This document shows, piece after piece, positions 1-64,000 of a stretch of 64,000 nucleotides of DNA. The DNA is from Nereocystis luetkeana. Lineage: Eukaryota; Sar; Phaeophyceae; Laminariales; Laminariaceae. The position numbers and the translations under genes are program-made. Under the pieces are notes generated by a model. That model had not been told where the DNA came from. It worked only from the letters and a program-made list of their open reading frames with translations, and made no database searches. Position 1 is the stretch's first letter, and each line of letters starts with the position of its first letter. The stretch spans positions 6,707,676 through 6,771,675 of the forward strand of contig JARUPZ010000025.1 of the NCBI GenBank assembly GCA_031213475.1, read 5' to 3'.

Positions 1-458
1 GCAAGGCTCATTTGTTCGTCGGATACGTGACCGAATTTCGTACACGACAAGTATCAGTACCATAAAGCCGAGACTCGCATTCTGCGTGAGCATTATTGGG
101 CTAAGTGCTCCCCACTCTTGTTCGAAAGTCTTGACCTTAAGTCTATCGCCATAATAACGCAACCTACCTCCCACAGCACCTGGTTTGGGCTTGACACAAG
201 CCGGCGACCGGCGGCCTTCCAGGACGCTCGCGAAGCCCCAATCTATACGGGTACGACGCTCACATTTTATTTGCACATTCATTGTGTGTGCAGACAATGT
301 GTGCATGGTAGAATTCACGAATATATCACGATTATATTTCTGTTTCCACCTCACGGGCTCTTGGAGAGCCTTAGAATGTTGCCCGTACCTTTCGCGGGCG
401 AAATCAGTATAATTATGTATGAGGAAGGATGGAACAAAAGCGACGGATCGCAAACCTG
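1..458. other. No recognisable feature
   Basis: There is an open plus-strand frame at 118-480 (about 120 codons), but its composition is not protein-like, it runs into the adjacent MITE terminal repeat, and I recognise no domain. I treat this stretch as non-coding. Confidence 0.5.
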
Positions 459-567
459 TATTACGGGGGACCATAGTTAATAGGACCTATGGTATGCACA
501 AAAATATATATATTTACCGATTTTTACTCACAATATTAGGTCCTATTAACTATGGTCCCCCGTAATA
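459..567. mobile_element. MITE family A, copy 1 (109 bp, perfect 29-bp TIRs)
   Basis: Positions 459-487 and 539-567 are perfect 29-bp inverted repeats beginning TATTACGGGGGACCATAG. The 51-bp middle is AT-rich and non-coding. TA dinucleotides sit at both extreme ends, which fits a TA target site (Tc1/mariner-like or a related DDE family), but the TA could also be part of the element. Three further copies lie at 23084-23199, 37735-37843 and 51356-51464. The length and lack of coding capacity fit a non-autonomous DNA transposon; no autonomous partner is visible in the window. Confidence 0.9.
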
Positions 568-905
568 GTAAATGTTCGAGAACTACGAGAACAACCTGCG
601 TTTTGACAAACTGCACAAACAAAAAACCATTGAATTCACGAAAATAAAAATCGGCACTGAACCTCTGTACGACCAGAAACGAAAAATATCCGCATCGAAA
701 CAAAAAATTCGAATTGTACAATACGAGTACCGTAGTGAGGGCTTAAGAACCACACCTTGGGCAATAAATAGGCAATGGCCCCTGCAAAAGCAAGAGAATG
801 TGGTGCAATGGGCGGGTCTATTGGCGTCGGCAAAGTCTACCGATTGGCACGTTCCTCGATCCATTGTCGTCGGTAATGTCTATCGATATGTTACGCCACC
901 AACAT
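568..905. other. Unassigned sequence with an open frame
   Basis: A 111-codon plus-strand frame (572-907) starts inside the MITE flank and shows no recognisable domain. A minus-strand frame overlaps it. Neither is convincing as a gene. Confidence 0.4.
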
Positions 906-1245
906 AATGTTCAGGCAGGAGTGTGCTGAAGTACCTGGGTTGAAAGATATTGTGACCGACAATGGCTATCGACGAATAGCTTGCAGAATCTATTGCGGTC
1001 GACAGCGGCTGTCGATATAAACACTTCTTGATATATTGTTGCCGGCAATATAATGGCTATCGACAGATTAATTTGTTGATATAATGTGACGGCAATGGCT
1101 GTCGATATATATGTTTGTGAATCTGTTGTGACCAGCAATGGCTATCGATAGATACATCTCTAATCTATGGTGACCGGCAATTACTATCGATGGACACAGA
1201 TGAGAATCTGATGTGGTGGGCAATACCTATCGATCGACGCCATCA
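906..1245. repeat. CAAT/ATCGATAG minisatellite, patch 1
   Basis: Degenerate units combine TGTTGTGACCGGCAATGG-like text with TATCGATAGA-like text. ATTG and CAAT face each other in each unit, so each unit is partly palindromic. The same unit recurs at 2200-2815 and, in its most regular form (43-bp period), at 3772-4245. Confidence 0.75.
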
Positions 1246-1337
1246 CCCGCCAATTTCAACACCTGTCCTACAATGTTCTCTGCTTTATTAAGAACTGCAA
1301 TATTTTGTGCCGCAGCAATGTCATATTTGTGGGGGGG

Positions 1338-1983
1338 TGTTGCAGCGCTACGGGCTTCAGGAGTCGCCCAGGTGGGCGACAGGGTATTCTTGGGTGTACG
1401 TTGACTGACCTGACCAGTGACGCACGGAGGGTGCATCGTGTAAGGCAGCGATAAAGCCGTAGGATGGCTCGCTGTCATATCGATGTAGGTATACAATGGC
1501 GTGTCCCCGGCGGGGGAGGCCATTGTCTGGGTCATGGAAACCCCGTATCAGCTGTAATGAATGGTCGACACGGGTGCTCTCTGGCCCTACCTGGGGTTAG
1601 TCAATCCCACCAAAGAACGAAAGAAACAAGTCAAACCATATCCTGTTCACACACCGTGCATGAGTCTTACCCACCACGTTCATGACAGTTGCCCATAACG
1701 TGCATGTCAGTTAATCCCACGTCGCATTCGCTGAGCAATACCAACACTCAACTCTCGTGGCGTCTGGCCACCCCGTGGCCAGAGAGGATTTAGGAGCGAG
1801 GTACGGAGGAAATCCCCATCAGGACTCTCTCAACGAACGACAACAGCTGGCTATCGGCTCGGTCTCACCTCGCTGCCTTACACGATACACCCTCCGTGCG
1901 TCACTCGTCAGGTCAGTCAACGTACATCCCAGAATACCCTGTCGCCCACCTGGGCGACTCCTGAAGCCCGTAGCGCTGCAACA
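1338..1983. repeat. Long inverted repeat, 114-bp arms
   Basis: The left arm (1338-1451) and right arm (1870-1983) are reverse complements with only a handful of mismatches by eye; both contain the block GCTACGGGCTTCAGGAGTCG. The arms enclose about 420 bp with no recognisable gene. A non-autonomous mobile element with inward arms, or a local inverted duplication, would give this pattern. I see no obvious target-site duplication outside the arms. Confidence 0.85.
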
Positions 1984-2199
1984 TATTCTCATCTTGTGAT
2001 CACCACAAGTCTGGAATGTGTGCATGGCATAGCGTGAAGGAGGGCAGCAACGTTGTGTGTCAACCAGATAGTGGGCATCATGGGGGTTAAGTGTGTTGCA
2101 TTATCGGCTGTGATTTTGTGGTTGGTACTCGGTGTCAGGAATGGTGATCCCTTGGGATAGATGAAGTAGTAATGTGCATATACCCTGGACAATAGAAAG

Positions 2200-2815
2200 G
2201 AAATAGAACATTGCCGCTACGGTAGCCCCGAAAAAGCGTGTATCGATGGATATTGTTTACGACAACATACTGGAAACGCTGGCTTACGATAGTCATTGGG
2301 AACCACAAGAGACTAGCAGCACTGTCTATCGATAGACACTCTTAACCACAATGGACTGGCAACGCTGTCGTTCGATAGATGTTGTTAACGACAAAGACTG
2401 GCAACGCTCTATATCGATATATATTGTCAGGGAACCATAAATGTCTGGCAATGCACACACTATGCCTTTGCCCTAACAATGGAGTCACGAGGTTGTTCAT
2501 AGATGGCCATTGTGCTGAAGAAAATATGTTCGAAAAGCAACCGTGATATACATTGTTTGAATAATAGCCCGAAAATGTTTGTCTCTCGATGGCTATTGCC
2601 GTCAACAATATACACGCAATTGCATCCATCAATAGCCATCGTCACCCACAGTAGACTGTTGGCGTGATTTCGCAATAGACTATTGCCTTAACCTGATCCA
2701 TATCGACGGCCATTCTTGACGACCGCCGAAGCTTCTATTGCCGCCAACAATAGGGACGCATCTGTGTCCAAAAATAGCTATCACCACCCACAGTAGATTG
2801 TTGGCCGGGCGCCGA
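2200..2815. repeat. CAAT/ATCGATAG minisatellite, patch 2
   Basis: This is a more degenerate stretch of the unit seen at 906-1245 and 3772-4245. It has repeated pieces such as CTATCGATAGACACTC and ATTGCCGTCAACAATA. Unit length is irregular. The 2040-2200 interval between the inverted repeat and this patch holds nothing recognisable. Confidence 0.65.
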
Positions 2816-2819
2816 AAAC

Positions 2820-3290
2820 CATGAATCTGACTTACTTCATTTGAGGCACATAAACACTCAAACTAAGAAACGAAACGCTGAGGGCTTTCTTGAATAGTTG
2901 ACCGGTCCCCCCCAAAAAAACAGACCTCATTGATTTCAGTATGGGACAAAACACTCGAGACGAGAAACGGAAATATTATTAATTTCAAGCATAATACGGT
3001 GATTTTAGATGAATGATCCACGTTTTTTTCGAAGTGGAGTTAATCTAGGACAAAGTAAGCGTAATCAGTCGAATCATTTTCCGAAACTACCAGGGCACAC
3101 AAGTTGACGGAGTAGGTTTAGCAGTCTGGGAGAAGGGATCTTTAGGGATGTTTTTTTACTCGAAAAATGTGTAGCGTGGTCTGCACTTCGGAATCGTCCT
3201 CCGCATCTGAGAGTTTTCCTGGTTCGATGCAAACTCGGCGTAGCCTCGTTTATGGCGAGTTTTGGCCCGTTTCGGCTGCGGTTTGGGGTC
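2820..3290. other. AT-rich unassigned sequence
   Basis: I see no gene, repeat or RNA signal. A poly(C)/poly(A) run lies near 2908-2921. Confidence 0.5.
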
Positions 3291-3318
3291 AGGGTTAGGG
3301 TTAGGGTTAGGGTTAGAG
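3291..3318 (+). repeat. Interstitial telomere-like (TTAGGG)n tract
   Basis: About four consecutive TTAGGG units (3295-3318, the last imperfect) lie inside otherwise unique sequence. Further degenerate GGTTAGGG-like text lies at 62036-62095 and near 53668. Because they are internal, these are interstitial telomeric sequences rather than chromosome ends. Confidence 0.85.
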
Positions 3319-3771
3319 TCAGGGGTTGGGTTGGGTCTTCGCCCGTGCCCTGTTCCCAACAGGAACCAAGACATCCGAACAGCCTACGAATCTAAAGATC
3401 CCTTCTCCCAGATTGTTCAAGGTCCTCAGTTGACGACAGAGTTACCATTATCCTGGTGGGCGAGTTCCTAGCGACGTCTATATAACATGAATTTTTCAAA
3501 TGAGTTTGAGAGCGTGTGGCCTCCACAACATGATGACGTCGGTTCACATTACCACAATCGTACAGAACATGATATACCTGATACATACCTGGTATTTGGC
3601 AACTTGGTGTGTTCCAAAAGATAAAATCCCATTATCATCGGAAACGCAATTATAAAATAGGAAAATCGGGTACGCGGTTGTGTCAAACAATAACCATCGC
3701 CATACAGGACAGATTTTTGGACGAGAATCCAAAATAGACGATTGACTCTCGTATTTCGCGAGGTGGCTACC
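3319..3771. other. Unassigned sequence
   Basis: Nothing coding is recognised. A TACCTGGTA motif lies at 3586-3594. Confidence 0.45.
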
Positions 3772-4245
3772 GATGGCTAGCTTGTACAATATATTGTACA
3801 TCGATAGACACCTTACATAATCTATTGTGGCCGGCAATGACCGTCGATAGACCTCTCGCACAACCTGTTGTGGCCAGCAATGGCTACCGATAGACATCTC
3901 GCACAATCTATTGTGGCGATCAATGGCTATCGATAGACATCTCGCACAATCTATTGTGGCGATCAATGGCTGTCGATAGGCATCTCGCACAATAGATTGT
4001 GGCCGGCAATGGCCATCGATCGACATCTTGCACAATCTATTGTGGCCTGCAATGGCCATTGATGGACGCGGTTCACCATCCATTGTGTTCAACAGTCTCT
4101 ATCGATCGACAGTATTGCCAGTCCATGGACGCGGACAATGTCTATCGATATATATGTACCTTCCACAATCTATTGTCACAGACAATATACATCGATATAT
4201 TCCCCCCCTCATCTATTATTGTTGAAGCAATAGACTATTGTTGGG
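3772..4245. repeat. 43-bp minisatellite, patch 3 (most regular)
   Basis: The sub-motif CTCGCACAATCTATTGTGG recurs at about 3854, 3898, 3941, 3984 and 4027 (spacing 43-44 bp), alternating with CAATGGCTATCGATAGACAT. The outer parts of the patch are more diverged. Frames crossing it on the minus strand (3544-4092) simply translate the repeat and are not evidence of a gene. Confidence 0.85.
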
Positions 4246-7200
4246 TCCATTGTCCAGAGTGTGCTTAAGACTGACCTTGTAGGTTGTGTCACTGGTATTG
4301 GCATTACCGCACAAAACTGTACGATTTCAAACGGTCCCGCAACCAACCGTTAAGAACGCTCAGCCTCACAGCACCGTGTCGCACGATTCCCCAGAGCTAC
4401 ACGCCGTACCGCACCCCGCAGCACAACACGAGTTTTAACGATGAAAACCCGCACCGCGGTACCGTGCTAATGAGTGAAACGTCCTGGTTGACTTTGCCCA
4501 CGCTCGTCTAGCTGAGAGGAAAAGGTATGTTCTCAGTGTAGACTGCTGCATTCCTTTTTTTGCGAAAATCCCATCTACGGGGAGGCCGCTAGCCAGTACA
4601 TCAGTACCTCTGACGCCACGCGCGCAACGTCGGGCGCAAACAACCCACTAAAAAAGGCAACAGCGAAACATACCTTCGCGAGTTCATTTTGAGCCCAGAG
4701 GCAGGAGCACACCGAAGCCCTGTAAATCTGACACGAACCGACCGGCGTTTGAACCATGATATATCACAAACGTATGTTTCGCGCCTGGGACAGCGGTGAC
4801 CGTGGTCCTTCGAAATCTGAATATTGTGGTGTAGATGAGGGTATAAATACTGCGGGCCCAACTCAGACCTTCCGAGGGCCACCAGGGTTTTGTTCTTGCG
4901 CCAAGACGAGCGCTACAGGAGGTGTTCTCCTTTCGCCCTCCTGCCGATGAAAGCTAGGAGGTCTCGACCACCCTCGAGGAACCGCTTTCTGGGAACGAAG
5001 GGTTTTAGCCGTACAAAAACGGAGCCTACCCTCGACGCCGGTTGCGGCGAACCCACAGTCATCTTCGTCGACGGTAATGTATAACTGTGGTTCCAGAGGC
5101 GTGCTGCGATAGGGGTATGACCGTTTGGCGAAGTCATATCCCGACTGATAGGGTTCCTTGATACAAGACCGTTGGAATACCGGTTTCTGTTGAGGATATG
5201 TTTCGTGATACATTCAGCTCTGGCACTCCTCGCCGGGTTGCACGTTTGGCGTTCCCTAAATCGGTTTTGAGGGGTGGGGTAATGAGCTCCTGAGGTGAGC
5301 AGCATAGATAGGAAACAATACATGCCCCCCACTGCTAGCACACGTCACCAGGGGTGGCAAAATTTCACGTGCGTACGTCCGGCGCTGCTCGCCTTTGCAC
5401 ATACATTCATTCTGCATTAGCTCAGGGGCAGTTAGTTGCTGTAGACATATATGGCGGACGTGGGACCGAATGGGAACAGGACGCGCAACTCAATGGGCGC
5501 GGAGCGGTGTCCAAGTGGAAACTAGCAACAGGGTGCCAGGTGGTGGACAAATACGTGCGAGGCCGAACCTCTTGCAAGAGGGAATGTCCAGATCAAACGT
5601 CTCGGGGTGAATCGAGATACATCGAGAACACTAAGTGATGTCGTGGAAATACACGAAAAGTATTTGAGGAATCCCAGCAAGAAATGCGCGGCCGTTGTTG
5701 GCGATAACGACCTGCGTTGGTCCTTCCAACGGCTACAAAAGTCGACGGTGCGGCGGGAACCCAATGTAATCCCTGTTGCTAGCGGCGCTCGACATAGCTG
5801 TCACACGACGTGTGCTAATCCACACAAAATGGTATGTACAAACCTTTATATAAAGTGACGACATCCTAGCTACCTGGTATAGCAAAGTAGTTTGCTACTC
5901 TTCTATAACCTGAAACTGGCGGGATCCGCTCAGAAACAGTTTTGGGCTAGAGACGCGGGTAGAACCCAAATATATTCGTCATCGAGTCGTGCACGCTGGT
6001 GGATGATCTGCAACAGTAAAACATTACCTAACGTGGTTCGCTGTTGATCGTCGCCATCACAAACAGTAGTACGTACTTGTTCCAATAATACGGAAGCCAA
6101 CCCAGACATATGTGGAGCCGGAGACTACTGCTGTAACGAATCTGAGGAGTGCGTGTCTTGAGGCCGAGAGGACTACCAACACCAAACAACGGGCACAATC
6201 ACTGCGACTAACTCCGACGACACCTCCACCACGTTTTGCGCCTACCTACGCTCCCCAGTAAAACCTAATAATGTCCAGCTCATGCTTGTCAACGGCGCGG
6301 TATCTTTCCCATCGGCCAAGTGCGTATGCCCATCAATCAATGGTCATTCGGGCGTGCATGCCGAAGATGTAAACCACATACCTGGTAGAAGTTGGGAATC
6401 ACCCTTAAAGAGGTAGATTATTCTGATGATATCCCCTTAAGCACTTTCGTGAACGACCCGGCCATGGGGTGATGTTAATTTACCGTGCCCGATGAAAGTG
6501 GTAGCACAATCAGATAAAAAGCAACCTGTTAATAGAGATGACGATTTCGAGTGCGATGCCAGCGAGCGTATGATTGCAGGCCAGCGTGATGCAGTGGCGC
6601 GTGCAGTAACTCCATAGGTCGTATTATATCCCCAGATAAATGACGGGTTCGGATCCTCAATATGCATCATCTCTACGGATATCGTCCGGGGGTACATGAT
6701 GCTATAGTGACCTCCGAAAACACCAACATAAAGCAGTCGACCACAAGCAAGCACTACAATCGTAGTGTACTATACCTGTCGGGCAGATATCTACGGGATT
6801 CCGGGCTGCGGTGTGTTTAGCAGTTCCACTGTGTGTGTCGTCGCTTCACGCCCGACGTTTGTCGTTCTCAATACTCATGATTTATCCATGTGGTATTTAT
6901 GGACTCACTAAGCTACTCCAAATGTGCCCCCACACACAATCACAATGAAGCATACACAGACAAACAGACGCTGTGATCTAAAATCGGGAAACGCTACGTG
7001 GTATGCTCCGGCCGTCCTGATCTCGTGAGGTTGCGATCTTCTACTTGTCAATTTTCGGAGGTTTACCTTACTTCGCCCGAGAGCAACCCAGGAAAAACCA
7101 TGGCTGGTGGCAACACCGACTCTACTACTCCGTATCGGGCCGAAGACGACGAATGACAGAACCGCTGGACACAGGGCGGCCACAGAAACTGTGAACTACG

Positions 7201-7450
7201 TTCTAAATATACATCTAGAAACAGGTGTGTTACAGTTGTCGTGATTGCTGGTGGTGGCGTGCTTTTTAATATCAGTGATCGGAGGGGCTTTCAACTTGAT
7301 GCCACACACAGTGCTTGGAGAGATTCTTAAAATTAATTGATAGACTAAGATATTCGCCTGTACATCAAACGACAAACGACGAATGAGGTAACTTCCTGGA
7401 CGAAGCATGGAGGAGGCAGATGCCAAACACTACTGCCAGGTAGGCCTGCA
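4246..7450. other. Long stretch with nothing recognised
   Basis: Only short frames (at most about 142 codons, 4913-5341 minus) with no domain, no repeated architecture and no consistent codon bias. TACCTGGTA motifs lie at 5871-5879 and 6379-6387. I see no MITE-like terminal repeats here. Confidence 0.5.
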
Positions 7451-8590
7451 GTGGTATCTAATGATCGTCGTGATTGATCGCTCGGGGTAGAGTTCTCGTT
7501 TTAGGTAGGGCCCTTACTAGCTTAGTTCGCGTCCCATTTCAGGGGAGCCCCGACCTACAATACCAAGGAGGTACTTGTAAGGATGTCCCGACCTGTCTTG
7601 ATGACTCGCCTCCTAGGGAGCCAGACAACGACTGGTGTCTACGGGCTCGCAGCTATCCCGACATTCTAGTACCCCACTACCAGAGCCCTCGAGGTACGAT
7701 ATATCCTATGCGTCGTATTCCTCAGCACAATCAGCACCTGCTGCTCATTCTACCCAACTACACCAGTATCCTCCCTGCTCTGTACCTGATATATATGGCA
7801 CGATCTCGCAGTGTTTATTGATCAGAATCAATTCACATCAAACTCAGTAACTCAAACCTAAATCTGCAACTTATAATCTGGTTCTTGAATGAAAATCTCA
7901 AACGCCACTGCAAAACAAAAAAAAACGTCAACTACGGTAGGGCACTGGGAATAGGTGTTCTACTCTGCAGTCTAGACAGAGTATTGTACTCGCATATGTG
8001 GAATGAATATTCTCATGTGCTATACTACTGCTGCACTCGTATAAAAACAAATACTCTGTACACAACCCCCCACCCCATTTTGTACGCAACAGCGGCACAG
8101 TCTGTCCTACACCATAAACGAAACAACTCGTGAACGAACTGTCCGCAAACAACGACGTTAATATGTGTGAATTGTCGGGGCCAAGTGTACGGCTTCAGTC
8201 GGGTTCAAGGGGTCGACACATACATATATATATATGTATGCTGCACTTGGTCGGCGCCTCCATCTTGCCAGCACCAGACCAACCAGATGCCAAAATCAGC
8301 AACAATGTGGGCTTCCCGATGCTCCACTTCCTGCGGAAGATACGCAACGGCTTCAAGGTGGCTGCGGCGGCCGCAACAAGGAGGGTGGCGGCAGCCTCTC
8401 CTCAATCTCCTTCCTATGCTCTTCTCAACCCGCGTTGTCATTTTCCTTGCTATTCGTCCCTTCCTCTTCGTTTGCTATATCCTTGCTCTCGTTCGAAACC
8501 ACTTGCTCATCTAGTTTCGATATGACCTACGCTTGAACTTTACGCTTCTCGTGCAGAGGTCGAAGCCTCTCCTTCATCAAAGGCACTGGC
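7451..8590. other. Diffuse repeat-derived sequence
   Basis: Around 7640-7700 the text (TATCCCGAC then CCACTACCAGAGCCC) resembles 11130-11165. Around 7940-8050 it resembles 15530-15640 (CAGTATTGTACTCG blocks). This suggests old dispersed-repeat material related to the sequence upstream of repeat C. A GGCGGC-rich block lies at 8340-8400. No gene is called. Confidence 0.4.
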
Positions 8591-9037
8591 CATGACATTT
8601 ATATATTTGAGACGGGCGTCGCTGAATACAACACCCGCAAGACTTCCTCTGTGAGTCCGATCTCTCTCTGGAAAATTGTGTGGCCCGCGTCCCTGCTCAG
8701 GCTTTGCTTCGGGCATAGCTTTGACAAATCTGTCGAAAGGGTTGTGTGGTCAGCAGCCTTAAAACGACTGGTGTTCGGGAACAGATTTAGTCAGCCGATC
8801 AGTCACATTGTGTGGCCAATCGATTTACAATCGATCGTGTTTGGGCAAGATATTGCTGATTTCAATACGGTGGGGCCAGCGTCCATGCAGTCGATTGGGT
8901 TTAGAGACGTGATGGGTGACATATGGGATAACCTATCGCGGCCCCATTGCTTAGGGCCTGAGATTTTAATGGGCAGATACTGGGGAGACGACACATTAGA
9001 TTGCCCATCCCGCCAAGACTCGTTTGACCGCCCATAA
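8591..9037 (+). pseudogene. Decayed FNIP/LRR-like repeat fragment
   Basis: The frame ending at 9037 contains three to four recognisable FNIP-type units (WPASLLRLCFG, then a V-W-S-A-A-L-K-R-L-V-F-G unit, then F-S-Q-P-I-S-x-I-V-W-P). Conservation then fades over the last 50 residues. These match the repeats of the intact gene at 42904-44292. There is no convincing ATG: the frame is open from upstream of 8651, where GTG is the first possible non-ATG start. The short length, lack of an N-terminal region and loss of the W-P-x-S-L core downstream suggest a truncated copy. It could instead be one exon of a spliced gene. Confidence 0.65.
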
Positions 9038-10169
9038 CCAATGAGAGCGAACATTTGGGGACATGCGGCACGTCGGTAGCTGCAGATCTCTAGGAGCATG
9101 TTTACGCCGTAGCCGGCACTCGGCAGTCGTTTCCATGCACTTGTTGGTGGGTAGTGATATATGTTGGGCGAGTTTGTAAGGATTAATGTTTTCGCCGATA
9201 GGAACATGTTAGAGTTGTGGGTCGTGACGCCTTCAGTCGCCGACTAGTTGTTACTCGGACCTATTATCAGTCGCGAAATAAATGTAGGTGCCGACGTTCC
9301 GGCTTATCCAGATTCCTTAGTAGTAGAAGAACGTTTTTTCCACTGGATACAGCTTTTCAAACGTTTTTAGGTGCGGGCTGCGAACACCTTAATGCCGTAT
9401 GACCTGTGATGCGGCAGCCTGCGTCGGCTGATCCACACGCAACACACAGGCGCGCAGGTGGAGCAACCCATCTCTTTCGACGGCCGCCCACATGAACAAG
9501 TCGGCTCAAGACACTATATCTGACACGTCTCCGTTCCCTTCGCTGTCTCGGCAAGGCAGCCTGCGAGGCATGTCCTTTCAGGCTTGAGTGAAGGAGGTAC
9601 TGTTTGCGAGCGTAAGGCCGGGAATACCCTCAACTAGTGATTCATTTTGGCTGCTGCGTGTGGCCGCGAGGCGGAAGCGTGGCAGTAGGGTCGGGCCGGA
9701 CGTGGTGCGTCAGGCAGCAGCGGCAGAGCAGCAATGCCCAGTCGGAATGTCTGTGCGCGGTGGCAGGCGCCACCACGAGCCAAACCAGTGCACAGTCGAA
9801 CGCGCCGGTATGGGGGTGGATTTGACGACGAAGGAGGAAGGAGGCTGAGCGTTAACGATCGGGGAATAGACCGCTTGAACTCACCCTCTACGAGTAGGTT
9901 GGGGTTCGGATCAACCGTATGTTGCTATTAATAGGAACATTTTGTTTTGGGGACTGGGGAGAAGGGGTACCGACTGGACGGGAGTGGGAACTGAAGCACG
10001 TGCGTAGGAGGAGTGGGTTGAGTGGCCTTAGACAATGAGGTAGCCATGGAGAACGTTCGCAGGACGGCAAGCGGAGACCCACGACCAGCGCGCACACCAT
10101 CGCGAGAGCAGCAACTTTCGTTTTTTTTAGTTTGGTTTACCAGATGTACGTATTGCCATTAATTTACGT
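9038..10169. other. No recognisable feature
   Basis: Frames here are short and overlap on both strands without domain content. The stretch 9590-9850 is somewhat GC-rich, but I cannot support a gene. Confidence 0.45.
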
Positions 10170-10385
10170 CACTAGTTTTTGTAATGTTCTCAGAGTTATG
10201 CGCCCTTCATGACCAGCGATTGACACCAGGGCGTGGTGTAAAAGCTGTGCTGCACCTTGGCAGATCGTTCGGGAGCCACTAGTTTTTATAGTGTTCTCAG
10301 AGCTATGCGCCCTGCATGGCCAACGACTGACACCAGGGGCGTGGTGTAAAAGCTGTGCTGCACCTTGGCACACCTTTCGGGAAAC
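10170..10385. repeat. 107-bp tandem duplication
   Basis: Copy 1 (10170-10276) and copy 2 (10277-10385) both begin CACTAGTTTTT and share the block GTGTAAAAGCTGTGCTGCAC. Identity is high by eye, suggesting a recent duplication. A minus-strand frame crosses both copies but only translates the duplication. Confidence 0.85.
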
Positions 10386-10820
10386 GTGGCGATCGATGAT
10401 GTCGGTATCGTGGTCTTCTGTTTGATTCATCGTTTTTCACTGCGTGTCCTCAAGTCGTCGCTCTGACAGCACCCCATACAGCAGGGGTGCTCTCCCCTGT
10501 GTGTTGACTACGTGCGTATCGTGCGGTGCGGTGCAGACAGCACTTCAAACAGCAACCGCTGTAGTCAGTAGCCAATTTGGTTTGTTGTCTAATTTGAGTG
10601 GACCCTATCTGTACTTGGGTGGATACCCGCGGCCATGTTAGTTGAATTTGCACATTGATCTCATTCAATGCGTGCGCCTTCTCCGCCTCGTGTGTTTTTA
10701 GGTGGGAATTGCCGCCTTCGACGAGTATTGTTTATATACCGTTTTTTTAGCTATTCTTACTGTAGGGCTGTAGCATCTACGTAAAATCATGGACTCCATG
10801 AATTGAAAGTTACTGTCAGA
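10386..10820. other. No recognisable feature
   Basis: No gene or repeat is recognised. Two short opposed frames (10444-10668) overlap and neither has a domain. Confidence 0.4.
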
Positions 10821-10948
10821 ACAACAACAACAACAACAACAACATACTGAAATATACAAGAACAAATACAACGGCGACATCAAACCCAACAACAATAATA
10901 ACAACGACAACACCACCACCAACAACAACAACAACCACGACAACAACA
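10821..10948. repeat. (CAA)n microsatellite, interrupted
   Basis: Runs of CAA/ACA triplets at 10821-10843 and 10886-10948 are separated by 40 bp of less regular sequence. The long hydrophobic or cysteine-rich minus-strand frames across it are translations of this simple repeat. Confidence 0.9.
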
Positions 10949-11319
10949 AGATGATTCACATATCGAATACTGTTGATTGTTTTCGAAATGTAGAGACCCA
11001 GCCCGCACAGGAATGCGTGGCTGGCTCCAGACAATAGCACCGAACTCCTCTTGTATTACTTCCCAGCTGTCGAGTCGAGTCGCCTCACATGGAGTTACAC
11101 CTACAAGTGGCATCTGTGGGATCACACCTTATCCCGACGTCCCAGTACCCACTGCCAGAGTCCTTTTTCGGTATGGAAATCTTGAACCTACGATGGATCT
11201 TACGTGTCGTGTTCCTAAGTACAACCAGCACCCCCCCTATTACATATACGCGACCATGTCCTAGTATCCCCCCGGCTCCTGCGCATGAAAGGGCACGACA
11301 TTGCAGGGTTGATACATCG

Positions 11320-11388
11320 CAATTCTCAGTTCGTAAAACTGAGTCTCTCCCGCGGCAATTGCAAATATATCTGTTGTCTGTTTGTTAG

Positions 11389-11442
<54 letters not shown>

Positions 11443-11985
11443 ATGTCTGTCTGTCTGTCTGCCTGTCTGTCTGTCTGTCTGACTGACTGTCTGACTTACT
11501 GACCGCAAGCCTTAAATACTTCCCTATGGTCGATATATAAGGTCGATACATATAATATTCGTACCACATATTCAACCCTTACGGACCTTATATACTGAAA
11601 CATACAATATCATATCAACAGGCAAATTTTACCATATAATACATCCACGGCACCGTACCGCCATACCATATCCCCAACATACCACACCACATACGGTTTT
11701 CCCCTATATATATGCCCGACCAATATATCATACCACATACCATGGTTTTTCCATACAGTGAATGAAATCGAATCATCATACCATACCACCAACACACTAT
11801 CCTCTATACCGTGTATTTCCCATATAGTATATCAAACCGTTGTACCATCATACCATCAGCCTGGAAATAACTTACGATATCACATCAAGTACTGAAGAAG
11901 ATCATACGTTGAATGTGCAAGGTGAGGAGGTGATGAGCGAGATGAGCGAGGTGAACGTGAAAGGTGGTGGGGTTGTTTATGAGGA
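11320..11985 (+). repeat. Dispersed repeat C, copy 1, with expanded (GTCT)n
   Basis: This segment aligns by eye with 15650-16560 and, inverted, with 39271-39730. Shared landmarks are GGACCTTATATACTGAAACA, ATACATCCACGRCACSGTACC, tracts of CATACCA, GATATCACATCAAG and GTGAACGTGAAAGGTGGTG. In this copy a (GTCT)n microsatellite at 11394-11481 occupies the place where the other copies have only three or four such units. No coding potential is seen, so its class (solo LTR, SINE-like or other) is undetermined. Confidence 0.8.
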
Positions 11986-12377
11986 GGTGAAGGTGCAAAG
12001 GGAGATCGACGGCACCAGGATGCACCAGCAGCCGCAACGGCAAAAGGATCCCCAGAAGCCACGTCTGTAACAGCAGCAGCAGCAGCAGGACCACAAAAGC
12101 ATATGTTAAAGGTGCAAGGTGATAAGTGAGGTGGAGGTGCAAAGTGATGAGGTGGTTGATACATGGGGAGATGAAGTACAAAGGGACAGCGACGGCACGT
12201 CTGCAACAGCAACAACAGCAGAAACAAGTGGGTCCGATACGCGCTTGAAGCCGTTTCCTGTGCGCTTCGATTATAGAGCTTCACATTTTGACCCGATCGC
12301 AATTCCAGATGTGCACTTGTCAAATCGAAAGAGTCTTCCTATGCGGACAAATTAGACATGTTGTGGGTTTAGAGAGT
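11986..12377. other. Repeat-derived tail with (CAG)n
   Basis: This continues the GAGGTG/GGTGCAAAG-rich text at the end of repeat C and contains (CAG)6 near 12070-12088. The motif block around 11990-12060 recurs in diverged form at 12130-12210, so there is a local tandem duplication of about 140 bp. Confidence 0.5.
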
Positions 12378-12828
12378 CGAGCAAACGCCGACACCAAGTG
12401 CTGTTTTCGCAGTTTGGCGCGGCGAAGAGACGCGCTGGGTGCGTGCCCTGCGCGTGGGACCCAAGCGTCCGAGCGAAGGCTGACTGCCTCTGGTCTGGCT
12501 CAGAAGAGATGTGGCGAGTGCGCTAGAGCTAACCTGTCTTGGTAATTTGGGTCCCATTTTGTGACGGGTTGTTGCTGCTGTACAGCAGTGTGGTTTGCGA
12601 GTACTCGTACGTATCCACGGAGGGGGGCGTGCCGAGTGCGCTTTTCTTGGTCTCTAGGTCCGAGCCCGCGCCAGGCGACTGCTACCTATCTGGCCACGAA
12701 CGGACGCGGCCTCCGCCGCCAAGGCGTCGGGCGTAAATCAACGTCGCTATACAGCTGTGTCACCGTCCAACTTATCGATCGTTCTGCTGCTGTTGGGTGT
12801 CGTGGATAATTTCTTCAATTTAGAGAGC
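12378..12828 (+). repeat. Dispersed repeat D, copy 1
   Basis: Aligns by eye with 38851-39270 in the same orientation. Shared blocks include GGGACCCAAGCGTCCGAGC versus AGGACCCAAGCGTCCGAGC, GCCGAGTGCG, CTATCTGGCCACG versus GTCTGGCCACG, GCTATACAGCTGTGTCACC and CGTTCTGCTGCTGT. Both copies carry a TGCTGCTGT stretch in the middle. I see no conserved reading frame between the copies, so I call it a non-coding dispersed repeat of unknown class. Confidence 0.8.
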
Positions 12829-12930
12829 ATGCTATTTTTCGATATGAATCTCTGATGACCCAGGTCGTCGGATTTTAGGCTAAATCCGACGACCTGAGTC
12901 ATCGGATTCTCGAATCGAAATAATTCCCGT
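12829..12930. repeat. Strong hairpin / foldback, 22-bp core stem
   Basis: Positions 12854-12875 pair with 12882-12903 with one mismatch in 22 bp, leaving a six-base loop TAGGCT. The pairing continues outward imperfectly (about three quarters matched) to roughly 12829 and 12930. It lies just 3' of repeat D. It could be a tiny foldback element or an RNA hairpin; the sequence alone cannot separate these. Confidence 0.8.
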
Positions 12931-13089
12931 CGGATTTTGCACATTTGGACTGCATAAGCAGGATCATTCATTTTTTAGATCGAAAAACACTAATCAGCAG
13001 CTCGACATCGAATCGCATAGGAAACAGCCTGAGAAGTTCGCCCCTAAAAATAACAACAACAACAAGAGCATGCTATCGCTAGCTAGATA

Positions 13090-13345
13090 TCATACTGCCG
13101 TTCCAAAACGCTTGTTGGGATGTCTTATGTGACAAACGATGGTAGGACTCCGAGGGCACAAAAACATATGCATTCAGGGCGGCAGAGCAGGAACAAGTAT
13201 AAATACTGCCGTACCAAACCGCATGTTGGTGATATCGTACATGACGAGCATTGGCAGAGCGTCAAGTGCACAAGAGCACAATGTGGCTTCAGGGTGCCAG
13301 AGCTGGAACGAGTATGGATACCATTCTGCTGTTCCAACACGACAA
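13090..13345. repeat. 112-bp tandem repeat, about 2.3 copies
   Basis: Units begin at about 13090, 13202 and 13317 with ATACTGCCGTNCCAAANCGC-like text and share GGCTTCAGGGTGCCAGAGC versus GCATTCAGGGCGGCAGAGC. The period is 112-115 bp, so the repeat is not tied to a reading frame. Confidence 0.75.
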
Positions 13346-15649
13346 GTACACTAAATAAAGCATGCGATCGCGCGACGATCAACACCACAACTACAAAACA
13401 AGAGCATTCCTCGAGGGATACAGAGCGGCAGGGGCTGAACAAACTGTTTACTGTGCCACGATTTTACAGTCGATTGTTTTTTACTTGGCCTTCATTTTGC
13501 GATCCTCGTCGTATGTTTCGGTCCTCTCGTGAACATACCCGTTGCTGAAAATACATGTCAATCTGTCGTTTGTGTAAGCAATCGAAGTATTTTGCATTGG
13601 CCAACACGGCGTCGTCAGCTCTCTGACGGCCTGTTGGGGGTCTCTTAGATTTCGCGTTCTGGGGCCGCAGACTTCACCGGGCGGATCGCAATCGGGTGAG
13701 CGCTTAGTACCCGCCAGGTGATCTTCAGTTGGGATAGGCGTTGGAATCCCGTCGTATGAGGTCTTGACGATTTAAGAAAGTAAACATATACCTGGTACCT
13801 GGTAAATATTTTTTATTGCAAGCTGTACCTATCTGCACTGGCATCCCACTCTATCCCGTAATGTATTCACCGTTCGGATTGAACAATGAGGCGCGCGAGC
13901 GCCAAGAGAGCCTTTTGTTCTTGGTTTTCAAATGGAAAAAGCACACGTTCAGTAGGAGCCAACCCCCTCCTGTAGAGGGGCCGTTTGTGCAGGTACCGAC
14001 TGCTCTCGACACACTGTTATGATACTGCCTTGAATGAGGCTAGAAGCCCGGTCCTTTAGCAACTCGCACCAACTTCAACTGAAACTTCACAAAACACGTA
14101 CAAGTAAACAGAGAACAACGCTCGAATGCATCTCATCGAGGTCAACGACAGTATCATACTCAACTGATATTCAACCCTAAAAATCAAAAACCCAATCTGG
14201 AACTCAATAATCAGATTGTCGAACCAACCCTCAAATCCTTCCATAAGTATTCGAATCTTCAAATCCACAGCCAGCCTTTCTGATGCAAAAACTACAACCG
14301 AAATACAATGCCAGGTAAGACGGCATTATCCTCATATTTAGCCTTGCAAAAGGCCATTTTCCCGCAAAATTGGTCCAAATATATATATATGCTCGTCCAC
14401 TCTGACGAACAAAACCACGATACCTCCATGAATATCCTCGATTACCTGGGTATAATAACAGTAACAAGTACCGGGGCTAGCTTAATAAGGAAGAATACAA
14501 CTCCACACTACATGAACGTCACCGCAGAAATTACTTTCAACGTGTACTCTTCATTTCTTCAAGTATTATAGGGTAATCCTGTACAACAAATAATGAGTAT
14601 CAAAAGCAATCAACGCTGTTTTTATGAAATTCCGAACAAAGAAACATTGAGTCTGGACCGTGCGCGCCCTCTGGCGTTTCATAGTTTCTTCGGTCGAAGC
14701 AAAAACCTACCAGGTATACCTCAATTCCGCACAAAATCATTGCCAATCATGGAAAAATATCACACTAAGTCTTGTCAATTCAATTAAAACCAAATATTGG
14801 CAAAAAAGTAAACCGTCAGAGATCCCAAGGAACCCTGTTTCGCCGGACGAAAGCCTCCTTATACCCCGTATTCCCCATAGATTCACAGGTCGCGACGGTA
14901 TTGTGAGAGAGCATAGCTTCCTCTTAACTTGAATCTTATTCGACGTTGAAACAAAAAAAATAAGAATAGCTCATTCATGCTGAAAACACAAAATCTCGAC
15001 ACAATCCAAACCGTCCAGAAACACAATTAAAAAACCACCAATAATGAACCTGTTCATCCTGATTCAAAGGCAACCACATTTCATTCAGAACCACCCCAAT
15101 GCCGCAAAACACGACGACTATTGTTCCCGCCGCCGGGACTGCCTCTCCTTCCGGTCTCAGGCGTCGCCGCAGCTCGGCTCATCCAGGTTATTCTGGGTTA
15201 AATGAAACGTCGCCTCCTCAGCATTGACCCGACACACACAAGGGATGGGGCATGTAATCGAGCGATCAGGTCTGCATTGGGTACTTTGCTCTATACATGC
15301 ACTCACAGCTTGCAAACACCTATTTGTAGCAACTATAGTTCAACTTCTTAAATGCCACTGCATATAACCAGTTTACTTGTTAAAGGGAACTCCTGGTCCT
15401 ACATCAAATCCATGTATTCCTCCACCACTCTATACGGTTGCAAGTACTTTATGAACACATACAGCAGGACTATGCAAAACTCTTTTCGTTTCAGCTCATG
15501 CCCAAAACTCTACCATCATCAGCAGTGGTACCGGGGCAACAGGTGTTCCAATCTGCAGCCCAGGCAGTATTGTACTCGTTTATGTGCAATGTATACTCTG
15601 GTGTTTCGCTCCCATAACCGTACTACTGGTGCTGCTGCAGTACTCATAT
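13346..15649. other. No recognisable feature
   Basis: Mostly AT-rich. TACCTGGTA motifs overlap at 13789-13797 and 13796-13804, and TACCAGGTA lies at 14708-14716. Short frames only. Around 15530-15640 there is weak similarity to 7940-8050. Confidence 0.45.
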
Positions 15650-16560
15650 TTCTGGATTGTAAACTGAGCCTCAACTGCGACAAGTGCGAGTCTGTCTGTC
15701 TGTAAGTATGTCGGGCCGCCTGGCTTATACTTTCGAATACCTTACAATGGTCGATGTGTAAGATCGTTACAGATGATATTCGTACAACGTATTTGACCCT
15801 TAGGGACCTTATATACTGAAACATATTATACCAACAACACGCAAGTTTAACCATATAATACATCCACGACACGGTACCATCATACCATACCACCAACAGA
15901 CCATACCACATACCATGTTTTTTCCGTGTAACAGACAAATCTGAAAAATGGGAACGAAACAAAAAATGAGAACGGACGTTTTTTTTTAGAAAGCAAACCA
16001 ATTGTGTACAACTCCAAGAAAAAAAGTTGACAGTCCTGTGGGGCTGTACAGCAGCCTTCGAATGAGCTGTCGCTCAGGCTGGAAGTCCTCGGCATCGCCG
16101 CGGTAGCCAGCATCTAGAGAAATCACAATAGAGCCAGCGTATATTGCTTTTTGCGCCCACCCGAAGGCACGAGATGGAGCATGACCGTTCTGACGAGCTC
16201 CTCTCACAGGGCTGGCCAAGGGCTTTCGCAGGATCATTTTGGTTATCTGATACACCACATGGTTCTGGAGATACGGCTTGGTTCTCATTTTAGGCTTCGT
16301 TCCCATTTTTCCGATTTGTCTGTTGTGTAGTAAATCAAACCGTACCATCACACCATACCACCAAGATACTATATATTTACCGAGCAGTTTCCATATGGTA
16401 TATCAAACCATAGTACCCTCATACCATATACCTGGTAATAGCATACGATATCACATCAAGGACACAAGAAGAGCGTAGGTTAAAGGTGCAAGGTGATGAG
16501 GTGGTGAGTGAGGGGAACGTGAAAGGTGGTGAGGTGGTGAGGTGAAATTTGAGGAAGTTA
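15650..16560 (+). repeat. Dispersed repeat C, copy 2 (interrupted)
   Basis: Same landmarks and orientation as 11320-11985. The copy is split by the 395-bp inverted-repeat element at 15930-16324; removing that element and one GTGT restores alignment with copy 1 at about 11760. A TACCTGGTA motif lies at 16429-16437, where copy 1 reads CAGCCTGGAAATA instead. Confidence 0.8.
15930..16324 (-). mobile_element. TIR element family B, copy 1 (395 bp, GTGT target duplication)
   Basis: The ends AACAGACAAATC and GATTTGTCTGTT are inverted repeats that extend imperfectly for about 45 bp (GGAAAAATGGGAACGAA core). GTGT flanks both sides (15926-15929 and 16325-16328), a likely 4-bp target-site duplication. 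A second copy in the opposite orientation lies at 51471-51869 with ACAC on both sides, i.e. the same target read on the other strand. The copies appear more than 95 percent identical by eye. An open frame of about 90 codons crosses each copy, but I recognise no transposase, so I treat it as non-autonomous. Confidence 0.88.
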
Positions 16561-17850
16561 TCGTTCTTCCTGGGTAAGCGGTGTAGGAGATACAGGGTGT
16601 ATACTATTTATCACTGGCTACGGATTTCCGAATGGTACGTAATTTCATATTTCCCCGGAAAGTCGTGAATAATACGAGCGCAAAAAAACGTCTATAGGTT
16701 CGTCCTGGATGATACACGTAGCCTTTGTTTTTCCCCCGATGGTTTTGATACGTATTTGCAGGTTTAAATCAAACAGTTTCAAAAAAATCCGAAAAACGTT
16801 TACCTGGTACCTGGGAGTGTTTTTCTGGTATAGACAGGACCAGCAGGGGACTGGTGAAACTGATACTTACACTTATATCGGATCGGCAAAGTAAGGGTAC
16901 GTGGGTGCACCTTGATTGAGCGGTTTACCGCTGATATGAGGTATAGGTGGTGACTATATACTGAGTTTATTGATTCAGGCAGGAAGGTTTTGTTTGTGAC
17001 TGTTTTCTGGTTGCGGAATAAGGGGGATTGCCGTTTTATTCATGATTGGTTAATCTACCACCAGTAATGTTATGGGAACTTGGGTTTGTTCGCGAACGAG
17101 AAAAACAGAATATTGGATGTCCTGCTGATGATCCAATAGCTTTATTGACTTAGAGTGCTGAGGCTGTTCATGTTGCAGCCTTTGAACGTTTCTTTATTAT
17201 TCGGTTACGCCTCAGGAGATATAGCCAAAAAGGGTGTATTTTCGGGGTTTAGTATGTATCACAAGCGGCTATTAATTCGGGTATTCTCAGTGCCATATAA
17301 ATGCTATGTGAAAGTGAATGTTTGCTATCCCGCATTTACCGTCACGATCTGTGCATATATGGCGGTAGTCGTAAGGACAACAGAAGGTTTGGGTCCGGGG
17401 AGTCTCGCGATCTTTGGCAGGACACTTACTTCTTAGCTTAGTTATTTATTTTTTTTGGCGCGACTACTGCAAGGATTTCCGTGATTGCAATAGTATGTGT
17501 GGGATTGAGAAAGAGGTGTTTGCTTGTCGTCGGGGTGAGTTTCCTCTTGCCATCAATGTGGTTGGTGCAGGTCAAGGAGTTACGTTCTGGTTATTTTGGT
17601 TTGTCACTGTTGTGTAAAGAGCCAGAGAGGGTATTGGTTTGGTCTCTTGAAATGACAGTTTCGTACCGGTTGGTACCGTTGCCTAGTGTCGATCATGTCA
17701 CTCTTGACATCTGAGGTTGTAAATGTTGACGCAAGAGACTCATTTCTTCTCTGCCTCTACCTTATAAGAGGAAAAAACATGATCTGAAGCATACATCCAT
17801 AGACTGTCATGCAGTCTGGGCTACCGCTGCCTTAGGCAGCGAGAAACTCC
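16561..17850. other. No recognisable feature
   Basis: T-rich sequence with frames of up to 93 codons (17155-17436) and no domain. TACCTGGTACCTGGG lies at 16801-16815. Confidence 0.45.
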
Positions 17851-18345
17851 CTCGTTCATGCTCTCGTATTCTTGATACTTATTCCGACGTCACCAGCACG
17901 AAGCGGACACACACATCCAGGAGTACGCCTGGCTATCCTGGAGTGTTGCAGCAGCAACACAGTCACGGCGGGTCGAGAGGGCGGCAGCGGCAGCGGCGGT
18001 AGCAAAGCCGGCGACTGCGGCGGCGGTAGTGACGGCGGCGGCATGAACGGTGGTTGCTGGATGGACTTCATCGTCGCAACAAGGCCAGCAATCCTCTGAC
18101 TGCTGCCGTTTCTGGCAGTGCTGCAGGAGCTGTTCCTGCTCCTGCAACTGCTGTTCTTCAGCGCCTTCACCACCAGTGCCAAGCGAATCTACCAGGTCCG
18201 GCTCAAACCGGGCCCTGCGGGGATCGCGCTTCTGCTTCTTCTGGTGCAGCATCTCCTGTCACTCCTCTCACGTCCTTTCCGCCAGAACCTCGATTTTTTC
18301 ATCTCTGTTCCGAAGCTGGCTCCCTGACTATCAATAAACACATCA
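17851..18345. other. GC-rich block with a Q/E-rich minus-strand frame
   Basis: The minus-strand frame 17890-18252 has a Glu/Gln-rich stretch followed by an alanine run from GGC/GCN triplets (17985-18050). The plus strand reads through the same block in several frames. The Q/E-rich part could be a fragment of a low-complexity coding exon; I see no domain and no clear start or splice sites, so no gene is called. Confidence 0.3.
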
Positions 18346-19269
18346 TATGAATCAAACATGCTGGGAGCCTGTTCCCGACTCTCTAGGTTGCCTCGAGCTA
18401 AACAGGTGGCCACTGGGATACCTTGCGGCACGGCTGCTTCCGTTCACAACCCGCACCACCTTGCGCAAGTGTTTCCTCGATGTGCAGACAATCTACGATC
18501 CTCTCCTTCCTTGAGCACCGCCTGAAAGGGTCAATGCCCACCGTTCGAGATTTTGGGGTGATCGCACAAGCCCCTATAATAGACGTCGTCAAAAGAATAC
18601 ATAGATTTGGAAGACGACATCCTCATCAGAGGCAAGGAGCGCGGGGGTGAACGGATCCGATGTGGATCGATGTAATGTACTATATCATCGTCCCCCCAGG
18701 GATAATCCAGAAAAAAAATGTATTTTCTGTTTTCAGACATGAAATCACTTGTCTTCAGCATCCCGTTCTCTGGAGCTGAAACAAAATGGGGATATGTATA
18801 TAATATATATATGTGTGTTAGGTTTCGAATACATGCCCCTTAGAGGGTATAAACACACGGGAAAAACACACACAAAACAGAGCCACGATCGCTTACATTT
18901 CGGGATAGAAGGAAAACTGGAGTAAGTCCGGGCGTACCAAGAATATAGTTGTGATCCGGTTTAGGTTGCCTGCCGCAGGCGAGCGAGCTCCCTGCAGCAA
19001 GCTCTTCCCGGGACGGCCACCGGAGGTCCCCCCGGGAAGGCCCTCCGGCAGGGGCGTCGGAGGTCAAAATCATGCGATATATGCGCGAATGTATGCCCGA
19101 AAACCAAGCAACAAAAGTGCGTTTAGACGCCTCCCCAACCACGAAAAGGCGTGTGTCGGGATCGGCACCTAATTTCTTTAATTTATACTACAGGCCAATA
19201 AGAATAAAGGGCCTATACAAACGAGCGACTACAGTACCGGCCCGCTAGCAAGAAACTGAAAAATCGGCC
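18346..19269. other. No recognisable feature
   Basis: Unassigned sequence. A short GC-rich inverted block (CGGGACGGCCACCGGAGG then CCCCCGGGAAGGCC) sits at 19008-19042. No gene is supported. Confidence 0.4.
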
Positions 19270-19415
19270 TGAGGCTGGGTTTCTTACTTTCCTGGGGGCA
19301 TGAGCATCATTTTCTTAAATGTTCCTTTCTTATTTTCCTGCAAACATGAGCATGATTTTCTTAAACGCGCATTTCTTATTTTGGTCAGCAACGTTCAATG
19401 TTATTTTCTTCCTCA
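19270..19415. repeat. 46-bp tandem repeat, about 3 units
   Basis: Units share TTTCTTANTTTCCTG then CATGAGCATNATTTTCTTAAA. The array lies just beyond the 3' end of the transposase remnant (which is on the minus strand). Confidence 0.7.
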
Positions 19416-19540
19416 ACTTTGAATCCGTCTCTTTTCTTCTGACGTTATTCTCAGCATCATAGCGTAGAAGTCCCCATCTACGCCCGAATGACCCTTATAA
19501 ACCATGATGCTACTCGTGGTCTTGCAGGCGCACGTTAGGC

Positions 19541-19846
19541 GTGCGCTTCCTACCCCCTGCGCGAATCGGCCCGACGTCGCTTATCTCGTTCCGGCTACCC
19601 CCTCCCCCCTCCGGCGAACTCTCGATCGTACTACCGACCCCCCCTCCCTCTCCCGACTCTTCCTCCTCTTACTCCTACTCGGACTGAACGCGCATGCGCT
19701 TCCTACCCCCTGCGCGAATCGGCCCAACGTCGCTCATGTCGTTCAGGCTACTCCCCTTCCCCCCCGATGAACCCTCGATCGTACTACCGACCCCCCCTCC
19801 TCCCGACTCCCCCTCCTCCTCCACCTCCTCCTCCTCCTCCCCCTCC
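19541..19846 (-). repeat. 153-bp tandem duplication over the transposase 3' end
   Basis: Copy 1 (19541-19693) and copy 2 (19694-19846) share GCGCTTCCTACCCCCTGCGC and GATCGTACTACCGACCCCCC. The coding frame stops in copy 2 (stop near 19675), leaving copy 1 as 3' flank. A run of CTC/CCT triplets at about 19806-19890 encodes the acidic run. Confidence 0.85.
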
Positions 19847-21136
19847 TCCTCCTCCTCCTCCTCCTCGAACTCGCTCTCGTCCTCGCTCTCGCTGTCCTGT
19901 GAAGAGTCCTTATCGGTGCAGCGCGATAGCAGCACCCACGATCCCCCTGCCGCCACCTCATCCACCGAGTACTTCGCCAGCGGAAGTTTCATGCTACGTG
20001 TGCTGCCGTTGGTCTCGAGAAACATGCTGAAGTCGTAGAGGTGGCTTGTGCGTGCTTGGGCCTTTCGTGTGATGACCCCCCTGAACCAACCCATCCTGAG
20101 CCGGAGCAGTATCTCTTGGTTGACAAGATTCTGAGTGAGGGCGGCAGGTGCTGAGCTTACTAAAGAATGAACGTCATGGGCTTCAAACGGCAGTAAGTCC
20201 TCGTCGTCAGCGATGTCGTCGTCCAGGTCCAGCACAGCCTTCTCCTCAACCTTTTGCTCCGTCTCGCTCTCGCTCTCCTCCTCGTCGCTTGAACCTGGCG
20301 GGTTCTCCTCATCCGCGGGAGCAGGCGAGATCGGTAGCACATCCTCCAGCGGTTCCGGTGTAGTATCAACCTCCATGAAGGAGTACGTGCCCCCCTCTAC
20401 GCCTTGGAGATTTATGAGGTCATCATCGCTGCCATCTGCCGTCATCACCTGCCCCGTCTTCTCGAAGAAGCGCTTGCGGTACGCAGTGTCGCTGTCGATC
20501 TTCTTCGCGGCCTCTCCGGTCCATTGCGTGGTCAAGATCCGACGATCAGACGCCGTCAGCTTATTGGACTCCCACTGTTCTACGTTGTCGCCGTCAAGAA
20601 GCCACTTGTCCAGAGCCTGCCCCACGAAGACCTTGAAGAGCTTCCCGTACCCGGCGTCCACAGGTTGCACCTCGTCGGTGCATATCGGGGGCAATAGCCA
20701 CAGCAGAGTGTTACACTTCTCGCTCAACACACGCTTGAACTCGTCGGTGGTCTCGCCGTACAGGTTGTCGGCAAAAATAATAGACTGTTTCTCGGGTACC
20801 TCAATGGTAGTTAAAGATACGCCCTTCCTTGCGGAAGGTGTTGCCCGCCCAGGAGTTGCAGAAAGCCGAGTCGGCCCACGCGCAACCTTGCCAGTAGATG
20901 CCCACACCTGGGTGCCACGCCGCCCTCTCAACTGCAGAGATCCGTTTTCCTGAAAGACGGAATATGATGGCGGGCCTGTACACTCTTTGGCCAGGACAGA
21001 AGGTCAGTCGTAGAGTGCACTGTCGTTTCTCCAGGCCAGCAGACGGCTGTGAGATACGGACGCCCTTGCTCCCTTTGTCAGCCCACGTACTGTTCAATCC
21101 GTTGACGAACGGTAGCGGCGCCGAGCAGGAGTTCTA
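19675..21136 (-). pseudogene. DDE_1 (pogo/Tigger-like) transposase, frameshifted remnant
   Basis: Transposases of this family cut and paste DNA using a D-D-D/E catalytic triad. Reading 5' to 3' on the minus strand, the first open segment (stop at about 21136 to stop near 20801) carries G-L-N-S-T-W-A-D-K-G-S-K-G-V-R-I, then K-R-Q-C-T-L-R-L and Y-W-Q-G-C-A-W-A-D, typical of DDE_1 core regions. The second segment (to 19675) is in another frame and carries I-I-F-A-D-N-L (candidate catalytic Asp) and the family-typical L-P-P-x-x-T-D-x-x-Q-P-V-D-A-G-Y-G. The frames switch at about 20810-20830, so at least one frameshift breaks the gene. The 5' part (DNA-binding CENPB/HTH region) is missing or scrambled; a third frame near 21141-21342 may hold a piece. 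The C-terminus has an acidic run and a G-W-F-R-G-V segment with later S-W-V-L-L. An intron hiding the frameshift is possible but I see no good splice sites. Confidence 0.8.
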
Positions 21137-23083
21137 CCACAGACGGTCGTTTTTTTTTGTGGGACTGTCAAAAGCGTGTAACCTCCGTTCGTTCTGGCAT
21201 GATTTTGTTTTTCGAAATATTCGTCATCCAAGCCACAATTGATTCGTACCTGAGGACTGACAACACTGCGAAACAGCCAGAGTACAGTAGTACAGAAAAA
21301 TGAGAGAACATGCTGTACTGTACCCGACATATCTAGGGGCACGGTGGGTCGCCAGGGGAAGGGTTGCTCTTTCTTAAATTGCGGCAGATGCCGACGCTGG
21401 GCCGTTTCTTAAGTTTGTCTATAATTTGAGGCTGATTTTCATACGGACACGGTTTTTACTAGCGAGCCGGCACTGTACGGCGAATCCAAAATTTGACCTC
21501 CTTTATTCTTTGCAAATTTAAAAGGTGAATTTGAAAACCATTGTGTCAAAAAAAGAATAGACGTAGACGTACTGCGAACAAAAAAGGCCGCCATAGGTTT
21601 TTGGGCCTGCTGACAAAACCCTTGCGCGCACAAAATCGCGTGTTGATGTGCGCGCAACCAGGCCCTCCGTGGCTGTTGCGAAAGACGGCTATCTCGACAG
21701 CACAACGACAAATTATACACCTGGTCCGTACGTATCGGGTTGGATTTTAATCAGAAACGATACTTGTTTTGCTCATGAATCTGGAATTATAATTGCGAAG
21801 TGCTGGACCATATCCACACTTATCCTTTAGTAGCATATACACCACCATTCCCGATAAAGACTGCCAGCTTGCACGGAAAACCTGCCTTACGTTAACCCCA
21901 CCTTAAAACGGGCTCTTCATTTTCTGTGTGGTACCAATCCGTTCTACATGCCTCAACTAACTGATAAACGCAAACCCCAAACTAATATTGTTCCTCACTC
22001 CGCCCCCTCCCCTGTTTCCCCCTGTCCTGGCTGAATCCCTCCGGCCACTGAAATTTGATGCTAAAGCTCTTGAAAGCCCATCCTCCTCTGTTGTCGCTCT
22101 TCTTACGTATATCATCATGAATACATCGCTCTTCCACCTCCGCCGACATTGGATTTTCAATGTCGACACCCTTCCTGCAGTAAGTCTCGTTGCTCCCCCA
22201 GTCTTTCCCGAACTCAAGAAATACTCTCCCGGCACCAACCCTTGCCTTCTTACTAGATATCGTAGTGACACAGGGGTCAGGTTACGAGTCCACACTCTCA
22301 ATCTATTCCCGTGTGCGTGTGCAGCCAAAGGACAACGTACGTTCAAGCTGGGATGCCGCATCGTCAATTCGAACAACACCTCAAATCCGCTGGCCTCCCC
22401 CTTCTAGTATGGCATAGACGGTGGCATACTATCCCACCTCAGTTCACTCTCACCGACAATCGTTTTCTTGCGTGAAACTACTTCTCCGTACCTCTTCTGA
22501 CCTCTTTTTGATTCTCTGAATAAACGTTCTACCCGATCAGCACCGCCACAATTCAGGTGCTTCCAACTGTATCATTCGACGAAAAAAGGACACATCTCTC
22601 CTCGTCACTCCAAAATATTGGTCGATTTGTCCGTCAATGTGTGCAAGCATCTCTCCGACGCACGGCCCAAAGAATACCTCGTACCCACCCATGAGTACAG
22701 TACTGCTGCTTGTTCTTTTTCCAATGTGTCGACCTTCCCAGCCCTGTCGGCCTAGTTCCATCAACTACAGCCGTCATCAACGGTATGACCCTCTTGCCCA
22801 TGCCCGCTATTCAAGCATGCCAACGATCCAATACCTCTCCACAAACCCCATATTTCCTCCGTTCAATTTTCCATGTCTGTTTAAAACATATCGTGCCTTT
22901 TCGGTTTTTTTTACTTTCGTTTTTAGTACGTATGCTCTCCGCCTGCCTGGGGCTAATAATTACGAAAATATTGGGTGCCGCAGGAAAGCACGGAAAACAA
23001 CAAATGAACCCACAACATTTTTATTTTCGACACAGCCAACAGGGTTGAACTAAAACCAAGCAAAAACGATCAAAACAAATTGC
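21137..23083. other. No recognisable gene
   Basis: 21140-21342 may hold a decayed upstream part of the transposase on the minus strand. 21957-22417 is open in two opposed frames but without domain content. The remainder is AT-rich and unassigned. Confidence 0.4.
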
Positions 23084-23199
23084 TACTACGGGGGACCACA
23101 GTTAATAGGATCTATCTATGGTTTACAAGAACACATATATATTTAATCATTTCCACTAACAACAATATTTGGTCCTATTAACTATGGTCCCCCGTGATA
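23084..23199. mobile_element. MITE family A, copy 2 (116 bp)
   Basis: The left end TACTACGGGGGACCACAGTT and right end AACTATGGTCCCCCGTGATA match the TIRs of the copy at 459-567 with a few substitutions, including one in each outermost part. The middle is 7 bp longer and AT-rich. TA occurs at both ends. The mismatches suggest this is an older copy. Confidence 0.88.
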
Positions 23200-24449
23200 G
23201 AACTTGCCTCTTTTTCTTGGTCCCCTTAATGTTCAGTAGTTTTTAGAGTTCTCTCCTAGCGTGTCAATTTTTTGTTTTCGCTTACCGCCTCCGTTCTCTT
23301 TTTTTCGTTAGTATGTACGGATGCACTTTATGTCATCCCCTGACTTCCTTCAGAGAAGGTCTACCGTAGACAGCAGACTTTACTTCACTTATCACATCAA
23401 AATAAAAGTACGAGTGGGGAACATATCATGTAGTAGTTATTACCCAAAGCAATGCATTTTGAATAGAAAAAGGAATCCAACTTAGACTCACAGAAAATTC
23501 AAAAGTAAATAACCCGTGAGACTATAATAAAAACTACCCTCAGGTACGTACGTACCACGACAAAAAAAAAATTGGGGGTGTGCCGTGGAGCTCGAATTCA
23601 CTACCTCTGTTTCGCAATTCGCAACTGACCACTTGAGTCTACGTCCATGTTCAGTTTTGCAAGTGTATCAACTTCGACAGACTCTATCTATCTACCATTT
23701 CAAAAAAATGGGCGGGCTCGCCCCGCCTTCCGGTGCGACCAAACCTTCCTTGCCACAACTAACCACCTGTTTGTTCTCGAGAGACCGTCGCTCGTCGACA
23801 CCTAAATCACAGCGACAGAGGCAGCACCGACGCTCCCGCTCGCGGGAGCTGCGACCACCATGGAATAGACAGCTGCGACTCTGGGTTTGTTTGAGCTAAG
23901 AAAGTGGAAGCTGGTCGCCAAAGCATCCGCACGCAAGGACGCGGGGCGGCGACGTGTGCTGTTTATTTCTAGCCGCAACATTCATGCTCGTATGTATGGA
24001 CACGGTACTCGGCAGAGCTTCAACCATCGGGCCTACCGCTGATGTGAGATCTATTGGGGTAATCGCACATCTGGCGTCCCCGCTTAGCAGGGTAGGCCAT
24101 ATCGTTTAGATCGCGCATTTTAGCTTATCGGCCGTCGCTACGCGTGGTACTGGTGTATAACGTACGATATTATATCCAACGGGGTTTGAGGTGTGGGCTA
24201 CGAACTCGCGCCCGAACGCGTCCATATTATTAATGCCAGGTAGCACTTATCACCACAGGGAAAAATACCTACAGCAGCAGTTTATACGTATTGCTCATTG
24301 GTGAAGAAAGGAAACACTCTCGTACACCAGGATGTACGTATGAATAGGGGAGCGGCGGGCCCACCCCACTATCTGATCAACGGGTGCAAGCCTCCACTTG
24401 ACTTCTATTCGACTTCCTTATATTGTTTGGACTCTAAAATGGAAGTTTC
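23200..24449. other. No recognisable feature
   Basis: The frame 23585-23899 ends in an Arg/Ser-rich stretch but has no convincing start or neighbours. The rest is unassigned. Confidence 0.4.
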
Positions 24450-25830
24450 GGAAGTTCTAATTGAAGTTGTAGAAGTAGAAAAGGACGTTTAGGAAGTTGG
24501 AAGGAAGTCGGGTGGAGTCTTCCGAATTGAAGCGTCCACGTAAGTACAAATGGAAGTCCATGAAATATAAGCTTCCATGCATGCCAGTGTAGCTTCCATC
24601 TGCGTCCGTAGATAATTCATCCACTCCTTTACGCAAGCATGACTTTCACCTACTTCGACCTGCTTCCATTCCTTCCAACGAGCTTCCGATATTTTTATTT
24701 AACATCTGATTTTACGGAATCTTCCATCTACGAGTACGTAGAAACTCTTATTAACTCTCACATACATGCTCCAATATATGAAAAACATTTCCACGTACTC
24801 CCACCGACTTTCATCCACTTCCATCCACTTCCTTTGAACTTTACAAACTTCCAGTATTATTCTTGTATTACCACGGAAACTCCAATATACGTCGGTCCGC
24901 AGACACTTCTATTGACTCCCACATGCAAGCGTGGCTTCTACCTACTTGCACGTACTTCCATCCACTTCCTTTACACTCCCACGAGGGCCCCTTGGCTTCC
25001 AACCCTTCCACTAGGCTTCCGAAGCTTCCGCGGGACTTCGAAATTTCAAGAAAGCTTCCATCTACATCCGCAGAAGCTTCTGTCCACTCCCCGTATTCTT
25101 GCAAAACTTGCACCTATGTTTACGTACGTACTTCCCACCCACACTTATTCAACTTCCAACGACTACAGTATACTTTTTTCATATCGATATAACTTCGATT
25201 GTCATGGAAACTTCCACCTACCTCCGCAGACCCTTACATCCACTCCCTTATGCAAAGTTTCCTTCAATGTAATTCGAAGCACTTACATTCCACTCCGTTT
25301 ATCTAACTTTCAAAGCTCGCATGCGACTCCTATTCACACGGAATCTTACATCCGTGTTCGCCGAAGCTTCCATGCACTCTCATATGCGATCAGTGCTCTC
25401 ACACTTCATTTCGACTTCTATTGAAGATAATTGACGTATATCACCCAATGGAAAGCTTATGTCTACGCCCGCAGAGGCTTATATCCACTCCTACGCGCAG
25501 CGTGACCTCCACCTACTTCCACGTACTTGCGTACACTTTCATTCACTTTTCAAAACTGCCATGTATCCTACGTTTCGACGCAAACGTCCGGGTTCGTGCG
25601 TAGAAGTTTGTATCCACTCCCGTGTGCAAGCTTAACCTTCCCTAAACTTCCACGTACTTCCATAGACTTGCATTCAACTACCAAAACGTATGTTCGAACA
25701 CTATTCACACCAAACCTTTCATCAGCGTCCGTATGGAGTAGATGGAACCCGAAACTTCCGCCTCGCTTCATTTTCACTTGCAAGCCTTCCATATTTCCTG
25801 CAATGTACAGCAATCTCAACCTAACTTAAG
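24450..25830. repeat. Degenerate satellite, about 105-170-bp units rich in ACTTCCA
   Basis: The landmark CCGCAGANNCTTNNATCCACTCCC recurs in diverged form at about 24602, 24735, 24898, 25071, 25228, 25360, 25465 and 25596. Between landmarks, ACTTCCACNTACTTCC text repeats at a finer scale. Spacing of 105-173 bp implies internal gains and losses. Plus-strand frames (the longest 24639-25424, 261 codons) are unusually open because the TTCCA/CTTCC text lacks stop triplets in that reading. The product is a Phe/Thr/Pro/His-rich string with no domain, so I do not call a gene. Confidence 0.8.
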
Positions 25831-26713
25831 TGTACTTACTTCTGCCGTGAGAGCATTATCTGGATCTCGCTGTGGCTAAGCACAGGTTCTCTCCAGTAGC
25901 TGCCGCGTCGAATAGCAGCAACTTCTCCGTAAGTTGCAGCTTCTGTCTTCTGACCACTTCCTTCATACCCAGTGGTAGACAGCCCGGAATATTTGTCCCG
26001 ATGTATGAAAATGAACATAACGTACATAATAGCGGGTGCAGGGTGCATTTACGTTGACGTTCGATCTTTTGGCGTACCCGGGAGGTGTAATAAGCTAAGC
26101 TGTCGCAATTCTCCAGTCAAATAGTATGTTCGCACATGATATATATGTATGAATTGTTTGGTGTTCTCAGTGATAATAGGCTCTATCTTTCAGGCGTCGG
26201 TCGTTCCTCCTGTCCTAAATTTCCCTTTTCGGTTGCTGCTGCATAGCAGCCGAAATAGGCAATCAGTGGCTGTTCGGGAGCGTGTGGAGGCAGTCTGCAT
26301 AAGACCGGAAGTGAACCCACCAGGCAACGTCCCCCCAACCACCACCGAAGGTATGCGCATCGAATGACGTAAATATCCGATAGATAGGGCGGCGAAAATA
26401 TTCTTAGCCTTTGGACTGCGTAACTCCGGACGTATATTGAGCCCCGGAGGTTTTTCCACCGAAAATATTCACACGTGTACCTATCTATGTCTAGAGAAGG
26501 TGGTAGTGTTTGTAAAATATACACTATTTATTTTAGTGACCTTCAACACGACCCTGCTACGGAACTTGATTACCTGTCATATCCAGGGGAGTTGTTCAAT
26601 GCACCCCTTGGCGGTACAGATGTATTGCAGATCTGCGTTGTGAATACCTCTACCATCGGCGCAAGCGTAGAGATGTAAGCGAATTCGCCTACCACCGCCG
26701 AGTTTCCCACTTT
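25831..26713. other. No supported gene
   Basis: A 67-codon plus-strand frame (26475-26678) has a plausible amino-acid mix but no recognised domain and no splice context I can defend. The rest is unassigned. Confidence 0.4.
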
Positions 26714-27214
26714 TTAGGGAGTAGCTGTGCTAGACTTCGCATTATAGGACCTGCTACATTCGTAGTTTCCCTTGGGGTGGTGGGCGTTGCAGCCTCGTCC
26801 TGCACACGGCATCAACCAACCCCGAATGAGCACGAGAATACACACATGAACTACTGTAGGTCTAATGCTCGAGGGTGCGGTCGTAGTACACGCCCTTCGT
26901 ACCACCACCACGTTTGAGTTGACGTCTATCATCAGAACCCTCCGCCCGTCGGCATGTAACCGTATCTGCATGAATGCACGCGAACTAACTCGTCCTACAA
27001 CCCCCACAAGCACCTCCTCCACCCGCTTAGCACTCACCACCGTATAACCACCACCGACCTGAAACTGCAGTTTGGGTATACTGTGCTGTTGCAGAACGAA
27101 AACACCAGTTTTCTCAATCCCCTCGGCAGCCCAACACGGTATTGTATAGCGCACGAAGAGAAAGTCGTACCTATAGGATCCCGCTCCCCTACCGTACGGA
27201 CTGAGAAACTTCAT
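26714..27214 (-). CDS. Hypothetical protein, 166 aa
   Basis: An ATG-initiated minus-strand frame of 166 codons. The middle (roughly residues 45-115) has an ordinary globular composition, with valine-rich beta-like segments (G-G-G-Y-T-V-V-S-A-K-R-V-E-E-V-L-V-G-V-V-G-R-V, then V-N-S-N-V-V-V-V-R-R) and many G/C third positions. The last 45 residues are less protein-like, so coding could end earlier or the true 3' part could be spliced. I recognise no family. It could be one exon of a longer gene or a chance frame. A 17-base poly(C) run lies about 70 bp upstream of its start. Confidence 0.35.
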   Translation of the reverse strand: MKFLSPYGRGAGSYRYDFLFVRYTIPCWAAEGIEKTGVFVLQQHSIPKLQFQVGGGYTVVSAKRVEEVLVGVVGRVSSRAFMQIRLHADGRRVLMIDVNSNVVVVRRACTTTAPSSIRPTVVHVCILVLIRGWLMPCAGRGCNAHHPKGNYECSRSYNAKSSTATP

Positions 27215-27287
27215 AAATTACACCCCAATTACACGTCGCCAGTATGTTGAAGGCATGTGCACCTACAATTCCCAGCCAACACAGTGA

Positions 27288-27304
27288 CCCCCCCCCCCCC
27301 CCCC
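27288..27304. repeat. Poly(C) run, 17 bp
   Basis: An uninterrupted run of 17 C, one of many C or G homopolymers in the window. Length is likely to vary between individuals and between assemblies. Confidence 0.9.
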
Positions 27305-28199
27305 TCAAATGTTCCAGGCGCGCCCAAGGCCCCTCTGCCCAGACTCCGGTATTGGATTCACGTGCTTTTGATATACTCTACCATACGACCGTCACCGGGA
27401 GGTTCGTCCGTCACGTACGTGCTGCGGCAATAGGCCAGAGCATCAATAAAAAGGCCACCAGTCGTCATTCAACGGTTACTGCATAGGTGCACGCATGTGG
27501 TTTCTTACAACCTCCCTCGCCCCTCCGGGTTGTGCGCTCTCAAGGAAACATTAATATTAACGGCCACAAATATGACCATACGTTGTACCTGGTAGGTATA
27601 TACTGTGTTAAATACATTTGGCGAATAGAAACAAATACCAGAGACCTTGATCAACGACCTTAACCACTATGTAGGCGGCCCGCCAATGGACTCGGACATA
27701 CGTCCAATTCACGAACTCTCTCGTACGGGAGCGCACGACGCCACAAGCATTGTGAATCAGACACGGAGTTTACATCGCCATTACGTTGCAGGGATGTATA
27801 CCTACCCGACCCGCCCCTCACCCGACCACGTCCGGCAACCCTACCCCCACTGTCAGAAGCGCATCATATTTATACACTCTATCTAACAACCATCGACGGG
27901 AATCCCGTCCGCCACGTAAATCCTAGGGCATCAACAAATAGCTCACCCGCCCGCACGCATCCGCGCCCCCCCCCAAAAAAAAAACAGAGGGCACAGCCTC
28001 CGCCGAAACGCTCCGCGTGAAATTAAGTAGGCATAGTTGCATGATGAAGGCAACTGCAAAAAACATTTCACTCCAAACAATCAGCCAGAGAAACCGCAAG
28101 AACACAACCAACACTTCTGGTGTCGGCCGTATTTCGTGTCTATTCCACCCCAACCTTAGGTCAACGTTCCCTTGTGCTTTTGTTCTGACCGACCCTATG
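27305..28199. other. No recognisable feature
   Basis: TACCTGGTA lies at 27586-27594. Near 27360-27430 and 27860-27935 there is a weak repeated block containing CCGTCCGYCACGTA and AGGCATCAANNA. No gene. Confidence 0.4.
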
Positions 28200-29016
28200 C
28201 CTTGGGCTGGCTGTGTGTGCGTGCGTGTACTCCGAGCTAGGCACCGCGGCCGAGACCGGCGCCGCCGCCGCGGGCGTCATCGGGTTCTGGCGGGTTGAGG
28301 GGGGGGGGTGCAAGGAACACGACCACCGTCTTCGTGGCCAGGCGTCGGGTGTACGTCGAGACACGAGGGAATCATGAATGGGCTGTGCCTGGCCTCCCTC
28401 CGTCTGTGGAATTCTGGATAGAAATGTTGAATTTTATAAGGATCGTTCGTGATTGCAAAGTAACATTCAAGCGGTGCTCATCTAAGCGACCTAGCTGGTG
28501 TTCGCAGAGAGAGCTACCCAGTCTCAGCACCAACTCCGTCGAGCTGGCGAACGAAGGCAACGGTGAGCACGGACATTTACGTGAGGCGGGCGACGGGGGT
28601 CACTGTGGTAGAGACGGTGCAAAGCTTTACCCGAACCGAATCGGAGGAGGTGGTAGCGAGACGGGCGGGCGGCGTACTAGGCGGAGGGTGAAGCTCTGCT
28701 GATCGAATTTTGAGTTTGACGGTGCAAGGTGTTCCATTCAGGCGAAAATGTATTACATGAGAGGGACGGTGAATTCCTATTTTCGAAATTTCCGGTTCAT
28801 TTTTCAGTGTTTTTTGCGGTGCTGCTGTGCCGTGCTGTGCTTTCGTTTTGGTACATACATCATATCAAAAGAAGGAAAAAAGTACCCTACCTGGGTTTTG
28901 CTTTCATTTTCATCGTCTTTGCGGTGCTTCTGTGCCGTGCTGGGCTTTATCTTTCGTACATACCGCATTTCAAAAGAAAGAAATAAATACCCTATCTGGG
29001 GTATGTACGTACGTAC
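28200..29016 (+). repeat. Dispersed repeat E, copy 1 (about 0.8 kb)
   Basis: Aligns by eye with 55830-56557 in the same orientation. Shared blocks include GTGCGTGCGTGT, GAGACACGAGGGA, ATTCAAGCGGTGCT, CGAGCTGGCGAACGA, AAGCTTTACCCGRACCGAAT, AAGGTGTTCCA and CCTACCTGGG; both end in GTATGTACGTACGTACG. This copy contains an internal 105-bp tandem duplication (28813-28917 and 28918-about 29000; TTTGCGGTGCTNCTGTGCCG) that the other copy lacks. The open frames across the duplication encode a hydrophobic segment in both units but are not conserved overall. Element class unknown. Confidence 0.82.
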
Positions 29017-31657
29017 GGCTTGCGCGTTTGGGTTGTGTTCCTGAAGGAAACATGTGGAGCGTTTTCTTGCCTTTTGCAAATTGCGCGTTCACACCTATTT
29101 GGTTGGAACGTCTGTTCCGTCAAATTATCGTTCATGAATACAGGCGCTTTCTCGTTGTTGTATTCAGACGAACAGTCAAGCGCACCTTGTGTTTCTGAAG
29201 AACAGTCGTACTGCGTGTACCCAGGAGCCGACAGAAAAAATAAATGGAAGACCAAGGAAGATCAACGCACTTACGGCTGTAATAGACTCCTGCATTAGAC
29301 TACGGTGTGAGTGCGTACTTTCTACAGTGCTAATATCACGATGCTATTTTCCCTTCAAACCTATAACGTACTGCTTGCTGCCGTACTAGACTGCGAGCTG
29401 TAGTAAACTATACCACGAGTCTGTACTTTTTACGTGCTTTCTCGGTGCCTACATCACAACGATAACGGCGAAGGAAGAACGACAGCCAACGTACCCTGCT
29501 GTACGTTACCGTTGAGATCGCGGTTACGTTTGTTTCTTGGGTTCAGGTTGTTGTACGGAGCGAAGAGACCTTCGAGCTCTGCGCAGCTGCATTTCTGTTA
29601 TCTGTCTTATTTACAGAGTTCTGTTCGTGGGGTGCATGCACGTAACCATAATAATCAGCGAAATTTATCATTTTACGCCTTTTCTCATCTATCTATCTTG
29701 GGCTTTACCGTGGCGTCATATTTGGTATAGGTGTGCTCACGCCACGTCGAAGCCATCGCAATCTCAGCGATTCAAACTGTAATAATATGTGGTCGTGTTA
29801 TCCTTCGAATCTACTGTAAGCATCCACGAGACTCGCGAGGACTCAGTCATTCCAGCCCGTCGTACCCACGAGACTCGCGAGGGCTCTGTCCTTCCAGTAC
29901 TTTGACATACTCTTGGACTCGGTACATCCAAATAACTGGTATGCGAGAGTCGACGACTGAGTCCCGATGACCGGGCAACGGTACTCGGGCCGACCTCTTT
30001 TTGTTTGCAGCATATAGTTCTCGTGTCGCTGCCGCCAATCTTCGCTCCTACCCAAAACCGCACCTGGCCTACTGCAGCATCGATAGTGTGTTATTGTATC
30101 GCAACTGCTTTTTTTCGCTCCTACCTCAGATACACATGTTGCTACTGTTTCTGGCCGACGTCTTTGCGAACGTATCGTTCCTGCTTTTAGCCCTCTTTTT
30201 TAAGCCCGACCAGTCTCTGAAGTTTCCATACCTACCTCCGTCCAACCTTGTTCTAAATAGTAACGCCTGAGGCGTTCTACTGTAGGAGTTCACCCTGAAT
30301 CTTCCGAGGCACCTCACTCGAGGAGCTCCTTTTCTCATCCGAAAAAGGACCTGAGCAAAAATCTAATTGCTTCCCGATGAAAAATCCCATGGCCGAAGTA
30401 GTATACAACACATCGTTTTTCGAAACAAGATTGACGTTCCGACGATTTTGGGTTAAGGAGGCCCGTCATTCAGAAACAAAAAAAAACAGAAATATGCTAC
30501 CTCTGTTGTATAAAGCGTCACCTAGCGAACAACAGGGTAACGCTTGTCCTGCTCAGGAATAGTTCATGTTACCAAGCAGTGGGACCAACAATACCACTAC
30601 CAGGTATGTCTTAATTCGGTGTGGGCCGGTAAAGCGCGTTTGCCCGCCGACGTATTGGCTTGTGCTGATGCTAAAAGTGCAAGTTTTTACTATTCATACT
30701 ATTTTGAGAGCGATGAAGCAGACGCTCGTCACATCCGACATCTACGCACTCTAGAGCAACGTGCTTACTCTTGTTCCCGTGCATTGCATGGAGCCTGCTG
30801 CGTATTCTACACATTCGTGCATTATGTTTTACCATAACACCTCCGTTTCCAACCGCAATATTATTTTTGTCTGGCCCTGGGCCTTACCCCTGCACCTGTC
30901 TCTGTTCGGTAGAGACCATCGGCATGATGCTATATATCATGACGGACAGCCAGCTGAAACGAGGCCCGCGGACGAATACAGGCTTGTTCTTGTACTACCT
31001 AAATCAGCGACCCGATGCTCACGCGGGCCCTTAACTGAGCAAGCAGGATGTCCCGGAAGGAACTCAGGAGGTCGTTCAACACCGTCTTCAACGTCGCCTC
31101 CTGATGCACAGCAAACTACGAAGGCAGGACGACATACCATGTGAGTTCGTTTATCTTTTAAGACTTGGGTGGCATTGCCCCGTCAGGATATTCATTGCGT
31201 TCGAAATACAACAGCATTATTGGCCTTCCTCTTGCGTACCGGTGCTCGCTATGGTGTTTGGATTGCTAGCCTTACAAGTATAAATGCTTCCGGTTCTCGC
31301 CGTCCATTTGCGAAGGCGCGGTGGCTTTCGGAATGTATCTGTCACGAAAGACGCCTCCCGTTTCTTTTTGATGAAAGTGCCCGTGTGCAGTTGAACATGT
31401 CTGTATATCGACGCAAATATTCCCCTGTCAATAGGAAGGCAAGCGATAGATATGCAGGTGCATTCGATCCGGGGTCAGCTAATACTCGCTGAAAACCTCA
31501 ACCTAAATGATTACCCCGTCGTCAAAATCAGCTACATGATCCTGCGTTTGCAGAGCACCGTGGACCTCTCGAAGTACAGGGCATAGAGCCTTTCGGCTTG
31601 GTTACTGTTGGTCGCTACTAGTAATAACTTGCGTTCAGTGTCGTCGGGAGGGGTTCC
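29017..31657. other. No supported gene
   Basis: A short tandem pair (CCACGAGACTCGCGAGG at about 29822 and 29868) is the only repeat. TACCAGGTA lies at 30598-30606. Frames of up to 135 codons are present but carry no recognised domain. Confidence 0.4.
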
Positions 31658-32745
31658 GGGGGGGGGGGGGGGGATGCCATGCATTGCCGTAGTTGTACGA
31701 CCATAGACCCTCGCAGGCCTACAATGCCGGGACGGAGCTCGTCGGGTTTCCACTGACCAGGCAGACATTGTGTGCACTAAGCGCGAGGCGCCGTGAGGTG
31801 TTCATCGAGTCGCATGAAGGGTGAGCTGCATCGTAAAAGCGCCTGTGAGGCGGACTTGCATGAGGCGGACTTGCACGTGGATGACAACTTAGATTGTTCA
31901 GGTTAGATTCTGGTGTAGAGTTTTCCAAAGGCAGTAATGGAGATAGTATGTATCTTCGTCGTGCGTGCCTCACCATATACATGCTAATACGATAGTCCCC
32001 TTTTGCGCAACTGAAGTTATCCATCCCGCATATATGATCTACCTCAACCGTCAGCCGTGGTTACCGCCCGAAACCCAAACAACAAACGGTACCATGGTTG
32101 CCTACGTAGCTCTTGCTGTGGGAAGCGTATTTACAGCATCACCGCGATCAAACACCAACCCAACCTACGTACAACATATACAAGAGGGGGGTGTACTCGT
32201 TCAGGCAGATGTACTCGCTCTCATGCATGGCCGGAGTCGTATGACCATAGACCCTCGCATCCCTGCAACACCGGGACATAGCATGTCGGGTTTTCACTGA
32301 CCAGGCAGACATTGCCTGCACCAAGCGCGCAGCCCTGTGAGGCGCGTCGCATGAAGGGTGAGCTGCATCTTACTCCAAATCACTGGTGAGGCGGACTTGC
32401 ATGTGGATAACAGCTTCAAGAAGTTAATTTGATTTCCGGTGTACCCACTTCCAGAGACAGCGATGAGAATACTATGTAACTGCCTCTTGGGTGCCTTACC
32501 ATAACCACTACGTGAAATTATGATTCCCACTTGTTCGGAGTAAAGGTTGCGCACCTAGCACAAGTGATCTAACTCGACAACCCGCTGTGACCGACCGTCG
32601 AAACCAAAAACCAAAAAAATAGCTTTTCGAGCGCACGTAGCGAGCGGTGTGTTTTACGGTGTCGTCGACAACTCTACGCCAACCCAACCTATATACTTCG
32701 AATTACAATAGGTGGGGGGGGAGCATTGGCGCTCGTGCAATGTGG
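31658..32745 (+). repeat. 544-bp direct tandem repeat, two copies, with poly(G)
   Basis: Copy 1 runs 31678-32221 and copy 2 from 32222 to about 32740. They share GACCATAGACCCTCGCA, CTGACCAGGCAGACATTG, GTCGCATGAAGGGTGAGCTG and CCAACCCAACCTA. A partial third copy starts at 34651. Poly(G) runs sit before copy 1 (about 31659-31672) and after copy 2 (about 32711). Identity is moderate, roughly 70-80 percent by eye. Confidence 0.82.
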
Positions 32746-34650
32746 ACCCTTTTATGGTTGGTCATGTGTTTTATCGCGCGCGCTGTGGGGTGGGGTTAGG
32801 GGGTCGGTCTCGAGTTTCATGGCTTGGATATGTTGATCGTTAGCAAATATGGTGCCTCATATGTGGTCGTGGTTGTGGGAGGGGGGGCTCTTGACCCTTG
32901 ACTCTTGTGGTGACCGTTTCTGTCTACACGCGGGTCTTGTATTTCCGTCCTGTGTTTACGTGGGCGGGTCTTAAATTTGGCTTCTTGCGGATATTATTGA
33001 TCGCTACTTATGTGCGTTAAAACGTATATGGGGGGAAGAGGTGCTGAGCAATGTGCCTTGCTTTTTGTTAATTGTTCCGCGTGGTGCAGGGGGGAAGAGG
33101 GGGGCGGGAAGGGTCTTGATACTTGCGCCTTGAATGCTATTGGTCGCTAGCAGTATCATGTGTGTGGTGGGTGGGGGGGGGGGGTTCAACCCGTCAGCGT
33201 TGTGGATGGTATAGATCGTCACTCGTGCGTTTTTTCTCTTGCGTCCTGTCTGGTGTGCGGGAGAGGCGGGGTGGCTCTTGCTCCTTGTTCGTTACGGATG
33301 CCTTGCGTCTTGTGAGGCGGGTGGGGACTCTTGACCCTTATGTGGTTCGGACAATATCGATCGTTGTTCGTGTATCTTCCTTCTTGTGTCCTGTGTGCTG
33401 AGGCGGGGAAGGAGAGGGGTATCTCGACCCTTGTGCCATGTCCATACTGATATATTAGTTAGTCGTGTGCCTTCTGTCTTGCGTGCGGTGTTTTGGGGGC
33501 GGGGGGGGGGGGGGGGGTGTCTTGACCCTTGTGCGGTTTAGATGTCTTGCGTCCTGTGTGGCGGGAGGAAGAGGCTCGTTGTCCTTCAGGCTTGCGAGTA
33601 CGATTGGTAGTGGTGTGTGTTGTGTATTGTATTGTGCGCCCGTTATGTGTTTTGTTTCTCCTCCCCATTGATTCTTCCAGCCCTCCGCACTCTCCAGCTC
33701 CCTCCAAGTAGTCGCTTAAATCTGGGGTGGCATAGCGGGCGCCCCCCCCCCCCCCCCCTCCCCCGTATGGTACGTGCCTTGATTTTTAATCGCGGAATAC
33801 GTTAGCATTTCCTTCCTTCGTCTAATCACGTCTAATTCTGCAAAGTCATGCTGACGCTTTTTGCAATTTGTTGTCCTCGAACGATTCACCTCAGCGGGAG
33901 TAATCACGACATCTAGCTACTATACCACCCGGGGGCGCCCGCGTTGGCAGACGGGTCTCCGTTAATTGTCTTGTGTTGTCTTTGTCCTCGACCGTATCGT
34001 GCGTGCTGCGTGGTGAGGGGGAGAAGGGGCGAAGGGAAGCTTTGCCCTTGACTCCTTTGCTTGACAGTATATTTGTGATCGGCAGTCGTGTGTCTTCTGT
34101 CCTGCACCCTGTGTGGCAGGGGATCTCGAGCGTTGTATATTTTGTGTCTGATGATCGTATAGAATGTATACATAGCCTAACCTGTGGAGTGGGCGGAAGG
34201 TGGGGAAGGGAAGAGTCGGCATTGGCCCTTGGGCTTATGGGTACTAGTTATCGTACTCGTGCGTCTCCTGTCTTTCGTCATGTGTAGCAGGGGCTAGGGT
34301 CGGTGGTTATCTTGACCCGTGTGCCTCGAAGGTATAATTCATTGAATAACGTGTGTTCTATGCCTTGTACCCTGTGTGTTTGGGGGGGGGGGGTGTTTGT
34401 GTATGGTGTCTTGGGTTTGGACGACCGTTAATTGTTATTTGCGTCCGGTGTGGTGGGGGGAGAGGCGCGGGGGGGGGGGGGGGTCTTGACCCTTGTGCCG
34501 TTTAGATATTATGGGTTATTACTTGTGTTTTTGTGGTGGAGGGCGGTGGTCTGTCTTGACACGTGTGCCTTGTGTACAGTTCTGATCGATAGTTGTGTGT
34601 CTTGTGTCTTGCATCGTGTGTGTATGTGTGGGGGGGGATGTTCTCATGAT
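32746..34650 (+). repeat. Array of diverged roughly 95-bp units with poly(G) runs
   Basis: Units contain GTCTTGACCCTTGTGCC, then a short AT-containing part, then TCGTGTGTCTTCTGTCTTGCGTCCTGTGTGG-like text (split here across shorter motifs: TTGCGTCC and TGTGTGG), followed by a G homopolymer. CTTGACCC-like starts occur near 32889, 33330, 33424, 33520, 34308, 34482 and 34553. Runs of eight or more G occur near 33173, 33495, 34382 and 34469; a C run near 33743 marks an inverted or unrelated segment. The G-strand is always the plus strand within the units. Confidence 0.7.
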
Positions 34651-34760
34651 CATGCGTGGCTGTAGACGTATGAATCTATACACTCCCATGCCAACAATAC
34701 CTGGACGGAGTATGCCGGATTTCTCCGACCAGGCCGGCAATACTTGCGCTTTGATACTGT
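34651..34760 (+). repeat. Partial third copy of the 544-bp unit
   Basis: CATGCGTGGCTGTAGACGTATGA, CCAACAATACCTGGACGGAG and CGACCAGGCCGGCAATA-like text matches the first 110 bp of the 544-bp units at 31678 and 32222, again preceded by a G run. Confidence 0.65.
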
Positions 34761-34857
34761 GCCTTGTTTGGTGCGGAGGGGAGTGTCGGAGATCTTGATT
34801 TTTATTTCGCGCTTTGTTCCGTCAGCTTACGGCCATTGCCTTTGTTCTCGTTCACAG

Positions 34858-35106
34858 CGCTCGTGTGCAATTGCAGGTCATTACGCCCGAGGCTGCCGTG
34901 ATGTTTAACAACGGCCTGGCGCACCTTGAGCGCAAGCTAAAGACAATCAAGGGCAACGCCAGGGACGCCAACGGTGCCCTCGGCGACTTGGACAGCGAGA
35001 CTGACGACGTTCGCACCGTAGCACACGTGCCGGGGTTCTTCCGTTCGTCCGCTGTATGCACCGTGGGGGCTGGGAACAAGGCCTCCGACTCAATTATCCC
35101 GGCCAG
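34858..35106 (+). CDS. Coding-like exon, function unknown
   Basis: The sequence switches abruptly from the G-rich array to a GC-balanced open stretch with normal protein composition: an alpha-helical, charged segment (E-A-A-V-M-F-N-N-G-L-A-H-L-E-R-K-L-K-T-I-K-G) followed by an acidic turn (D-L-D-S-E-T-D-D-V). It is bounded by TTCTCGTTCACAG (possible acceptor, exon from 34858; TTGCAG just downstream is an alternative) and CCAG/GTATGTCG (a good donor at 35107). A possible next acceptor, CATTTTTAG, lies at 35321-35329, giving an intron of about 223 bp. The frame has no ATG upstream within the array. I recognise no family. The splice sites and the sudden compositional change are the reasons to believe it. 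Confidence 0.45.
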
Positions 35107-35329
35107 GTATGTCGCTGATTTGTTTTCCCCTGTACCTAGACGGATGTGGTTACCAGGTATTGTTCGCAGTGCGCAACCGCACCGCGGAGCCGCTTCAACA
35201 CGATTTGGACGTGTGACGGTGCCGCACGGTGCGGAATTTTATAATGAAGGTTACAAGAATGACTTGCGGGTTTTTCGTTTTATACTCGTCATACGCTTCG
35301 GTGTTGATTGCATTATGTTTCATTTTTAG

Positions 35330-36054
35330 CGTCTGGATATGGATCTATAAATTTGAATACTCGGTGTGTGCAGCCTGGTTTACAATCCTGCGGTGAAGCT
35401 ACACCGCCGCGCATTACCGGCATGCCCACCAAAGGCAACTACCTTATCCGGTCCGTAGTTAGCGCAATGCTACTCGCAGTTTCTCTGTATTTTTCGTGTA
35501 GTTCTACCCCCGGTGTTGTGATACATGAGAGAACCGAAAAATATACTTGCGTCATAGTATAAACATAGGTTGCGTCACTTCTTTTGTGAATGCTACAGTA
35601 GGTAACCGCCTCGTGCCAACCAATACACCACATGGCCCACGTTCATCTGCAAACGCGCAGATTTGTCTGAAGAAGGGACCGACGTGTTCGCGGATAACTG
35701 GCTCTGACTTACACCCGTGTCGCGAACGAACAACTTACGTGAAACAGTACCTCTGTGAGAAGGAGTACCTCTGACGAACAAACATCGCCGGAGGAAGAGT
35801 AGGACCACAAGTACTCAAAGAAGGAGTACGAGGAAGAAGGGGGAAACTCCGATACAGATGCAGAATACTTGTTCGGCGGTCGTGCGGCGCAGAACCGCAA
35901 CGGCAAGGAGTCTTAGGGATCCACGCACTCTACCGAGCAAGACAACCCTCTGCCGGTTCAAGCTACCACACACCCGTAGACACTACTACTAAAAGCGACA
36001 TATTCTGGGCACTGTTAACCGATGCAGGCGGGCCGGATGGGTTGGACTGGGGGA
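35330..36054. other. Possible downstream exon remnants
   Basis: After the candidate acceptor at 35329, two frames are open for 23 and about 80 codons. At about 35750-35915 a plus-strand reading gives an acidic, Ser/Lys-rich stretch ending N-S-D-T-D-A-E-Y-L-F-G-G-R then a stop at 35913, with one in-frame stop upstream near 35800. It looks like the C-terminal end of a real protein, perhaps decayed, but I cannot join it reliably to the exon at 34858-35106. Confidence 0.3.
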
Positions 36055-36780
36055 GTGGGGGGGGGGGGAGACGGGAAGCGAAATTTCGTTTTGTCTTTGA
36101 CTAACGTATGTAGTTACTGCTTTCCTTTCGGACATTCGTTGCTTGTTGCAGATACATATATATACATAGTGGACACATACGTCCACGTTGGCATGCAGAA
36201 GCCCTGTGGCGATGAGTGTGTTGTTAGCCGATGATGTGTTCTTCGTTCATGGAGGCGGGGGTGGGGGGGGGGGGGGCGATCGCGAAGCGCCTTGTGGTTT
36301 CGCCTTGGCGAAACGCATATACCGCTCCCCCTTTCCCGCACACATCAGTTCTCCTGTAGGTAATGGACTCAGGGTTCCCTGTCACCATGGCACACAGACG
36401 CCATGTGGCGATGCGCGGCTTCGTGCTTAGTGGGTACGGTTAAATAGCTTTGTGTTCTGCTTTCGTAGAGTAGGAGGGGAGGGGGGCGATGTATGGATTT
36501 ACGCTGTTCATTATCATCCTGCGTTTACCTCTGGGGAGGGGTTAGGGGGGACGGATACCCCCCCCCTCCCCTTCTCAAATAGACTACTTGTTGCAGATAT
36601 ATCGGCAAAAAACGTCAAAGTGGCACCATGGCTTGCAAAAGGCGTGTGGGGGATGTGTGAATTCACCTTTCTTGGGCATTGCCAAGTCTTGTGGTATAAT
36701 GTTCTCTTTTAGATGCACGCGGGTGTGTGTGTGGGGGGGGGGGGGGGCGGGGCAGCTGTATGTATGGCGATGGATGGCTT
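36055..36780. repeat. Poly(G)-bearing degenerate repeats
   Basis: G runs occur at about 36057-36069, 36259-36275 and 36732-36748, and the blocks CTTGTTGCAGATAYAT (36140 and 36583), GCCNTGTGGCGATG (36201 and 36401) and GATGGNTTTACGCT recur. This resembles the 32.7-34.6 kb array in style, though the unit sequence is different. Confidence 0.6.
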
Positions 36781-37357
36781 TACGCTTCCAAATACCATTT
36801 CACTTCTCGCTCACATAAATATATTGTTATTGCCCTCGATGAAATGCATTCCAGCGCTGTTCTCAGTTTGCTCGTTTTTTTTGTGAAGTCGCAGTTGGAG
36901 TTGGTTCGAGCGTGGAGAGAGACAAGTCGGCACCGGCACAAACGTTACCTTGGCTCTCAGACTGCACGTCTGATTTCCTTCCTTGGAACTAAGAACAAAA
37001 AAGGTCGCGTTTCGCGCTCGCGCGCCTCATAGTAAAATGCGGTTACTATATTACGGGACAAAACGGTATGCCAGTACGGGAGTACGATAGCAAGGCGATA
37101 GCAGGGCGCCCCACCCCCCGACAGCCATCAAGGGGTTGTGGTTTGCCTGGTCCATACGGCGGTGATGTATGCGGGAAAGCACGTCTTCTGCCTATATCTG
37201 CATATATATCGCAGAACGTCCCCCCTCCCCTCTAAGAAAAGCCCACACGGGTCAACAGTTTAAACGTGACAAGCACGCCAATACGACACTGAAAAATGTT
37301 TGAAATACTCCCTGAAAATGTTGCAGCAGATGTTGACGTACGAGCACAGCATGATGA
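36781..37357. other. No recognisable feature
   Basis: Unassigned sequence between G-rich repeats and an ACGT microsatellite. Confidence 0.4.
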
Positions 37358-37388
37358 GTACGTACGTACGTACGTACGTACGTACGTG
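37358..37388. repeat. (GTAC)n / (ACGT)n microsatellite
   Basis: About seven and a half units of the self-complementary tetranucleotide. The same short GTACGTACGTACG tract ends both copies of repeat E (about 29010 and 56550) and occurs at 55572. Confidence 0.9.
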
Positions 37389-37734
37389 TTTGTTGGTGAG
37401 TCTCACTGTGATATTCGTACATGTTGTTGACCGCTCTTCTGCTCTTGATATATAAAAAACGCATATGCACACACCTAGGTAAGATTGCAGGGGTCGTCCA
37501 ACAGCGCAGGAGGTGATGTTCGTGATTTAGGTATGCAGGCTAAGCGAGTGGCGCATTTTGATCCTACTGCTCTTTGTTTCTCAAATCGGGGGGACCAAAT
37601 ACAGGAGGCTAACGAACAAAGTGATCGACACAGAGACGGATATACTACATGTCTGTACTACACAGAGGGTTGGAACGTACAAGCGAACCATTTTTCGTCT
37701 TGAAGTTGATGGGAATTAGACTTTTACAGCCTAT

Positions 37735-37843
37735 TATTACGGGGGGCCATAGTAAATAGGACCAAATATTGTTAGTAAAAGTAGGGAAGTAAACAGGCTT
37801 TCGTATTCACTGTAGGTCCTATTTAATATGGTCCCCCGAAATA
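37735..37843. mobile_element. MITE family A, copy 3 (109 bp)
   Basis: The left end TATTACGGGGGGCCATAGTA and right end ATATGGTCCCCCGAAATA match the family TIRs with several substitutions. TA is at both ends and the middle is AT-rich. The length equals that of the copies at 459-567 and 51356-51464. Confidence 0.87.
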
Positions 37844-38850
37844 CTATAATATTATTAGAATAGTGGGAATGACGAAAGTGACAGATCTATCGACCGGGAT
37901 CGTCATCCCATTTTGGTGACACAGCAGCAGCAGCAGTGGTCTGCGGCGGGGTTTCTTGGCATGTATTGCTGCGCTTGTACGCCCGACGGTTACAAAGTAA
38001 TCAACACTACTATCCTCGTGGTCTACTATATTAAATAATGCCAGGTAACCGATAACCTCTCGTACTATTAATAGTAACATGTAAGTAAGCGAATTACTGC
38101 TTTTCGTCTTGAAGTTGATGCGAATTACAGTATACTTTGTAGTTGGACGGTGAAAAACATGTGGTGGGTCGTTCACACGTTCACACATCATTCGACAGAT
38201 CGACATGTTTTCTCAACCGCCGGATTATTCACGAGTACCGATACATTCGACAAGAATCGCAAGACATCAACATAGACGGAGTAAAAATTAATGCATATAA
38301 ACTGTCCGCGTACCGCCGCTGTTTCCGACGGCAGGCGGGGTAGTGTATTTCCAACGACCGGGTTATTATTTAGAAGTACCGAAACATACGACGGGGAAGG
38401 CCAAATTTTCAAGGAGAAGTAAAAAGCAATCCACTGCTGCTGTTGTGAAATACCTGATATAGTATGCGAATGGAAACGCGAAGTACAATAGTATTATTTC
38501 AGCTCCTGCGACGGTAGACGCCCGATATCGACATAGACTCTGCCCACGGCCAACCCGCTTGGTGGCGGGCAAGGCCAACTAGTAAATATTACGGGCTCGA
38601 AGGAATCAGGTGGATCCATATGCTAGGGGGCAAGATCGAGGCCGGCGGCGTCCTACGGTACGGTATCCTCCTAAACCTGAACTAAAAAACTATTATCCGC
38701 CATTCGAGACGGCTAGAGAAGTGTTTTCATCTATTTTGTGCACACAAGCAGCCAATTGTTTTTTTATCCTAAGCCTGGCCAGCGCCCGCCACGTGTCACC
38801 ACCGACCATGGTGTGTTGTTGATGCTCGGATTTACTGTGCACGCACGGAC
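37844..38850. other. Unassigned; short tandem pair
   Basis: The block CGNCCGGRTTATTNNNNAGTACCGA recurs at about 38218 and 38358 (period about 140 bp). A frame at 38610-38822 begins with an Arg/Pro-rich stretch (preceded by ATCAG, a conceivable acceptor) but has no known domain. Confidence 0.4.
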
Positions 38851-39270
38851 GGGAGCAAACGCCGAAACTAGACCAACCGCTGGTGTCGTGGTCTGGTACC
38901 GCGAACAGACGCGCTGAATGCGCTGCACTGCGCGTAGGACCCAAGCGTCCGAGCCAACTCAGACTACCTTCAAGTGGTCTAGCGGCGGAGAAACATGCCG
39001 AGTCCACTCGTCTTGGTGTGTTACTGACTGCTGCTGCTACTGCTGTACTTTACGACTACGAATCCGCCGAGAGGTGCACGCCGAGTGCGTTTCTCTTGGC
39101 CTTTAAGCCCAAACCTGCTCCAGCTGTTGTAGTCTGGCCACGGACAGATGCACCGCCCGCTGAACGCACGCGTCGGGCGCGAAGCAAAGACGCTATACAG
39201 TTGTGTCACCATCCAACTCGTCGGTCGTTCTGCTGCTGTTTGTTGTAGTGGGGAACATCTTGAATTCAGA
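38851..39270 (+). repeat. Dispersed repeat D, copy 2
   Basis: Matches 12378-12828 in the same orientation (GAGCAAACGCCGA, ACCCAAGCGTCCGAGC, ACGCTATACAGTTGTGTCACC). It abuts copy 3 of repeat C directly, in inverted orientation, so C and D are associated here but arranged differently from the 11-13 kb locus. Confidence 0.8.
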
Positions 39271-39730
39271 GAGCTTGCTCTTCTTGTGTACTTGGTGTGA
39301 TATCATATGATGGTACATGGTATGATGGTACTACATTGCTTGAAATACTGCATGGAACAAACACGGTGGTGTGGGATATGGGATATATTGGTGGTATGGG
39401 ATATGGGAAAACACCGTTTGTGGTACGGTATGTGTTGACGGTATGGTACGGGAACAACACAGTATACGGTATGTTACGTTCGCGGTATGGTACCATGGTA
39501 CGGTGTCTGTCGTGGATGTATTATGGCTACATGTGCCTTGCGGTATGGTATGTTTGAGTATATAAGGTCCTCAAGGGTCGAATACGTCATACAAATATCT
39601 GTAACGACTTTATATGTCGACCATTGGGAAGTGTTCGAATAGAAACCATGCGGATAGACAGACATACAGACGGACAAGTTTGCATATTATATATCAAAAC
39701 AGAGACTCAGTTCTAAAAACTGATAATAAC
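39271..39730 (-). repeat. Dispersed repeat C, copy 3 (minus orientation)
   Basis: Read on the minus strand, it shows GATATCACACCAAGTACACAAG, TACCATACCGCAAGG, ATACATCCACGACA, GGACCTTATATACTC and a short GTCTGT tract, in the same order as copies 1 and 2. The many GGTATGG triplets give long but meaningless Tyr/Gly-rich frames on the plus strand. Confidence 0.78.
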
Positions 39731-39947
39731 CTCGACCACAACTGAGGACGCTTTTCAGCACATACTTGCCTTTCATGACAAATGTTACATTTGCTCCGCA
39801 TGAGCTCAACCTCCAACCTCAAAAACACAACACAATGCAATGCAAACACGGCCACTGCCTACGGCTTCTACAATATCTGTCTGTATACGACGTCGTCTGT
39901 GTAAGTGTTTTTGAACCATGTAGAACATGGCCCAAATTTGCTCGTAG
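39731..39947. other. Flank of a possible exon
   Basis: A weakly coding-like frame is open through here from 39775 (ATG). No domain. Confidence 0.3.
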
Positions 39948-40092
39948 AGGTACACAACACAAGCTCTTGGTCCGTTTTTTGTGGGGATGTGGACGATTTC
40001 CCTTGACCGAGAATGATATAGATACGTACCCTGTCCGTAAATTCGTTGCGAGATTCCACGCGGCGCTTTTGGCGGGTGGCGATGGCATTAAG
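39948..40092 (+). CDS. Possible exon with weak HECT-like motif
   Basis: The translation contains L-V-R-F-L-W-G-C-G-R-F-P-L-T, resembling the F-L-R-F-V-W-G-R-S-R-L-P signature near the C-terminal lobe of large HECT-type E3 ubiquitin ligases, which attach ubiquitin via a downstream catalytic Cys. The exon would be bounded by TTTGCTCGTAG (acceptor ending 39947) and ATTAAG/GTAAAATC (donor at 40093). The frame stays open 5' to 39775 and 3' to 40155. The catalytic Cys region (T-C-F) is not visible nearby, so if this is HECT it is a fragment or one exon. The resemblance is short and may be chance. Confidence 0.22.
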
Positions 40093-40155
40093 GTAAAATC
40101 GTCAATTACCAGTCCGGCACAGCTCGAAAAGGCGTTCTTGTACGAAGATTCCTGA

Positions 40156-41418
40156 TTTATAGTCTGTCGTTACCTGATGAAGAAAACTACATCCTTCCTC
40201 TGCCCCAAAACGTTGGGTGGTAATGGGCGGTTGATGGCTTGGGCATGATGCAGTTGACGGTCATCCTGTAGTTGGCTTCGAAAGAAAGCCCAAGCGCAGA
40301 AGAAACCGATAAAACAAAACGTAGTTGGATTTCAAACCTTTTTAAAGGAAAATATATATACCAATTTGGCACTTTCGAACATTTTTAATGAGATTTTACG
40401 AGCAAATTCTCCCCCAAATGGGCAATAATGACGCTACATACCGGGGTTAGGAGGCGGCAGAAAGCGGGTGCGTTGGATTGGGTGGTAACATAGGGTGGTA
40501 AAATCCTGTGAGGAGGCCTTTGAGAGGGCTTGGAAGTTCCTGGCATCGAGTTCCAATGATGTCGAGGATGATTACTAATATATTTTCAAAGTATTTGCGT
40601 CGACACTTACCCCCCTTTTTTTACCCTGGGAAAGGAGCGTAAATAGTCCTTTTGTGCCCGACTGTTATTTTCGAGGCCGTTCATCTGTATGGTTTAAGCA
40701 CGAGCTACGAAAAAACAAAATGGGTTTCACCACAAAAAAACGCCGGAGAATTCCACAAAAACGTAGAAAAATAGGTCGGACACCGTTAGGGACCCGTACA
40801 AATGCATCCACGCAGACTTATGGAACAGAGGAAGTCCGAAGGCATGCACGCGGTGAGAAGCAGATACTTACAACCTAAATTTCAGAGGCAGGGTAGCGCC
40901 TACGTATGAACCAAATACACCGAATTAGGTAGAGCGCTGGCTCCTTCTACGTCCTTGTGATTGATCGAAATGGCGAGAAACGATATTTTCCTACTTGCAC
41001 ATTGTTGCCGCTTCCTAAGGTGAGCCGGGCCGGGATGGTTTCAAGCATAGGTGCTGATGGTAGAGGGAAACAAGGAGTACGCGCGAATATGGCGTACTTA
41101 GTGCGACGAACCTACAGAAGTAGATACTCGGACAAAAGCCTGGGATCTCTTTAGAACCCCCGGGACAAACATACCTGCTGTCTCTAAGTATTCCCAGACC
41201 GTTGACCACTCATCACTCGATAACAGCCTCCCTACTGCAGGTCAACGACATGATACCGCATTGCTCACATCTCCTCCAGTGGTCCAAAGTAAACTGTATC
41301 AGAACCGATAACCAAGTTATCGTTCGAGGTGGGCGGGGGGGTGCGCGAAGTAGAACTATACATAAATTCAAAAACCGAAACGAGACTACCGCCCTGCATT
41401 GCTGTGTGGAGCGTCTAC
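40156..41418. other. No recognisable feature
   Basis: A basic stretch encoded at 40654-40878 (Lys/Arg-rich) has no domain context. Nothing else stands out. Confidence 0.4.
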
Positions 41419-42006
41419 TCAGGCCGTAAAAAATGGGTTGTCTCCTCCTTCGTCGTAGGCGCCCCAGCCCATTTCCGTAGATACCAGACACTGGGCCCTA
41501 CATGAGCATCTGCACGTTTCCCCAAACCATATTTTCCGTTTTCGGCGGTCCATTATGTTCCACTCATGACACAGGTCTACAACGTCAATCACTGTCGTTC
41601 CCGAATGAAAGAGCAAGGCCAAGTACCACGTGTTTGGACCAGTGACGTCAGAGCGTAAACTACAATCGAGTGTGTGGTAGGCGACCGGGATGGATCGTCG
41701 CATTGGTACGCGTTGAAACAGGAAAGTACGGGTACACACCGAAAGAAGTACGAGTATCAAACATAAAAGGGGGTATAGGGTACCTGTGTGAGGCATATGA
41801 CACGCCCCTATAAGAAACATGCCTGTTCTCTCTACGTATCCCCATGTCACTAGACAACGACCTCGCGCACCTTGTGTACCCGACAACCAGTACAGCATAA
41901 ACACAGCATAAACGCTTCCGGACACGCCGTATACACGTGAAAAACGCCTCAGTATAAACCGAACAAACGCCGGCAAAACTGAAAAGGGTAACGGTTTGTC
42001 TCGCAT
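41419..42006 (-). CDS. Hypothetical membrane-like frame, 195 aa from first ATG
   Basis: The minus-strand frame is open for 220 codons up to 42081, but its first ATG is at 42006. From there it has two or three hydrophobic stretches (V-Y-A-V-F-M-L-Y-W-L near residue 35, L-Y-P-L-L-C-L-I-L-V-L-L-S-V near residue 80) and a Cys-rich end. No family is recognised, no repeats underlie it, and codon usage is not obviously biased. It could be a chance frame; length is the main argument for it. Confidence 0.22.
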   Translation of the reverse strand: MRDKPLPFSVLPAFVRFILRRFSRVYGVSGSVYAVFMLYWLSGTQGARGRCLVTWGYVERTGMFLIGACHMPHTGTLYPLLCLILVLLSVCTRTFLFQRVPMRRSIPVAYHTLDCSLRSDVTGPNTWYLALLFHSGTTVIDVVDLCHEWNIMDRRKRKIWFGETCRCSCRAQCLVSTEMGWGAYDEGGDNPFFTA

Positions 42007-42081
42007 GGCGACGTGGCCGAAAAACACCCGCTCACGTCTACCGGTCAGGCAGTCACATTTTACTCGGCCTCGTTTCAGCAC

Positions 42082-42903
42082 CGCTCGTCCGGAGCACTCC
42101 TTGTCTCACCACCACCATTACATTCACACCGACTACATGGTACATAGTACTGAGTCGCCCAAAAGGCAACACCCTCTTAAGTGTTGGCACTGCGACCGCC
42201 ATCACTCTTTCAAGTGCTTCTACTTTATCATCGCCACCTCCTAGCCGGCGTACTCTCTAGTGTTAAACTTACCCCATACCCTGGTACGCGTTCCGCGCAG
42301 CAACAATCTGTGAGAACCTACAAATGAGGGGGGGGGCTATTCACACGGGCGAAGTGCAGACCTGCGAGCATACACAACCAGCCCGTTTCGTAACTACTTA
42401 CCGCGCTCCCCTTCAGCCACTTCACAAATCTTCACGGCTAAGAGTCAGACACTGGATTCATGTCTCTTCGTCCGAATCTTGATGGAGCAGCTGTCTTTCT
42501 TGCGCAAAGCAGAAGACACTGCATTTTTAATAGTACAATGGTCTGCCATGTGCGATGGCATCAAGCGACCGATCAAGCCACGCACTGAAACCCACCGTTT
42601 TCAGAGAGGGTGGTCACAGGTCTGGCCCGACATGCAGCTGCGTAACAAACGGACGCCGGCTACGCTACGCCACCCATGGGCTACTTGAAACTACTCCCTA
42701 CCAGACGAAACGCAGGTGGTCCGGCAGCACGGAACGATTCGGTGATCGGACAAAACAAAGACAGAAAGGCAGCTGCCGCTATGCTGCTGGCACGCATCAC
42801 CACGAATTTACTGGAAGAACAAACCCTCAATGCCTCCTGTTGCGTGAAACATTGCAAGTATGCACCAACCCGCATGTTGGACGAATCGCTGACCTTCCAC
42901 TCT
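42082..42903. other. No supported gene
   Basis: Overlapping frames at 42555-42911 and 42676-43134 partly shadow the FNIP gene on the other strand. A G run lies at about 42328. Confidence 0.4.
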
Positions 42904-44292
42904 TCAATTAATGTCGCAGATTATGGGGAGGTCGAACGAGTCGTGGTCAGGCGGCCACTTGTTAGGTTGCTGGCACTCATCAGCAGACACAAGAACATCC
43001 ACGAAAGGAGGCCACACCACGCCCTCCGTCGGCTGCCTATAGTCGTCATGAAGCACCAACTGCCTCAAGGACGCCGGCCACACAACTCCCTCGATAGGTT
43101 GGTGAAAATCATACCCGAACGTGAGATATTGTAGAGCGCACGGCCGAGTAACATTTTCGATCGGGAGATTAAAATACGGACACAACTCCAGCCGGGTTAG
43201 GGATGCTGGCCACACCACCTCGTCTATCGGTTGGTTCAACTCACCGTTGATAATCAGCTCCCGCAAAGAAGCGGGCCATGCCACACCTTTGATAGGTTGA
43301 TCGAAAGACCAAGAGAAGGCTAGCTGCTGCAAAGAAGCGGGCCATGTCACATCGATGATCGGTTGGTTGAACTTAGAACCGAAGATCAGTTCCACCAAAG
43401 ACGAGGGCCACACCACATCGGCAATTATTGGTTGGTCAAAATATAACCCAAACGTAACTTGTAGCATAGAAGCGGGCCATGCGACATCGACTACCGGCTG
43501 GTTAAACCGATCCCCGAAATAAAGTTGGAGCAGAGAACGGGACCATACGACATCGACTATTGGCTGGTTGAAGCAGGATCCCAACGTCAGTCGTTTCAGC
43601 GAGACTGGCCAAGTAGCAGACTCGATCGGCCGATCGAAATAAGCAGAAAGAGTCAGCCGTTCAAGAGAACTCGGCAAACCCCCCAAGTCCATACGTCTCC
43701 CTCCCCGTAACGAGCCGAGCGACAGCTGCCGCAGTCCAGGTGGCCAAGATACGGTGCCCAGCGTCTGCCTTCTACCCGAATGTTCCCGCCGTCCGAGAAA
43801 ACTCAGCATCGCTTCGAAATAGCTCCTGGGAGAGTGTTCCAATCGCGTGAGAGGCTGTATCAAGTCCTCCCAGGATGAAATACCAGGGGGGTTCGACCTC
43901 AAGCTTTCTTCATCTAAACCCCCAATCTTCAACCATTGTACTCCCCTCACGAGTGCCGCCTCGGACAGTATAGGCACAAACATGTGAGCCGGCATCAGCC
44001 ACTCGACGCCAGTCGCACGCACAGTAGGCTCTCGTCGCCCTCCTGGCGTCTTCAGGGAGCCACGCACTCTGTCATCCGAGGGTTGAGGGCATATCTGGCG
44101 ATAACCCGCAACGTGCGCACGCCCCGGCAGACCACGCAGACCCGAAACGAAGCTAGCTGCAGCTCCAGCGTACTCGTGTACCACTTTCCATTCGACGCCT
44201 GCCCCAGGGCGATCGTGATGGCGTGAATCCATCGACCGCTCCCTGCATTTAAAAAACAACAAGCATCGCAATGTGTCGTCATTGAGATGCAT
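42904..44292 (-). CDS. FNIP/LRR-like tandem-repeat protein, 462 aa
   Basis: This is the clearest intact gene. It starts at an ATG (44292) and runs 462 codons. Residues 1-110 are non-repetitive; 111-177 hold an LRR-like lead-in (V-Q-W-L-K-I-G-G-L). From about 178 to 443 there are about twelve units of 22-23 residues with the pattern F-N-Q-P-I-x-x-V-x-W-P-x-S-L-x-x-L-x-F-G; the best lie between 219 and 415. This matches the FNIP repeat, a leucine-rich-repeat relative that forms a solenoid and is taken to bind protein partners. The last two units (Y-R-Q-P-T-E-G-V-V-W-P-P-F, then C-Q-Q-P-N-K-W-P) lose the Leu positions and look like a capping or decaying end. No signal peptide or kinase/GTPase domain is seen, so the partner and role are unknown. 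A decayed relative lies at 8591-9037. In stramenopiles such repeats form large variable families (my recollection, not checked). Confidence 0.85.
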   Translation of the reverse strand: MHLNDDTLRCLLFFKCRERSMDSRHHDRPGAGVEWKVVHEYAGAAASFVSGLRGLPGRAHVAGYRQICPQPSDDRVRGSLKTPGGRREPTVRATGVEWLMPAHMFVPILSEAALVRGVQWLKIGGLDEESLRSNPPGISSWEDLIQPLTRLEHSPRSYFEAMLSFLGRREHSGRRQTLGTVSWPPGLRQLSLGSLRGGRRMDLGGLPSSLERLTLSAYFDRPIESATWPVSLKRLTLGSCFNQPIVDVVWSRSLLQLYFGDRFNQPVVDVAWPASMLQVTFGLYFDQPIIADVVWPSSLVELIFGSKFNQPIIDVTWPASLQQLAFSWSFDQPIKGVAWPASLRELIINGELNQPIDEVVWPASLTRLELCPYFNLPIENVTRPCALQYLTFGYDFHQPIEGVVWPASLRQLVLHDDYRQPTEGVVWPPFVDVLVSADECQQPNKWPPDHDSFDLPIICDIN

Positions 44293-47200
44293 GCGACGCG
44301 GGCACTTGACATTAGGCCGTTTAAAGCGTCAGTCCCGTGAGGGTCTCGGGACAAGGAGCGTGTGGAGTTCCAAGTGACTGATCGTTGCGAACAAGGGTCT
44401 AAAGCTATTTAGTACATAGAGGACTTGCGCTACAGTGGGGGGGCTACCCCATTTTCACTACCGCGCCTACGCTACAGTACGCGGACGCACTCGGACGAGT
44501 GGCACCGTACCTCGCTTAAACAGTACCAGGTATACATGAAGAGACACAGTTTTGGCAGAGAGTAAAGAAGAGCCTCATGGCGGTGTAAACCTCGTAAACG
44601 TACCCTAGTGAGAACTTTACGAACTGCAACAAAATAGGGTGGCGAGTTGATCTGAGCGGTCGAAAATGTAGAATCTGAAAGGGGCCCGTCTACCGCAGCA
44701 CCAATCGGCGTATTTAGGTAAGACCGAGGCCATCTTGTCTTCCCCCGGTCACGCTCCCCGCCCCCTAGAAGGCTAGGACCCTCGTCGACAACGGTTCTGG
44801 TCAAACAAGCATGACGGTTTTCTGGCAGGAAGACATGCGACTCGTGTTGTGATCGCCGTCGTAGATATTCGTTAGCTTTTTATACTTCGAGCAACCTTTA
44901 CTCTGACCGTGTGGGCTAGAGCTACAGGTGTCGTGATGTTGTGTCCAAGAGGTAACGAGTGGGTTTGGTGTGGTAGGACGGAGTACATCGAGCCGCTTAT
45001 TAGCGATCGGTTGTGAAGTCCTGCAGGAGATGCATCACGCCCACACGCCATAAATACACATACAAACAGGTACTGGGATGCGCTTGAAACTGACGTGACC
45101 AATGCTTGCAGCAAACACTCGATGGCTGACCAAAAAGGGCAAGAAAATATGCTCAGCACGACACCCCCGGGCGCTTTTTAAAATAATGCGTCTGCGCAGA
45201 CACAATGCGCGTAATGCCCCTCTTGAAGGCTGAGGCGTTCGTCTATCGTTTGCATACCATGCACTGGGCATATATATTGCGTGAAAGCCCATGGCTGCTG
45301 GAGTTGCAAGTGGGTGAGTTCCATGGAACCCCTATTGGCCTGACTGGCGGTGTGGCCAATTATAGGGCGTACCCCTCGACATTCACTGATAAAGTGCGAA
45401 CTTCGAATGCCGCTTTCGTTCGCTGCAGCTACAATACACAGTACTCCTGATGTGTGAGGCAGCCCCGTTCCAGGTGGAAAGGAACAGCTATTTTCGCCCA
45501 TATGCCCCAAACAACGTCGGTCTTGCTGGCGGCCATAACGTCGTCGAAGGCCGTGCAGTTTGCAATCCCACGACAGGATTCACACCCCAGAAAGTATACG
45601 CCATCTACAGGTCTCGTTGCCATGTCGCATTGTGCGTGCATTTATTTGGTTGAGGGACACGTAGAGGTTTTAACCAACAGGTACCACGAGTGCTCGGGAG
45701 AGAGACCGCTAAGTTAAGCCCCCTTTAACGGGGATGATGAGGGAGACTTCATGAGGCCCTGGAAAGAGATCTAAGGGTTGAAACAAAACATGGGGGACTC
45801 GACAACAAAATATATTACTTTCAAACGAATATTGTACTTTTGCCGGACACACTACCGACCGCAACGCATTTTGTAACGTAAAAATCACCCAACGGTAGTC
45901 CCGAGACGAAATCAAGCGATTGAGGGCATTTTGGCGTCCGGCACAGTCCCTGAAAATGTTACTACGTAGCAGCATCTGTTGCCGGCATGAGCGAATGCGG
46001 CGGACCCAAAGCACGCGTTTATGCCGTGTTCGAGGCTCTGTGGCCATACGTGGTACCAGGTACCTTATTTCGAGTTGATCGCGGTACGTGTCGTAGTTCG
46101 AGTAAACTGCACATACATGATGAGCAGTTGCCTGAGTAGTACGAGGATATGCGCGCGTCGATGACGGCAGCATCATGAAGTGAACAGAAGCAGCAATACG
46201 GCGAGTAAAACAGTGCATACAACAGCGCACCAGCACCTGTACCCGCGCCAGATCGCAGTGGTAGCAAGTACGTACAATTGAAGCCTGCTGTGCTTCTCGC
46301 TGCTGCTGCACGTGAATACCAACAATTACAACACCACGTATTGAGCTCAAAGAATAGGTCTACAAATATCAACAACGTGCGCAGGAACATACAGCACACA
46401 GACAGCCACAGTCTCTGTCGGTTGCGCGGTCAAGCGGCAGTTGTTCCGGTGGCATGTGTATGCGATCGTCATTAGACAGCCGTCCCGCAAACAACAAACG
46501 GGGGATACTCCTGAGGCCGGGGGGAAAACACCGGGTAAATGCTGTAGTTGTGATTTTATGCTGCCTCCCATGACCAACCCCATCAACGCCTGATAAACCA
46601 TGACCAGGTGTGAACCGTGCAGCAGTTAGTTGTGCTAAATCTCGACTACAGGAAGCTGTTGTTTGTGTGTGTTGAACAAGCAGAGCTTCAAAATGTGATC
46701 TGCAGGTTATATGTATGTGCGCCGGATATGTAACCGACGAGTGTACGAATATCAGTACAGACGGCGGTACAGCTGCCACACTCGTTCTCCCAGGCCAGTG
46801 CCCACAACGCTGCTATAACGTGGGCATCGCGTGAGCCGGCGACCAGCGGCCGTTCATTCCGACCGTGAAGCCCCATTCAAATTAGGCTTCAAAGAAATAT
46901 CTTCCTATTATTAATAGTCGGGTTGTACGACGTACAGCAGTATGCAGGACACGTGAGGAACATTCTCTTCGGCACTCAAACAAAACATGTCCAGGATCGA
47001 GGTGCTTCATAATTTCCGTCAGTATAAACGTAAGCCGGGACGTGCGCGCCAACAAAGAAATGTGCGAATATTTCATTACGTACATTACGTACACTCCTTG
47101 CTTGCGATACGCCCGGCATCGGAGGAACGGGCAAGACAGGGAGAATATTATCTCCCCCGTCTCGTGTCAAGCGGTCAATTTTTCATCGAGGGAGCTCTGC

Positions 47201-48423
47201 TAGAAGGGGATATATCCCATAGCCTCTCGCCCAAGTAAGAACGAGAACCCGTCCACCGCAGAATTTTGAGTTTTGGGTGCTCCATTGGTTCGATGTCCAA
47301 TAGGGATTTCTATTTGATGCAATAGCAATTTGCGGGTATTTTCCGATTGTAGATATTTCGTTTTTTTTCGTCAAGGACCAAAGCTGGCCCGAACACGACC
47401 CATCGACGCCTGCTCACGGCACACAGCATCACCCTACTGCAAAGAAGCTAGGTCGCGCTGGGGATAACCTGAACCCCATCCTACGGCAATGCGTAGTCGT
47501 ACGGTCTCGCGGGGTTTTATGGGCGTGATCCCGACTTAGTCCGCGGATAGTCCTGGAATAGCCAAAAGCACGCCAAGGTAAAGAGGTTTTGCCGCTTTGT
47601 TCCCTTTCGCGGAAAAGACAAACAAACCACACGACACGCACGGCCGCCACACGCTGCCACACGAGCCGCACGGCCGATTACCGGAGGAAGCATCCTCCTA
47701 TTGACCTTCTTCCCGTTCGCTGCTACTCCCAGCAACTCGTGATTCGGTCCTCTTGTAGATGTTGTTAATATTTATAGTGCCTGGGAGAAGTCATCCAGCA
47801 AGGGTGCTTCGTCGTGTTACTGCTTCCCATAGTTGTTCGACTGCTGTGTGGCGAAAAACAGCTTACAAACACGACGATATCTACTGCCTCCGGTGCGGTG
47901 CGTATTTGTGCTGCTGCGGAGAATGCTGCTGCTGCTGCTGGTGGTTGATGCTGACGCTGCTTCTACTACTGCTGCTTGATCCCTCCAGTGCACTTGATAC
48001 TGACGTTGGTGGTATATGCTGCTGCTCCTGTGTCATGAGTTGTCCTCGCATCCAGTTGTTTCTACCCATCGGCACCATCAATACATCAGCACACCGTGTC
48101 TTAATCGTGATGCTTGACCAGAAAAATACCTGGTACGTGAACAAATTATGAGTCACAGACTCCTGCTTCTGTGACTCGGAGAAAACCAAAACAATCGCAA
48201 AGTATAAAGGTAGGCAGTTCTGCTCCCGACACAAAGAGCAATGTAGTCCTTGCCCCCGTCGCACTCGCTAAACACCACCTTTTGAGGGATGTGGTGTGCT
48301 CGTCTGTGGGGGGGGGGGGGGGTGTAGCCTAGGGTCCTTAAGACGAAATGTGGTCGACCTCGAAAAATCCTCATATATCACACCGACTCTGTAAGTATGT
48401 ACGATATCACCAAGGCTGTTAGC
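44293..48423. other. Long stretch without a supported gene
   Basis: Frames include 45709-46350 minus (213 codons, no domain) and two adjoining plus-strand frames at 45205-45653 whose composition is fairly protein-like (A-P-N-N-V-G-L-A-G-G-H-N-V-V-E-G) but also open on the minus strand. TACCAGGTA lies at 44524-44532 and 46054-46062, TACCTGGTA at 48127-48135. A CTG-rich block lies at 47900-48030 and a poly(G) run of about 15 at 48308-48322. Confidence 0.4.
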
Positions 48424-48655
48424 GGGTCATGGCCCGAACCCCTGGTCGGGTCAGGAGGTCTTCAAACCCTCACGGGTCGGGTCGGGTCAGGTCGAGTGGA
48501 GAGGTTTCCAAATCTCGCGGGTCGGGTCATGTCGGGCCAAGAGTTGTTCTAAGATCACAGATCGGGTCATGTCGGGCCAAGAGTGGTTTTGAGCTGGCGG
48601 ATCTGGTCGGATCGGGTCGGGTCAAGACGTCATGAAAGGCTCACGGGTCAGTTGA
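48424..48655 (+). repeat. CGGGTCGGGTC minisatellite, 43-45-bp units
   Basis: Units combine GATCGGGTCATGTCGGGCCA with AGAGTNGTTNTGAGNT. GGGTCGGGTCA is the recurrent core, and diverged text of the same kind (GACCCGCGGGTCGGGCCCG) lies at 48722-48740. Confidence 0.85.
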
Positions 48656-51355
48656 GCTCACGACACACGAGAAACGGGGCATTCGTTGATCGGGCCAGCA
48701 TGATTAGGTAGTTGGTTCCTGCTGACCCGCGGGTCGGGCCCGCGCGTCCAACCCGCAGATTCGACACTTGTGAAAATTACCCGCTTGCTGCCCAAAGGGC
48801 TCTCTCATACCAACAGAACAGCAGACAATGCTCAATTAGTATCATCTTTAGGTAAATCAATGAGTATTGACTTGTTTGTAAAGTGTCGACTCTCGGGCTG
48901 GCCGAATCCGCGGGTCGAGAGAGATGGGCCGCACGCCCATGGTCTTACCTGGAGCCGGCAACTAAATTCAATTGGCGCTAAGCGCCAAAAACGAGGGAGC
49001 AAAGCAACCAAAGTTTTTTTTGTCCTATACACGATAAAAAGTATTTCGTACAGCGGTGGGTACAGGCTTTGTCTGTCTGTAACTAAGGTTGTGGCATAGT
49101 AAACCTGAGTACGAGAGCTGTACGCGACCGATTTCCACACACTTGACGTCTACAGAGACGAACGATCGTGGTCTAACGCGTAGAACATGTTTCGCTGCAC
49201 AAGTTGTCGCGAGTTGGTCGCTGCTGTCGGAGTGCTGCAACAGTCGTGGTGGATGGGAGCGGCAAAAAAAAAACGTTTGGAGTTTGGCTTTGTTTTCGGC
49301 GAGCGCACACGACCTACGGCATGTAACAGACAAACTCGCTTCCTGTATATATCTACTGGTATCGGTTGAGAATACGAGAACTACAGCTTTTGGGGCTGTT
49401 TACAATTTCCACAACACAGATGCTGTGTACGTTTGCCTTGATGTTCCCCATGGAGGTAAACTTATTTTTTCTCGGCTTCCCTCTGGATATTTTCAATACC
49501 CGGTAGGTCAGACGATATTTTTCTACAGCGACCGGTTCAGTTGGCCTAGTATAACGTCACGAGCACTTACCGTGGGTAAGCACGTAGCCTGGCCGGGTGA
49601 GATAAATAACCACCAACTATGATACGTGCAGGTGAAAGAACGTGCCCATGGGCAATCAACACCGTGTTCACAGGTGTGCGCATCGTACCTTCTCTTGCTA
49701 CTGGAGCGTTTAGATATAATCGAGTAGGCTATCAAACGAACCGCGTTTTCATTGCGCTCGTGATTCCTCGTTGATTGAGGGCAACACGCAGAAGCAGTCT
49801 TCGTCGATCACTGCTCCTGCAGCCCCCTCAAACATATGGAGTCAGTAAGTTATTCGCATATAGCCCAAGCGCATTCCGCTCTCAGAAGCTGTGCACCGGC
49901 CGTAAGTGTCGGATGTAGTTCGCAAGGACGGCATTCTATATTTCTTGCGGAATAATCAAGCACGTGAACCAAACGTTGACTGACAGAATGCCCAACACAA
50001 GAATGCAGCCATCCTCGTAATAATATCAACGGAGTAAAAACGTCGCCTAAAAGCCGTGGCAGAACCTACCCCTGAAGCATGTTGATGACAGTGCACATAC
50101 ATGCTGCATGCATCGTACTCCATAAGGTATAATATGAACAGTAATATTCGGACCGCCCGCACTGAACGTGTGCCATCACTGTGGGCCGGAATTGCAGCCC
50201 GCCTGTAACATTTCGTCTCCGGCGCATACAACTCGCACTCCCCACTGGTTTTCCAAGTTGCGTTCGTCTCCTTCGGATGCTTGAAAGTCCCGGAAAAGCT
50301 AGTCGGGTGCACAGCAGATACACCTTCCACCTCTGTGTTGCTGCCTAAAAAAAATGAATATGGTGGTATTTATGTACCCCCTCTGCCATCCCATTGCCCC
50401 CTGGCAAACGCGCGAAGATCTCGATGGCATTGACGACAGCACAGCATCCATCTGCCCTCCCCTGATCTAGAGCAGCAGCTTAACGTTCTACATATTTTCT
50501 GCCTAAGCTGAAGGCCATCGACGATTCAACAAGCGAAGCATTGCCACGAGTGGCACTTGCGGGGCCTTCACTACCGGCCTTGTTGCTCAAACGGGGAACA
50601 GAAACGTTAGTTACCGCTTCCACATCCGCGACGGCATCGTCCTCCTTTCAGTTCTGCATCAAATGACCCGCGTCGTAGTCCTGTTGAAACTATTCCGGAA
50701 CAAAACTAGAAAACAAATCGGTCTCCTATCGTACGAGTATGCATGCCGTCTTCTGGCCGGTCTCTTCGGGCCAAAGCAGCTGAGATCAACGGCAGTCCTG
50801 TTGAATCTGTTCCCGAAAAGTCCCTCCACTCGCGAATGGTACAAAGCTCTCGCGAATCAGGGCTGACAATCTTGCGAAAGGCCACCGAAACGCCCCCACG
50901 GCGACCGACCAGAGTTAACGAATTTATAGTTTTGTTTATATACGCATGTGGCACAATGCCTGGGGTACAGGTATGCCCTTGTAAAAGTACCGGGGTGTGG
51001 GCGCGGGTGCAGGTACGGGTACTTCTACAACATCCGTACGAATACTTTTGCGTGTTTCGTTCGACGTCCGTGCCTCTGTATGTTCTGTAAGACATCCATA
51101 ATCCATACCCGTACCGACCCGTGCCCTGAATTCCTGGGAGTTATGTACGAGTAAGACTTGCTTATACGGGACACGGGTATATCTTTGCCACCATACCTGG
51201 GGAGTCGGTAGTGGTTCGGGTGTCACCCCAAGAATGCCGGGTATATTCATTCTGACGTCATGTCTCGTCAATCACACACACCGACCACGAAAACACACAC
51301 AAACAAACCTCCTCTTTCACCACACCAGACACCAATTATATAGAAAAAACACTAT
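48656..51355. other. No supported gene
   Basis: A plus-strand frame at 49089-49622 is open for 177 codons from a non-ATG codon. Its middle part (about 49397-49510, preceded by AACTACAG, a conceivable acceptor) has a fairly ordinary composition but no known domain. Around 50950-51020 there is GGGTACAGGTATGCCC text resembling 52113-52135. Confidence 0.4.
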
Positions 51356-51464
51356 TATTAGGGGGGACCATAATTAATAGGACCTATGGTAGACACAAAA
51401 ACCTACATATTTGACTATGTTTACTCACAATACTTGGTCCTATTAACTATAGTCCCCCGTATTA
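51356..51464. mobile_element. MITE family A, copy 4 (109 bp)
   Basis: The left end TATTAGGGGGGACCATAATT and right end AACTATAGTCCCCCGTATTA match the family TIRs with few changes. It lies only 6 bp from the left end of the 399-bp family B element (51471), so two unrelated TIR elements are nested or adjacent. Confidence 0.88.
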
Positions 51465-51470
51465 GCACAC

Positions 51471-51869
51471 AACAGACAAATCGGAAAAATGGGAACGAAG
51501 CCTAAAATGAGAACCAAGCCGTATCTATCTCCACAACCATGTGGTGTATCAGAGAACCAAAACGATCCTGCGAAACCCCTTGGCCAGCCCTGTGAGAGGA
51601 GCTCGTCAGAACGGTCATGCTCCATCTCGTGCCTTCGGGTGGGCGCAAAAAGCGATATACGCTGGCTCTATTGTGATTTCTCTAGATGCTGGCTACCGCG
51701 GCGATGCCGAGGACTTCCAGCCTGAGCGACAGCTCATTCGAAGGCTGTTGTTAAGCCCCACAGGACTGTCAACTTTTTTTCTTGGAGTGGTACACAATTG
51801 GTTTGCTTTCTAAAAAAAACCGTCCGTTCTCATTTTTTGTTTCGTTCCCATTTTTCCGTTTTGTCTGTT
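51471..51869 (+). mobile_element. TIR element family B, copy 2 (399 bp, ACAC target duplication)
   Basis: Ends AACAGACAAATC / AAACGGACAAAA-type TIRs as in 15930-16324, here in the opposite orientation. ACAC flanks both sides (51467-51470 and 51870-51873). Internal sequence matches copy 1 closely, including a run of T near 51773-51780. A 90-codon frame (51541-51813) is conserved between copies, simply reflecting high identity. Confidence 0.88.
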
Positions 51870-52674
51870 ACACGCGTATGTGTACTCGCGGAGAGGGGGC
51901 ATGAACGCCGCGGAACCCCGAGCATCAACCGTCAGGCACGAGCGGGGAGTGAAGCAATGACAGTCGAGGTGGGTGATGGTAAATCCGTGCCTGTATTTGA
52001 ACAGGTGCTTGTACCCGACTTGAAGGGAGGGGAGGGGTGTATGTACATTGCCGGTTGACACCATCGAAGCCGTACCCGGAACTTCTCTAAGTTCTGCATG
52101 CCCGTGGCACCATACCCGGGGTACAGGTATGCCCTAAATTTAAAAGTAGTAAATACCTGGGTACCGGTACGGGTACAGCATTCGTTCCCCTACCCGGAAC
52201 TTACGGCAGTTTTTATTAATTCATGAAATACGTCAGCTGTCAGCTGTGACTGATTAAATAGTTGATACCTGGTAGTCAGTCAGCTTTGCAAGCTGCGTAA
52301 TACGCCTCGTCTATACCCCATTTTTTACTGAATTCACTATTTATTTGTATGATAAGCCGTTCGTGCGTAGCCTGTATGTATTTCCTTGTCACGGTATAGG
52401 CCAGTGACTCGCCTGAACACTACCCGGGTCAACAAGAAAATTTAATAAACCTTCCACACCCGAACCAGGAACTGCAGTAAGTTCCGTAAGACTTCGGTAC
52501 TTGTACCCGGAATTCACGAACCCTACAGAATACAAACTTGGAAAGTTCTCTCCTAACATTTTCACCAAGTGTTAGTCCGGGGATTGAACATACAGTTCCC
52601 TTCGTAGATGCGCTAGATCCCTTGGCGTGGCCTACTCCCAACATGTATCAGGTACGGTAGTGTATCGTGCTTCA
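51870..52674. other. Unassigned, with GGTACAGGTA-type fragments
   Basis: Fragments such as CCGGGGTACAGGTATGCCC (about 52117) and GGGTACCGGTACGGGTAC (about 52167) resemble the flanks of the 41-bp minisatellite. TACCTGGTA lies at 52266-52274. No gene. Confidence 0.45.
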
Positions 52675-52764
52675 CCTTTTTAGAACCGCAGTCCCGTTTT
52701 GGGGACAAACTACTTGAAGTTTGAATGATATGTCCCCAAAACGGGACTGCGGTTGTAAAAGGGT
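52675..52764. mobile_element. Short foldback MITE family F, copy 1
   Basis: AGAACCGCAGTCCCGTTTTG pairs with its inverted copy on the right (AAAACGGGACTGCGGTTGT), leaving a loop of about 28 bp containing ACTACTTGAAGTTTGAATG. The second copy at 57611-57707 has the same design. No coding capacity. Confidence 0.88.
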
Positions 52765-52835
52765 TAAATCCTTAGCTTTGGAAAGAGCCAAAAATAGGTA
52801 TGTCCAAATTGTTTTAGCCATTTATAGGTACCCTA

Positions 52836-53660
52836 AATATTGCACTCGGAAAAAGGCTTCCTGGCCTTTCCTCTGATTGGCCAGCACCCGATCGTACCTA
52901 TATGGGTGGCTGAAAGGTCCCAGGTACAATTCACTCTGGCTCTGTGGCTACTCCGGCTCTATCCGCTTTTGGCTTCAGTTGTACCCGAAAAAAATGGCTC
53001 AATCGAACCCTCTTACTGCTCAATTACAGTACTCGGACGATAACAGGGCTTTTGGGACCAGGTGATCCGAGCGTCCCATGTACACTTCTCTGTGGCTACT
53101 CACGTTCGTCTTCACCAGTTTTAGCTTCGGCGATACCTACGAATGGCTCAAAGGAATCCTTTTCTGCGAAAATTGATGTATGGCGGCAGGGCCATTGAGA
53201 CCAGTCCGGGCGTCTCATGTACACCTCTCTGTGGCTACTCAACTTCGGCTTCACTTGTTTTTGGCTTCAATTCTACCTGCGAAGGGCTCAACTGAAATAC
53301 GGCGACAGGGCCGTTGAGACCAGGCGGTCAAAGCTGTTAGCAACATAACACGATCACTTTGCGATATCGCATCTTGCGGACAGGGGTATTAGTGTTCCAG
53401 AATACCGCACACTCATCACATAATCTGTGCTAGTGGCTAGGAGATGCTTTCTCATTTGAGAAAGAGGGCCGTCGCAGGTACAGGTTGTTGCGCCTTTAGA
53501 GGTACAATTGAAACCAAAAGCATGTGAAGCCCCATTTGAGTAGCCACAGACAGGTGTACCTGGGATCTTTGAGTCAACAATAAGTACGATCGGGTGCTGG
53601 CCCATCATAGGGAGCGCCACCCAGCCTTTTGCCGGATGCAATATTTCAAGGTTAGGTTCT
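52836..53660. mobile_element. Foldback element with internal 143-bp tandem units
   Basis: The left end (AAATATTGCACTCGGAAAAAGG, GGCCAGCACCCGATCGTAC) is repeated in inverted orientation at the right end (about 53500-53650; GTACGATCGGGTGCTGGCCC, CCGGATGCAATATTT). Inside, TCTGTGGCTACTC recurs at about 52941, 53088 and 53228 (period 140-147 bp), each followed by TTTTGGCTTCA-like text. Arms are roughly 150 bp at 75-80 percent identity by eye. The right end runs into the 41-bp minisatellite. No transposase is seen. Confidence 0.7.
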
Positions 53661-53679
53661 GAAGGGTTTGTGGATTTAG

Positions 53680-54315
53680 GGTTAGGGTATAGGTGTCTTA
53701 CAGAACTTACAGAAGCTCCGGGTTAGGGTATAAAACCCGTACAGAACTCACAGAAGTTCCGGGTATTGTGGCCCGGGCGTATAGAACTCACAGAAGTTCC
53801 GGTCAGGTATAACAACGTTGCACCGGTGCCCCGGGCATTGTAAAACCGGGCGTACAGAACTTACAGAAGTTCCGGGTACGGGTATGAAGGTCGTACAGAA
53901 CTCACAGAAGTTCCGGGTACGGGTAAAAAACCCTTACAGAGCTCACAGAAGTTCCGGGTATTGTGGCACGGGCGTACAGAGCTCACAGAAGTTCCAGGCA
54001 AGTATAAAAAAGGTGTACAGGTACCCCGGGTATTGTGGCTCGGTCCCGCACAACTTACAGACGTTTCGGGTACGGGTTTGAAGGTGGCACAAAACTCACG
54101 GAAGTTCCCGGTACTGTGACACGGACGTACAGAACTCACAGACGTTCCGGGTATTTATTGTGGAAAGGGCGTACAGAACTCACCGAAGCTCCGATTGTGG
54201 CCCGGGCGTACAGAACTCACTGAAGTTTCGATTGTGGCACGGGCGTACAGAACTCACAGAAGTCTAAATTGTGGCACGGGCGTACAGAACTTACAGAAGT
54301 TCCGGACAGTACCCC
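53680..54315 (+). repeat. 41-bp minisatellite, array 1
   Basis: The unit is CGTACAGAACTCACAGAAGT followed by TCCGGGTACGGGTATGAAGG, with starts at about 53851, 53892, 53933 and 53973 (period 40-41 bp). Variant tails (GGGTATTGTGGCACGGG) alternate. A second array of the same unit lies at 57061-57480. Frames through it, on either strand, are translations of the repeat. Confidence 0.9.
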
Positions 54316-55092
54316 GGTAAATACCCACCTTAAGGGGGCGGAAAAAAACGAATTTACTGGTCAATCAAATACATAAAGTGCATTTCGGAATGCTCCGATT
54401 GGTCTACTGCAAACGCGACACATTCTGTGTAATACCGGTAATAATGCGTACATACCATGCACGTACCATTCGTTGTGTAGCTCATTTCTGTTGTAGCTGT
54501 CTTTGACGATTTTCATGGTAAGAACCGTTGCAACTTCATGGGAACGACTTCCGGGGTCATAGATTTACCTCCCAAATCAAGGTACTTGTATGCCGTTCCA
54601 CAGGAACAAAACCTTGTAAGATTGCTGTTAATGATACTATTGCAGTTGTTGAGAGCGCCTTGCAGCGTGGGTAGGCACAATTCGATGCGAGTCGACGAGG
54701 GAAGAAAAGGCTGAAATCTTCTCGCGATGAAAATGAAGGCACGTACCGTAGCGGGAAGGGGGGAGAAAAGCCTGCTATGTGACCCCGGATCTGAGTTACG
54801 AGTGGGAAGGAGAGAGAGGAGGAGATGATCGAAGATAATGAATGGGATGAGCAAAAAAACAAAAAAAGGTACTTACCAGTATTTAAAGGGAAAGCCCGAA
54901 AGTCCTTCCAAAACGGACAAAAAAACAAACCAAAATGAAGCCATGCCGATCACAACTACTAATGTATGAGAATCTAATATTACGCACAGTGGTGTTGTGT
55001 CCCACCATCTAGGTTGCCGAATAATGACAGGCTAATACTAATCTACAGTGCAGCCGCAGCATTAACAGCAGCCCCCCCCCACCCAGACTTCG
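54316..55092. other. No supported gene
   Basis: AT-rich. Two overlapping minus-strand frames (54513-54928) are Phe/Ser/Leu-rich without a domain. A poly(C) tract of nine lies at 55072-55080, just 3' of the next exon. Confidence 0.4.
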
Positions 55093-55386
55093 TCAGCCCT
55101 CGTCCATGCCCATGTCTTGAGTAGTTGCTGCCGCAGGATTGTTCAGCACGTCAAAGGCGGCTCCAGCCGCCACCAAGTTAGTGTCCTTCCCGGTGAACCG
55201 CGCCGGCAGACATGCCCGAATATCCTTCGTAGCGATCATGGGGATGGCCCCGTAATCGGGGATGTGCTCATAGGCGGCCTTGAAGAACATCACCATCTCC
55301 ACCCAGTATGTGTCGATCCCACTCCGGTTTGGAACGAGGAGGTTACCGAAAGCACTGAGATCGCGCTCAATCGCAGGTGTACCAGC
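55093..55386 (-). CDS. Coding-like terminal exon, function unknown
   Basis: A minus-strand open stretch ending at a TGA (55093-55095) with strongly protein-like sequence and G/C-rich third positions. It contains E-R-D-L-S-A-F-G-N-L-L-V-P-N-R-S-G-I-D, then V-M-F-F-K-A-A-Y-E-H-I-P-D-Y-G-A-I-P and I-R-A-C-L-P-A-R-F-T-G-K-D-T-N, ending in an Ala/Thr/Met/Asp tail. A candidate acceptor (AACGCAG, exon from 55386, in phase) precedes it, and the sequence upstream turns AT-rich. No ATG lies near the 5' edge, so earlier exons must exist if it is a gene; I could not find them. I do not recognise the family. Conserved charged and aromatic residues in a short spacing suggest a genuine, possibly transposon- or host-derived, domain. 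Confidence 0.5.
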   Translation of the reverse strand, partial: AGTPAIERDLSAFGNLLVPNRSGIDTYWVEMVMFFKAAYEHIPDYGAIPMIATKDIRACLPARFTGKDTNLVAAGAAFDVLNNPAAATTQDMGMDEG

Positions 55387-55829
55387 CTGCGTTGCTTTAG
55401 ATTTTTTGTATAGACGAAAACAAATTAAAATTGAAATCGTCTTTGAACCACCCCCCCCCGACTACGGTCATTCATGAAATGAGTACTGGTACGGTACACC
55501 CCACTACTATTTAATAAATTATAATATAATATGAATAATAATAGTGTAGCAGTGAAAAAACGAGACCACTACGTACGTACGTGCGTATCATAAGTTGCGC
55601 TCGTTGTGATATTCTTGTAATATTCCAATACGCATCAAACCAGGTTGCATATACTCTTAATGTATATAGAACTACATACTTAGATCATAACCCCTGAGCG
55701 TGCTCGGTTGGGGCATCCCTGGCCTCTCAGAGCTCACACTTCCAAACCGCCTCCTTTCATTATTTGCCGGACCTTTCCAGCAGTTCTTTGTTTTCTCTGT
55801 CAGTTCTTCCTTTTTTCTTCTTTCGTTTT
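55387..55829. other. AT-rich unassigned sequence
   Basis: Contains a poly(C) run (about 55449-55458), a GTACGTACGTACGTGCG tract near 55571, and TAATA-rich text. Possible intron and 5' region of the neighbouring exon. Confidence 0.4.
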
Positions 55830-56557
55830 GTGTGCGTGCGTGTTCTCCGAGCACGGCATCGCGGGAGGACCCGCCACCGTCGCGGGTGCCAGCGGGTGCT
55901 GGCGGGTAGAGGGGGGGTTGCAAGGAGCGCGGACGCCGCTTTCGTGCCTAGGCGTCGCGTGTGCCTCGAGACACGAGGGATGCATGAATGTGCTTTGTCT
56001 GGCTTCGATTTATGATTGTTGATAGAATATGTACGAATTTATAAAGGTCGTTCGGGAGGGCAAGATAATATTCAAGCGGTGCTTATTTTTGCGACCACGC
56101 TGAAGTTGAAAGAGGGAGGTGTGCAGTTTGACCACCAACGTTATCGAGCTGGCGAACGACGGCCACGGTGAGCACCGGGCTTGACGCGGGGCGGGCGACG
56201 GGGCTGATTGTGGCAGAGAGTGATAAAAGCTTTACCCGGACCGAATCGGTAGCGAGGTGGTCGCGAGAGGGGCGGGCGGCGTACGAGGCTGAGATAGAAA
56301 CTCTTCTGTGCGATTTTTCTGTTCTTCTTGTCGACCGGGTGTAAGGTGTTCCAGTCAGGCAGAAAAATATTACACGAGAGGGGACGGGGATTTTTTTTCC
56401 TTTCCGAGTTTTCGGTTTCATTTTCATTGTTTTTGCTGCTGTGCCGTGCTGTGCTCGCGCTTTCTTCGTACATACAGTACAGACCTAGAGCATATCGAAA
56501 GAAGAAAATACGTACAGACAGTAGGACCCTACCTGGGGTGTATGTACGTACGTACGA
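55830..56557 (+). repeat. Dispersed repeat E, copy 2
   Basis: Matches 28200-29016 in the same orientation, about 75 percent identical by eye, but lacks the internal 105-bp duplication. Ends GGGTGTATGTACGTACGTACG. Confidence 0.82.
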
Positions 56558-57060
56558 CATCCGCGACGCGAAGCGTATACGTATGTGGCATCCAAGCTGA
56601 CGTCGGAGCTGTTTTTTCCTGAAGCATGGCGGCGGGACTCTTGGCATTATCAAGTCGCCGGTTTGCAATTACGATCCTTGAAAACACTAAACTCAATCAT
56701 CGTGGACCTCTGTTCGCTTCGCATAATTTGATGTACTTTTTTCCTTTTTTCCTTCCTGAGCGAAACGCCTTGTACACACATACGACGTATATACGAGCTG
56801 CATTTCGTCATGTCGTTTTTGATGTGTATCACTGATGAGACATACATGACGTCAGACTGCATAATATCACTCCTCATCAAACACGTCGGAAGACATGTCA
56901 AGCAAAGCAAACATGCGCTGTCAAGGGTGTAGGGCCGAAGTGTTCCACACTAAAACCTACTAGTTTGGTGTCAGTCACGGCATGTCAAGGGTAAGCTGCT
57001 GTCTGTCAAGGGTTCAAAGCCCTGTCTCCCGACATCCTTGCTCCTCAACGCCATCCTAAC
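56558..57060. other. No recognisable feature
   Basis: Short AGGGT-containing repeats (GTCAAGGGT at about 56921, 56986 and 57007) and no gene. Confidence 0.45.
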
Positions 57061-57480
57061 CTGTACCGGCACCCCGGGTATTGTGCCGAGGGTATACCCT
57101 TACCCCGGTTATTGTGCCGAAGGTCTTACCGAACTTACAGACATTCCGGGTACGGGTATGGATGTCTTGCAGAACGTACAGAAGTTCCAGGTACGGGTAT
57201 AAAACCCTTGCTGAACTCACAGAAGTTCCGGGCATTGTGTCACGGGCATCCAGAACTCACAGAAGGCTCGGGCAGGTACAAAAACGTTGTACCGGTACCC
57301 CGGGGGTTGTGAAACGGATCGTACAAAACTTACAGAAGTTCCGGGTACGGGTATGAAGGTCGTACAGAACTAACGGAAGTTCCGGGTACGGGTATAAACG
57401 TCTTACAGAACTTACAGAACTTCTCTATTATAGGGTATTTCCCGGGTAAATACCCCGGGTATTGTTCTCTAGGTACCCTA
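57061..57480 (+). repeat. 41-bp minisatellite, array 2
   Basis: The same unit as 53680-54315 (ACAGAACTTACAGAAGTTCC, GGGTACGGGTATGAAGG). The array ends in CAGAACCTAACCTTGCAATATT, which matches text at the right end of the foldback element at about 53640 in inverted orientation. The two arrays may be copies of one larger unit. Confidence 0.88.
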
Positions 57481-57610
57481 CAGAACCTAACCTTGCAATA
57501 TTTAGTCGACCTGCATATGGCTCAAAAGGCATACCTGGTACCAGGTAGGTACACCTATTATTTTTCGTTTGATGTTTCGTTCCGCGCTGGCTAAACCCGC
57601 CACAACCACG
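57481..57610. other. Unassigned, with paired TACCWGGTA motifs
   Basis: Overlapping TACCTGGTA (57532-57540) and TACCAGGTA (57539-57547) form a 16-bp inverted pair. Confidence 0.6.
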
Positions 57611-57707
57611 TTAACCCCTTTAGAACCGCGGTCCCGTTTGGGGACAAAACTACTTGAAATTTGAGTGGTTTGTCCCCAGAACGGGACTGCGGTTCTAAAA
57701 GGGTTAA
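57611..57707. mobile_element. Short foldback MITE family F, copy 2 (97 bp)
   Basis: TTAACCCCTTTAGAACCGCG pairs with CGCAGTTCTAAAAGGGTTAA-type text on the right (about 57685-57707). TTAA at both extreme ends could be a 4-bp target duplication of the piggyBac type or part of the palindrome; the copy at 52675 lacks TTAA on its left, so this is unresolved. Confidence 0.88.
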
Positions 57708-59660
57708 AGCTTTGCACACAGGTCCCAGTAACATAAAGTGCAATGTGATGGCGAACAGCGCTACTATACATGAGATAATGGCGCCTGGTATGCTTGCAGT
57801 GAACGACACCGGCAAAACGACTCTCACCTCCCCTGGTTATTGATGAAGGAGCGCGATAAATTGATCCTCCCCTAGCATTGATCTAGAAGTGCAATAATAC
57901 GTTATATCCTGCTCATCAACAAAAATGTAAGCAGAGACACAGCAGGGGCAAGGAGGGGTGCTTAGTGGTTGTACTTGAGTGTCAACTTAAAATATTACAT
58001 ACTGGTATGTTTTTTTCCGCTTCACAACAAGTAAGGTTCGAACCGTCGAGAGAATGACAACATTGAACGGATATTCCCGCCGTAGAACTACTCTAACCTA
58101 TCTAGGCAAATCTGCCCACGAGGGCGTCTGGTGGTATTCCATTGTATAAGTGAATAGTGTGATTGGAACAAGTGCTACGAGGACGCATTGCTAGATTGCA
58201 AATAAATGAAATATCATTAATTAGAACCATGAATGAGTGGCGTAAGGACGATGTTCGATTGCATCGTGAGACTCTTTCCTTGAAGAACATCGCCGAAAAA
58301 TATCAGCATCATCACCAAGCAGCAACCACATACATACGAACATGAGGGTCAAGCGTTTAAAGTACGTAGAGGAGCGCAGCAGTGGGTACATCAGAAAAAA
58401 ACACGGGGCTCGCTTGTTGATGAGGGGGAAGGGCTTCCATCCGCCCCGCGCCCTGCCCCGGACCATGTATGTGTCTCACGTTATGAACAGTGAAGCATAG
58501 AGTGGGACAGACCGCAGAGACATTTTGGGTTTGATTCAAATTGTGCCTAAAATGAGGGGATGATAAGCCCGAAACTTACCTGCCAAAACGAAGTAGTTCC
58601 AGCTCCTTCGCCTCTGAGAACGCTCGTGTTCTACTGGCTATCTTTCCTGCTTGTGTGCACGTTCGCTGTTTACTTGTTCTCTGTACTGCAGTTCTGCCAG
58701 TTAACCCTCCGCCGGTTGATATGTGCATTTTTAAGTTACTTCTGCAGTGTATGGAATCCTGAGCAGTGCTGTCTAAATCTCCAGCTGGCGTGTGCGTTCA
58801 TTGTCCCTGACCTGGTATGTAGCTGTCTTCCTATGACCCGCGTTGGCAGTATTTTCGATAAACCACCTTCTAATGTGTACTGGTACCGAGTACCACGCGC
58901 GGACTAGGCACTAGTTCGACTTGAACAACCGCTGTATGTAGCTTTTTCTCGACAACAGTAAGTGCATTATCGCATGGGAGTGCGCTTCTACGGGTCTCGA
59001 AGCAGGACTCCTCTCCTACTCTTCCCCACGTAAGGGCCTGCGGTACACCTTTGAGGTTTGTCGGGCCTTGTGGCTATTGATTTAAACCCCTTGTCACCTG
59101 CCGTCGAATATCAGTTCCATATGTCGTAGCTCTGGCGCCATTGATATAAACGTTTCGACCCGCAATAGTAGTGCTCATAAGAAAATCCCCCAAGCGATTG
59201 ACCTCAACATTCGCAACACGGTCCTCTTCGCAAAGAATGCTCCGAGGATGACTGCTCCAATCACGAGGGCAACTCACATTTCTCTGCGATACCAACGAAG
59301 TATGGTTAGGATCGTGTTGGTATTGCCTCAGACGCTGCGTAGAACGGCCAATGGCACCAGGGACATTTTATGTGGGTTAGCGACGGAATTTCGTCCTGGG
59401 TCTAGGACCAACCGAAACTACTGTACAGTAGACCATCATTGTACCATCGGCATCAGCAGTGCTAGTCGGGCACAGGAGGCGATTATCTATCATGTGGTCA
59501 GTCATGTCATATTGCATACCAGACAACATTTTTTTGGCACTGCCGGCAGGAGTTGGGATGAACCCGAAAGAAAAGCACCAATATATGGTGGCCATTCACT
59601 GCTCCGATGAGTACGCCATATATACCGGCCAGTTTGTGCTACGGGCAGTACTTTGAGTAT
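57708..59660. other. No supported gene
   Basis: Frames include 58560-58907 plus (115 codons, hydrophobic and Cys-rich) and 59459-59656 plus. Neither has a recognised domain. The GGTTCGAACC near 58036 is discussed among rejected items. Confidence 0.4.
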
Positions 59661-59742
59661 GTTCGTTTATAATGGATAGACCACTGAGCTACTCAGTCAG
59701 CGCTGACTGAGTAGCTCAGTGGTCTATCCTTTATAAACGAAC
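59661..59742. repeat. 82-bp terminal palindrome, left
   Basis: Two 41-bp arms (59661-59701 and 59702-59742) are reverse complements with one mismatch, with no spacer. Inside the GGATAGACC/GGTCTATCC stem are two small hairpins, ACTGAGCTACTCAGT and ACTGAGTAGCTCAGT, flanking CAGCGCTG, so a single strand could fold as a stem with two side arms. Each arm also holds TAGCTCAGTGGT, which matches the A-box/D-arm text of tRNA genes. Confidence 0.92.
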
Positions 59743-59830
59743 AAAAGAAGTACCTTTGGGCTCGATACGGCCTCCCGCCGATAACATCCTCCGGGGTTGA
59801 TCAAGCCCCTAATCAGCGCCTGGTCTTTTC

Positions 59831-60092
59831 TTCCTATAGTCCCCCTCCCTAGTCGTGAGTTATTTTACTCAAGTGGTTCACTCCACTTTCGACTCTCTAG
59901 TCGAGTGTTCTTTTATCGTGGTTCTCTCCACCTGATTTCCCTTTTTCTACCCACGGCAGGTCCTTCCTATAGTCCCCCTCCCTAGTCGTGAGTTATTTTA
60001 CTCAAGTGGTTCACTCCACTTTCGACTCTCTAGTCCAGTGTTCTTTTATCGTGGTTCTCTCCACCTGATTTCCCTTTCTCTACCCACGGCAG
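59831..60092 (+). repeat. 133-bp-period direct duplication within the left arm
   Basis: Copies 59831-59959 and 59964-60092 both start TTCCTATAGTCCCCCTCC and end CTACCCACGGCAG; nearly identical. Only the first belongs to the matched terminal inverted repeat. Confidence 0.9.
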
Positions 60093-60142
60093 AAAAAGCG
60101 GAATTACGACGTCTGGCGGAACTTGAACCCCGGACTTCTTTT

Positions 60143-60225
60143 GTTCGTTTATAAACGATAGACAACTGAGCTACTCAGTCAGCGCTGACTGAGGAGCTCA
60201 GTGGTCTATCCTTTATAAAACGCAC
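60143..60225. repeat. Internal third copy of the palindrome (diverged)
   Basis: Same design as 59661-59742 but with several mismatches between arms (ACAACTGAG versus CTCAGTGGT, and an extra A in TATAAAACGCAC). The minus strand beyond the left arm reads GGGGTTCAAGTTCC, a B-box-like sequence about 30 bp from an A-box-like TAGCTCAGTTGT. Confidence 0.88.
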
Positions 60226-61326
60226 AAAAGAAGTACCTTTGGGCTCGATACGGCCTCTGGCAGCGCTGAGGGTAGCGCTGCTGTAGGGGAGAGCCCACAA
60301 GGGGCAGTACCCACTGCTGGAGTACGAGAGACTACTGCTGCTGTTGAAGCAGGCATTGGTCGATCGGAGTCCGGCAGCGCTGAGGGTAGCGCCGCTGTAG
60401 GGGAGAGCCAACTAGGGGCAGTATCCACTGCTGTACGAGACACTACAGCAGGAGATGATACGATTTTGCGGGATGATGCTCTGCGTAATTTCGCAGCGAC
60501 GGGACGCGGCGAACCTGCGTTGTCTGTCGAGGTTGGCCCACGGAGGGGTCAGCCAGACCAGCCTGGGAGGGCTGGAGAGAGAGGTCCATACCTCAGCGGG
60601 GAGTCCGGTGGTGGCTCGACCGCGACTGCCGGTGGCAATAAGAACAGTGCCAAAACCCCCGAAGGTAGTACCTTCGCAGGGAGGTGCTTCAAAATGTGGC
60701 AATAAGGGCCACAGGGTTGCAAATTGCACGGTGAAGCTGTGCATTGGATGCAACGGACAGGGGCACGCTGCTGATGTCTGCCCCACGTCGAAAGAAGAAG
60801 CTGTCACGGCGAGGCCGGCGACGAAACACCCGAGACGATGGGTTCGTCTCAAGGGGGTGCCATGGACGTCTCCTCGGCCCCGAGGGGGAGGGCCGAAACA
60901 GCCGAGACGATGGGTACGTCTCAAGGGGGCGCCGTGAACGCCTCCTCGGTCCCGCCAGGGAGGGCCGAAAGCGACCCGGGTGCAACATCAGTCTCAGACA
61001 CCGGCCAAGGGAACGGTGAGGGCCCTCCCGCCATCCTGTCGGGCAGGCCAGCACACGAGCTCAGCAGCTGGGGACGGCTCCCTCCGACAGTACGGGGCCG
61101 GACCCGGGGTCAGAGCCAACGCCTGGAGGGTGAACCTCCAGTGAACCAGCTAAGGATGGACAGAGGAGCCGCAGACGCGCTGCTTGCGGCAGCGTACGAG
61201 TGGTCCACGACGCCTGGGAGTATTCTGAATCGTACGTCATGGGCGACGGAGGACGCAGTGGCCTTGATGGCCGGAGGACCTGCCGTGGGTAGAAAAAGGG
61301 AAATCAGGTGGAGAGAACCACGATAA
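60193..61326 (+). pseudogene. Gag-like frame with two CCHC zinc knuckles, frameshifted
   Basis: Gag proteins of retrotransposons bind RNA through C-x2-C-x4-H-x4-C knuckles. Here a frame open from 60193 (just after a stop at 60190, no ATG until 60466) encodes a Gly/Ala/Glu-rich region with an in-frame 38-residue tandem duplication (60259-60372 and 60373-60450). It then meets a run of four A (60691-60694) in the first knuckle: the knuckle's first Cys is in one frame and the remaining Cys, His and Cys are in the next. The second knuckle (C-I-G-C ... G-H ... C, about 60738-60780) is intact in that second frame. Coding-like text then returns to the first frame from about 60830, with a 24-residue tandem duplication (60831-60974), and ends at 61326 inside the right terminal repeat. 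Two frame changes mean no single intact product. No protease, RT or integrase follows. Programmed frameshifting is possible but two shifts make decay likelier. Confidence 0.7.
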
Positions 61327-61495
61327 AAGAACACTCGACTAGAGAGTCGAAAGTGGAGTGAACCGCTTGAGTAAAATAACTCACGACTAGGGAGGGGGAC
61401 TATAGGAAGGAAAAACCAGGCGCTGATTAGGGGCTTGATCAACCCCGGAGGATGTTATCGGCGGAGGCCGTATCGAGCCCAAAGGTACTTCTTTT

Positions 61496-61577
61496 GTTCG
61501 TTTATAAAGGATAGACCACTGATCTACTCAGTCAGCGCTGACTGAGTAGCTCAGTGGTCTATCCTTTATAAACGAAC
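61496..61577. repeat. 82-bp terminal palindrome, right
   Basis: Arms 61496-61536 and 61537-61577 are reverse complements with one mismatch (GATCTAC versus GTAGCTC). It is the mirror of 59661-59742 at the other end of the element. Confidence 0.92.
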
Positions 61578-62035
61578 AGAGTACGGTAGGGATCAAACCG
61601 AAATGCTCTGAGTCTTCTGTGTCAAAGGACCCCTACGCCACACCCAACGAACGACTCTATCAAAACATCGAAAGCCAAACCCACTCTGCTCTGCAATTCT
61701 ATGTACTTCACCTAGGTATCTGACGACAAAGTATGGTATAATCCGTATCAGAGCTAACGATGTTGGGCAGCTGGTTTGGTGAGCGACTCCGTCGGTGAGA
61801 AACGATTGGGCTGGATAATACCAGCCCTACCGTAGCACGATTCTGCCTCCTTTTCCAGGCCCTGCTTACTGACTCGACCTACTGGTGCAGCTGCATCCTG
61901 CAGAACACTTGTGCAGGATGCGGGTATTATTGGTCAAGCCGGGTTTTCCGGCCGCCCGGCGTTGTTTCTGGAAAAATGCCACCAAATCACGCGGCGGAGC
62001 CGCGTGACTACTCCTGCCGACCTCAAGATTCCCAA
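61578..62035. other. No recognisable feature
   Basis: Unassigned sequence with a small GGAGCCGCG-type inverted pair (CACGCGGCGGAGCCGCGTG) at 61990-62008. Confidence 0.45.
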
Positions 62036-62095
62036 AGGGTTGAGGTTAGGGTTGGGGTCAGGGTTAAGATTAGGGTCAGGGCTGGGGTTGGGTTG
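62036..62095 (+). repeat. Degenerate telomere-like tract
   Basis: Text such as GGTTGAGGTTAGGGTTGGGG and TCAGGGTTAAGATTAGGG looks like decayed TTAGGG repeats. It is more diverged than 3291-3318. Confidence 0.7.
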
Positions 62096-62909
62096 GTCTG
62101 GGTCCTCAAGGAAGGTTGAAATTGACGACACACACCCTGGACAATGTTTTGTTGCAGGATACAGCTGCACGTAGCGGGAGCCCTGGTTACTCGGAGTTGT
62201 CGGTGCTGCTTTGGAGCTATCGGCTGTATGTCCGGTCGCTGCTAGTGTTTCCACACCGAATATGTGTCGTGGTGAAGCTGGTCATTTAACGTTTCGCCAT
62301 CTGTGGCAATAGGTGTGCTGTACAACCCTGGGTGTCGAAGCGGTGAATATTTAGGACCGGTCGCGTGCATCCCTTCCACGTGTACGGTGATAAGCCTGTA
62401 TACACTTGACGGTTGTGTTTTTTTACATTGAGCAGGGCTGCTGCCGGACGCGAAATACTGTACGGTGTAGCTGCACCGAATGTAGTGGCGTACTCAATTA
62501 TCAAGAGAGTTTGCTGTCTGCCGCGAACTTCCGCACATACATGAACACCTCACGGCGCCATCCTGACCAAATTAGACCGGCGCTGCAATTCTAAACGCCG
62601 TTTCGGTTGGACAAATACGTGTGACGTGGTCCAGCACGTTGGCTTTAATTTATTCCGTGTCTAATTCAAAGGCTGTGTGTATGATGACGACCCCAAGCGA
62701 AAGCAACGCATTATTATGCTGTCAGGAGCAGCTTTCAGAAGCGTTGCATCCGTGCTGCCAGAATGCAGAATACGTGTGTTAATTTTTCGTCTACATACGA
62801 TGGTGCTGCTGTTTCCTGCGGGGTGTTCGCTACCAACTGACATCAGCAAGGTGGTTGCTCAGGGCGACCGATAACGTCGGTTCCTAATGTTGTACGGAGT
62901 ACACGACTT
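62096..62909. other. No recognisable feature
   Basis: Short frames only, no domain. GTTGCAGGATACAGCTGCAC near 62152 partly mirrors GCAGCTGCATCCTGCAG at 61887, a weak inverted pair about 280 bp apart. Confidence 0.4.
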
Positions 62910-63075
62910 ATCGAAATGAGCTGTGTCTGCCGCAGCACTTACTTCATGCTGTAGATATACTGGGTACTAGGTACCCCTCCGGGAAGTGGCATATCGATAT
63001 GAGCTGTGTCTGCCGCAGCACTTTATGCTGTAGATATACCGGGTACAAGGTTCCCCTCCGGGAAGTGCCTAGGGG
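62910..63075. repeat. 83-bp tandem duplication
   Basis: GAGCTGTGTCTGCCGCAGCA occurs at 62918 and 63001, and CCCCTCCGGGAAGTG at both unit ends. The second unit is a few bases shorter inside. High identity. Confidence 0.85.
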
Positions 63076-64000
63076 AGTGGCACAAGAACGAAATACGAAT
63101 GATACAATACTCGTATGAAATACCTGCACACCTGTTTTGAAGTAACTGTATCCCACCCATAATTATTAATGTGAAGAACGCACACACATATTCATGAGGA
63201 CAGAGCTGCTGCACTGCCGCTGCCGTTAAAACAGTTTGAGGAAATAGTGTCATTACTTATTAATAGTTGTAGTTATTATATAAAAAAGGAGGCTACCGGT
63301 TAGCACGGGTACTGCTATACCTGGTACATTATAGGCCCGTCATTAAGAAAGTGCCCAATAAGAACGTATTGCTCACTTTTTGGAGAACGCTAAGAACAGT
63401 AATCGGCTCAGTGGCACTTAATCCTACATAAAAGCCTGTGCTAAAATTCTGTTTCCTGACATCTTTGTTACACAGCAAGCACAGGCAGTCTCCATCTATC
63501 TACCGTGCAACGCGGCTCTACCACACGTGCATGGTGTTGCCGACTGTTGGTTTTGTAGCTAGCTCGGAGCCAGCACGCTCTCCGCGCTGCCCGTATTGAT
63601 GTATGTTGCCGGAGTTTGCCGGAGTCGCACTGCTGTGTGCAACAGCCCCAACATGCTGTACTATCGCACGATCGCGCACAGCGCCAGAGAGAGGTGTGTG
63701 TTGTTGCGGGATGGTCGACCTCGGGTCAGACAAAAAGCAGATAGCCACAGCAACACAGCAGCATGTACCTGCCACCCGTGGCTGACCACTGTGCTGCTGC
63801 TGCTGATGCTACTGCTGCTGCTGCTGGACGGCAGGGTTGTAGTGCTGTATGCAACTTGGGTTAACCACGCTCTCTGCTCTGCTGCTGTATTGGACTGCCT
63901 GTTGTCTGTGTGTATTGTGTGTTGTGTTCAGACGCTAAAAAACGTACGTGTACGTACTGTTAATACGAGTACATGAAAGACCAAAAAGATGACGACATTT
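63076..64000. other. Unassigned, with (CTG)n
   Basis: TACCTGGTA lies at 63318-63326. A CTG-rich tract with interruptions lies at about 63791-63827; the Leu-rich frame through it is a translation of that tract. The window ends without a supported gene. Confidence 0.5.

Follow-up and report, generated by a model that had tools for sequence, protein, structure and literature searches.

An element bounded by near-perfect palindromes, with a zinc-knuckle, Gag-like frame in its interior, lies near the right end of the 64-kb window (i.e., the whole stretch of Nereocystis luetkeana DNA analyzed here) and raises the question of what kind of element it is and how it moves. Our analysis indicates that it is very probably a chimeric member of a non-autonomous, TRIM-like retroelement family with many copies (basic unit, U), for which a Ty1/Copia retrotransposon in the same genome provides mobilization in trans.

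Architecture of the window element

The element spans window positions 59660 to 61578, has the termini TGTTCG...CGAACA, and is flanked on both sides by an exact 5-bp duplication, GAGTA (59655 to 59659 and 61579 to 61583); a 5-bp match at the same spacing occurs at 79 of 62,071 window positions. Each terminus is a palindrome that starts with TGTTCG, ends with CGAACA, and is 98% self-complementary, with one mismatched pair (P1, 59660 to 59743; P3, 61495 to 61578). The near-perfect palindromes and inverted repeats of the original prediction are both present and slightly longer than had been proposed, at 84 rather than 82 bp for the palindromes and, for the arms, at 307 aligned columns with 7 differences rather than approximately 298 bp. 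A third palindrome, P2 (60142 to 60226), is internal, closes the U unit, and is more decayed than P1 and P3. Palindrome scores across the whole window placed P1 and P3 as the top two and P2 third; the next strongest palindrome, with 22-bp arms and a 6-base loop, is located at 12854 to 12903.

P1 folds with an energy of -43.7 kcal/mol, compared with a shuffle mean of -6.65 (z = -17.6). A fold with a cross-arm, as had been proposed, is possible, but it is not the favored form: the T-shaped structure reaches -25.9 kcal/mol for P1 and -27.7 kcal/mol for P3, versus -43.7 and -41.7 kcal/mol, respectively, for the straight hairpin, which is thus favored by 14 to 18 kcal/mol. The suggested likeness to hairpin-ended linear replicons was not supported, given the disfavored T-shaped fold and the lack of a Pfam match to a Rep protein or telomere resolvase in the frames searched, and a parvovirus-like repeat was rejected on the same grounds. 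A microRNA precursor was likewise rejected, as all Rfam matches, which are expected for long hairpins, were below the gathering scores.

Between the terminal palindromes, the left part of the element is a U unit with a tandemly doubled block: P1 is followed on the plus strand by the unit-internal segment X (59744 to 59829), two copies of a 130-bp block, R, that contains several short hairpins (59830 to 59959 and 59963 to 60092; two differences between the copies), and the segment Y (60093 to 60141), which adjoins P2. The first 31 bases of X are then repeated (X'; 60227 to 60257, plus strand) before a frameshifted Copia gag fragment (60258 to 60770, plus strand), which is approximately 86% identical to a gag stretch of locus L010 and has two CCHC knuckles (about 60685 to 60784, plus strand). 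A Copia pol fragment from between the integrase and the reverse transcriptase follows (60807 to 61288, plus strand; approximately 95% identical to other copies), and its last nine bases, CTGCCGTGG (61280 to 61288), are common to the R block. The element is completed by inverted copies of R (61280 to 61409) and X (61410 to 61494), both on the minus strand, and by P3. The right junction therefore has a nine-base microhomology, CTGCCGTGG, between pol and R. The zinc-knuckle frame does exist, although a frameshift interrupts it and its Pfam match is weak (zf-CCHC; E value of 0.037, under the cutoff), and the longest ATG/GTG/TTG frame wholly within the U copy of the window comprises 62 amino acids (aa). 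As read from these frames, with gag frameshifted and pol present only as a fragment, the window copy encodes nothing complete.

Dispersed copies and target-site duplications

A whole-genome search (465 Mb; 1,987 contigs) with the 300-bp arm as the query gave 745 first-look candidates (40 scored) and 207 matches, and a hand count among the matches listed placed the arm at at least 39 separate places, such that it is present many times rather than as a single local inversion. With a 433-bp unit as the query (745 first-look candidates; 40 scored), 173 matches were obtained, and the family copies among the matches listed are scattered over at least 30 contigs. No relatives of the element were detected in searches of viral contigs and of prokaryote genomes. 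The common form is unit U, which is approximately 433 bp long and has the order P-X-R-Y-P (P being the palindrome); five monomers with duplications in the first set of stretches described below measure 409 to 446 bp. Two U subtypes, distinguished by the start of R (CTATA or ATATT), occur together within single composites at L003, L011, and L024. In 40 P copies with both ends readable, length variants mirrored between the palindrome halves gave counts of 8/6/6/18 (p = 0.08). Mirrored changes in P numbered 59, versus 40 expected, and were dominated by frame shifts at positions 1 to 6 (99 P copies found, of which 86 copies of 84 bp were compared).

Target-site duplications were scored as identical 5-mers at the exact boundary of TG...CA end pairs, with up to two mismatches allowed in the end motifs. 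The first set of 25 stretches, from which L001, L002, L006, and L007 were left out as duplicates of other stretches and in which longer forms of C35, C19, and C8 were used, contained 5-bp duplications at 20 of 733 end pairs, versus 0 to 3 at each of 40 shifted registers, and 19 of the 25 stretches had at least one. The second set (14 loci) contained duplications at 9 of 142 pairs in 8 loci, with at most 2 at other registers; one of these, at L032, has ends that are neither P nor LTR and was attributed to chance, so that 8 pairs remain in 7 loci. The third set, consisting of 13 new loci among the 30 returned by the 433-bp-unit search (of which L070, L071, and L072 look like one arrangement), yielded 8 of 246 pairs in 7 loci, with 6 at a shift of -20 and no more than 2 at the other shifts. 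There were no 6- to 8-bp matches at register 0 in any of the three sets.

Across the three sets, exact 5-bp duplications were found in 33 of 52 stretches. They flank monomers (GCGTG, 433 bp, and TACTT, 435 bp), dimers in direct (TACGT, 984 bp) or inverted (TGTAT, 770 bp) arrangement, and longer chimeras, and one U copy is inserted in a Copia pol gene with the duplication CCCGA. The other 19 stretches have no 5-bp duplication at P or LTR ends; some of them are too short, and others (e.g., L063) have both P ends in view. Among the end pairs scored as matching, the end at L010 sits 5 bases past P. Fixed ends, dispersal, the 5-bp length of the duplications, chimeras, and mobility are observed directly in these data, as are the polarity of the inverted pairs and the microhomology and A-tract junctions described below. 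The constant TG...CA ends and the many dispersed copies with 5-bp duplications at different targets support a non-autonomous mobile element, as had been proposed.

Copia partner and chimeric junctions

The gag-like interior of the window element aligns with longer elements of the same genome and, judged by this alignment, is a deletion fragment of a Ty1/Copia retrotransposon that is repeated there, in agreement with the rearranged retroelement considered in the original prediction. The source of the interior has the domain order of Ty1/Copia elements (i.e., integrase before RVT_2): an uninterrupted 1,203-aa frame at C19, searched as two pieces, matched Pol_BBD (E value of 1.1e-16) and rve (3.4e-8) in the first piece and RVT_2 (2e-49) in the second. 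The Copia LTR is approximately 258 bp long, starts with TGTTCGTTTGG, and ends with CTACGAACA; a purine tract precedes the 3' LTR, and in C1, a related Copia copy, a primer-binding site (PBS)-like stretch follows the 5' LTR. A 453-bp query across the Copia 3' end gave 838 first-look candidates (40 scored), and the matches at 39 scored places besides the query stop at query base 352 to 362 (the LTR ends at 352). Five equal-scoring Copia 3' ends between positions 5420723 and 5875603 of G000:C9 are spaced in steps of approximately 113.6 kb, which suggests a large tandem duplication.

P and the Copia LTR coincide in their nine initial bases, TGTTCGTTT, and in their seven final bases, ACGAACA, and no wider P/LTR similarity was found in the Copia-bearing elements compared. 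This element, with its Pol_BBD, integrase, and RVT_2 domains and common terminal sequence, is the probable mobilizing partner of the kind for which the prediction had proposed a check. At C19, one duplication (TACAC) encloses an element with unlike termini, P at one and the Copia LTR at the other, and L008 likewise has a P end and a Copia LTR end within one duplication (TCACA). Because both loci carry the two kinds of end within one 5-bp duplication, P and LTR ends appear to be used alike. The C19 hybrid lies in a satellite array; this array, with a period of approximately 273 bp, is present at L014 (3 to 1802) and around C19 (L030), where it hosts this U-Copia hybrid insertion, and the same satellite borders a Copia LTR in L010 (6476 to 7001).

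A second type of junction involves a single position in the Copia LTR. In C8 and C33, the LTR similarity stops at or just after GACTATAAA and is followed by an A-rich tract, beyond which P begins in C8 and X-P in C33; the C1 element (7,301 bp; duplication CAATG) has a third join at the same LTR position, there to Y. The A tract may be read as the poly(A) end of the Copia messenger, in an LTR that is itself A-rich.

Because of the P/LTR hybrids and the fusion of the A-tract-ended Copia LTR to P, we attribute the formation of these elements to Copia reverse transcriptase, template switching, and Copia integrase. P would serve as the terminal repeat, its TGTTCG...CGAACA ends mimicking the ends of the Copia LTR. 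U RNA, reading P-X-R-Y-P, would enter Copia particles and be copied there, presumably by the Copia reverse transcriptase with frequent switches of template, and the junctions suggest that such switches would join U to an inverted U or to Copia RNA, giving the inverted arms and the gag/pol filling. The Copia integrase, recognizing TGTTCG/CGAACA, would then insert the product with 5-bp duplications, as the ends, the duplication length, and the P/LTR hybrids imply. For the window element, the growing strand would have passed between U, a stretch of Copia gag/pol RNA, and a second U-derived strand.

The inverted U pairs show a polarity. Among 51 stretches, 12 inverted U pairs have X outward (+-), versus one with the opposite arrangement (-+). 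Nine of the 12 lie inside one clear duplication (the window, L003, L005 twice, L011, L019, L024, L035, and L042), so that X is outward in 9 of 9 inverted pairs inside clearly bounded elements. Two others, in L032 and L034, belong to composites without a resolved duplication, and the pair in L061 may span two insertions, with GGCTA at three places (before both U groups and after the second; one or two insertions possible). Between the two U groups of L061 (1097 to 1500), a stretch resembling a LINE-type reverse transcriptase was seen by eye. The single -+ pair spans two separately flanked elements in L005, and the C1 element is one more X-outward case. Copia pieces located downstream of a Y-side P are in sense orientation in six cases (the window, L019, C19, C8, L008, and C1) and antisense in C35. 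Outside the inverted pairs, the exceptions to this polarity are C33, in which the U located after the Copia 3' end has Y facing outward; C35, with a Y-side right end outward; and L050, in which Copia pol is joined straight to X.

The arms of seven inverted elements were compared with between-locus copies, using only units that cover nearly all of X and R (53 units), and their identities fell at percentiles of 0.92 (window), 0.54, 0.06, 0.54, 0.99, 0.39, and 0.82. The inverted elements of L003, L011, and L024 mix the two U subtypes. Since the two arms frequently differ as much as copies taken from separate loci, some inverted elements appear to join two source molecules; the window element and L035 could, on arm identity, be derived from a single source. 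Snap-back of one RNA as the sole origin of inverted dimers is disfavored, as the arms lie at or below the 54th percentile in four of seven elements. Some inverted composites could be assembly errors at palindromes, against which the flanking duplications argue.

These observations also bear on a non-autonomous DNA transposon (i.e., a multimer of a TIR element or MITE), which would be moved by a transposase with TG...CA ends and 5-bp duplications and would have acquired its Copia pieces via DNA repair. Inverted ends, short size, high copy number, and 5-bp duplications are all in keeping with such an element, and annotators should be aware that elements of the U family can resemble TIR DNA transposons. 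However, the partner identified, with its matching ends, is an LTR retrotransposon, the A tracts follow one LTR position, hybrid P/LTR ends occur within one duplication, and the arms of inverted elements are often as divergent as random copies, and we consider a DNA transposon unlikely. Ginger-like transposons were considered and set aside once the Copia partner was found, and kinship with IS481EU was rejected, as its target-site duplications, in the portion of the description available, are about 4, 15, or 25 bp. Replitrons have an HUH endonuclease and no TIRs according to the accessible part of their description (PMC10741241); the elements described here have long inverted arms and no HUH match in the frames searched.

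tRNA-like ends, related systems, and other window features

Read outward from the center of P, U contains an A-box-like motif, TAGCTCAGTGG, followed at a distance of 44 nt by a B-box-like motif, GGTTCGAGTCC, the two spanning P and X or Y. The B box GGTTCGAGTCC was found in five of six units compared, and the summed mismatches of the two boxes are 1 in three units, 2 in two units, and 3 in the window copy, in which the A-box-like motif lies within P2 (60163 to 60173, minus strand) and the B-box-like motif within Y (60118 to 60129, minus strand), both read by eye. Shuffled sequences did as well in 0 of 200 cases for four units, 3 of 200 for L013, and 9 of 200 for the window copy, whose signal is weak. 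No cloverleaf was recognized by ARAGORN in default mode or by Rfam, and the relaxed mitochondrial mode of ARAGORN returned short, mutually inconsistent matches.

The spacing of the boxes, their two or fewer mismatches in five of six units, and the shuffling result in four of six would suit head-to-head copies of a tRNA-derived SINE family that later received the Copia pieces as insertions. LINE-driven SINEs have variable duplications and 3' tails. The ends of U, in contrast, are fixed at TGTTCG/CGAACA with 5-bp duplications, and the Copia pieces are inside the same duplications, which makes a SINE family very improbable. A local inverted duplication or chromosomal rearrangement without mobility, to which the inverted arms of the window might have pointed, has a negligible probability, being refuted by the flanks (i.e., by many dispersed copies with 5-bp duplications at different targets).

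Polar LTRs and a tRNA primer supplied by the host are normally required by LTR retrotransposons. No PBS or polypurine tract (PPT) was recognized in U, and by eye no purine tract adjoins either P. The sequence from GACTGAG to the element end CGAACA measures 39 nt, with its complement forming the opposite half of P. One tentative and rather doubtful reading of this arrangement is that P is a primer fused to its own binding site, with which U would start reverse transcription without a host tRNA. The 39-nt, tRNA-half-like sequence would stop at the cleavage point of an anticodon loop, and a U RNA or cDNA would prime synthesis through base pairing of its 3' P with that of a second U RNA. Such priming would jointly explain the X-outward pairs, the frequent origin of arms from different U subtypes, and the joining of P to A-tailed Copia sequence, but it is made less likely by the pairs in L032, L034, and L061 and the exceptions in C33, C35, and L050. 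The replacement of the tRNA primer and its binding site by P would be a further step, less well supported than the rest of the Copia-driven mechanism; if it is true, U is a retroelement whose palindromic terminal repeat doubles as its primer. Palindromic terminal repeats would suggest that the Copia integrase accepts an end sequence of 6 to 9 bp on a palindrome, and the built-in tRNA half with its complement would suggest that reverse transcription may be self-primed, which is plausible from the sequence of P. Self-complementary, partly tRNA-like ends are unusual for such non-autonomous parasites. The interest of the family lies in these palindromic ends and in its chimeras, whose visible junctions are a natural record of template switching.

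Because U carries putative tRNA-like A and B boxes, the nearest known elements are TRIMp3 and Helenus (Kojima 2024, PMC10886601), which, in the part of that paper accessible to us, are also short and non-autonomous, with A and B boxes at the terminal repeats. Fungal Helenus elements further resemble U in their 5-bp duplications and in a Copia partner whose LTR need not resemble that of Helenus, according to the same part of the paper (PMC10886601). U has the 4- to 5-bp duplication and autonomous LTR partner of this kind of element (5 bp; Copia). In contrast to U, Helenus has two LTRs, a PBS, and a PPT in the text available (PMC10886601). The terminal repeat of U is palindromic rather than polar, its tRNA-like part straddles the repeat and the interior at both ends, its tRNA-like 5' half adjoins its own complement, and inverted concatemers occur. 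The accessible text of PMC10886601 reports, for fungal Helenus and several Copia lineages, a tRNA primer used at the anticodon loop or 3' truncated, finds no complementarity between the tRNA-like part of Helenus and the PBS, and asks whether the tRNA-like LTR sequence could prime; in the U family, a complement is present. The strings "palindrom" and "inverted" have no occurrences in the main text of PMC10886601.

By size and coding capacity, U is a TRIM (<1,000 bp and no coding capacity; PMC6934838); the same definition includes two direct terminal repeats of 100 to 250 bp, whereas P measures 84 bp and, being palindromic, does not distinguish direct from inverted orientation. The Cassandra TRIM, in the part of PMC7215508 available, is similar in having a small-RNA-gene promoter in its terminal repeats, in being non-autonomous, and in forming LTR-internal-LTR arrays, but its promoter is of 5S rRNA rather than tRNA type, its LTRs are polar, and its arrays are described as direct. 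Veju and BARE-2 resemble the U chimeras in that foreign sequence is joined by RNA switching in one particle, but the accessible portion of PMC13317346 mentions neither palindromic ends nor outward polarity nor A-tract joins for them. Fungal GalEa Copia elements with the Conserved Hairpin Site have a palindrome or hairpin at the border of LTR and interior and no canonical PBS, as U does; however, as far as the accessible text of PMC5445492 goes, this palindrome, of 9 bp, and its hairpin are located immediately within an autonomous element, in contrast to an 84-bp palindromic terminal repeat. In the brown alga Ectocarpus, a transposable element survey reports Copia families with a single gag-like open reading frame; the section of it that we covered contains no palindromic family, and "palindrom" occurs 0 times in its main text (PMC12477816). 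In the accessible part of the literature, we encountered no TRIM described as having palindromic terminal repeats, and the family may be catalogued in Repbase or in subscription papers. The earlier view that the architecture matches no standard class is correct for the palindromic terminal repeats, which are absent from the description in the available text of PMC10886601, but TRIMs with tRNA-like LTRs have been published, and U is a real, abundant family that belongs with the TRIMp3 elements and does not form a new class.

The 64-kb window contains several other features. Another inverted-repeat element is located at 1338 to 1983 (114-bp arms, 96% alike, starting with TGTTGCAGCGCT), with no target duplication seen at the match ends. 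Two copies of a 408-bp repeat (15925 to 16328 and 51467 to 51874) are 96% identical, inverted, and approximately 35 kb apart. A 442-aa open frame on the minus strand (19675 to 21003) has a weak match to the DDE_1 transposase (E value of 3.3e-4), just below the curated cutoff. The intervals 53699 to 54304 and 57123 to 57423 are tandem arrays of related 37- to 41-bp units (CAGAACT..ACAGAAGTTCC). A 474-aa open frame on the minus strand (42904 to 44328) encodes FNIP repeats (Pfam E value of 1.1e-35), which are typical of brown algae and other stramenopiles.
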